Below, piece after piece: positions 1-40,252 of a stretch of DNA of 40,252 nucleotides. Under the pieces are notes generated by a model. It did not search any database and had not been told where the DNA came from. It worked only from the letters and a program-made list of their open reading frames with translations. The DNA lies in assembly GCA_003152875.1 (NCBI GenBank), contig PMBF01000034.1, positions 1-40,252 on the forward strand, given 5' to 3'. This DNA is from Ignavibacteriota bacterium. Its GTDB lineage: Bacteria; Bacteroidota; Ignavibacteria; UBA10030; UBA6906. Positions within the stretch are counted from its first letter, which is position 1; the number at the start of each line of letters is the position of its first letter. The translations under genes and the position numbers were made by a program.

Positions 1-1280
1 GAGACCGGATCGTAAAATCTCGGCACGAGATCGACCAGCGTCGATTTGCCCGCACCGCTCGGGCCGACGATGGCCACGACATCCCCTTTCCGTATGGAGA
101 GGTTCACATCTTCCAGGACCGTGTCCCCATCGGCGTACCGGAAGCTGACATGCTCGAAGGTGATCTCCGAGGCAAAGCCGTCGAGAACGACGGGATGAGC
201 GGCGTTCCTGATGTTCGGCCTGGTATCCAGGATCTCGAAGACCCTCTTGCCCGCCGCGGTCGCTTCCTGGAACCGGTTGTTGACGGTGCTAAGCTCCTTG
301 ATGGGGGGCATGAGCTGGAAGATCGCAAAGAGGAAACCGAGAAATTCGCTCGGTCTCATGGTGCCGTTTCCGAGGACCTGCATGCCGCCGTACCAGATGA
401 TCGCAGCGCCCGCAGCAGCGCTCAGGAACTCCGTGCTTGGCGAGGCGAGGTTGCGCACCCTGGTCACCTTGAGGATCGTGTCCAGCAGACGCTGTCCTTC
501 ACGAGCGAACTTCCGGTTTTCGAATTCCTCCATGCCGAACGCCTTCACGACCTTGACGCCGGTGATGGTCTCGTGCAGGACCGAAGTGAGGTCAGCCAGG
601 CTTTGCTGGATCAGTCCGCTCTCCAGGTGCACCCTCCTCCCGACCCCCGCGATAATCAGCAGCGCAAGCGGAAAGACGACGAAGGAGAGCAGGGTGAGCT
701 TCCAGCTGAGCGCCAGTGCGATGGTGAGGTAGACGAGGATGAGCAGCGGTTCGCGTACCATCGTGTGAAACGTCGCCGAGATCCCCGTGTTGATCACCGG
801 GACGTCGTTCATGACTCTCGAGATCAGGTTCCCCGTCCGCTCGTTGGAAAAGTAGCCCAGGGGCAGTTCATGGATATGCCGGTAGAGATCGTTGCGAAGA
901 TCGCGCACCAGGTGCTGCTCGACCGAGACCATGAGGTTGGACTGGAAGTACGCGGCGATGTTCTTGCAGAGGAAGGAGGCGATGATAACCGCGCAGATAT
1001 TGCGAAGCGATACGGATGGGTCGCTGCTGAAGATCACCATCTGGAACCACCCCGAAAGGGCGTCCTTGGCCGACGCCAGCCAGCCTGGAAGGAACGACGG
1101 GACCGAAGACACGGCGGCGGCCGCCTGCGCCGGGCCGTGGAACAGCGTCTCCAGCAGGGGGATCGTGAGGTAGATGGAGAACCCGCTGAAGATCGAAAAC
1201 AGCACCGAGCAGAGGACGGACAGGCCGAGCTGTCCCCCGTACGGCCTGACATACCTCATGACCCGCTGGTAGAGCTTCAT
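1..1280 (-). CDS. MsbA-like ABC exporter, membrane domain plus start of ATPase (partial)
   Basis: A half-size ABC exporter with fused membrane and ATPase domains, of the lipid A flippase (MsbA) type. About 426 codons are visible; the gene runs off the left edge before the ABC signature and Walker B. The start is the ATG at 1280, overlapping the glycosyltransferase stop in an ATGA arrangement. Residues 1-310 hold several hydrophobic segments in the type-1 exporter pattern. The nucleotide-binding domain follows, with an A-loop region (FRYADGD) near 375 and the Walker A motif GPSGAGKST at 406-414. The neighbours are a WaaE-like glycosyltransferase and, further away, other lipid A/core genes, so lipid A or LPS-core export across the inner membrane is the likely role. 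That substrate is inferred from context. It could be another lipid or drug exporter of the same fold. Confidence 0.88.
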   Translation of the reverse strand, partial: MKLYQRVMRYVRPYGGQLGLSVLCSVLFSIFSGFSIYLTIPLLETLFHGPAQAAAAVSSVPSFLPGWLASAKDALSGWFQMVIFSSDPSVSLRNICAVIIASFLCKNIAAYFQSNLMVSVEQHLVRDLRNDLYRHIHELPLGYFSNERTGNLISRVMNDVPVINTGISATFHTMVREPLLILVYLTIALALSWKLTLLSFVVFPLALLIIAGVGRRVHLESGLIQQSLADLTSVLHETITGVKVVKAFGMEEFENRKFAREGQRLLDTILKVTRVRNLASPSTEFLSAAAGAAIIWYGGMQVLGNGTMRPSEFLGFLFAIFQLMPPIKELSTVNNRFQEATAAGKRVFEILDTRPNIRNAAHPVVLDGFASEITFEHVSFRYADGDTVLEDVNLSIRKGDVVAIVGPSGAGKSTLVDLVPRFYDPV

Positions 1281-2098
1281 TGCCTGTGCTTCAGGAGACT
1301 GAGTTGGACATTCGTGATGGGAGGGAGCTTCCCTTCGCCTTCCCGCTCCCGCATCCGGTACTCCCAGAGCTTGGCGTACAGCAGCATCGTGTAGGCCGCA
1401 TCAAGAAGCGCAAGGACAAATCCCTGGAACCCGTCCCGGTAACCCTTGTGGACAATAAACATTCTCAGAAAATGCGAGAGGGGGCTCAGGACGAGCTTGT
1501 GCCATGGTGCTTGCGCGCCCGGATCGGCTGCCAGCTTATTCGACACCTGGAGCGACGTATAGTCGTTCATCTTCTCGACGTAGGAGTAGATGGTCGGATA
1601 CGTGTGGTGCAGGAGCAGCTCTTCCAGGCGTCCGGACCTACCGTCAGTCGTGAATCCGCCGTGCACCTCCTGGTGCTCCGGACGGTACCGGCTCTTGCGA
1701 AAGAGGCGGAACTGGTAGTCCGGAAACCAGCCTCCGTGTTCAATCCATCTGCCGAACGCATACGGCTTGCGCAGAATCCGGAACCCATCATTGCCTGTCC
1801 CCTCGCGCAGGACCGTCCGGATCGCCTCTGCCAGCGGCGGGGTGACCTCCTCGTCCGCGTCGATCACGAGAATCCAATCCCCCGTCGCGTACTCGATCCC
1901 CCGCTGGACCTGGCGGCTGGATCCGGGGTAGACGTGCTGGTAGACGCGCCCGGTGTACCGGCGTGCAAGCTCCGCCGTCCTGTCCCAGCTGAACGAGTCC
2001 ACGACGACGATCTCATCGGCCCAGCGGACGCTTTTCAGGCAGCGCTCGATGTTGGCTTCCTCATTCAGCGTGGTCAGGACAACTGAAATGCGTTCCAT
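1277..2098 (-). CDS. Family 2 glycosyltransferase, WaaE/KdtX-like
   Basis: A 273-residue GT-A fold glycosyltransferase, probably adding a sugar to the LPS inner core or another surface glycan on the cytoplasmic face of the inner membrane. The N-terminus begins with the GT2 signature ISVVLTTLNEEANI. The metal/nucleotide motif IDADEE is near residue 80, preceded by EIVVVDSFSWDRT and GDWILV. The middle part (WFPDYQFRLFRK, then EVHGGF) is typical of the WaaE/KdtX group that adds glucose to core heptose. The C-terminus has a hydrophobic stretch. It starts 4 bases after the leuS stop and overlaps the ABC exporter start by 4 bases, so it is translationally coupled. Donor and acceptor cannot be read from sequence. 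Confidence 0.88.
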   Translation of the reverse strand: MERISVVLTTLNEEANIERCLKSVRWADEIVVVDSFSWDRTAELARRYTGRVYQHVYPGSSRQVQRGIEYATGDWILVIDADEEVTPPLAEAIRTVLREGTGNDGFRILRKPYAFGRWIEHGGWFPDYQFRLFRKSRYRPEHQEVHGGFTTDGRSGRLEELLLHHTYPTIYSYVEKMNDYTSLQVSNKLAADPGAQAPWHKLVLSPLSHFLRMFIVHKGYRDGFQGFVLALLDAAYTMLLYAKLWEYRMREREGEGKLPPITNVQLSLLKHRQ

Positions 2099-2102
2099 CA
2101 GG

Positions 2103-4682
2103 CTATTGCACCACCAGGTTGACGAGCTTATTTTTTACCACGATCGCCTTGAGGACGTTCTTCCCGTCGATGTGCTTGCGCACCGCCTCATCGGCCCTGG
2201 CCCGGGCCTCGAGTTCGGCATCGGGCGCGTCGACGGCAACGCTGAGACGCGACCGGACCTTGCCGTTCACCTGGACGACCACTTCCACGGTTGACGCCTG
2301 GAGCATGGCGGCATCGAATTCCGGCCACGGCTCGTAGGTGATGGTCGACTCATGGCCCAGGGTCGACCACAGTTCCTCCGCCAGGTGGGGGGCAAACGGG
2401 GAAAGGAGTTTCACGAACGGTTCAAGGAGCCGGCGGGGCCTCTCCTCCTGCTGCATCACCGCGTTGACAAAAATCATCAGCTGGCTGATGGCAGTGTTGA
2501 ACCGCAGAGCCTCGATGTCCTCTCCTACCTTTTTCACGGTCGCATGAAACTCCCGCTCCAGCGCCGGGTCCGCAGGGCCGTCGGCGATCCGGGTGTCGGG
2601 TCTTCCCGTCTCATCGACGAACAGCCTCCAGCAGCGGTTCAGAAAGCGCCAGACCCCTTCGACGTTTCTCGTGCTCCAGGGCTTCATTTCTTCCAGCGGT
2701 CCCATGAACATTTCGAACAGCCGCACAGCGTCGGCCCCGTACTGGTTCACCACATCGTCGGGGTTCACCACGTTGCCGCGCGACTTGGACATCTTCCTGG
2801 AATCCTCGCCCAGGATGGTCCCCTGGTGGCGCAGTTTCATGAACGGTTCAGGGGTGCTGACGCAGCCGAGGTCGAACAGGACCTTGTGCCAGAACCTGGC
2901 GTACATCAGGTGGAGCACCGCATGTTCGGCGCCGCCCACGTAGAGGTCCACCGGCATCCACCGGCGCTCCAGGTCCGGGTCGCAGAAGGCGTCGCTGTTT
3001 TCCGGGTCAATGTAGCGCAGGTAGTACCAGCACGAGCCCGCCCACTGGGGCATGGTATTGGTTTCGCGGCGTCCCAGCAGTCCGGTTTTCCGGTCGACAA
3101 CGGTCACCCACTCCGTGGCAAGGGCCAGAGGGGACTCTGTGGTGCCGCTCGGCTGGAATTTCTTGAGATCCGGAAGCAGCAGGGGCAGCTCGGTCTCGGG
3201 AACGGGCTCCATCGTCCCATCTTCGAGGTGGACAATCGGGATCGGTTCTCCCCAGTAGCGCTGGCGTGCAAACAGCCAGTCACGCAATTTGTACTGGACG
3301 GCTGGACACCCGTGCCGGCTCTCCTTCAGCCAGGCGACGACCCGCTTTTTCGCCTCGGGAGTCGACAGGCCGTCGAGCGAGACCCCGGCATTTGAGGAGT
3401 TCACAGCGGTTCCATTGCCGGTGAAGGCGGCCCTGCTGACATCTCCGCCCGACACCACTTCGACGATCGGCAGGTGGAACTTCAGAGCGAACGCGTAATC
3501 CCGCTCATCGTGGGCGGGCACCGCCATGATCGCTCCTGTGCCGTACCCCATCAGGACATAATCGGCGATCCAGACCGGAATCTTCTCCGACGTGGCCGGA
3601 TTGACCACCCAGCCGCCGGTGAACACACCTGTCTTGTCGGAGTCGATGCCGCGCTCGACCTCGCTCTTGAGCCTGGCGCGAGAGCGGTATTCGTCGACTT
3701 CCGCGCGCTGGCCGGGTGCGGTGAGGAGATCCACCAGGGGGTGTTCCGGGGCCATCACCATGAAGGTGGCCCCGAAGATCGTATCAGGACATGTCGTGAA
3801 CACTCTCAACACCTCATCCCGGCCGTCAAGAGGGAAGTCGATCTCCGCCCCCTCGGAGCGCCCGATCCAGTTGCGCTGCTGCTCGAGCGTCGAGGATGGC
3901 CAGTTCAGTCCCCCGGCATCGCGCAGAAGGCGTTCGGCGTAGGCGGTGATGCGCATCATCCACTGCCTCATGGGCCGGCGTTCCACCGTGTAGCCCTTGC
4001 CGGTCCATTCCGCGACCTCCTCGTTGGCCAGCACAGTGCCAAGCGCCTCGCACCAGTTCACCGGGATCTCGGTCATGTATGCCAGGCGGTACTTCGCAAG
4101 GAAGTCGTGGCGCTTCTTCCGGCCGCAGGAGGACCACTCCGGCGCCGTCAGGGGATCGGCTCCCGGAATGCCGGCACTCCCCAGCTTTTCGAGCTCATCG
4201 ACAAGGGATTCGATCGGCCTGGCCCTGTCTTCGCGCGGATCATACCATGACCCGTACATTTTCAGGAAGATCCATTGCGTCCACCGGTAGTAGCCCGGAT
4301 CGGTGGTATTCACCTCACGTGACCAGTCGTAGCTCAGCCCCAGCATCCTGATCTGGCGGCGAAACGTCTCGATGTTCTTTTCGGTGGTGATCCGCGGGTG
4401 GATGTTGGTTTGCATGGCATAGCGTTCCGCCGGCAGGCCGAAGGCATCCCATCCCATCGGATGAAGAACGGAAATCCCCTTCATCCGGAGATAGCGGCAG
4501 AGGATGTCGGTGGCGGTATATCCCTCGGGATGTCCGACGTGCAGACCGGCCCCGCTCGGATAGGGAAACATGTCCAGGACGTAGCATTTCGGTCCCGCCG
4601 GACGCGTAGGGGTCCTGAAGGTCTGATGCTCTTCCCAGAACCGCTGCCACCTGGATTCAATGGCTTGGAATGGATACGCCAT
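2103..4682 (-). CDS. leuS: Leucyl-tRNA synthetase
   Basis: An 859-residue class Ia aminoacyl-tRNA synthetase that charges tRNA-Leu. The HIGH motif appears as HVGH at about residues 49-52, after the typical [13 protein letters not shown]. The CP1 editing domain (about 225-420) contains [12 protein letters not shown] and the editing-site Asp region [12 protein letters not shown]. The KMSKS loop is intact (KMSKSRGN) near residue 630. The anticodon-binding helical bundle and the C-terminal domain ([11 protein letters not shown]) are complete. Length is normal for bacterial LeuS. It is in an operon with the recombinase-fold gene upstream (14-base gap) and a glycosyltransferase downstream. No T-box or leader peptide is visible, as the gene is internal to an operon. 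Confidence 0.98.
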
Positions 4683-4696
4683 GACTCTGCTGTCAG

Positions 4697-5662
4697 TTAT
4701 TCCTTTGACGAAGGCTGCCCCGGAGCCCGCCCGGCCGGGGCATCGGACGGAGGGTGCTCCTCCTCCTGTTGATTGACGTACAGCATTGCCGTCACCACGC
4801 TGCCGAGCCTCATGCGCTGGCGAATCTCATCGGGAGACGCTCCCGCCCCTGCCATCATGAGCGCCGCCGTATGGCGCAGCGAATACGGCGTGATCTCCCG
4901 CATCCGTCCCTGCTTCACGCCAGCCCGATCGAGGTAGTGGTTCACACGCTCCCTCACGCCGCGCGTGGTCATCCGTTCGCCGCGTGTTCTGTTGCCGGCA
5001 CTCGCGAAGAGGGGGCTCCCGACGGGCCCCGGATCCCGGACGGTAAGGTACTGTTCGAGGACCTCCCGGACCTCCCGGGGGATCTGCACGACTGCGTCCT
5101 TCTCTTTCCGCCCCTTCCCCTGGACGCGGAGCGTGCTGCAGGGAAGGTCCAGTGACAGGTCGCCCACATCAGCGCGGACGATCTCAATCTCCGAGAGGCC
5201 GCACAAGAGCATGAGTTTGATGAACGCCAGATCGCGCAGCCCCATCTCGTCGACGGGATGTACAACCTCAAGCAGTGCGGCCACCTGCTCCGGTGAAAGG
5301 GCATGGCGGGTATGGCGGGCGGGCCTTCCCCCGCCCCCAACCCTCCGGGCCGGGTTCTCGCGAAGGACCTTGTGCACGATCAGGTAGTCGCAGAAGCGCC
5401 GCACTGATGTAAGATAGGTCGATACCGAAACCGGAGACAGACCCCTCTCCCCGAGAAGGTATGCGCGGTACCTGATGATGTCCCCCTCTTCGAAGCGGCA
5501 GCGGCGGTCCGACCTGCACCAGCGCACGAATTCGCGCAGGGCGCGTTCGTACGTCCCCCGCGTCTCCGGTGCGCCTCGCCGGAGGCTGCGCACAAATCCC
5601 TCATAGTGGCGGGACAGGGCGCCGGAGGAAAGACGGACCTTACCAGCTGGGCCGGAATGCAT
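4697..5662 (-). CDS. Tyrosine recombinase-fold protein with substituted catalytic residues
   Basis: A XerC/D-type architecture: an N-terminal SAM-like core-binding domain ([30 protein letters not shown]) and a C-terminal catalytic domain. XerD-like landmarks align well, but the first catalytic Arg (normally GLRxSEL) is Ser (CGLSEIEI, codon 5192-5194). The His of HxLRH is Tyr (PYSLRHT, codon 4883-4885), and the LGH(S/W) box reads RLGSVV with no His or Trp. The beta-hairpin Lys (GKGRKEK), second Arg and terminal Tyr (MLYVN) remain. The reading frame is intact, so this is not a simple pseudogene. I chose ATG 5662; an in-frame TTG at 5698 would add 12 residues, and neither has a good ribosome-binding site. 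It sits inside an operon of housekeeping genes rather than on a mobile element. It may bind DNA without recombining it, or be a very diverged Xer protein. Confidence 0.8.
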
Positions 5663-5765
5663 GAAGGCCGGATGAATGACGGACAGAGGAGATTGCAATA
5701 ACAGAATTTAGGAAGAACCCGCTGGAGAAGCAACATGGCACGTCACCCGGCGCGTACCGGCGGGG

Positions 5766-5784
5766 GCGGGATCTTTTCTCCCGC
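5766..5784 (-). terminator. Small GC hairpin downstream of the ACT gene
   Basis: A perfect 6-bp stem (GCGGGA/TCCCGC) with a 7-base loop lies 65 bases past the ACT-gene stop, in the 187-base gap before the recombinase gene. There is no U-run after it on the minus strand, so it is at best a weak or attenuating terminator or an mRNA-stabilising hairpin. Confidence 0.25.
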
Positions 5785-5849
5785 TGAGCTGGGGCCCGGA
5801 AGAGGATCCGAGGCCGCAGCCCGCGGGTGAGTGAGGCGCGCTGCGGGTC

Positions 5850-6257
5850 CTACCTGACACCAAGTGCCTGTCCGGCCTTCCCGGCATCCCCCGTTGCGAC
5901 CCGGATGATTGCTCCGAAGTTCCCCTTGACCGCGATGGCCTGGGTGGAGACAAGGTTGATGCCGGCATCAGCCAGCAAGGAGAGGCTCTTGAGGAGTACG
6001 CCCGTCTTGTCTTTCCCCTTCAGGAAAAACGCGGATCCCTCTTCAAAAGGTATGGTGGAGGACTTCAGGGCATCGCGCAGCTTGTCGGGGTTCCTGGGGA
6101 AGCACAGGGCTTCGGATTTCCCGGGTTCTGTGCCGGACGCTTCCACCCCGACCAGTCCGACGTTCCTCGATTTCAGATGCTTGCCGATTGCCAGCAGGGC
6201 GCCCGGCGCATCCTCGATGGTGATTTTGAAATAGGTCACGCGTTGTGCTTTAGCCAT
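5850..6257 (-). CDS. Stand-alone double-ACT domain protein
   Basis: A 135-residue cytoplasmic protein made only of two ACT-like repeats. The first starts at RVTYFKITIEDAPGALLAIG (about 6-70), the second at GSAFFLKGKDKTGVLLKSLS (about 75-135). ACT domains bind amino acids or other small ligands and usually regulate a partner; no partner enzyme is fused here. The start was placed at ATG 6257 because a GAGAGG ribosome-binding site lies just upstream. An in-frame upstream start at 6299 would add 14 residues overlapping the phosphatase stop. It follows the SpoIIE phosphatase by 38 bases and precedes the recombinase-fold gene and leuS. A link to amino acid sensing is possible, but the ligand cannot be read. 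Confidence 0.82.
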   Translation of the reverse strand: MAKAQRVTYFKITIEDAPGALLAIGKHLKSRNVGLVGVEASGTEPGKSEALCFPRNPDKLRDALKSSTIPFEEGSAFFLKGKDKTGVLLKSLSLLADAGINLVSTQAIAVKGNFGAIIRVATGDAGKAGQALGVR

Positions 6258-6295
6258 GACAGCCTCTCGGTATGGTGGCACGGACAGTGGAGAGT

Positions 6296-8089
6296 TCACC
6301 CAGACATTTTCAGCACCATCATCGTAATATCGTCGGACTGCGGCGCCCCGGTGGCGAACTCCAGAATCTGCCGGTGAACGGCATCAATGATGTCCGTCGA
6401 ACCCTCGCCGGCGTGCTCCCTCAGCACACGCTCGAGGCGCTCCTCGCCGAATTCCTCGGAATCCCTGCTCATGGCCTCGCTCACGCCGTCGGTGAACAGC
6501 ACAAGCATATCGCCCGGCACGAGGCTGATAGTCGCCTGTTCATAGGGAACGAGGGCCTGCATAATGCCGAGAATCATGCCCCCCTTCTCGAGCCGGTCCA
6601 CCGATCCGCCGGCATGGAACAGGTAGGGATAGTTGTGCCCGGCATTCACATAGGTCAGGGAGCAGTCCGCAGGGTTCACGCAGCCCCAGAAGAACGTGAC
6701 GAACTTGTTGCCGCCCGTGTTCTGGCACATGAGCTCGTTCACGCGTCCCGTGAGCTCGCTCAGAGGGAGGTTCAGTGGAACCAGGGCCCTGATGGTGGCC
6801 TGCAGGTTGGCCATCAACAGCGCGGCCGGGGTCCCTTTTCCCGACACATCCCCTATGGCAATAATGTAGCGGCCGTCCGGCATCGTGAGCACATCATAGT
6901 AGTCCCCTCCCACCTGTTTCGAGCTGATATTGGTTGCTGCAATATCGAGCCCGTCGATGCCGGGCAGGACGCTGGGGAGCAGCCCTTTCTGGATCTCCCG
7001 GGCGATCATCAGCTCGTTTTCGAGCTTCTGTTTCTCGAGTGTTTCCTTAAAGAGTCGGGCGTTCTCCAGCGATATAATGGCAAGGTTTGCAAGGGACGCA
7101 AGGAATTCCAGATCGGCCTGGAGGTAGGGCTGTCTGTCGAGCTTCTCGCCAAGGACCATCAGCCCGCGTGTTTCACCCTGGAGCTGCATGGGAACGATCA
7201 CACTGAGACCCAGGGACTTCAGGACGGGACGCGGATCGACGAAACCGCGCACGGTGTAGTCCTCGACCAGCGTCGGCCCCTTGATCCGCCCAAGTTCCGC
7301 CAGCAGTTCCCCCTGAGGAGTTCCCGCATCGGTACGTGCGGCCGCGATTCTCATGTCCGCCCCGTCCTTCAGTGCGATCAGATAGCGGTTGACACCCACC
7401 TGGCCGAGCAGGGAGAACACCAGCAGGCGGATGAGCTTTTCCGGGTCCAGGAGGGCGCCAAATTCCTTCCCGAGATCGAAGAGCGTATTGAGCTCCTGGA
7501 TTTTCCTGTCGAGCTTCCGGTTGACAAGCTGCAGCTCGGCGATGGTCCGGCTCTTCTCGATTGCCGTGGCGGAGATATTGGCCAGAGACCGCAGATAGGT
7601 TTTTTCCCGGGACAGGAGCGTCCGGTTGGAGAACCGGTCGCCGAAGCCCAGTGTACCGATCGGTTTGTCGGCGATGAGCAAAGGCAGGAGGATCTTCACG
7701 CCCTGTGAGAGAAAGAACTCCGTCCAGGGGTGCCGCCCGGGATCGAGCTCCTCCAGAAAGGTCAGGGAGCGCGGCATCCTGGGGATGGCGAGGCGGCGAC
7801 CCTGAAGGGATGCCTCAAATCCCTTGACCTTCTCCACCACGTACTCCTTCCTCCCTGCGGCGTCGGCCACGAGCACGATGCCTCGCGTGGAGAGGAGCTT
7901 CCCCATGATGGTGAGGAGAATATGGCTGTAGATGAAATCCGGTTCGAGGGAAGAGTTGATTACCGTGCTGAACTCGAACAGCGCGGCATTGTCAAAATGG
8001 CTCTCATAGGAGTCGGGATCGTTCGGCAATGCGGGGGACAATCGGCGGGGCATTTCAATTGGCGAGGAATTTGATGAGCCGCACTTCAT
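6296..8089 (-). CDS. GAF-domain SpoIIE/RsbU-type serine phosphatase
   Basis: A 597-residue soluble PP2C-like phosphatase with two sensory regions. Residues about 30-185 and 200-345 form GAF-like domains joined by a helix, and a coiled linker (KQKLENELMIAREIQKGLLP) precedes the catalytic domain at about 370-595. Metal-binding motifs are intact: VGGDYYD near 391, GDVSGKG near 412, AGHNYPY, FTDGVSEA near 535, and the final DDITMMVL near 588. In partner-switching systems such enzymes dephosphorylate an RsbV-like STAS protein. Here the STAS and RsbW-like genes lie directly upstream. The start could be 8089 (overlapping the kinase gene by 35 bases) or ATG 8053, one base after the kinase stop and well placed for coupled translation. 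No transmembrane segment is seen. Confidence 0.92.
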   Translation of the reverse strand: MKCGSSNSSPIEMPRRLSPALPNDPDSYESHFDNAALFEFSTVINSSLEPDFIYSHILLTIMGKLLSTRGIVLVADAAGRKEYVVEKVKGFEASLQGRRLAIPRMPRSLTFLEELDPGRHPWTEFFLSQGVKILLPLLIADKPIGTLGFGDRFSNRTLLSREKTYLRSLANISATAIEKSRTIAELQLVNRKLDRKIQELNTLFDLGKEFGALLDPEKLIRLLVFSLLGQVGVNRYLIALKDGADMRIAAARTDAGTPQGELLAELGRIKGPTLVEDYTVRGFVDPRPVLKSLGLSVIVPMQLQGETRGLMVLGEKLDRQPYLQADLEFLASLANLAIISLENARLFKETLEKQKLENELMIAREIQKGLLPSVLPGIDGLDIAATNISSKQVGGDYYDVLTMPDGRYIIAIGDVSGKGTPAALLMANLQATIRALVPLNLPLSELTGRVNELMCQNTGGNKFVTFFWGCVNPADCSLTYVNAGHNYPYLFHAGGSVDRLEKGGMILGIMQALVPYEQATISLVPGDMLVLFTDGVSEAMSRDSEEFGEERLERVLREHAGEGSTDIIDAVHRQILEFATGAPQSDDITMMVLKMSG

Positions 8090-8474
8090 TCATCTTGCCT
8101 GGTTTGATCTCGTACTCCACTTTGTCCATCAACGAACGCATCAGGTAGACACCGAGGCCCCCGCGGCGGAAGTGGGTCATGTACTCCTTCATGTCTGGTT
8201 GGTGGATGCGGCCGGGATCGAAGGCATTGCCATTATCCCTGATCCGTATCTCGAACGTACCATTGGCTGCATGGACCGTGATGGCGATTTTCTTCGTCGG
8301 GTCGAACCTGTAGGCATGTTTGATCACGTTCGTACATGCTTCATCGACCGCTAGCGCGATCTTCCCCACGTCTTCCTCCGAGAAGCCGAAGGTCCTCGCC
8401 GCTTCCGAGACGAACTCGCGAACGGCGCTCAGGCGCTCTGTCCGGCTTTCGATATGGATGGTCTCTGTCTTCAC
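8055..8474 (-). CDS. RsbW-like anti-sigma factor / serine kinase (GHKL ATPase)
   Basis: A 139-residue single-domain HATPase_c_2 protein. The N box DEACTNVIKHAY is at residues 44-55 with E45 and N49. The G1 box RIRDNGNAFDP is near 78-87, and the G2/lid region RRGGLGVYLMRSLMD is near 112-126. Members of this family phosphorylate an STAS antagonist and sequester a sigma factor or other target. It lies 21 bases after the STAS gene and overlaps or abuts the SpoIIE phosphatase gene, giving a full antagonist-kinase-phosphatase cassette. No sigma factor gene is present in the window, so the output partner is unknown. Confidence 0.9.
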   Translation of the reverse strand: MKTETIHIESRTERLSAVREFVSEAARTFGFSEEDVGKIALAVDEACTNVIKHAYRFDPTKKIAITVHAANGTFEIRIRDNGNAFDPGRIHQPDMKEYMTHFRRGGLGVYLMRSLMDKVEYEIKPGKMNEVRLIKFLAN

Positions 8475-8495
8475 AGGAGTTGACCAGATCCCCGA

Positions 8496-8873
8496 TTACT
8501 GGAGAGTGGACGAGGGGTTCTTCGACTTGTCGAAAAACCTCGTAATTGCGTCTTGTTCTTCTTTGAAAATCTCATAAAGAAGCGGGAAGCCGAGAAGATC
8601 AAACACGTTATAGACTTTTGGCGACATGTTCGTCAGCTTGATGTCACCGCTGTGTTTGCGAACATCCTCGATAAACGCCATGAAGACACCCAGCCCCGCA
8701 CTACTTATATACGAGAGATCCTTGCAGTTTACCACAATGTTATAGCGGGAGCTCCCCAGGAGGTTTTGGAGGGCTTCCTCCAGTTTGGGGGCCGTGTGTG
8801 CGTCCAGGTAGCCCTTGAGCTCCAGAATATGGACGCTGTTCTGCTCCCGCAGGCCGATTTTGAAGTCACTCAT
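8496..8873 (-). CDS. STAS-domain anti-anti-sigma factor, RsbV/SpoIIAA-like
   Basis: A 125-residue STAS protein. It has the usual pattern: beta strands at the start (VHILELKGYLD), a helix APKLEEALQNLL, a strand NIVVNCKDLSYIS, and the phospho-acceptor loop SSAGLGVF with Ser57/Ser58. In the family, dephosphorylated STAS binds the RsbW-type kinase and frees its target. The C-terminal tail past residue 110 (FFDKSKNPSSTLQ) is longer than a minimal STAS domain. It lies 28 bases after the membrane phosphatase gene and 21 bases before the kinase gene. Confidence 0.9.
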   Translation of the reverse strand: MSDFKIGLREQNSVHILELKGYLDAHTAPKLEEALQNLLGSSRYNIVVNCKDLSYISSAGLGVFMAFIEDVRKHSGDIKLTNMSPKVYNVFDLLGFPLLYEIFKEEQDAITRFFDKSKNPSSTLQ

Positions 8874-8901
8874 GTAAGGCTCCTTTGAAAAACCGACGTT
8901 G

Positions 8902-11022
8902 CTACGCGTTCAGCTCTCTTCCCCGGTCCCCATGCCATTTAAGGACCACAAGGGTAATATCGTCTTCGTTCGCCCGCTCTTCGACAAACCTCCGCACCGA
9001 AGAGAGCACCTCTTCCTTGATTCCGTCTGCAGTCAGGTGCTTCGCGCCGCGGGTGCATTCGAGAAGCCTGTCGTACCCGAATTCGTCTTCGCCGCACCGC
9101 GCCTCCGTGATCCCGTCGGTGTAGAAAACGCAGACATCCCCTTCCCGCAATTCCACGTTCTGTTCCTGGAGAGATTTTGCGAACAGCGCATCGCCGCTCA
9201 GCCCCAGGCCCATTCCGCCGGGTCGGATATAGGAGACCTTTTCGGCCGAGACCAGGAGCATGGGACAGTGCCCCGCCCGCGCGATGGTGAGGCCGCCAGT
9301 ACGGACGTCGAGTATCGCGAACAGGAGGCTGATGAAGGAATGCCGGTCGACGGTCCCCATCAGGACCTCATTGGCCCGGACCAGAAAGTCGCGTGGCGAG
9401 GGGTACATCCTGCTCAGCGACTGGAAGATGCCTTTCACCTCGGACATATAGAAGGCGGCGGGCACGCCTTTCCCCGACACATCGCCGACGACGATGCCCA
9501 GGCGGCCGTCGTCGAGTGCCACAAAGTCATAGTAATCCCCCCCCACCTCGAAGGCGGGAGTGGAGACAGCGGCAATCTCCAGCGTCGCATACACCGGCAC
9601 CGACTGCGGAAGAAGCTTCCGCTGCATTTCCTGAGCGAGCATCATCTCGCGGATGAGGCGCTCGCGCTCGATCGATTCGTTGATCAGCCGGGAGTTCTCG
9701 ATGGCGACCGTCGCCTGGTCAGCAAAGGCCGAGATCACGTCCACATCGTCCTTGAGGAATCCGTACGAGGTGTCTTTTGTGGCATACAGAATTCCCACCA
9801 GCGCGTTGTGCGACACGAGCGGCATCACCACGATGGACGCGATGGAGCTTTTCGCCTTCTTCAGGTGGAGGAACCGCGGCTCGCGCAGGATATCGTCGAT
9901 CACGAGCGGTGTACGGCGCCTGATGACTTCGTCACGCAGGCTTTCCCCTTCCGCCTGATGCAGCTGCTCGATCTCCGCCGGCGCGATGTGCTTCATGGCC
10001 ACCACGCGGACCGACGACGGAACGACAGACCCGGCGGCGCCTGAGGGCTGATCGCCGCGCACGAGCTCCAGCCAGCAGCTTTTCGCCTCGCACACCTGCA
10101 GGGTCATCGCCGTGACCGTATCCACCAACTCGTTGAAGTCGAACACCTGCGTGATCAGACGTCCCAGGTTGTGGAGCGAGGTCACTTCGGAGCGTTTCCG
10201 GTCAAATGCCTCGGCCGTCGGCAGGTGAAACAGCGTGCTGACGAATGCCATGCCGGCATAGATATTGCCGAAGATGGCCGTCAGCGTGGCGACTTCCGTC
10301 AGGGGATACGAATAGTACAGCAATGCTTCCCGGAGAGACCCTTCACGGGCGAGCATGACGTTGAGCGCGGTGTAGGCAAAGAACAGGAGCAGGCTGTACA
10401 CAAGGGTGTACACCTTTTCGCGCTTCGTGAGGTAGACGATCCACGGAAGCCGGAACGCGTTGATGATTGCCAGGATGACCGCAATGATGAAGAAGATCGT
10501 GGTAGCGGCCGAATCCTGGAGCGGCCGCAGCATCAGCACGGAAGCCCCCGTTGCAGCGATGGCGACACCGAGCAGGAGGAAGTTCCGCTGGGTCCCCTTG
10601 CGGCGCTGAAAGAGGACCAGGTCGCGCAAAAGGCGTATGGCCAGGACGGAGAAGAGGCCCAGCATGACGCTGCTGACCGAAGCGAGGAACAGCGTCGGAT
10701 AATCGAGAGGAAGCAGCGAGAAGTTCTTCCGGTCGAATCCCGCCACCGACGTCAGGCCGAACCCGATGCTGGCGATGAGAACTCCGTACGTCACGATCAG
10801 GAGCACGCCGAGGCGTCTGACCGGAGCATGCTCGCGCCGTCCCATCGCCGTCGAAAACGCAAGGTACAACAGGAGGAAAGCCCCGATAACCGAGAGCTCG
10901 CGCAGAAGGCTGACCCCGCCGGTCTCCAGCACCACGTTCTTGCTGATCACGTCGATCGTGAACTTGATCAGCAGCAACAGGAACGCACCACCGATATAGA
11001 AGAACCGACGCAGCTTGATCAC
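8902..11022 (-). CDS. Membrane-anchored GAF-SpoIIE phosphatase
   Basis: A 706-residue sensor phosphatase starting at GTG 11022; a stop lies five codons upstream in frame, so the start is tightly bounded. About eight hydrophobic helices fill residues 8-260. A GAF domain follows (about 280-450, DFNELVDTVTAMTLQVCEAK onwards). A linker with EMMLAQEMQRKLLP leads to the PP2C domain (about 470-700) with VGGDYYDF, GDVSGKGVPAAF, RAGHCPML, FYTDGITEAR and DDITLVVLKW all present. It probably senses a membrane or extracellular cue and dephosphorylates the STAS protein encoded just downstream. It is the second SpoIIE phosphatase of the cassette, so two inputs appear to feed one STAS/kinase pair. The 245-base gap upstream holds no gene; no convincing promoter was recognised there. 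Confidence 0.92.
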   Translation of the reverse strand: MIKLRRFFYIGGAFLLLLIKFTIDVISKNVVLETGGVSLLRELSVIGAFLLLYLAFSTAMGRREHAPVRRLGVLLIVTYGVLIASIGFGLTSVAGFDRKNFSLLPLDYPTLFLASVSSVMLGLFSVLAIRLLRDLVLFQRRKGTQRNFLLLGVAIAATGASVLMLRPLQDSAATTIFFIIAVILAIINAFRLPWIVYLTKREKVYTLVYSLLLFFAYTALNVMLAREGSLREALLYYSYPLTEVATLTAIFGNIYAGMAFVSTLFHLPTAEAFDRKRSEVTSLHNLGRLITQVFDFNELVDTVTAMTLQVCEAKSCWLELVRGDQPSGAAGSVVPSSVRVVAMKHIAPAEIEQLHQAEGESLRDEVIRRRTPLVIDDILREPRFLHLKKAKSSIASIVVMPLVSHNALVGILYATKDTSYGFLKDDVDVISAFADQATVAIENSRLINESIERERLIREMMLAQEMQRKLLPQSVPVYATLEIAAVSTPAFEVGGDYYDFVALDDGRLGIVVGDVSGKGVPAAFYMSEVKGIFQSLSRMYPSPRDFLVRANEVLMGTVDRHSFISLLFAILDVRTGGLTIARAGHCPMLLVSAEKVSYIRPGGMGLGLSGDALFAKSLQEQNVELREGDVCVFYTDGITEARCGEDEFGYDRLLECTRGAKHLTADGIKEEVLSSVRRFVEERANEDDITLVVLKWHGDRGRELNA

Positions 11023-11267
11023 GGCGATACGGGGTTAGTGTTGGTGCGGACAGGCCTCCCGGTCCGGCAACGCAAGCGGGCGCAGGGAGGAAAGGTGCTC
11101 ACATCCCGGCCGGGCGAAGAAGACCGATGGATCGCAACGGCGGCCGCCCGGAGCCGGTTTCCCGGCCGTGGCGGCACAACTCCCCCTGGAAATCTTACAG
11201 CGAGAGTAGCCGCCGGCCAGCGAGTGCTGTTCCCGGGCTTCCGCATCCCCGCCGGAAGAGAGAACGG

Positions 11268-11957
11268 CTACTGAGAGAGGGCTGCAATCCCCCTGTCGGC
11301 GTCCCGTCCGAAGACCGTGGCCGGATACGTCTTCTTGAGCTTCTTCAGGAGGTCGAGCGCCTTCTCCTTCTCGCCGGCCCCGGCGTAGTTGCGTGCCGCA
11401 TTGCTCAGGTTCTCGGCCGCGTTCACGTCCTTGCTGTTGACATCGGCGGCCTTCTCGAAATTCTCGGCTGCCTCCCTGGGCATCCCCTTGGCCTCATAGA
11501 CGCAAGCAATGCCGGAGCGCCGCGAGATCTCAAGGGTCTCGTCCGGGGGGCTGAAGCGCTTGAACTGGTCGAGCGCTTCATCATATTTCCCCAGCTGGTA
11601 GTATGCATTCGCGAGATAGAACCGCGCGATATCTCCCGCGTCGGAGCTGCCGTAGTCGTCAACGATCGACTTCAGCCCCTTGATGTTGCGCTCGGGGACG
11701 CCGTCGATCGCGATCTGATACTGTCCGTTGTCATAGAACTGATAGATGCTTCCCAGGTCGGTCGAGGCGCTGACGTTGTTTTCCGCCCGGTTCTTGCCGT
11801 AGATGATCAGGGCGATCACCACGACGGCGAAAGCAGTCACACCGATGCTGATGGCGCGCTTGTGTTCCTCATAATACGTGGTGGCTTTCACATACGAAGT
11901 CACCAGCGCATCTTCCTTGAGCTCTTTTTTTGTTATTTTCTTCTTCGGTGTAAGCAT
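11268..11957 (-). CDS. Membrane-anchored tetratricopeptide repeat protein
   Basis: A 229-residue protein with a Lys-rich cytoplasmic N-terminus (TPKKKITKKELKED), one transmembrane helix (about 37-58) and an outward-facing TPR region. Repeats of the form A.YYQLGKYDEALDQFKRF and NAARNYAGAGEKEKALDLL occupy about 95-220. The layout resembles YfgM/BamD-like periplasmic TPR proteins involved in envelope protein handling, but that assignment is only structural. The start is ATG 11957, with an AGAGGAG sequence 13 bases upstream, further than usual. It is directly downstream of a tRNA gene on the same strand. Confidence 0.82.
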   Translation of the reverse strand: MLTPKKKITKKELKEDALVTSYVKATTYYEEHKRAISIGVTAFAVVVIALIIYGKNRAENNVSASTDLGSIYQFYDNGQYQIAIDGVPERNIKGLKSIVDDYGSSDAGDIARFYLANAYYQLGKYDEALDQFKRFSPPDETLEISRRSGIACVYEAKGMPREAAENFEKAADVNSKDVNAAENLSNAARNYAGAGEKEKALDLLKKLKKTYPATVFGRDADRGIAALSQ

Positions 11958-12002
11958 GGAGGGGGCAGCTCCTCTGGGCGTGGGAAGGCTCTTGTCGTTT
12001 CG

Positions 12003-12076
<74 letters not shown>

Positions 12077-12226
12077 ATCGCGTCTGAAACCGTCAGACAC
12101 TGTAAGATACGAAAATCCGTCGCCATCCACAAGACGACGAGGGACCGAGTTTTGACGTTTCGCAGGGGTTTGGGGGAAGAGATGCCGGACCAGGCCCGGG
12201 AGGATGGAGGGGCCGGCCCCGGGAGC

Positions 12227-13903
12227 TTACGGCGATCTTCTCCGTAGGATCCACTGTCCCGTCCCCACCACGAGGAGGATCAGGACCATCAGGAAAACAC
12301 AATACGCCGCGGCCGACCCGAAGTTGTATGCCCGTAGCTGCGCGAGAATTTCGACGGCTATGGGGCGAGAGGCATAGGTGTAGAGAAGCACTGAAGAAAC
12401 GAACTCTCCGAGCAGGGTGATCAGTGTGAGCACCCCGCCGGCAACCAGTCCCGGCAGGATGAGCGGGATGATGATCCGCCGGAAGCGCATCCAAGGTCCC
12501 GCGCCGAATGAAGAGGCCGCCTCCAGGATGCCGTCGTCCAGCTGTTCGAGCGCCGCGGCCGTTGAGCGCATCATGAGCGGATAGGTGCGGAGGACATACG
12601 CCAGCGGAAGAATCCAGAACGTCCCCACCAGCACCCGGAACCCGGAGAAGGGCGTCGGGTGGTTGAAGGCGAGGATGAGGGCGATGGCGAGCACAGTTCC
12701 CGGGATGGCATACGGCAGCGTGAACACGACGTCCCAGAGGATACGGCCCTTCCGGAGAGTGCCCTTTGTCACCAGCAGTGCCCCTGCCACCCCCACCAGG
12801 AGCACCACTGCCAGCGCGATCAGCCCCATCAGGCTGCTATTGAGAACCGGTTCAAAGATTTGACGCTCGCCCAGCAAGCGGGTATAGTTTTCCAGCGTGT
12901 ACGCAGACGGGAAGAGCTGCCACGTCCATGAGCCTTCCCGCGCGAACGACACGATCACGATGACCACGAGCGGCAGGGCCTCGAGTGTGATCAGGAGGGC
13001 GCTCAGGCCGATGAGGATCGCGCGCACCGCGGGGTGCACCCTGAGGATGCCGGCCCGCCCCGTTCCCTTCGTCCGTCGCAGCGTAATCCTTGCTCCCGAC
13101 ACAAGCTGGAGCGTCACAAAGAAGACGAGGGAAACCACCGTGAGGAGCAGCGACAGCGCGGCGGCGAGCGGGAGGTCGCCGTTGAGCTTGGTCGTGAAAA
13201 TCTGGAGGGTAATGAACCTGTGGCCCCCGGCGAACAGGAGCGGAGCGGAAAACGAGGCCATGCTGGCCATGAACGTAAGGATGGACGCTCCGAGAAGTGC
13301 AGGGCGCAGTCCGGGAAGGATGACCAGCCGGAGAATCCGGGAGGGGGAGGCACCGAGTCCCGCAGCGGCATCGACGAGGGAGCCGTCTGTCTGCCGTAGC
13401 GCCGCGGAGACGAAGAGGAAAAAATACGTATTGAACGAGTAGACGTGGACGGCTACGATGGCGGGGATTCCATCGAGGGCGACGCGGGAGGAGGGGATCC
13501 CGGTGCCTGCCTGGAGGAGACGGGGAAGGATCCCGCTTTCGCCGAAGACAAACAGGAACGCGATCACACCCACAAGCGGCGGAAGGGCCACAGGAACGAC
13601 TGCAAGGAGCGAAACCAGACGACGGAAGGGAAAGTTCAACTGGGTCACGCAGAACGCGAGCGCACCTCCCACCAGGCCGCCGAGCACGACGGAAAGCACC
13701 GAGACGTAGACCGAGTTCACAGCCGCCTCGAGGTTCCCTGAGCTGTCCCCGCGCAAGATATCCGCATAGTGGCTGAGGGAGAATCCGTCCTCGCTCCGCA
13801 GGCTTTCCACCGTCATCACACCCACCGGATAGAGGACGTACCCTGCGTAAAAGATCAGGAGGAGAACGAGAGGGATCCAGGAGCCCCAGCGGTGCGCTCT
13901 CAT
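12227..13903 (-). CDS. ABC importer permease, fused two-module (FbpB-like)
   Basis: A protein of about 558 residues with two BPD-type permease modules in one chain, around 12 transmembrane helices. The EAA-like loops are DAAAGLGASPSRILRLVILPGLRPALL near the middle of module 1 and EAASSFGAGPWMRFRRIIIPLILPGL in module 2. This fusion is typical of Fe(III), thiamine and phosphonate importers (FbpB/ThiP type). The start ATG 13903 lies one base after the ATPase stop, with AAGG upstream. An in-frame extension to 13987 would overlap the ATPase gene by about 80 bases and is unlikely. The last gene of the operon; a GGGGCCGGCCCC palindrome at 12209-12220 follows it without a U-run. Confidence 0.9.
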   Translation of the reverse strand: MRAHRWGSWIPLVLLLIFYAGYVLYPVGVMTVESLRSEDGFSLSHYADILRGDSSGNLEAAVNSVYVSVLSVVLGGLVGGALAFCVTQLNFPFRRLVSLLAVVPVALPPLVGVIAFLFVFGESGILPRLLQAGTGIPSSRVALDGIPAIVAVHVYSFNTYFFLFVSAALRQTDGSLVDAAAGLGASPSRILRLVILPGLRPALLGASILTFMASMASFSAPLLFAGGHRFITLQIFTTKLNGDLPLAAALSLLLTVVSLVFFVTLQLVSGARITLRRTKGTGRAGILRVHPAVRAILIGLSALLITLEALPLVVIVIVSFAREGSWTWQLFPSAYTLENYTRLLGERQIFEPVLNSSLMGLIALAVVLLVGVAGALLVTKGTLRKGRILWDVVFTLPYAIPGTVLAIALILAFNHPTPFSGFRVLVGTFWILPLAYVLRTYPLMMRSTAAALEQLDDGILEAASSFGAGPWMRFRRIIIPLILPGLVAGGVLTLITLLGEFVSSVLLYTYASRPIAVEILAQLRAYNFGSAAAYCVFLMVLILLVVGTGQWILRRRSP

Positions 13904-13904
13904 G

Positions 13905-14957
13905 TCATGCCTTCGCGAAAAGGGCGCATCGGGACCAGTCCAGCTCAATCCCGACGTTGCGGCCCGGGGTCCATTCCCTCGTCGCATCCGAGCTTACCGC
14001 GGCCGCGTGGAGGCGAAGGCCTCCCACAGCAACGACGGCGGTCGTGGTGAAGCCGAGGTATTCCCTGTCCTCCACTGTTCCGCCGCAGACGCCCTTGTCT
14101 CCGCCCGGATGCAGCCACACGGCCTCGGGCTTGATGACCAGGAAGGCGGGCCCGGGCATTCCACCCAGCCCATCGGGCAAGGGGAGGGCAAGGGTGCCCG
14201 TCCGGAAGACGCGCCCTCCTTCATCAACCGCACCTTCCAGGATGCTTCCTCCGCCGAGGAACTGGGCGACGAAAAGCGATGCTGGCGCTGCGTACATGGC
14301 TTCGGGGGTCCCCACCTGTTCGAGTCTCCCCGTCCTCATGACGCCGATCCGGTCTGAGAGGCTCATCGCCTCGGCCTGGTCGTGTGTCACGTAGACCGTC
14401 GTGATGCGGGTGGAGCGCTGGAGCCTGCGGATCTCCTCGCGCGTCCGGAGCCTGAGCGCCGCGTCCAGATTGCTGAGAGGCTCATCGAACAGGAGAATTG
14501 CCGGCTCGATCACCAGCGCCCGTGCGACAGCAACGCGCTGCTGTTCGCCGCCGCTGAGGTGGGGCACTGGAGTGAGAATCCTGCTCCGGAGCCCGACGGC
14601 CTCAAGGATGCTCTCCACGCGTTTCCGGATCTCGGCGGCTTTCATTCTGCGCGTGCGGAGCCCGAAGGCGACGTTGTCGAACACCGACATGTGGGGGAAG
14701 AGTGCATAGTTCTGGAAGACCATGCCGATCCCCCGGTCCTGGGCTGAAAAGCCGGTGATGTCGCGGCCGTCCAGGAACACCTTCCCCGCCGTGGGGGATT
14801 CAAATCCGGCGATCAGGCGCAGCAGGGTAGTCTTTCCGCACCCGCTCGGCCCCAGAATGGAAAAGAACTCGCCCGACCGGATTTCGAGAGAGATTCCGTC
14901 GAGCGCGGCGATCGCTCCGTATGCCATCGCGAGTCCGTCAAGCCGCAGGGAGGCCAT
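13905..14957 (-). CDS. ABC importer ATPase (FbpC/PotA-type)
   Basis: A 350-residue ATP-binding subunit. It has Walker A GPSGCGKTT near 35-43, a Q-loop (VFQNYALFPHM), the signature LSGGEQQRVAVARAL, Walker B ILLFDEPLSNLD and the H-loop VYVTHDQAEAM. The C-terminal part from about 240 is a TOBE-like regulatory domain. This is the CUT1/Fe3+/polyamine family, which energises import through the permease encoded next. It begins 6 bases after the substrate-binding lipoprotein stop. Substrate is not determined by this subunit. Confidence 0.93.
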   Translation of the reverse strand: MASLRLDGLAMAYGAIAALDGISLEIRSGEFFSILGPSGCGKTTLLRLIAGFESPTAGKVFLDGRDITGFSAQDRGIGMVFQNYALFPHMSVFDNVAFGLRTRRMKAAEIRKRVESILEAVGLRSRILTPVPHLSGGEQQRVAVARALVIEPAILLFDEPLSNLDAALRLRTREEIRRLQRSTRITTVYVTHDQAEAMSLSDRIGVMRTGRLEQVGTPEAMYAAPASLFVAQFLGGGSILEGAVDEGGRVFRTGTLALPLPDGLGGMPGPAFLVIKPEAVWLHPGGDKGVCGGTVEDREYLGFTTTAVVAVGGLRLHAAAVSSDATREWTPGRNVGIELDWSRCALFAKA

Positions 14958-14963
14958 GGGATG

Positions 14964-16004
14964 TCACCGTGCTCCGGTGTTGGAGATCCCCGAGCCCTTC
15001 ACATGGTCGTCCCAATACTGCATCCATGACCGCTCGTTCGCCTGCAGTCTGCGCCAATCGACATTCATCGCCTTCCACTTGCGGGCCGTCATCCAGGCAG
15101 GGAGACTGGAGCCCGGGAGATCGGTTCGCGTGGGGATCCGGTAAAAATCATTGGCTTCCTGGATCATGCTCTGTTTCGAGGTCACGAACTCATAAAAGGC
15201 TTTTGCCTGAGCCGCATGAAGTGAGCCTTTGACGATCGCTATCCCTTCGGTGATCACCGGGGTGCCGCTCGCAGGAACGACATAGCTGAACGGCTGATAG
15301 CTCTTGTTGGCCTGCATCTCCACATCGGGCATGTTCCAGACCGACAGCGGCGCCTCTTCCCGGGCAATCCGGAGGTAGAGCTGCGTAGGATCGGCAACAT
15401 ACGTTTTGGTGTTTGCATCGAGCCGCTGGAGCCAGCGGAAACCCGCCAAGGAGTCTCCCGTCGCTGCATTCGCGCGCTCGATCATGGCGCAAAAGATGAT
15501 CCGCATCGTGCCGGAGGCGAGGGGATACCGGATCAGAATGCGTCCCCGCCACTGCGGCGCAAGCAGGTCATCCCAATCCTTCGGCGCATCATCCCCGGTG
15601 ACCATGCGGTTGTTGTACATGATCACTTCCGGCGTCAGAAAGGTGCCGTACCAGAAGCCGTCCTTGCTTTTCTCCCCCTGGGGAACCGAAGCGTCCCACG
15701 ACGGGATGTACCGTTCCAGGAGTCCCTCGGAGGCCGCTCGCTCGAAGGATGTCATGGGCCCCCCCCACCAGAGGTCTGCCTGGGGGTTGTCGCGCTCGGT
15801 CCGGAGCCGGTCGTAGACATCCTGGGAGCCCATATCGAGCCACTGGACGTCCACATCGGGATGGGAGGCTTCGAATTGCTGCTCAAACTCGGCGAGCATC
15901 TCCTTACCATGGGGGGAGTAGAGGATCAGAGGCGTCTTGGCTGGAGGCCTCGAGCACCCTGCGGCGAGAGCCGCACTCAGGGCGAGCATGATCATACGTC
16001 TCAT
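14964..16004 (-). CDS. Substrate-binding lipoprotein of the ABC importer
   Basis: A 346-residue periplasmic binding protein with a lipoprotein signal: MRRMIMLALSAALAAGC, Cys at residue 17. The mature part follows the type II extracellular solute-binding pattern of Fe(III)/polyamine/phosphonate binders (LILYSPHGKEMLAEFEQQFE, DLWWGGPMTSFERA, YGTFLTPEVIMYN). The paired tyrosines that bind iron in FbpA (YY near the C-terminal lobe) are not evident, so iron is not proven. It follows the PIG-L deacetylase gene by 3 bases and precedes the ATPase by 6, so all are co-transcribed. The ligand could be a metal chelate, an amine or a sugar phosphate. Confidence 0.86.
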   Translation of the reverse strand: MRRMIMLALSAALAAGCSRPPAKTPLILYSPHGKEMLAEFEQQFEASHPDVDVQWLDMGSQDVYDRLRTERDNPQADLWWGGPMTSFERAASEGLLERYIPSWDASVPQGEKSKDGFWYGTFLTPEVIMYNNRMVTGDDAPKDWDDLLAPQWRGRILIRYPLASGTMRIIFCAMIERANAATGDSLAGFRWLQRLDANTKTYVADPTQLYLRIAREEAPLSVWNMPDVEMQANKSYQPFSYVVPASGTPVITEGIAIVKGSLHAAQAKAFYEFVTSKQSMIQEANDFYRIPTRTDLPGSSLPAWMTARKWKAMNVDWRRLQANERSWMQYWDDHVKGSGISNTGAR

Positions 16005-16007
16005 GGC

Positions 16008-18353
16008 CTAGTTCCTTCCTGGAGAATACGAGATCATATTCGCAAAACACCGGAACGCGCCGGGATGTTCTTCCTTCAATTGCCGGTACCAGACATAGGA
16101 TGTGTAGATGTAAGCCCCGGTGCCAACCTGTGCGACCAGCAATCCGGTCGTGAGAGGTTCCTCATCGGGATCGGCGCACGCGAGAAGCCGCTGATACTGC
16201 GGGGGGACGTCTCCCGGAAAATACAGCCCCCGCTCCTGCTTCCATCCCTGCCAGTCCCCCGGTCCGATCGCGTTCGGCGAGGTGAGGATGGGATGCCCGG
16301 GCAGGAGAATGCTGACCGGCGCCTCTTCCACGGTGACCCTCCTCCGCGTGATGGCGAAGGGGTACGGGGCGTACTCAGGCTTCCACTCCTGGTCACGCTG
16401 GTACATGACCAGCAGCGTCCCCCCCCTGCCAGCGAATTCCAGGAGACGATGGTTGGAAGCCAGAAGCGCCGGCCGGGCGAGGTAGGCGCGGATGTCGACG
16501 ACGATGGCCGAGTATTCGGAGAGACTCCCCTGCGTGATGACGCTGTCATCGAGCATGGTAAAGGGAACGCCGAGCTGGCGCGCCGCCGCTTCCAGCGTGT
16601 TGTCGTAGCTCTCGATGATGCCGAGCCTGACCCCCGGCTTCACGTTCACATCGAAGACCTTCACCCTCACCGCGGCCGCACTTGCGGAGGTTCGGACATG
16701 GAACAGGTATTCGCCTGGTTCGACGTCCTTTGGCGGAGTTACAGTCAGCGCGCCCGTGTCCCTTCCGCCCTGCCGGGGAATCGCGAAGCGGCCCGCCGGA
16801 TGGTTCCATGGACCATCGACAGTCACCGTTCCCTCCATCGGTTGCGGCTGCCAGCTCCTCACCGTATACCGGATCACCACCGGGTCGTGTGTGCGCCCCC
16901 GGATGAAGGCCATTTCGGAGGGGGAAGCCTCGATGGTCTGGCGCGGGGCGACGTCGAACTTCACCGGCGCCGAGAACGAGAGGAGGTTTCCGTCGACGGT
17001 GCAGGTCACAGACGCTTCGATGTCCTGGTGACGTTCCAGCGACCGGTACTGCATCTCGACCGCAGGCAGCGTGGGGAGGGCATCGTTGCCGATGGCGAGC
17101 GTGAACGGCCAGCTTCCGCCGGAAGGCCGCGGGGCGCTGCCCTGTTCGCTCACCGACCAGTGCGCAGGGAGAGAAAAGCTCCAGTGCGGGGCGCCGATCC
17201 GGCACTCAGATGAGCTCACTTCGGCTGCGCATCTGACACGCTCGCCAGGGACGATGATGGTGTCGGAAAGGCGGGCGGTCACCCGGATGCCGCATGTCAG
17301 CATGACCGCGCGGTGAACCGCTTCGCGCCAATGGTTCACGATTCTCGCACCGAGGGGCGGGAGCGGGCAGCACGAAGCAAGGGAGTCGGCTTTCCGATCC
17401 AGAGATGACGCAACGGCAATCAGCGAATCCCGGCGGGTCCCAGAGTGAAGTTGTTCCGCCAGCGCGCGGAGGGGGAGGACCGGAGTGAGGGCCGGGTCGC
17501 GCCAGAAATCGATCCCCGAGAGGAAACTCGTTGTGTCCGCCTCGTACAGGCTGTACGACCTCATCAGCCGGTAGAGGCTCTTGCCGCGTGTGAACGCCCG
17601 GAGGTTGGCGCGTTCCATGCCCTGGGTCCTGTGCTTGCGAAGCGCCTCCGAGGCGATGTCGAGGTAGCCTGCTCCCCGCAGGGAATCCGTTTCGTCGATG
17701 GGGTTGCTCACGTCCGGGGTCCCCCCGGCACGGCCGAAGGCGCGGAAGAAAAGCTTCCGAGGCTGCCAGAGCGAGAGACCGGGGTCGCGCAGCTGCTCGG
17801 GAAACATCGTGGAATCCGCCGCCGCGTCGAAAGCGGCGATCGCCGTTATGGCGACTGCCTGATGCTGCCCGTGGCCATCAATGGTGTTGTGATTGGTGAA
17901 CAGGACGTCGGGTTTGTAGCGGCGAATGGCATAGACGAGGCGCCGGAGGACCTCCATCTGTCCCCCCCAGATACGGAGCGCCTCGGAGCCCGTCTTGGAA
18001 AAGCCAAAGTCCTTGAAATTGAGGAAGACCACGTTGGTCCCCAGGATGGACCCCGCCTCGCGCGTCTCACCGGACCGGATGACGCCGAGTTCCTCGTAGA
18101 GCTCCGGCCCTTTTTCATTCTGTCCTCCTTCGCCTCTCGTAAAGAGGACCGAGTAGGTGGTGACGCCGTACTTCATCCGGTACAATGCGAGCGTCGCGCC
18201 GTCTTCGTCGTCGGGATGGGCAGAAAGGTCCATCACCACTGCAGTGCTCCCGAGATCCAGGAACGCCTGCTCCCGGTCTATGCGTGGATTCTCCGCTGCG
18301 GCAAGCAGGACTGGGAGGAAGAAGAAGGCGGCAAGCAGCGGGCGCATAGACAT
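16008..18353 (-). CDS. Exported PIG-L family deacetylase with amidotransferase-like C-domain
   Basis: A 781-residue protein with a signal peptide (RPLLAAFFFLPVLLAAAENP). The PIG-L/LmbE zinc motif AHPDDE is at residues 45-50 and the second metal histidine region DGHGQHQ near 165-171. LmbE enzymes remove N-acetyl groups from GlcNAc-type sugars. The catalytic part ends near 300; two beta-rich regions follow, then a C-terminal flavodoxin/GATase-1-like domain (about 565-770; GVRLGIIESYDNTLE, GRGGTLLVMYQRDQEW). This long form is known in Bacteroidota-type genomes, but its substrate is not. It is tightly packed between tsaC and the ABC importer genes (3-4 base gaps), so it may process the importer's ligand or act on a surface glycan. 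Confidence 0.86.
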   Translation of the reverse strand: MSMRPLLAAFFFLPVLLAAAENPRIDREQAFLDLGSTAVVMDLSAHPDDEDGATLALYRMKYGVTTYSVLFTRGEGGQNEKGPELYEELGVIRSGETREAGSILGTNVVFLNFKDFGFSKTGSEALRIWGGQMEVLRRLVYAIRRYKPDVLFTNHNTIDGHGQHQAVAITAIAAFDAAADSTMFPEQLRDPGLSLWQPRKLFFRAFGRAGGTPDVSNPIDETDSLRGAGYLDIASEALRKHRTQGMERANLRAFTRGKSLYRLMRSYSLYEADTTSFLSGIDFWRDPALTPVLPLRALAEQLHSGTRRDSLIAVASSLDRKADSLASCCPLPPLGARIVNHWREAVHRAVMLTCGIRVTARLSDTIIVPGERVRCAAEVSSSECRIGAPHWSFSLPAHWSVSEQGSAPRPSGGSWPFTLAIGNDALPTLPAVEMQYRSLERHQDIEASVTCTVDGNLLSFSAPVKFDVAPRQTIEASPSEMAFIRGRTHDPVVIRYTVRSWQPQPMEGTVTVDGPWNHPAGRFAIPRQGGRDTGALTVTPPKDVEPGEYLFHVRTSASAAAVRVKVFDVNVKPGVRLGIIESYDNTLEAAARQLGVPFTMLDDSVITQGSLSEYSAIVVDIRAYLARPALLASNHRLLEFAGRGGTLLVMYQRDQEWKPEYAPYPFAITRRRVTVEEAPVSILLPGHPILTSPNAIGPGDWQGWKQERGLYFPGDVPPQYQRLLACADPDEEPLTTGLLVAQVGTGAYIYTSYVWYRQLKEEHPGAFRCFANMISYSPGRN

Positions 18354-18356
18354 GGT

Positions 18357-19001
18357 TCAGGACGTGATGGTGGGAATGACTGACCGCAGCCGCGCCAGGG
18401 AAACCGCCCCCTCCCGTACGAGCCGGGGGGGCGCGACTCCCACGTCAACCACGGTGGATGGCCTGCTCGGCGGCAGGGCGCCCCCATCAAGATAGAGATC
18501 CACCCGGGGGGCGAGCATGGCCTCGATTCCGTCGATGTCAGCGGGCGTGGGCTCTCCGGTCCGGTTGGCGCTGGTGGAGGTGATCGGGAAGCCGAACAGG
18601 GAAGCGAGCTTGAGGCAGAGGTCGCTCGACGGAACGCGCACGCCCACCCGTCCGGTTCCCATCGTCAGATGGCGGGAGGCGGCAGTTCCCGCTGCAAACA
18701 GCAGAGTGAGCGGACCGGGCCAGAACGCCCTTGCCAGGAGACCGGCCTCCTCCGTCACTGCGGAAATCAGAGGGAGAGCCGCGTCAAGCGAAGCCGCCAC
18801 CAGGAGAACGGGTTTTGGATCAACGCGGCGTTTTGCCTTTTGCAGGCGCATCAGGGCATCGTCGCTTCGCGGGTCCGCGCCAATGCCGTAGAGCGTCTCG
18901 GTCGGATAGACGATAATCCCTCCCGCGTCCAGGACTTCAACCGCCCGGGCAAGCGCCGATGGGTCGGGATGCGCAAGCTGGATCGTCAGCCTTTCCGCCA
19001 T
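18357..19001 (-). CDS. tsaC: Threonylcarbamoyl-AMP synthase (Sua5/YrdC/TsaC)
   Basis: About 214 residues. The enzyme makes threonylcarbamoyl-AMP from Thr, bicarbonate and ATP for t6A37 in ANN-reading tRNAs. The YrdC fold signatures are clear: GGIIVYPTETLYGIGADP near the start, KRRVDPKPVLLV, FWPGPLTLLFAA, GRVGVRVPSSD, TSTSANRTGEPTP and STVVDV near the end. It lacks the extra Sua5 C-domain. The start was placed at ATG 19001, giving a normal YrdC N-terminus and a 16-base gap after waaF; an in-frame start at 19046 would overlap waaF. It sits between lipid A/core genes and a deacetylase, an unrelated but co-transcribed housekeeping gene. Confidence 0.93.
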   Translation of the reverse strand: MAERLTIQLAHPDPSALARAVEVLDAGGIIVYPTETLYGIGADPRSDDALMRLQKAKRRVDPKPVLLVAASLDAALPLISAVTEEAGLLARAFWPGPLTLLFAAGTAASRHLTMGTGRVGVRVPSSDLCLKLASLFGFPITSTSANRTGEPTPADIDGIEAMLAPRVDLYLDGGALPPSRPSTVVDVGVAPPRLVREGAVSLARLRSVIPTITS

Positions 19002-19017
19002 CTGTCCGTGGCTCCGT

Positions 19018-20040
19018 TCAGCCTGGCACATCGTCAATCGCAGCAAGCACTCGTTCAGGGGTGATCAGATTCATGCAAACGAAGGTGCCGATGGGACACC
19101 GGACCCCGCCATGGATGCTGCACGGCCGGCACCGGAGACCCGGCGTTTCCACAACGGCGTCACGGGGTCCGGCAGGCGCAAAACCGAACGCAGGAACGGT
19201 CGGCCCGAAAATAGCAACGACCGGGGTCCGCACCGCGACGGCAAGGTGCTGCGGCGCCGTGTCATTCGTGACCAGGACCCTGCAGCGCCTGATGAGAGCG
19301 GCAGACTGGAGCAAAGAGAGCACGCCCGCCGCGCTTGGAACTCCCGCGGCTGCCGCAATCGATTCGCACAGCGGTACATCGGCCCTTCCCCCCACCAAAA
19401 CGACCGCTTTCTGCCGTTCGCGCAGGAGCCTGCAGAGCCTCTCATAGCTCCCGGCGGGCCATCTCTTCGTATTCCATACGGATCCGGGCGCCACGGCGAC
19501 CGGGCGGACACCGCCGGAAATTCCCGCGCGTGCCATCCATTGTAGAACAACAGATTCGTCGCCTGCGTTCGGGTAGACGGAGGGCAGGATGCTCACCTCC
19601 GGCCTGGCACGAAGGGGAATCAGGAGGTCCAGGTCTCTGTCGATTTCATGCGCATCGCCGCGATACGGCACGCGTTCGGTGAAGAGCATGCGCCCGGCAC
19701 TGCTGGAAAATCCGATTCGCTGCGGGATCCCCGCAAGGAAGGGAATCAGCGCGCTGCGGAGCGAGCGATGCGGAACGAGGGCCAGATCGAATCCCTCGGA
19801 TCGCACACGCCCTTCAATGCGCCGAAGCCCCGCGAGCCCTCGGTCGGCATGGCGCTTGTCATAGCGCAGGATGCGGTGGATGTCCGGGTGGTTCTCCAGG
19901 ACGGGTGCGGATGCCGGCACGGCCATGACCGTCAGTTCCGCGCCGGGGAACGCCCGGCGTACGGCCTCGACCAAAGAAAGGACAAGGATGACGTCGCCGA
20001 TAAACGCCGTCTGGATGAGGAGAACCCGCCTGGGGATCAT
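19018..20040 (-). CDS. Family 9 glycosyltransferase, LPS heptosyltransferase-like
   Basis: A 340-residue GT9 enzyme of the heptosyltransferase I/II/III group, which adds heptose to the LPS inner core from ADP-heptose. The N-terminal lobe starts RVLLIQTAFIGDVILVLSLV, with the GDV(I/L) loop. The C-terminal lobe has APGSVWNTKRWP, VVLVGGRAD and the nucleotide-sugar motif VTNDTAPQHLAVA. A Cys cluster (CRPCSIHGG.RCPIG..VCM) typical of GT9 enzymes closes the protein. The start overlaps the acyltransferase stop by 4 bases (ATGA). Whether it is the first or second heptose transferase cannot be told, so no symbol is given. Confidence 0.92.
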   Translation of the reverse strand: MIPRRVLLIQTAFIGDVILVLSLVEAVRRAFPGAELTVMAVPASAPVLENHPDIHRILRYDKRHADRGLAGLRRIEGRVRSEGFDLALVPHRSLRSALIPFLAGIPQRIGFSSSAGRMLFTERVPYRGDAHEIDRDLDLLIPLRARPEVSILPSVYPNAGDESVVLQWMARAGISGGVRPVAVAPGSVWNTKRWPAGSYERLCRLLRERQKAVVLVGGRADVPLCESIAAAAGVPSAAGVLSLLQSAALIRRCRVLVTNDTAPQHLAVAVRTPVVAIFGPTVPAFGFAPAGPRDAVVETPGLRCRPCSIHGGVRCPIGTFVCMNLITPERVLAAIDDVPG

Positions 20041-20966
20041 GAGCCGCTTCTCTGGTGAGCCGCACCCTGTTGCGCAAGCCGGGCTTCATAGTAGGCGCTG
20101 TGTTTCCAGCGCTTGTGCATCCACAGCCAGTGGTCCGGATAGCTGCGGATGTACCGCTCCAGGACTGCCGTGTGGCGCCGGGTCAGTTCCAGGACATGCT
20201 CTTCGGTGAAGGCAGTGATATCGGCATAGTCCACCTCCTCGCACACAATCTCACTCCGCCCGTCGGGTCCCCGGAGCATGAAATACATGACGATGGGGGA
20301 ACCGCTCCTCAACGCGAACGCCGCGGCGCCGCGGTGGGTCGCAGCCCAATGTCCGAAGAACGGGATGAACAGGGATTCTCTGGAGCCGCTCTGATCGCCA
20401 AGGAGGAGCACAATCCTTTTTTCCTTCAACCCGCGGAGGACTTCCCTGACCGCGTGGGCCATCGGCACCGTGGAGAAGGTGAAGCGCCGCCGCTGACTGT
20501 CCACCACACGGTTTATTCTCCCGTTGCGCTGCTGCTGCACGATGGCTATCACGGGCAAGCCCAGGGAGAGCTTCGTCGCAGGCAGTATGAATTCCCAGCT
20601 CCCGAAATGGGCTGAGAGCAAGATCAACCCCTTCCCGCGGGCAAAGGCCTCCTGCAACACCTCCGGGTTAGTCCACCGGACCATGTCGAGCACTTCGGCA
20701 TCTGAGGAAGTGCCGATCCGGAGGAATTGGGAGATTGCCTGACCGTAATTGCGGAAGGCACCGAGGGCGATGGCGCGCCTTTCCCTGATCGACTTCAAGG
20801 GGAAGGCAAGCGCGAGGTTGTCGAGCGTCACCCGCTTCCGCACGGACGTACACCGGAACACGAGACCTCCCAGGAAGGCCCCAACCCTGCCGGCACCGCG
20901 GAGGGAGAGGATCCGCACACAGGCGCGGGAGAACATGAAAAAGACGTATTCGATCCAGGTCTTCAT
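20037..20966 (-). CDS. Lipid A acyltransferase, LpxL/HtrB-like
   Basis: A 309-residue membrane-associated acyltransferase of the LpxL/LpxM/HtrB family, which transfers a secondary acyl chain to lipid A precursors. The catalytic H(x4)E motif is SAHFGSWE near residues 118-125. Other family blocks are LDNLALAFP near the N-terminus, VVDSQRRRF, VLLLGDQSG, and the terminal YPDHWLWMHKRWK. A hydrophobic N-terminal segment would anchor it to the inner membrane. It is the first gene of the lipid A/core-tsaC-PIG-L-ABC operon, 104 bases from the preceding gene, with a hairpin in between. Confidence 0.92.
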   Translation of the reverse strand: MKTWIEYVFFMFSRACVRILSLRGAGRVGAFLGGLVFRCTSVRKRVTLDNLALAFPLKSIRERRAIALGAFRNYGQAISQFLRIGTSSDAEVLDMVRWTNPEVLQEAFARGKGLILLSAHFGSWEFILPATKLSLGLPVIAIVQQQRNGRINRVVDSQRRRFTFSTVPMAHAVREVLRGLKEKRIVLLLGDQSGSRESLFIPFFGHWAATHRGAAAFALRSGSPIVMYFMLRGPDGRSEIVCEEVDYADITAFTEEHVLELTRRHTAVLERYIRSYPDHWLWMHKRWKHSAYYEARLAQQGAAHQRSGS

Positions 20967-21012
20967 GGCCGAACGATCGATGGTCCGGGGACCCCGCCGC
21001 CCTTCACCAACA

Positions 21013-21048
21013 CGAAACCCCGTCCCGCATCAGGGGGAACGGGGTTCG
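21013..21048 (-). terminator. Strong hairpin between GWxTD gene and lipid A operon
   Basis: On the minus strand CGAACCCCG can pair with CGGGGTTTCG (one bulge), with an inner TCCC/GGGA extension around an 8-base loop. It lies just after the stop of the GWxTD gene and before the acyltransferase start, as a transcript end would. There is no clear U-run, so its termination efficiency is uncertain. Confidence 0.5.
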
Positions 21049-21070
21049 TTCCTGCAGGTGACGGCTGCGG

Positions 21071-22432
21071 TCACTGCGGAGAGACATAGCGCTGCCAGTT
21101 CTCGTCATGCAGTTCGTTCCGGTGGGTGGAATGGACGAGTTCGTAGTCACCGGTTGCATTGCGCTGGACAAAGACGAAAATCACCCCACCCTGAATGCTG
21201 TTATAGGACCAGATCTCATAGGGACGCCTGTCCGATTCGCTAGGATGGCGCTCTATATCATCGGGCCGCCCGTACGTGATGTACACCCGCCCCCGGTCCG
21301 ACCGGTATCCCTTCCTCCCCATCGTTGCGAAGTTCTGATTTGAGTATTGGACCCGCGCCATGTATTCGTCGCGGAGTCCCGTAGAGCGTTTTCGCCAGAA
21401 GGCGCTCATGAATTTCCTCTTGGCCTCCGCGCCGCTGAGCTTTCCGAACTGCGCGCGCTCCTCGTCGTTGGTCTCGTACCTCACCTGCCGGAACTCCTCA
21501 TCCAGATCCGTTTCGTCCATCGATGCATAAATCGCAAGCGGGGGAGATGAACTCCCCGCCAGGAGAGCGGAGTCGACTCCCAGACTGGTGTTCAGGACGT
21601 AGAATTTGCGGCTGGAGGATGTCAGGGTCTTCTTCGACGAATCGAGCACCGAAAGAACCATCTGGTACGTCCCGCTGTGCATGGCTTGCAGCGGGAACTG
21701 GTCGATAAGGACGGTGGATTCCGCGATCCGCCTCCTGGGCCGCTCGCGGGTCAGGATCTCTCGGCCTATCGCATCATAGATTGCCGCTTTCACGACATAC
21801 GAGCCGGTGTCCTTCCCTGCAAGCAGGTTGTAGGCTTCCGCATAGTAGAAGCATGGCTGCTGTTCGCTGTACACCCCTCCGATATTCGGGATCACTTCCA
21901 GGGTGTTCTTGTAGAACGACGTATGGTTTTGCGATTGACGGATCAAGGAGGCGAACTCGAGATCGCTGAGCATCGTCTTTCCCGTCACGACGGGGCGTAT
22001 CGGAAGACGCAACTGGAGGCTGTCCCGCCTGGCCGTGTTAAAGCGGTCGCGAGCCATGATCTTCAGGATATAATCTCCCCTGCGGATTACGACGGGGAAT
22101 GCCCCGACGAGGTTCATGCCGCGCGACAGGGTGGCCGTGTCGGTGATCGTGCTGGGGACCATCCAGCGGTCCATGAAAACCACCGAATCACTCCCGTACA
22201 ACTGCACGGTGAGATGGATGCCCGCAGAGTACCCGGCGGAGTCCTGCCGGTAGGAAAGCGCGGCCTGGGATACCGCATAGTAGAGTTCGAGGTTCACGGT
22301 CGAATCATCGGGCCCTCTGAACCGGGCGAGATCCGCCTGGATCCTGAACGGCATCCGGGGGTTGATCGCCTGTGCGGAGGCCGTCACGGCTAGCAGAACG
22401 GCCAGGCACCAGATCTGAACTACGGTTTTCAT
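21071..22432 (-). CDS. GWxTD domain-containing exported protein
   Basis: A 453-residue protein with a signal peptide (VVQIWCLAVLLAVTASAQA) and the C-terminal GWxTD-type domain. The naming motif is a variant, KGYRSDRGRVYITYGRPDDIE (near residue 380), followed by YEIWSYNSIQGGVIFVFVQR. Such proteins are widespread in Ignavibacteria, Chlorobi, Acidobacteria and relatives; no biochemical role is known to me. The N-terminal half is beta-rich (FRIQADLARFRGPDDSTVNLELYY), resembling an adhesin-like or binding domain. It is the third gene of an operon after a response regulator and YjbQ, with a 27-base gap. Confidence 0.82.
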   Translation of the reverse strand: MKTVVQIWCLAVLLAVTASAQAINPRMPFRIQADLARFRGPDDSTVNLELYYAVSQAALSYRQDSAGYSAGIHLTVQLYGSDSVVFMDRWMVPSTITDTATLSRGMNLVGAFPVVIRRGDYILKIMARDRFNTARRDSLQLRLPIRPVVTGKTMLSDLEFASLIRQSQNHTSFYKNTLEVIPNIGGVYSEQQPCFYYAEAYNLLAGKDTGSYVVKAAIYDAIGREILTRERPRRRIAESTVLIDQFPLQAMHSGTYQMVLSVLDSSKKTLTSSSRKFYVLNTSLGVDSALLAGSSSPPLAIYASMDETDLDEEFRQVRYETNDEERAQFGKLSGAEAKRKFMSAFWRKRSTGLRDEYMARVQYSNQNFATMGRKGYRSDRGRVYITYGRPDDIERHPSESDRRPYEIWSYNSIQGGVIFVFVQRNATGDYELVHSTHRNELHDENWQRYVSPQ

Positions 22433-22459
22433 GGAGATTATCCTTGGCTGCCCGGCCGG

Positions 22460-22873
22460 TTACTCTCCGAGCACTTTCACGATGACGCGTTTTCGCCGCC
22501 GTCCGTCGAACTCGGCATAATAGATCTGCTGCCACGGCCCGAAATCCAGCGTGCCGTTGGTAACCGGAACGATCACTTCGTGATGGACGAGCAGGCTCTT
22601 CAGGTGGGCATCACCGTTGGTTTCACCTGTGCGGTGATGGCGGTACTCTTTCTTGAACGGCGCGAGCGTTTCGAGCCACTCGTCGATGTCCTGGATCAGT
22701 CCGTCTTCCGCATCATTCACGTAGACGCCGGCGGTGATATGCATTGCGGAAACCAGCACCATCCCTTCGGCGATGCCGCTGCGGGTCACCAGATCCTGGA
22801 CCTGCTGCGTGATGTTGATGTACTCCCGTTTGGTCCTGGTCTGGAACCAGAGGTATTCGGTGGCCGATTTCAT
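22460..22873 (-). CDS. YjbQ / UPF0047 family protein
   Basis: A 137-residue protein of the YjbQ (UPF0047) family, a small trimeric beta-fold protein with a conserved metal or phosphate-binding His cluster. Visible landmarks are [18 protein letters not shown] near residue 45, HH followed by [19 protein letters not shown] near 90-105, and the end [26 protein letters not shown]. The family has been reported to have secondary thiamine-phosphate synthase activity; its true role is unsettled. It overlaps the response regulator stop by 4 bases (ATGA) and is therefore coupled to it. Confidence 0.93.
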
Positions 22874-23253
22874 GCCTCACCCATGACGATCCGTATCGCC
22901 CTGGCAATCTCCTCGATATGAAAGGGTTTCGCGATAAACAGGTCTGCCCCAGAGCGGAGGGCGATCTGCCTGACGTTACCGCCGCTGAGGCCGCTCAGGC
23001 CGATGATCTTCACCGTGGGTTTCCGGTGCCTGACTGCCGTCATCAGATCGGCCCCTCCCACCTCGGGGAGGCCCAGATCGGTAAGGACGACGGCGATGTC
23101 CGCCTCATGTGCCCGGAACACCTCAAGCGCCTCCGCCCCGTTCCGGGCACAAAAAACGGAGTAGTGTTCGCCTTCGAGAAACGAGGCAACAAGCGTGAGC
23201 AGTTGTTCCTCATCCTCTACCACGAGGACACCCCTTACCGGCTCGGGCTGCAT
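22870..23253 (-). CDS. Single-domain response regulator (CheY-like receiver)
   Basis: A receiver domain only, with no output domain. The acidic pocket is VVEDEE near the start. The phospho-acceptor Asp is in [13 protein letters not shown], the switch Ser in GLSG, and the conserved Lys in IAKPF. Without a DNA-binding part it probably acts by protein contact or in a phosphorelay; no histidine kinase is encoded in the window. I chose ATG 23253, which has an AGG 5 bases upstream and leaves the usual few residues before the first strand; an ATG at 23268 is possible. It is the first gene of the operon with YjbQ and the GWxTD protein. Confidence 0.9.
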
Positions 23254-23403
23254 GAGGCCTGCGATCATGGCTGGTGGAATGAGAATTGGAGGGCAGACTC
23301 AAGATAGCGATTCGAAGCGTGAACTGCAACTATGCCGGGAGGATCGATCGTCCGGTATGGATCTTTCCATCCCGAATTCCGTATATTCCTTGAAGAGGAA
23401 CTC

Positions 23404-23622
23404 ATGGCACATCTCGACCTCATTCTCTTCCTGGTCTTCAGCCTCGTCTGCGCGCTCGGAATCACGGGGACCGTCCTCTGTTTTCGCCGGGCGCTCGCGG
23501 TTGCCAATGCCAAAGACGGAGACGTGAAGATGTTTTTCTGGGCATTCGGGGCCATGATCTGCCTGATCATGGCCGGCATGAGCGCCGCATATTTCCTTCT
23601 CCCCATCCTCTTCCATTTCTGA
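23404..23622 (+). CDS. Small two-helix membrane protein
   Basis: A 72-residue protein with two transmembrane helices: LILFLVFSLVCALGITGTVL near the N-terminus and MFFWAFGAMICLIMAGMSAAYFLL near the C-terminus, joined by a short charged loop (RRALAVANAKDGDVK). The start ATG 23404 has GAAGAGGAA just upstream; a longer in-frame start at 23332 has no such site. I do not recognise the family. It lies 12 bases before the exported debranching enzyme gene and is probably co-transcribed. A TATATT at 23383-23388 could be a -10 element, but no good -35 was found. Confidence 0.7.
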   Translation: MAHLDLILFLVFSLVCALGITGTVLCFRRALAVANAKDGDVKMFFWAFGAMICLIMAGMSAAYFLLPILFHF

Positions 23623-23634
23623 ACCATCGTGCCG

Positions 23635-26600
23635 ATGTCCCGGCAAGCCGCCCTTCTCTGTGCCCTCCTGGTGTTCGTCGTCTCCGCGCCGGCACAGGAC
23701 CTCCTCGATTCTCTCGGCATCACCGTGCGCGGGGCCTCGCGGTCCTTTGCCTTTACGAACAAGGAGTCTGCGTTCCTGTACGGGGAGACCAACAGCGCCC
23801 CCACGAACAGCTGGCAGGGGTTCAACGTTTTTGGCCGGGAGTTCCTGGATGACTACGATCTTGTCGTCGACGGGCGGACGCTTGACCGGCGCAGTGCCGT
23901 CGTCACGGTGTATCCGGACTTCCTACGCAGGGTCTATCCTGAGGGCTTCGTCGAAGAGGTGCGCCCCGTCGACAGCCTGGCCCTCTTCGCCGTGCACCTG
24001 ACCTCGCCCGGGAGGCCGGTGCCGGCGGCGTTCGTCCCCTGGTTCTCAGACGGCCGCGACCCGTCGGACTTCATCCTCTCCTGGCCTGGCGGCCCAGGCG
24101 GGGCGATCCTCGTTGCGCGGTCGCGCCATCGGGTGCGCACGCCTGCCGAGGACTATCCCGCCTGGCTTGCCATGCAGACCCGGGGCGGATCACCGGTTCA
24201 GGAGCCCCGCCGCCGGAGGGGCGGGTTCTCTCCCGTCATCCTCCGCGATTCGGCCTCTTCGCAGCATATCTTTGTCGTCGCCGTTGCCGACTCGGCGGAG
24301 GATGCCGGCGCCATGGCGGGGTCCTACCTGAGGTCGTTCACGCGTCTCCACCGGCAGCGACACGACCGTCTAGTGCGGCTGCTGTCATCATCGAGGGTTG
24401 TCACCGATGACCCCCGCTGGAATCGCGCGCTCGCATGGGCAAAGGTCTCGCTGGACGCCCTCATGATGAACCAGAAGGAAAAAGGAATCTTTGCTGGACT
24501 CCCATGGTTCGATAACTACTGGGGCCGCGACACGTTTATCTCGCTCCCGGGAGCGACCCTGGTTACCGGGCGCTGTGCTGAGGCCCGGCAGATTCTCCTC
24601 TCCTTCTCGGCGTTCCAGAACCTTGATTCGTTATCGGCCGACTGGGGCCGCATCCCCAACATCGTGACGACGACGGACAAGGCCTATAATACCGCCGACG
24701 GGACCCCTCGCTTCGTCGCCGTTGCACACCAGTACGTGGAGCGTTCAGGAGACACCTCATTCATCCGCTTGATCTATCCAGCGATCCGCCGCGCGGCTGA
24801 GGGCACGATCCGGTACCACACCGATTCACTCGGCTTCCTCGTCCATGGCGATGCGGAGACATGGATGGATGCCGTCGGACCCGACGGACCCTGGAGCCCC
24901 CGCGGCAACCGTGCGAATGACATCCAGGCACTCTGGGTGGCGCAACTTGACGCCTCGCTCTGGTTCGCCCGCCGGTGCGGCGACTCCTCCCGGATCACGG
25001 TGTGGAAGGAGCTCCGCGACCGCTGTGCCGCAAACTTCCTGAGGTACTTCGTGCGCCGGCCGGAGGGCGCGCTGTTCGACCGTCTGAGGGCCGATGGTTC
25101 GGGTGACAGCACTTTCCGGCCGAATCAGCTGTTCACCGGCTCCCTGCTCGGCGAAAGAACAAGGGAGGAGATGATCCGCGCAGTGACGAGCAGGCTGGCA
25201 TACGAATACGGGGTGGCCTCGCTCTCACAGGACGACCCCAATTTTCATCCGTATCACCAGTACGAGCCCTACTACCCAAAGGATGCCGCGTACCACAACG
25301 GAACGGTATGGACGTGGCTGCAGGGCTCGCTGATCTCCGAGCTGTGCAGGATCGATCGTTCCCGTCTCGCCTACCGGATCACGAGGAATTCCATCCATCA
25401 GATACTCGATCGGGGGGCCGTGGGAACGCAATCGGAGCTCATCGACGCCATCCGGCGACCGGGAGAAAGCGAGCCCCGCCTCTCGGGGACATTCTCGCAG
25501 GCCTGGAACCTCGCGGAGTTTGTGAGGAATTTCTACGATGACTATCTCGGAGTCAGGGTCGACATGCTGCGGCATCAGCTCGTGCTTCGCCCGCATCTTC
25601 CTCTCCCTCTGGCGAGGGTGAACGCCCGCCTGAACCTCGGGGGCGGGGACGTATCGGTGGCGCTGGACCTCAGGCCAGGAGCAAAGAGCGTCACCGTTGC
25701 AATGGGAGACCTTCATGACAGCCTGTCGGCCACCCTTGAACTTCCGCTGAGCGGCGGCCGCCTGCTCCGGTCCGTGTTCATGCTCCTCCCCAGGTCGACA
25801 GTCATCCTGACGTTCAACGGCGACAGCGCGCGCGGAATCAGGAACGGCCTTCCACATCCGGTCTCATCATGGGTTCTTCCGGCGGTCCAAGAAGACTCAC
25901 TTCCCGAGCCGATGGCACTGGCTTCACCCGTCCTCCGGCCGGGACTGAAGGCGTTGAGGGGCCCATCGTACCCGCTGCTTTCCCGCAGGGAGATCAAGGC
26001 GGACAACCCTCATGCCACGACGTTCGTCGATGTCACGGATCCGGAGGGCGACGACAGGGGCTACCAGTATCCCCGTAACTCAAGCTTTCTTCCCGGATCG
26101 TTTGATCTTACGCACTTCACCGTGCGCACCGACACCGCCAACTTTTACTTCACCCTCCGCTTCCGTGCCCTCTCAGATCCCGGCTGGCACCCGGAATACG
26201 GTTTTCAGCTGACGTTTCTCGCGATCTCCATCGATCAGGACGGGATACCAGGGAGCGGGACCCGGGAAATCCCGGCCAATGCTTCGTACATGCTGCCGCC
26301 GGGAGGAGGGTACGAGCGGCTCATCCTGGTGGGAGGCGGCGTACGCATTGAAGATGCCTCCCGCACCGTCCTTGCGGAGTACATCCCGGTCTCCGGCGAT
26401 GAATCGAATCCCCTCGGTGATGCCCGATCCGCGACTGTCGCATTTGCAGTTCCGCGATCGTACCTTGGCGCGCCGACCGACCGCTGGACATTCACTGTCC
26501 TTGCGGGCGCCCAGGACGACCACGGGGGAGCGGGGCTGGGTGAATTCAGAACGGTCAACGCAGAACCGGGGGAATGGAACGGCGGAGGGAAGACGCACCC

Positions 26601-26649
26601 TGCTGACCCGAATGTCTACGATACGCTCGTCGCCCGGCCGGGTCATTGA
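23635..26649 (+). CDS. Exported amylo-alpha-1,6-glucosidase-like enzyme (GH133) with Glucodextran_C-like module
   Basis: About 1004 residues, with a signal peptide (RQAALLCALLVFVVSAPAQ). An N-terminal beta domain (about 30-230) precedes an (alpha/alpha)6 debranching domain (about 255-690) of the GDE_C/GH133 type, with FDNYWGRDTFISLPG near 294, ETWMDA near 410, YHNGTVWTW near 557, and QSELIDA with FSQAWNLAE near 600-630. The usual E before IxALW appears as Asp (NDIQALW). A C-terminal module (about 800-985; DPEGDDRG, PGSFDLTHFTV, ISIDQDGIPGSGTR) matches the Glucodextran_C binding domain. It probably hydrolyses alpha-1,6 branches of glycogen or starch fragments in the periplasm. There is no T9SS sorting tail. 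The start is ATG 23635; GTG 23629 is two codons earlier. Confidence 0.86.
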   Translation: MSRQAALLCALLVFVVSAPAQDLLDSLGITVRGASRSFAFTNKESAFLYGETNSAPTNSWQGFNVFGREFLDDYDLVVDGRTLDRRSAVVTVYPDFLRRVYPEGFVEEVRPVDSLALFAVHLTSPGRPVPAAFVPWFSDGRDPSDFILSWPGGPGGAILVARSRHRVRTPAEDYPAWLAMQTRGGSPVQEPRRRRGGFSPVILRDSASSQHIFVVAVADSAEDAGAMAGSYLRSFTRLHRQRHDRLVRLLSSSRVVTDDPRWNRALAWAKVSLDALMMNQKEKGIFAGLPWFDNYWGRDTFISLPGATLVTGRCAEARQILLSFSAFQNLDSLSADWGRIPNIVTTTDKAYNTADGTPRFVAVAHQYVERSGDTSFIRLIYPAIRRAAEGTIRYHTDSLGFLVHGDAETWMDAVGPDGPWSPRGNRANDIQALWVAQLDASLWFARRCGDSSRITVWKELRDRCAANFLRYFVRRPEGALFDRLRADGSGDSTFRPNQLFTGSLLGERTREEMIRAVTSRLAYEYGVASLSQDDPNFHPYHQYEPYYPKDAAYHNGTVWTWLQGSLISELCRIDRSRLAYRITRNSIHQILDRGAVGTQSELIDAIRRPGESEPRLSGTFSQAWNLAEFVRNFYDDYLGVRVDMLRHQLVLRPHLPLPLARVNARLNLGGGDVSVALDLRPGAKSVTVAMGDLHDSLSATLELPLSGGRLLRSVFMLLPRSTVILTFNGDSARGIRNGLPHPVSSWVLPAVQEDSLPEPMALASPVLRPGLKALRGPSYPLLSRREIKADNPHATTFVDVTDPEGDDRGYQYPRNSSFLPGSFDLTHFTVRTDTANFYFTLRFRALSDPGWHPEYGFQLTFLAISIDQDGIPGSGTREIPANASYMLPPGGGYERLILVGGGVRIEDASRTVLAEYIPVSGDESNPLGDARSATVAFAVPRSYLGAPTDRWTFTVLAGAQDDHGGAGLGEFRTVNAEPGEWNGGGKTHPADPNVYDTLVARPGH

Positions 26650-26812
26650 AGAGGGGGGCATCCTTGCGCGGACGCCCATGGGCTGGATGGGAGACCCCAG
26701 GGAGGTTGCAGCGGCCGCGGCGTTTCTCTGCATGCCGGCCTCTTCCTCCATCACGGGACATTGACTGGTCATGGACTGTGGATTCCCCGGCCACGGGTAC
26801 TCTCTCGTCTGA
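26642..26812 (+). pseudogene. C-terminal remnant of a short-chain dehydrogenase/reductase
   Basis: In the frame starting at 26642 the translation reads VIEEGGILARTPMGWMGDPR, then EVAAAAAFLCMPASSSITGH, a TGA stop at 26762-26764, and in the same frame LVMDCGFPGHG. This reproduces the closing segment of SDR enzymes (RTPMGR.GEP.EVA.A..FLAS..SS.ITGQ.L.VDGG). The stop falls inside the normally continuous ITGQ-x-L-VDGG block. No Rossmann GxxxGxG part or YxxxK catalytic part is present, because upstream sequence belongs to the debranching gene in another frame. I read it as decayed DNA left when the debranching gene was brought next to, or lost from, a former SDR neighbour. Confidence 0.72.
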
Positions 26813-26850
26813 ACAGAGCTGCTCACCCTCACCCCTGCCCCTCCCCTGAC

Positions 26851-28164
26851 TCATCCCCGCTTCACCTCATCAACGTCCTGCACGAAGAATGTTGCGCCTG
26901 CCGCCGCGAACATTGACAGGCCACCCAGCACGATCGCATTCATCGGATTCCCGCCAAGGAGGTGCTTCATCAATGCTCCCAGGATGCCGGCCGCCGCGAT
27001 CTGCGGGATCACGATGAAGAAATTGAAGATCCCCATGTAGACCCCCATCTTCTTCGGCGGGAGGGCGCCGGCAAGGATGGCGTAGGGCATGGACAGAATG
27101 CTCGCCCAGGCAATCCCGACACCGACCATGGAAAGAACGAGGAGTCCGGGATCCGAGATCAGCCACATCGAAGCGAGGCCGGCACCTCCGCAGACCAGGC
27201 TGACGATGTGCGCGGCTTTCCGGCTTGTCCTGGCCGCAAGCATGGGGATCAAGAATGCTGCTGCTGCCGCGAACCCGTTGTATACGGAAAAGAGGACCCC
27301 GACCCAGTCCGCCCCCTGATTGTACGCCGAGGTGGTGGGATCGGTGGTGTGGAAGTGATGGCTCGTCACGGCACCGGTCGTATAGATCCACATGCAGAAG
27401 AGTGCGAACCAGGAGAAGAACTGGACGACGGCCAGCTGTCCCATGGTTCTGGGCATCTCCCGGAGGCTGGCGAGGATCTCACGGGGGGCCGCCATGGGTC
27501 CCTTCCGGAGTGCCCGCTCCCGAGCGAACTCTTCCATATTCTCCGGAGGGTATTCCCTGGTGCGGAAGACCGTCCATCCCACCGCGCCCAGAAATGCAAC
27601 CGCCCCGGCGTAGAAGGAGTAGATAACCGAGGGAGGGATTTCACCCCTCGGGGCGGTATTTGGAACGCCGGCCCAGTTGGTCAGCATGTACGGAAAGGCG
27701 GAAGCCACAATGGCGCCGATCCCGATGAAGAAGCTCTGGACGGCGAATCCCGTCGTCCTCTGCTCCGCGGGAAGGAGGTCGGCGACCAGCGCACGGAAGG
27801 GCTCCATGGAGATGTTGATGGATGCGTCCATCACCCAGAGCATCATCGCCGCGAACCAGAGCACCGGCGAGTTCGGCATGACGAGGAGGGCAAGCGACGC
27901 CAGGATTGCTCCCGAAAGAAAGTACGGGCGCCGGCGGCCCAGCCGTCCCCAGGTCCGGTCGCTCATGTAGCCGATGATCGGCTGGACAATGAGGCCGGTG
28001 GCGGGAGCCGCGACCCAGAGGATCGGGATCTCGTCAAGGCGGGCGCCGAGGGTTTCGAATATGCGGCTGACGTTGGCGTTTTGCAGGGCAAACCCGAACT
28101 GGATTCCAAGAAAGCCGAAACTCATGTTCCAGATCTGCCAGAAGGAGAGGCGGGGCTTGATCAC
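26851..28164 (-). CDS. MFS sugar transporter, SLC45/GPH-like (second copy)
   Basis: A 12-helix transporter of about 437 residues. The loop 2-3 motif is GYMSDRTWGRLGRRRP, and the helix region SMPYAILAGALPPKKMGVYMGIFN is typical of SLC45-like sucrose/maltose carriers. The start was set at GTG 28164 because a strong GGGGAGGA lies 8 bases upstream and the codon follows the previous stop by 2 bases; an ATG at 28233 would overlap the neighbour by 66 bases. It is the last gene of the maltodextrin operon and a paralogue of the preceding MFS gene. The likely function is inner-membrane import of maltose or maltodextrin with a cation; the substrate is inferred from context. Confidence 0.88.
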   Translation of the reverse strand: MIKPRLSFWQIWNMSFGFLGIQFGFALQNANVSRIFETLGARLDEIPILWVAAPATGLIVQPIIGYMSDRTWGRLGRRRPYFLSGAILASLALLVMPNSPVLWFAAMMLWVMDASINISMEPFRALVADLLPAEQRTTGFAVQSFFIGIGAIVASAFPYMLTNWAGVPNTAPRGEIPPSVIYSFYAGAVAFLGAVGWTVFRTREYPPENMEEFARERALRKGPMAAPREILASLREMPRTMGQLAVVQFFSWFALFCMWIYTTGAVTSHHFHTTDPTTSAYNQGADWVGVLFSVYNGFAAAAAFLIPMLAARTSRKAAHIVSLVCGGAGLASMWLISDPGLLVLSMVGVGIAWASILSMPYAILAGALPPKKMGVYMGIFNFFIVIPQIAAAGILGALMKHLLGGNPMNAIVLGGLSMFAAAGATFFVQDVDEVKRG

Positions 28165-28166
28165 AG

Positions 28167-29444
28167 TCAGTGTCCTCCCCCTGCAACGGGCTGCGCCAGC
28201 CGCCCGGCGTGGGGTTCCCGCACGAGCAGCCATCCGGCAGCGGAGAGGGCGAGGGCGACCCCGCTGATCACGAAGATGATCGATTTGTCCTGGGCCTCAA
28301 GAATCACCTTGCCCAGCACGAGGCTGACAAAAAGCTGAGGCAGGACTACGGAAAGATTGAAGATCCCCATGAAGAATCCCATCCGGGACCGGTCCACCTT
28401 CTCCGTCATAATGGCAAAGGGAAGAGAGACGATGGAAGCCCAGCCGATGCCCAGGACTGCCATGAGCATATAGAGCGCCAGAGGAGTGGTCCCCGCGCTG
28501 ACAATGGCGAAGTAACCGGCGGACATGATGGCGACGGCGGCCATGTGCACCCTGACACGGCCGAACCTGAGGGCGAGGGGTTCGAGCACCGGCGCCGGAA
28601 GAAGAAAGCCTACCGTGTTGAGAATGGCGAACGAGATCGAGATCACCACGCCAGTTTCCCTGGGATCGGCGGAAAGATCCATTTTTGTCTGAATGAATGC
28701 GATGATGTAGACAAACATCGTCTGTACGCCGATCCACGAGAGCGCATGCGCCGCGTAGACCCGGAAGAGCTCGCCCCACGCCGTCTTCCCTTCTCCCTTC
28801 CCGCCGCCCCCTTCCTGCGGTCCGGCCTGGAGTTGACGCTCCTCCGTGACGAACAGGATCGGCACCACGGAGAAGGCAAACACGGCGATGACGCCGGCAT
28901 AGATAAGCACATCATTCCCTGCGAGGGCCCCGATCACGTAGGCGAGGACACCGAAGAATCCCGAGATGGTCTGCATCCACGTGTAGCCCTTCGTGCGTGC
29001 TTCGCCTTCGGGCGTCAGGTCGGCAATCACCGACCGAGTGGGATTGAAGCTGATGTTGATGGCGAGGTCGAGTGTAAGGGCGATGGCCGTCGCCACCACG
29101 AGGAGGTGGCCGGCGCCCAGGATCCCGTCGATGACGTCGATATTGGGAAGGGCAAGCAGCATCAGCGCGGCCAGAGTCCCGCCCAGGAGGATGAACGGGC
29201 GGCGGCGCCCTCCCCAGAACCAAACCCGGTCGCTGATGAACCCGATGATCACCTGGCCGACGATCCCGGCGAGGGGTCCGGCAGCCCAGACGATGCCGAC
29301 CTGGTGGATGTCCAGGTGGTAGCGCGTGGTGAGGAGCCAGCTCAGTGCGGAGATCTGGATCGACAGAGCGAACCCCATCGCCGTCGCCGGAAGGCTGACC
29401 AGCGCGTAGAAGCCGTTCGTAAGACGCCGCTGGAAATCACGCAT
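28167..29444 (-). CDS. MFS sugar transporter, SLC45/GPH-like (first copy)
   Basis: A 425-residue protein with 12 predicted helices, containing GFISDRVWFWGGRRRP and SLPFAIMTEKVDRSRMGFFMGIFN, closely matching the second copy. The start ATG 29444 has a consensus GGAGG 5 bases upstream. It lies 15 bases after the maltosyltransferase-like gene. A cytoplasmic loop with a Gly-rich patch (EGGGGKGEGK) joins the two halves. The role is probably uptake of alpha-glucosides released by the secreted amylase and the exported debranching enzyme. Confidence 0.88.
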   Translation of the reverse strand: MRDFQRRLTNGFYALVSLPATAMGFALSIQISALSWLLTTRYHLDIHQVGIVWAAGPLAGIVGQVIIGFISDRVWFWGGRRRPFILLGGTLAALMLLALPNIDVIDGILGAGHLLVVATAIALTLDLAINISFNPTRSVIADLTPEGEARTKGYTWMQTISGFFGVLAYVIGALAGNDVLIYAGVIAVFAFSVVPILFVTEERQLQAGPQEGGGGKGEGKTAWGELFRVYAAHALSWIGVQTMFVYIIAFIQTKMDLSADPRETGVVISISFAILNTVGFLLPAPVLEPLALRFGRVRVHMAAVAIMSAGYFAIVSAGTTPLALYMLMAVLGIGWASIVSLPFAIMTEKVDRSRMGFFMGIFNLSVVLPQLFVSLVLGKVILEAQDKSIIFVISGVALALSAAGWLLVREPHAGRLAQPVAGGGH

Positions 29445-29459
29445 GGAGACCTCCTGGCC

Positions 29460-31397
29460 TTAGTACTCGAAGATGAAACAGGCGCCGGGACCGAGACGCG
29501 CATGCAGGGTCCCGCTCGTGAGCTTCAGCCTCTTCCTGCTCAGCAGGTCGGTGACGCTCTTGCGCTGCGAACCCAGGGTGAGCGTGAATTCCGCCGGCGC
29601 GGCGCAATCACTGTTGCCGACGACGGCCAGGCGCTTCCCCAGGCCGCCTCCGAGGCGCGCATAGGCCAGAACGGCCTCATTGTCGGAGGCGAGGACATCG
29701 AATGTGGCGTGGTTGGCATTGGTGACCAGCTCCTGGTAGGCATTCCGGATTTTCACGACCGTGCCGACCAGGCGACTGAACTGGGTCTTCCGTGTCCAGT
29801 CGTAGGCGAATTCGCTGAACAGTGGAAGTGACTCGGACGGCATCCTCTGCTGCTCTTCGCCCGAGAAATCGAGCCCTGTGTTGATCGGATACACCTCGGC
29901 CAGCTCAAAGCCCGAATGCAGGAAGGGGATCGCAGGCAGGAACATGTCGGTCACCAGCGACCAGTGCGCATACGATAGCCCCCCTACCCGGGCGGCGGCC
30001 CGATGGGTGTTGTGGTTCTCCGGTGTCGCGAAGAAAGGGATGGGCAGGGTTTCGTGCTTGAGGCGCCAGAGGAACTCCCGTACATACTGCCGCACGTGCT
30101 GTATGTGCCACAGGTAGCCGAAGACGGCGTTGTATCCTTCTTCCCTGCTCTTGCCCGTGATGGCGAAGTTCTCATCCCAGAAGGCAAAGTCGGGGTCGAC
30201 TTCCCGCGCCGTACGCACCATCTCCGACTTCAGGTCCTTGGGCATCGCATGACCCATGTCGATCATGACACCATCGATGCCGAATTCCCTCTGATAGTAG
30301 GGAACGATGCCGATGATGCGCTCCCAGAGCGGACGGTTGATGAATTCCTGCCGTGCAAGGCGCGCGTCGTACATGCGGATGGTGTTGTAGCCGATATAAT
30401 TAAAGCCCGGATGCGTGTACATCCGCAGATAGGTCACATCGTTCCACGGGGGCTGGTTGTCGTCCGGCGGCCAGTCTGCAAACGCCCCGGGGATTTTCAC
30501 CCGGCATCCGTTGGCAAGCGTTCCGACGTACCTGCCTCCCTCTTTTTTGACCTGCACAGGGGGATCGGTGAAGAAATCACGGTACTGCTGGTGCGGCTGG
30601 GGCAGGTCGTCGAAGCGGCCGCTGTTGACCGCATCGTGAATGCGCCTGAGCTCGTCCGGAGTAAACACGGGAGAGCCATACGCCCCCTCACCCGTGTCAC
30701 CGGGTTTTCTGGCCGGGATTTCTTCCCTGATCCAGTAGAACCATTCCGGGTGTTCGCGGACCCAGTCTCCGTCCTTGGCCGCCGTGCGGAATACGAATTC
30801 CACGACGACACGGAAGCCCATCGCGTGCGCTGCTTCCACAAACGCCCGGAACTCCGTGACCGCGTCGAGACCCAGCGCGGGCTCGGCGAGGTTTTCGTCC
30901 AGCGCATACGGATCCCTGATCGCGTACGGGGAGCCGAGAGACCCCTTGTTCCCGTCGTGGCCGATCGACGTGACAGGCAGCAGGTGGATCACCGTCGCCC
31001 CCAGGCGCTTGATGTACGGGAGCATCGCCAGGGCTTTCAGGAATGTTCCCGTCTCCCGGAATCCCTGCGCATTGACCGGCAGATCGAGTGTCCCGTTGGC
31101 GTTGTGATCGAACGCCGTTGTGGTCCGGATGAACATGTTGTAGATCACGGCGTCCCTGGACCACTCCCCTCCAGAGGGCTTTGTGCGGCGGGGGGTCTTC
31201 GCCCGCTTGCATTTGCGGACCGCGCCAAGATAGAATTCGAACGGGTTAACATTGACCGCCCGCGGGGTTCCTTTCCCTGAGCCCCAGAGCGAGGGGACCA
31301 TGTAGCGGACGTGTTTCTTTCGCCGGGATGCTTTCGCTTTGGCCGCAAGCGCCTTCTCGAGGATATCGAGGGCGCGAACTTGTAGAGGTTTTGTCAT
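29460..31397 (-). CDS. GH13-like maltosyltransferase-type protein with altered catalytic residues
   Basis: A 645-residue cytoplasmic protein with no signal peptide, related to the maltosyltransferase of Thermotoga and to GlgE-like GH13 enzymes. Landmarks are VVVEFVFRTAAKDGDWVREHPEWFYW, PLWERIIGIVPYYQREFGIDG, and a C-terminal beta domain. The nucleophile Asp (residue 380, in MIDMGH) and acid Glu (409, in DENF) are kept. The Arg two residues before the nucleophile, near-invariant in GH13 (RxD), is Met378, and the stabilising Asp of NHD is Asn (NHNTHR, residue 463). It may have reduced or changed chemistry, or be a binding protein. The start ATG 31397 has GAGGG nearby; an upstream start at 31433 overlaps little and is less likely. 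Middle gene of the maltodextrin operon. Confidence 0.8.
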   Translation of the reverse strand: MTKPLQVRALDILEKALAAKAKASRRKKHVRYMVPSLWGSGKGTPRAVNVNPFEFYLGAVRKCKRAKTPRRTKPSGGEWSRDAVIYNMFIRTTTAFDHNANGTLDLPVNAQGFRETGTFLKALAMLPYIKRLGATVIHLLPVTSIGHDGNKGSLGSPYAIRDPYALDENLAEPALGLDAVTEFRAFVEAAHAMGFRVVVEFVFRTAAKDGDWVREHPEWFYWIREEIPARKPGDTGEGAYGSPVFTPDELRRIHDAVNSGRFDDLPQPHQQYRDFFTDPPVQVKKEGGRYVGTLANGCRVKIPGAFADWPPDDNQPPWNDVTYLRMYTHPGFNYIGYNTIRMYDARLARQEFINRPLWERIIGIVPYYQREFGIDGVMIDMGHAMPKDLKSEMVRTAREVDPDFAFWDENFAITGKSREEGYNAVFGYLWHIQHVRQYVREFLWRLKHETLPIPFFATPENHNTHRAAARVGGLSYAHWSLVTDMFLPAIPFLHSGFELAEVYPINTGLDFSGEEQQRMPSESLPLFSEFAYDWTRKTQFSRLVGTVVKIRNAYQELVTNANHATFDVLASDNEAVLAYARLGGGLGKRLAVVGNSDCAAPAEFTLTLGSQRKSVTDLLSRKRLKLTSGTLHARLGPGACFIFEY

Positions 31398-31449
31398 GGT
31401 TCCCTCACTTGTCAAGTCTTGCCACTCCCCCATGGGGTGGGCTTTATGC

Positions 31450-34400
31450 TCAACGGATCAATATCATTTTTCTCACGGCTGTCAGGCCGCCCGGCCGGCC
31501 GGTCCCGCCCGGACCGGAAGTAATGCCTGATGTCCTGGCGTCGAGCGGGAGTGTGGAAAGGCGGCACAGGTAGACGCCGGAGGCAAGCCTCGTTCCGTCG
31601 AAGGTTACCGTGTTCCTCCCTGCCGGGTAGACGCCGTCCACGAGAACCGCCACTTCGCGTCCCAGGATGTCGTACACCGCGAGCCGGACTCTTCCTGTTT
31701 CCGGGAGCTCGAAGCCGAGAACCGTGTTCGGATTGAACGGGTTGGGATAGTTCTGGTCGAGAGCGAACACTCCGGGAATGCCGCGCGACTCGGGCACCGC
31801 CACAAGCGGATTGTCGATTTTCAGCGAATCCATGGTGATCGAGGCGGTGTAGACCGCCGTCCCGTACGCCGCCAGATTCACCGGGAAGGCTGCCAGCGAA
31901 GCAGTATTCACCGTGAGACGCGTGTTTGCATACACGTCGTTCAGAAACAGGGAGGCAGGCGGCGTCCCGGTGAACCGCAGGCCGGCGCCGGCAAGGTTGA
32001 GCGTTGCGGACACCTGTCCTCCACTGACGTTGACGACCGTCAGACCGTTCTGGTCCGCGTAGGGACGGAGGAACGCGTAGAGGTTGCCGTCGCTCGACGC
32101 GACCCTGACGAAATCCGAGGAGTCCGAGGCGTTCACTGCCCCGTCCCCGTTTGTGTCGCGCTTGTGCTGCGAGAAGGCGGGGAAGGTCGCGCGGATCCAG
32201 GCGAGCTTCTGGTAGTGAGGCGTGAGGAGCGTCTTTCCCGGGTAGTTCCAGTTGATGAGGCTCCTGACGCGCGCATCCTTCGAACCGTTGATACCATATC
32301 CCCATCCCACTTCCTGACCATTCCAGAGCATGGGGATACCGGGAGCCGTGAAAATCACGCTGGCCACGGGCATGGTGCGCTGGAAGGTCGTGGCTGCATC
32401 GAGAGCGAAGGATCCGGAGTAGAAATACGTTATGCGGTCCTCGTCCTGTGATTCCATGAACCTCATGTAGAGCGCATCGGGACCCGGATAGAACCCGCTG
32501 TTGTCGATCTCCGTGTGGAGAGAGTTGACCGCGCCGGGCGTGAAGCCGAAGCCGCGAATCTGATTGAAATACAGCTTGAAATCGTACGCCGCGTCGAGGC
32601 CGCCTGGGGTGCCGCCCGTGTAGTCCGCGTAGATAGATTCCGTCCCACCGCCCGTCCCATCGTCTTCCCCCAGAAGGAGGATGTCCGGCTTGATGTGCTT
32701 GAGCGCCTGGCGCACCGGCCTTCCCATGAAGGCCTCGCCGTAACGCCGGTGCGGGCCCCAGTAGACGTCGAAGCGGTAGCCGTCCAGGCCGGTCTCCCTG
32801 ATCCAGTACTTGTACGCGTTTATCATCTCGGCGCGCATGTCGGGATCGGTCCAGTTCAGGTCGAGCAGCTGGCTGCTGAAGCCGCTGTAGTAGGCGAAGC
32901 CGTCCGCGTCGAGGCTCTGCCCGAGACCGTTATCGTTGTGCGGAATGATCGTGTGCTCGTACCAGCTCCAGTACCGGGAGTCCTGATGGAACTGATGGGC
33001 ATCCACGGACCACGGATGCACCCAGCTCGAGTGGTTTGGGGTGACGTCCAGAATGACCTTGAGCCCGAGCAGATGCGCCTTGGCGATGAACGCCTTGAAA
33101 TCCTGGTTCGTCCCGTATTCGGGGGCCACCGTGTAAAAGTCGACGATATTGTAGCCGGGTCCGCTCCCGTTGTTGATGCGGGCGGCGTTCGTCATCACGG
33201 GCATCATCCAGACGATGGAGAATCCCATATCGTGGATATACTGCAGCTTGTCGGCCGCGCCGTTGATCGTTCCTGCGGCCGAAGCCGCGAGCGGGAAGAG
33301 GAAGTAGATGCGCCCCTCCTTCGCCCAGCCGGGATTGCTGGCATAGCCCGGGACGATCACGCTCCTGTCGGGGCGCAGGGTGAAGTAGTTCCGCGTGGTG
33401 TCGGCGTTGCCGTCAGGGTCGCGGGCCACCAGACCCAGGTAATATTCACCGGCTTTCGACGGTTTGGGGACAGTCAGGGTCCGGGCCGAGGCCCCGTCGA
33501 CACCGGCAAGCGGAGCCGGGTTTGCGTGATCCGCCGACCAGGAAGACGTGAGGAGGGCGCTCTGCCCGGAATCAGGATCCGTGCTCCCTCCGGCCGAAAC
33601 GATGATCGAGGATCCGATGTCGGTGAAGCTGATCTCGGCGTCGGGAGCGTGGTTGACGAAGAGCGTGAAGGTCACTGAATCCGAGGCCGCCGTGGCTCCC
33701 GCGGAATCCGCAAGTGCCCGAAACGTATTCCGTCCTTCCAGAAGCGTGTCAGTGACGCTGAAGGCACCCGAAGTGACCGGGGCAATAATCGTGTCCCGAT
33801 TGTTCCTCACGAGGCTCACCCGGTGCACGGACGTGTCCACGACGATACCCCGGACCGTCCTGAGGGGGTTCCTTGTGGCGTACCCTCCGTGTGTCGTAAT
33901 CGTGACGAACGTGGTCTGAAGGCTGGTGAAGCTCACCGTGTCCGCGTTTGTGCCTGACCCCGTGGAGCGCGCGGAGAGTATGACGCTGTGCGTGCCGTTG
34001 GGCAGAGGCGGCGGGGCCCATGCAAGCAGAGAGGTTGCGGAATCGTAGGCGGATCCGGGCACGGGATAGCCGGTCCCGTCAATGGTGACCAGAAGTGCGG
34101 AGGTGTCCACCGAGGCGCCCACTTTCGGAAAGAGGAAGGCGCTGATGACGGGGCTCGGCGCGGTGATGGCAGGCCCGTTCGGCCGGAGCTGATAGATCGT
34201 AGGGTCCTTGATGTAGATGAATGAATCGCCGTTATCGCCCTGGTTCACATGATGGTCGAGCGGGTCGCCGGGCCACTGGCCCGCGCCCGTATAGTAGAAT
34301 TTGAACTGCCACGCGCCCGGCACTCCCACAGAGGGAGGATTCGGGTTTCCACCCACGGGGAGCCTTGCGCGGTAGGTCCACAGGCCGCCTGGCGCAGACG

Positions 34401-34563
34401 TCATCTGCCATGCCTGGTTGTTCCAATTGTTGAACTCACCGACCAGCCAGGCCTGCGAGATGGCCGGATTTGTGTAGCGGAAGGTGACATCGACGCTGTC
34501 CTGCGCTGCTGCAAGGAATGCCGTACACTGAAGCAGAAGCAGAAATCCACAACGATGGATCAT
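31450..34563 (-). CDS. Secreted GH13 alpha-amylase with CBM48-like, Ig-like and T9SS sorting domains
   Basis: A 1037-residue extracellular enzyme. The signal peptide is RCGFLLLLQCTAFLAAAQ. Residues about 22-130 are a starch-binding/E-set domain (AWLVGEFNNWNN); beta-rich Ig-like domains follow to about 425. The GH13 barrel has all motifs: DVTPNHS near 505, GYRFDVYW near 598, LLLGEDDG near 631 and ESQDEDRI near 703, with WNGQEVGWG after it. The last about 100 residues are a type IX secretion C-terminal domain (DQNYPNPFNPNTVLGFELPE, then VRLAVYDILGREVAVLVDG). The start ATG 34563 follows AGGAG by 7 bases and overlaps the upstream GH13 stop (ATGA). It likely attacks starch or glycogen at the cell surface. 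Confidence 0.93.
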   Translation of the reverse strand: MIHRCGFLLLLQCTAFLAAAQDSVDVTFRYTNPAISQAWLVGEFNNWNNQAWQMTSAPGGLWTYRARLPVGGNPNPPSVGVPGAWQFKFYYTGAGQWPGDPLDHHVNQGDNGDSFIYIKDPTIYQLRPNGPAITAPSPVISAFLFPKVGASVDTSALLVTIDGTGYPVPGSAYDSATSLLAWAPPPLPNGTHSVILSARSTGSGTNADTVSFTSLQTTFVTITTHGGYATRNPLRTVRGIVVDTSVHRVSLVRNNRDTIIAPVTSGAFSVTDTLLEGRNTFRALADSAGATAASDSVTFTLFVNHAPDAEISFTDIGSSIIVSAGGSTDPDSGQSALLTSSWSADHANPAPLAGVDGASARTLTVPKPSKAGEYYLGLVARDPDGNADTTRNYFTLRPDRSVIVPGYASNPGWAKEGRIYFLFPLAASAAGTINGAADKLQYIHDMGFSIVWMMPVMTNAARINNGSGPGYNIVDFYTVAPEYGTNQDFKAFIAKAHLLGLKVILDVTPNHSSWVHPWSVDAHQFHQDSRYWSWYEHTIIPHNDNGLGQSLDADGFAYYSGFSSQLLDLNWTDPDMRAEMINAYKYWIRETGLDGYRFDVYWGPHRRYGEAFMGRPVRQALKHIKPDILLLGEDDGTGGGTESIYADYTGGTPGGLDAAYDFKLYFNQIRGFGFTPGAVNSLHTEIDNSGFYPGPDALYMRFMESQDEDRITYFYSGSFALDAATTFQRTMPVASVIFTAPGIPMLWNGQEVGWGYGINGSKDARVRSLINWNYPGKTLLTPHYQKLAWIRATFPAFSQHKRDTNGDGAVNASDSSDFVRVASSDGNLYAFLRPYADQNGLTVVNVSGGQVSATLNLAGAGLRFTGTPPASLFLNDVYANTRLTVNTASLAAFPVNLAAYGTAVYTASITMDSLKIDNPLVAVPESRGIPGVFALDQNYPNPFNPNTVLGFELPETGRVRLAVYDILGREVAVLVDGVYPAGRNTVTFDGTRLASGVYLCRLSTLPLDARTSGITSGPGGTGRPGGLTAVRKMILIR

Positions 34564-36023
34564 AACGATCTCCTGCCGATGAACACCCGTCCCTCGTATG
34601 GAGCGATGGAGCACGGCGTCATTAATGAAACGCAATCGGCATTGTCTCCGTGTGGTGTTGCGGCGGCCGGAAGCGGCCACACCTGCTGCCAGGCCCCGGA
34701 AGCCGGGGCAGTGCAGCTCAGATCCACGCGGGCGGTCCGGCCGCCGGTGTGAAGGACCACGAGCGCCACGTGCTCGCTGTCGGTCCGCCGGTAGACATAG
34801 ACGCCTGTGCGATCGTTGCAGAGTACGGACTCGAAGTCCCCCCGCCGCAGAACCTCATGATCGCGGCGGAGGTGAATGACGTCGCGGAAGAATCCCAGAA
34901 GGTCCGTGTCCTGCCGGCCGCGATCCCACACCATCGGCATGCGGCATCCGGGGTCTTTGGCGCCCTGCATCCCGACCTCGTCGCCGTAGTAGACCATGGG
35001 GGCCCCGGGATACGTCATCAGGAAGAGTGTGGCCAGGCGGAGGGCGCGAGTGTCGCCGGCGCAGGCGGTAAGGAAGCGCTCCGTGTCGTGACTCCCGAGG
35101 AGATTGAGGAGGCCATAGATGGAGCCGTGAGGATACCTTGCCCTCTGCCGGGCAAGAACCTGATCGAACCCTGAAGCCTTGAGCGTCCGCTTCGCGAAGA
35201 ATTTGAGGCACGCATCCCTGACCGGGTAGTTCATGACACCGTCGAACAGGTCTCCCTGCAGCCAATCCGCGGCATCGTCCCAGATCTCTCCAACAATATA
35301 GGCATCAGGCCGGAGGCGCTTCACGATATGCCGCCACCCGGTCCAGAATTCCTGCGGAACTTCGTTCGGAACATCCAGCCGCCATCCGTCGATGCCGAAT
35401 TGCATCCATCGCCGCGTAACATCGTAGAGGTAGTCACGCACTTCCGGGTTGGACGTGTTCAACTTCGGCAATGCACCGAGCCCCCACCAGCACTCATAGT
35501 TTGGATTCGATGGAGGGTCGACCGGGAAATCATGGATAAAATACCAGTTCCGGAAAGGGGACTCCTCCCCTCTCGAGCAGACATCCTTGAAAGCGAAGAA
35601 CTCTGTCCCGGTGTGATTGAAGACGGCATCGAGGATGATGCGGATGCCGCGGGCATGGGCGTTCTTGACCAGCAAGGCGAGATCCCCCTCGCCGCCGAGG
35701 GAGGGATCAATCGACCGATAGTCGGCGGTGTCATATTTGTGGCCGCTGGGCGCCGCAAAGACCGGAGTAAAATAGAGAGCGGTAATGCCGAGGGCCTGGA
35801 GGTAATCGAGCCTGCGGAGAATTCCCTTGAGGTTTCCGCCACACCGGGTCACGGAGGAGGGGGCGCGTTTTACCCGCTCCGGGGTGGAAAGGGGCGATTC
35901 ATCATCCCCCGAGCAGAACCTATCCGGCATCACCTGATAAAAAACAGCATCGCAAACCCAGTGGGGGAGACTTGCAGATGGAGCGAAGTGATTCTGTCCT
36001 GCAACGGAAGCCGATCTGTGCAT
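34560..36023 (-). CDS. Cytoplasmic GH13 cyclomaltodextrinase/neopullulanase-like enzyme
   Basis: About 487 residues. The barrel motifs are complete: DAVFNHTG, GWRLDVPNE, GEIWDD and LLGSHDTER. Other family features are VFYQVMPDRFCSGD and APMVYYGDEVGMQG. It resembles neopullulanase/cyclomaltodextrinase enzymes but lacks their N-terminal dimerisation domain. There is no signal peptide, so it would cleave imported maltodextrins. An in-frame ATG at 36065 and TTG at 36068 exist, but they coincide with the predicted operator and transcription start, so ATG 36023 is preferred; it has no clear ribosome-binding site. First gene of the operon. Confidence 0.9.
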   Translation of the reverse strand: MHRSASVAGQNHFAPSASLPHWVCDAVFYQVMPDRFCSGDDESPLSTPERVKRAPSSVTRCGGNLKGILRRLDYLQALGITALYFTPVFAAPSGHKYDTADYRSIDPSLGGEGDLALLVKNAHARGIRIILDAVFNHTGTEFFAFKDVCSRGEESPFRNWYFIHDFPVDPPSNPNYECWWGLGALPKLNTSNPEVRDYLYDVTRRWMQFGIDGWRLDVPNEVPQEFWTGWRHIVKRLRPDAYIVGEIWDDAADWLQGDLFDGVMNYPVRDACLKFFAKRTLKASGFDQVLARQRARYPHGSIYGLLNLLGSHDTERFLTACAGDTRALRLATLFLMTYPGAPMVYYGDEVGMQGAKDPGCRMPMVWDRGRQDTDLLGFFRDVIHLRRDHEVLRRGDFESVLCNDRTGVYVYRRTDSEHVALVVLHTGGRTARVDLSCTAPASGAWQQVWPLPAAATPHGDNADCVSLMTPCSIAPYEGRVFIGRRSL

Positions 36024-36050
36024 GGGATGTGGGATGGATTTCGCTTCATT

Positions 36051-36064
36051 TGGAAGCGCTTCCA
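36051..36064. promoter_or_regulatory. LacI-family-type operator palindrome
   Basis: TGGAAGCGCTTCCA is a perfect 14-bp palindrome with a central CG, the layout of LacI/GalR-family operators (MalR, CcpA cre). It lies at about -4 to +10 of the predicted transcription start of the maltodextrin operon, a classic repressor position. No LacI-family regulator gene is in the window. Confidence 0.7.
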
Positions 36065-36096
36065 TCAAGATAGCTCAATGTTATCATAATTGTCAA
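36060..36096 (-). promoter_or_regulatory. Sigma-70-like promoter of the maltodextrin operon
   Basis: Reading the minus strand, TTGACA (36096-36091, full consensus) is followed by an 18-base spacer and TATCTT (36072-36067, 4 of 6 matches). The expected transcription start is near 36060, inside the palindrome. The region is locally AT-rich compared with the rest of the window. Confidence 0.6.
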
Positions 36097-36220
36097 GGGA
36101 AAAAGGAGCCGGCAAAAGGTCATTCCAGACATGGGTAACCTACCGGGGCCGGTGGAACGGGGCGAAGGATGCCCAGGCTCGACCGAAAAACCCCTCCTAG
36201 CTTACCGCGCCGTATTACCC

Positions 36221-36249
36221 TTGGTATTCTTCCCGGAAGGCGATATATT
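36221..36249 (+). promoter_or_regulatory. Sigma-70-like promoter of the SGNH/TPR gene
   Basis: TTGGTA (36221-36226), a 17-base spacer, then TATATT (36244-36249, 5 of 6 matches). This places the transcript start near 36256 and argues for a translation start downstream of it. The spacer contains the short inverted repeat CTTCC-C-GGAAG. Confidence 0.5.
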
Positions 36250-36328
36250 AGTGGCTCCTTTTTCGGCCGGTCAGCACTCCACCTCAAAGCGGAGGCTCAA
36301 GGTCGCGAACCACCTTCCGGCGAGCAAA

Positions 36329-38341
36329 GTGCGGAATCAGCATCAAGCCCGAAAGCCCATCCTCGAGGCCGCGGGATGGAAGAGGCGTTTCTTCTTCCTT
36401 GTTACACTCATCTTCCCCGTGTTGATTCTCGCTCTCCTGGAACTCGGCCTGAGGCTGATCCACTATGGTCCGGACCTCTCCCCTTTCACGCAGGAAAGAC
36501 TCAATGGCAAGCCGTACCTTGTCATGAACCCGTCGCTAAAGAACAGATATTTTGTCAAGGTCGACTTCACCCCCAGCACATCCCCAGACTTTTTCCTTAT
36601 GCCAAAGCCCCTTGGGACATACAGGATATTCTGTCTCGGGGGTTCGACAACGGCCGGCTACCCCTACTGGTTCAACGGGTCTTTCTCCAGCTTCCTGCGG
36701 GACCGTCTGCGCGCCATCTTTCCTGACAAGGGAATCGAAGTCATCAATGTCGGCATGACAGCGACAAACAGTTTTACGGTGCTTGACCTTGCACGTGATC
36801 TCGTGGGGTATGAACCTGATCTCTTCATCGTCTACGATGGGCACAACGAGTTCTACGGGGCGCTCGGCGCAGCATCGCGTGAATCCGAGGGGCGCGGCCG
36901 GTGGTTCTCCCTGGCCTATTTGAGGCTGATACACTTCCGCATATTCCTGCTCATGCGGGACGCCTATGCCTGGGCCGGCGGTTTGTTTCACCGGGCGGAT
37001 GCCGACACAGAGGCCGGGACGATGATGGAACGGCTGGCAAGAGGCCAGTACATCCCCATGGGGAGCGAAGTATACCGCCAGGGACTGGAGATTTTCCGGG
37101 AAAACCTGCGCGACCTGACCTCGATCTGCCGCACGCACCACGTGCCGCTCATCCTCGCAACCCAGGTCTCCAATCTCCGCGACAGGCCTCCTTTCGTCTC
37201 GAAAGGACATGAGGGGACAAGTCCCGCCGAGCAGCAACAGTATGACCGCATGATGAACGGAGCCCTGACCCTGATGATGGACGGAAAGGCCGACTCCGCG
37301 CTTCCACTCCTCAGGCGCGCCTCCGGTACGGATTCACTGAGGGCTGAGCCCTGGTACGAGCTCGGCCGGGCGCTCGACACGCTGGGACGCCGGACGGAAG
37401 CCCGCGCGGCGTACATCCGGGCCAGGGACCTCGACCAGCTTCGCTTCCGTGCCAGCACCGATTTCAACAACGCGATCCTGGCTGCGGCCGACAGCGAGAC
37501 AGTGAGCGTCGTGGATATGGAAGCTGCCTTCGCACTTCAGTCGCCGGATTCGATCATCGGCAGCACCCTCATCGTCGAGCACCTCCATCCGAATTCCTCC
37601 GGATACTTCCTCATGGCCAGGGCCTACGCCGCCGCCATGCGCGAGCGCGGGCTGATTGCCCCGGAGGCGGAGTGGTCCCGGCGCGACACCCTTGATGATG
37701 GGGTCCTGTGGGCGGCACGTCCGGTGACCGATCTCGACGAGCGGACTGCCGGGCGGCGCACGGAGGTCCTCACTTCCGGCTGGCCGTTCATGGACCAGTA
37801 CCCGACGGTCAACGCTATTTCCCCGCGCGATACCATCGGCCGCATGGCTGAAATGCTATCGAAGGGAAAATGGAACTGGCTCCAGGGGCATGAGGAGGCC
37901 GCGGGCTACTACGCCGCACGGGGGGAATCCACAAAGGTCGAGTGGGAGTACCGGACGATTGTCGACCAGTTCCCCTACGACCTGCGTGCCCGTATCACCC
38001 TCGCGCACTACTGCCTGCTCCGCGGGGAACTGGACGACATGAAGAGGGAGCTGCTCGCCTCGCTCGAGCTGGAGAAAACCATCCTCGCGTACCGCGCGCT
38101 GGGCGATCTGGCCCTGCAGCAAGGCCATGCCCCGGAGGCTCTTGCCTACTACGGTGCCATGGAAGCGTTCCCCCAGTCGCCGGCGGAACAGGTCGACAAC
38201 GGCTATGCACGGGCTCTTGCGTATGCGCGGGCGGAGAAGAAGGACAGCGCTTCGATCCTGCTGCTGAAGGTCCTGCGGCTGAGACCCGACTACCAGCCGG
38301 CTGTCGAACTTCTGGCAAAGCTCAACATGCCGGCGCGGTGA
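36329..38341 (+). CDS. Membrane-anchored SGNH/GDSL hydrolase-like protein with TPRs
   Basis: About 670 residues. One N-terminal transmembrane helix (FFFLVTLIFPVLILALLELGLRL) precedes an SGNH-type domain with the Ser block LGGSTTAGYPYW, the Asn block YDGHNEFYGALG and the His block EHLHPNSSGY. The normal Asp of DxxH is Glu here. TPR-like helices (SALPLLRRASGTDSLRAEPWYELGRALDTLG) are inserted between blocks, and more follow at the C-terminus (YRTIVDQFPYDLRARITLAHY onwards). It may be an envelope esterase or acyltransferase on a polysaccharide; the substrate is unknown. The open frame extends back to 36131, but no ATG occurs before the helix. GTG 36329 lies downstream of the predicted promoter and is my choice; GTG 36251 is the alternative. 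Confidence 0.82.
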   Translation: MRNQHQARKPILEAAGWKRRFFFLVTLIFPVLILALLELGLRLIHYGPDLSPFTQERLNGKPYLVMNPSLKNRYFVKVDFTPSTSPDFFLMPKPLGTYRIFCLGGSTTAGYPYWFNGSFSSFLRDRLRAIFPDKGIEVINVGMTATNSFTVLDLARDLVGYEPDLFIVYDGHNEFYGALGAASRESEGRGRWFSLAYLRLIHFRIFLLMRDAYAWAGGLFHRADADTEAGTMMERLARGQYIPMGSEVYRQGLEIFRENLRDLTSICRTHHVPLILATQVSNLRDRPPFVSKGHEGTSPAEQQQYDRMMNGALTLMMDGKADSALPLLRRASGTDSLRAEPWYELGRALDTLGRRTEARAAYIRARDLDQLRFRASTDFNNAILAAADSETVSVVDMEAAFALQSPDSIIGSTLIVEHLHPNSSGYFLMARAYAAAMRERGLIAPEAEWSRRDTLDDGVLWAARPVTDLDERTAGRRTEVLTSGWPFMDQYPTVNAISPRDTIGRMAEMLSKGKWNWLQGHEEAAGYYAARGESTKVEWEYRTIVDQFPYDLRARITLAHYCLLRGELDDMKRELLASLELEKTILAYRALGDLALQQGHAPEALAYYGAMEAFPQSPAEQVDNGYARALAYARAEKKDSASILLLKVLRLRPDYQPAVELLAKLNMPAR

Positions 38342-38362
38342 TTCGTGAGCTGCCTCACCGCC

Positions 38363-40186
38363 TCACGGTGAAATCTGGGAACTGGGCGATTCGATGGAGA
38401 GCCAGTCGATTTGCCTCTCCACAAACGGCACCTCGAACATTCTTCCGCCGAATCCCAGGATGCGGTAGGTCATCATGGGGACCGGTGTGACACTGATCAT
38501 CTTCACCCTGTCCTCAAAGACATCCACGCCTCTCACCTCGCCGAGCCGGGCCAGAAACAGGCTTACCTTCCTGTTCTGCTTAAGCCGGAGCATCTCCGTT
38601 GTCGCAGCCGCGAAACGGGCCGCAGCCACAGAGTCAAGTGTGCGCGGTCCGCTCTTTTTTTCCAGGAGTTCGAAATAGAGGTAGCCTCCGGGTACAGCGA
38701 CCGGACCGAAGCGCTCTCCGGGTTCCATCCGCCACGCCGTCGCCCCCACCGGATATCTCTCCGTGATCGGGAAAAATAAGGTCGCGCCTTCCCGGGACCT
38801 GGCCTCCGGGTCATTGGAGCGGGCCCTGATGACCGACACGAGGGACGCGCCGTGTTCCAGGTCGGCGAAGGCTTCCTGCATGGCATCCAGGGAGGCTGTG
38901 CGCAGCTCGCGGATCCGCACCTGGGGAACGCTGACGGTCGTGTCCAGGCGCCGGAGGTACGTCCACACTTCCGCCTCGGAGACGGAGACGGAATCTTTCA
39001 GCTTTCCCTTCATGGCTTCGGCGAGGAAGTAGGCCTTCCACGTCGCGAGGCGATCCCGGATCTGGGCGACGGTGTCGAGGCCGCGCCGTATCGCCTCCTG
39101 CGCCATCAGTTCCTGCAGAACCCAGACACGAAGCTGGCCGTTGAGGGCGGCCATGAGCCTGCGGGGGCTCCCCAGCGGAACCGTGAGCCCTTTGAGCGCA
39201 ATCCGGTCGAGCACCTGGCTCACGGTCCAGGATTCCGAATCGATGACGGCCAGCTGTTCCCCGAGGAGGGACCGGCCGAGGATTCTCGCCGAGTCGATGA
39301 GCTCAGGGGAGAGGACGGCGATCGTATCTGTCCCGTGGGGCGGGAGGATGCGGGCGAGAATGCCGGTCAGATCCTTCATGGTCTTCCCCACGGCAAAGCC
39401 CTTCCTCTCCTTCAGAACCCTGCCGGAGAATGCATCAAGGATGGCCTTCTCCTTGCGAAGCCTGAGCGTTGTCCTCACCCGCTCGGCAAGGACGTCTTCC
39501 TGCATCGCGGCGACGTCCGGGTTCTGCCGCTGGCTCTCTAGCCGGAGGATGTAGAAACCCTGGCCGGCGGCGATCACAGGAGAGACCTGCCCTGAGGAAA
39601 GGCTGTAGGCAGCTCTCTCGATGGCCGTGTCGGCATCCCCCCACATCACCACCGCCGTGTCGCGCAGCGCATGAAGCGAGGAGTCGAGTCCCAGCCGATC
39701 GAAGTCCCCCCCTTTCCTGATGCGTCCCCGGACAAACCGGGCCGTTTCCTCGTCCTGGAAGAAAAGGAAACTCGTCACCAGCTCGGTCCGGGCACGGCTC
39801 ATGCCCCTGAGAATCTCCGCTCTGTCTGGAGCGGCACGGCCGGTAATCTCCTCGCGGTACAGCTCATCCCTCGCAAGCATCTTTCGCACTTCGTCCAGAG
39901 ACCCCCGGAGTGACGGCTCCCTGTCCATCATCCTGCTTTCCGCCTCCTGCGCGAGCAGCTTTTCCGCGATCATCGAATAGAGCAGCTCCCCTTTTGCCTG
40001 TTCCAGCTGCGATGGCCGGTGCCGGCCGAAGGAGGGAAGGAGTTCGAACCTCCGGAGGAATTCCTCCTCGGAGATGTACACATCACCCGCTCTCGCAAGG
40101 TAGAGCTGAGAGGAAGGGTTCTGTTGGGCAAACACCGCAACGGCAGAGAGGAGAAGGACCGGCAGAAGGGAGAGTAAGAGCTTCAT
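38363..40186 (-). CDS. Exported PpiC/SurA-type peptidyl-prolyl isomerase
   Basis: About 607 residues with a signal peptide (KLLLSLLPVLLLSAVAVFAQQ). It has a SurA-like chaperone N-domain (AEKLLAQEAESRMMD) and two parvulin-like segments. The first includes ALRDTAVVMWGDADTAIERAAYSLSSGQVSPVIAAGQGFYILRL in pieces (about 175-230). The second is near 430-520 (VRIRELRTASLD, DPEARSREGATLFFP, GERFGPVAVPGGYLYFELLE). Periplasmic folding of outer-membrane or secreted proteins is the likely role. Start ATG 40186; the open frame extends only to a TTG at 40195. It is convergent with the SGNH/TPR gene, with 21 bases between stops. The 66 bases to the right edge hold no gene. Confidence 0.87.
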   Translation of the reverse strand: MKLLLSLLPVLLLSAVAVFAQQNPSSQLYLARAGDVYISEEEFLRRFELLPSFGRHRPSQLEQAKGELLYSMIAEKLLAQEAESRMMDREPSLRGSLDEVRKMLARDELYREEITGRAAPDRAEILRGMSRARTELVTSFLFFQDEETARFVRGRIRKGGDFDRLGLDSSLHALRDTAVVMWGDADTAIERAAYSLSSGQVSPVIAAGQGFYILRLESQRQNPDVAAMQEDVLAERVRTTLRLRKEKAILDAFSGRVLKERKGFAVGKTMKDLTGILARILPPHGTDTIAVLSPELIDSARILGRSLLGEQLAVIDSESWTVSQVLDRIALKGLTVPLGSPRRLMAALNGQLRVWVLQELMAQEAIRRGLDTVAQIRDRLATWKAYFLAEAMKGKLKDSVSVSEAEVWTYLRRLDTTVSVPQVRIRELRTASLDAMQEAFADLEHGASLVSVIRARSNDPEARSREGATLFFPITERYPVGATAWRMEPGERFGPVAVPGGYLYFELLEKKSGPRTLDSVAAARFAAATTEMLRLKQNRKVSLFLARLGEVRGVDVFEDRVKMISVTPVPMMTYRILGFGGRMFEVPFVERQIDWLSIESPSSQISP

Positions 40187-40252
40187 GGCGTCCAATCGTG
40201 TGGCATCCGGAAAAGGTATGAAATAAACGGTTCGCTCACAACCGGAGAGCGC

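Follow-up and report, generated by a model that had tools for sequence, protein, structure and literature searches.

In the 40,252-nucleotide stretch of Ignavibacteriota DNA analysed here (the window), a gene that resembles a tyrosine recombinase, with several catalytic residues replaced, stands directly in front of leuS. We asked whether this gene is genuine, from which recombinases it descends, and what its product might still do with an active site of this kind.

An open frame with a non-canonical active site

The window gene occupies positions 4697..5662 of the minus strand and encodes 321 amino acids from an ATG at 5662; a TTG at 5698 is a possible start that would give 333 codons. Pfam analysis matched the catalytic domain to PF00589 (Phage_integrase, E 1.8e-20), preceded by the SAM-like N-terminal core-binding domain PF02899 (E 1.2e-7). 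An AlphaFold2 model built from 20 orthologues (mean pLDDT 89.5) predicted a recombinase fold with confidence, and its top structural matches in Foldseek were XerA, Cre, the integron integrase IntI4 and XerH. Domains and model place the window gene within the tyrosine recombinase superfamily by fold, as the initial annotation had proposed for this open frame of more than 320 codons.

Codon reading combined with alignment was used to assign the six catalytic positions, all on the minus strand. Three were kept, namely the beta-hairpin lysine Lys183 (5114..5116), Arg263 at ArgII (4874..4876) and Tyr295 at the position of the nucleophile (4778..4780). At the other three, ArgI is replaced by Ser157 (TCG, 5192..5194), HisII by Tyr260 (TAT, 4883..4885), and the third position, HisIII/Trp, by Leu286 (CTC, 4805..4807). 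The resulting set, S-K-Y-R-L-Y against the canonical R-K-H-R-H/W-Y, is not that of a catalytically competent recombinase. The replacements and retentions first noticed were confirmed in the codons, and there was no frameshift or sequencing error at 4883-4885 or 5192-5194.

A profile search recovered orthologues, 39-62% identical to the window protein, in 37 of the 98 genomes of its own order, while scanning the genome contigs with the single window sequence as query returned one distant recombinase only. Alignment of the catalytic positions in orthologues, which the initial annotation had recommended, revealed that the replacements recur. Arginine occupies the ArgI position in 7/7 plasmid-type and 6/6 Xer-type sequences but in 0/26 same-order orthologues, each of which has three or four of the six catalytic residues intact and never more. 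The full R-K-H-R-H-Y set was found in none of these 26 and in none of 48 other chromosomal clade members inspected. Since orthologues carry the same replacements at the same place, the altered active site goes beyond chance. Comparison of 11 pairs gave dN/dS values of 0.03-0.21, indicating purifying selection, and these values together with the orthologues rule out a sequencing error or a pseudogene. The proposal of a conserved, intact gene was therefore borne out. A functionless integrase remnant undergoing ordinary decay would explain the loss of catalytic residues and the repeated loss of the gene itself. However, it would not explain purifying selection, frames kept open and motifs left unchanged in many genera, or a spread over several classes; because of the purifying selection we regard decay as refuted, with only a marginal probability left to it.

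Origin among plasmid-type recombinases and spread through the phylum

The initial annotation took the gene for a descendant of Xer, and this part of the proposal did not hold. The window protein scored 107 bits against the NCBIfam XerC model (cut-off 335) and 99 bits against the XerD model (cut-off 330), below both equivalog thresholds, and NCBIfam and PHROGs otherwise returned general recombinase families only. A search of plasmid proteins identified small recombinases of Streptococcus, Staphylococcus, Limosilactobacillus, Tenacibaculum and Flavobacterium at 29-34% identity. In a maximum likelihood tree (LG+F+R4, ultrafast bootstrap), the degenerate chromosomal sequences formed one clade with bootstrap 100. 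Its sister group was the plasmid-borne simple tyrosine recombinases (S. thermophilus pSMQ308 WP_011161220, L. reuteri pLRI05 and those of Tenacibaculum and Flavobacterium plasmids), which separate the window gene from the Xer-type sequences outside. Like the members of the clade, these plasmid recombinases consist of two domains, and they carry both clade insertions (beta-hairpin and pre-helix), but they retain the full R-K-H-R-H-Y set (7/7), are plasmid-borne, and have Asn in place of Arg225. Tree and family scores rule out descent from XerC/D proper; the topology implies that the window gene derives instead from a plasmid-type subfamily with which it shares two insertions. Clade genes that general models label XerC/XerD or integrase are probably neither.

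XerC and XerD have the same fold as the window protein, at about 25% identity, but they have complete active sites and occupy a separate branch of the tree. The search for a second, canonical Xer gene in the same genome found two paralogues, L001 and L002, with the full R-K-H-R-H-Y set. The shared fold and the presence of these paralogues could suggest a non-catalytic partner of canonical Xer that joins the synapse or competes for dif-like sites, thereby tuning chromosome dimer resolution. We consider such a partner improbable, as the origin is of plasmid type rather than XerC/D and families without the window gene still keep Xer. Moreover, the tail after the tyrosine, which in XerC/XerD carries the partner contact, is often missing (11 residues or fewer after Tyr295 in 18 of 26 orthologues). 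In streptococci, an XerD-like protein with the Xer fold is encoded in a housekeeping operon and is said not to act at dif; it belongs to another phylum and another neighbourhood than the window gene.

When the whole phylum was searched with the profile, 85 of 395 genomes, belonging to several families and classes, each held a single match at E below 1e-40; a class-level search brought in f61 and further families. Ordinary Xer-type proteins reach about 110-116 bits with the clade profile. The lowest-scoring tail of the matches is mixed, since L181 and L164, at about 143 and 152 bits, are active-type recombinases. Among 49 further chromosomal sequences that were read, only L181 had the full catalytic set. 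Ser stood at ArgI in 35 of the 49, the nucleophilic tyrosine was absent in eight, and a second branch had lost ArgII (Thr in 16/49) with both histidines kept. Three clade members were SKHRHY, that is, without ArgI only. Individual sequences departed further: L152 (genome G134) is a degenerate member with Arg again at the ArgI position and Gln at ArgII, and L146, L148, L159-L161 and L165 have lost the tyrosine or most catalytic residues and kept Arg225 and Arg234. Viral homologues were sought as well and rejected, as a viral-contig scan with the clade alignment returned none and phage records gave distant matches only, at about 25-32% identity. Searching the literature turned up no account of the family, which appears to be undescribed. 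The clade is old and widespread, with active plasmid sisters available for comparison; few cases are on record of bacterial chromosomes in which an inactive recombinase has been taken over for a host function.

Arginines kept, catalytic residues lost

Codons 224-237 (4952..4993, minus strand) encode a clade-specific loop and, by alignment to alpha-K of XerH, a predicted recognition helix. Across the clade, the arginines at positions 225, 230, 234 and 237 of this segment were conserved at 92-97%, against 35% for HisII, 35% for HisIII and 68% for ArgII. Arg234 was almost invariant and Arg237 was present in most of the clade; both align to the helix that corresponds to alpha-K of XerH (residues 285-299), an element inserted into the major groove (PMC5241119). 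Arg225 was found in 26 of 26 same-order and 44 of 49 further sequences, with Asn in six of seven plasmid-type relatives, and position 283 was basic in 92% of the clade and in none of eight active relatives. Judged by the alignment, Arg225 and Arg283 were acquired by the clade, in which arginines at predicted DNA-contact positions were retained or added as the catalytic positions drifted. Catalytic loss, arginine conservation and the short tail together fit a loss of strand exchange with DNA recognition retained, probably in changed form. In this clade one can see which residues of a recombinase can be given up when the predicted DNA-contact residues, assigned here through XerH, remain fixed.

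We favour, at a probability of roughly 60%, domestication on the chromosome: a protein with the tyrosine-recombinase fold that no longer recombines, most likely binds DNA and is probably regulatory or architectural. This reading is favoured because no clade member inspected has the full catalytic set and because the sister clade is active; the dN/dS values, the arginine pattern, the fold model, the short tail and the housekeeping surroundings favour it as well. The gene combines an origin next to an active clade, a lost catalytic set and purifying selection, as a domesticated inactive recombinase should. Of the non-recombining DNA-binding protein first proposed, the non-canonical active site and the intact, conserved gene were upheld, and DNA binding is probable from sequence comparison. 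As the phylogeny shows, a plasmid-type lineage with a full active site gave rise to a chromosomal lineage in which ArgI was lost, mostly to Ser. That lineage is found in several classes, as a rule with one copy per genome and under purifying selection, and its branches then shed different further catalytic residues. The two-domain clamp would still close on DNA without strand exchange and may read its site through Arg225, 230, 234 and 237 of the C-terminal domain together with conserved N-terminal helices.

A precedent for the use of an inactive recombinase in DNA recognition is TnsF of Tn6022-like transposons, an inactivated tyrosine recombinase that serves DNA/target recognition and arose from an active ancestor (PMC10293859), so by analogy the mode of the window family would be that of a domesticated inactive recombinase. 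TnsF is transposon-borne, carries zinc fingers and acts in target selection, whereas the window protein is two-domain and chromosomal. In the IntDes subgroup of Desulfovibrio, ArgI is shifted and Tyr takes the place of HisII (PMC8138268); unlike the window family, the subgroup has an arm-binding domain and is confined to one genus. In some CTnDOT-type integrases ArgI is missing, an alternative arginine is used, and the enzymes are active (PMC8138268). The IntCTnDOT subgroup has an arm-binding domain and keeps its other catalytic residues, whereas in the window gene HisII and HisIII are replaced; candidate alternative arginines do exist, by sequence position, in the clade-specific Arg225 and Arg283. 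The window family is distinguished from all three systems by its simple two-domain plan, its chromosomal and as a rule single-copy state, and a different and larger loss of residues.

Several observations stand against a non-recombining protein. In the window gene's own order Lys183, Arg263 and Tyr295 are almost invariant (Tyr295 in 26/26 and Lys183 in 25/26 orthologues), although pure DNA binding does not need them. The SKHRHY members, like active CTnDOT-type integrases, lack ArgI only, the scan for a target site was negative, and the gene has been lost in several lineages. The active site might instead have been rebuilt, with Arg283 or Arg225 standing in for ArgI and Lys183, Arg263 and Tyr295 supplying the chemistry for nicking and closing, or for slow recombination, at a site in the chromosome. 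Both arginines were gained when ArgI was lost, and the CTnDOT precedent agrees with this, but it is mainly the near-invariance of Tyr295 and Lys183, unexplained by DNA binding, that keeps a still-cleaving enzyme alive. HisII, HisIII, ArgII and even the tyrosine have each been lost in some clade branch, the window gene itself has neither histidine, and the C-terminal tail is shortened in many members; we therefore judge a rebuilt active site unlikely. Less likely again is a phylum-wide domesticated plasmid recombinase, rebuilt on Arg225/Arg283 with its tyrosine kept, that would cleave DNA or grip its site in a chromosomal function coupled to leuS expression in one class.

A ribosome-bound recombinase, hinted at by chain 14 of PDB entry 9i5v, was also considered and provides no evidence for the window family, since the motifs are ordinary catalytic ones and the chain is named RaiA. 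The chain, of 401 residues, matches a canonical Xer-type recombinase over residues 20-281, so that recombinase and RaiA appear to be fused in the sequence as deposited.

The leuS neighbourhood

On the same strand, the window gene is followed by leuS (leucyl-tRNA synthetase, 2103..4682) and a family 2 glycosyltransferase gene (1277..2098), and is preceded by an ACT-domain gene (5850..6299) and a partner-switching cluster of SpoIIE phosphatase, RsbW-like kinase, STAS and SpoIIE genes (6296..11022) that is conserved in its own family. These are chromosomal housekeeping surroundings, in keeping with the view that the gene does not sit in a mobile element. Placement between ACT and leuS genes was correct for the window, but the ACT neighbour is absent from the other loci examined, where the order is SpoIIE-recombinase-leuS. 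The ACT-domain gene, which overlaps the end of the SpoIIE gene, occurred between SpoIIE and recombinase in none of 27 relative loci.

At every retrieved locus whose length allowed the pairing to be seen, the recombinase gene lay immediately 5' of leuS. These loci came from families f1 and f5 of its own order and f10 and f61 of the same class, and in most of them the same glycosyltransferase came after leuS. Orthologues beside leuS, as first suggested, do recur in the window gene's class. In other classes the gene adjoins unrelated genes, for example those read from sequence as 2-oxo-acid dehydrogenase acyltransferase and N-acetylmuramoyl-L-alanine amidase. These differing neighbours rule out a leuS-specific role for the whole family and make the link at most a feature of one class. 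The deep conservation of the recombinase-leuS pair within that class might point to action on RNA or protein, for instance control of leuS translation or association with LeuS itself. We hold such a role to be very unlikely: the linkage does not extend beyond the class, and the conserved arginines stand where the recombinase fold contacts duplex DNA. For the non-recombining DNA-binding protein, binding near its own promoter could mean that in this class it regulates the recombinase-leuS-glycosyltransferase unit or acts on it as an architectural protein; regulation is the weakest step of our proposal. By inspection, no convincing conserved palindrome or dif-like site was seen near the gene, promoter and terminator scans gave no more than chance, and Rfam detected no element near leuS. 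The sole Rfam match in the window was a tRNA gene (12003..12076, minus strand). No 16S rRNA was found in the assembly; the 76 type IX secretion tails encoded by this genome suggest that it belongs to Bacteroidota or a neighbouring lineage.

In the LeuS tree, in which some deep nodes are weak, bearers of the gene (f61, f10 and part of f5) fell outside the gene-less families f2, f3 and f6, and in some f1 members that lack the gene SpoIIE is followed directly by leuS. The tree is read most simply as a gene present in the ancestor and lost repeatedly since; lineages can do without it over long periods. LeuS of f10 and f61 (L174, L175, L182, L162 and L163) shares only about 43% identity with the window's LeuS, compared with 60% or more within the own order. 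Possibly LeuS was replaced in place or evolved fast in these families, which retain the recombinase-leuS-glycosyltransferase order despite the divergence. One assembly (G005) carries the SpoIIE-recombinase-leuS cluster twice in diverged form (L040 on C83 and L041 on C150), reflecting either duplication or mixed strains.
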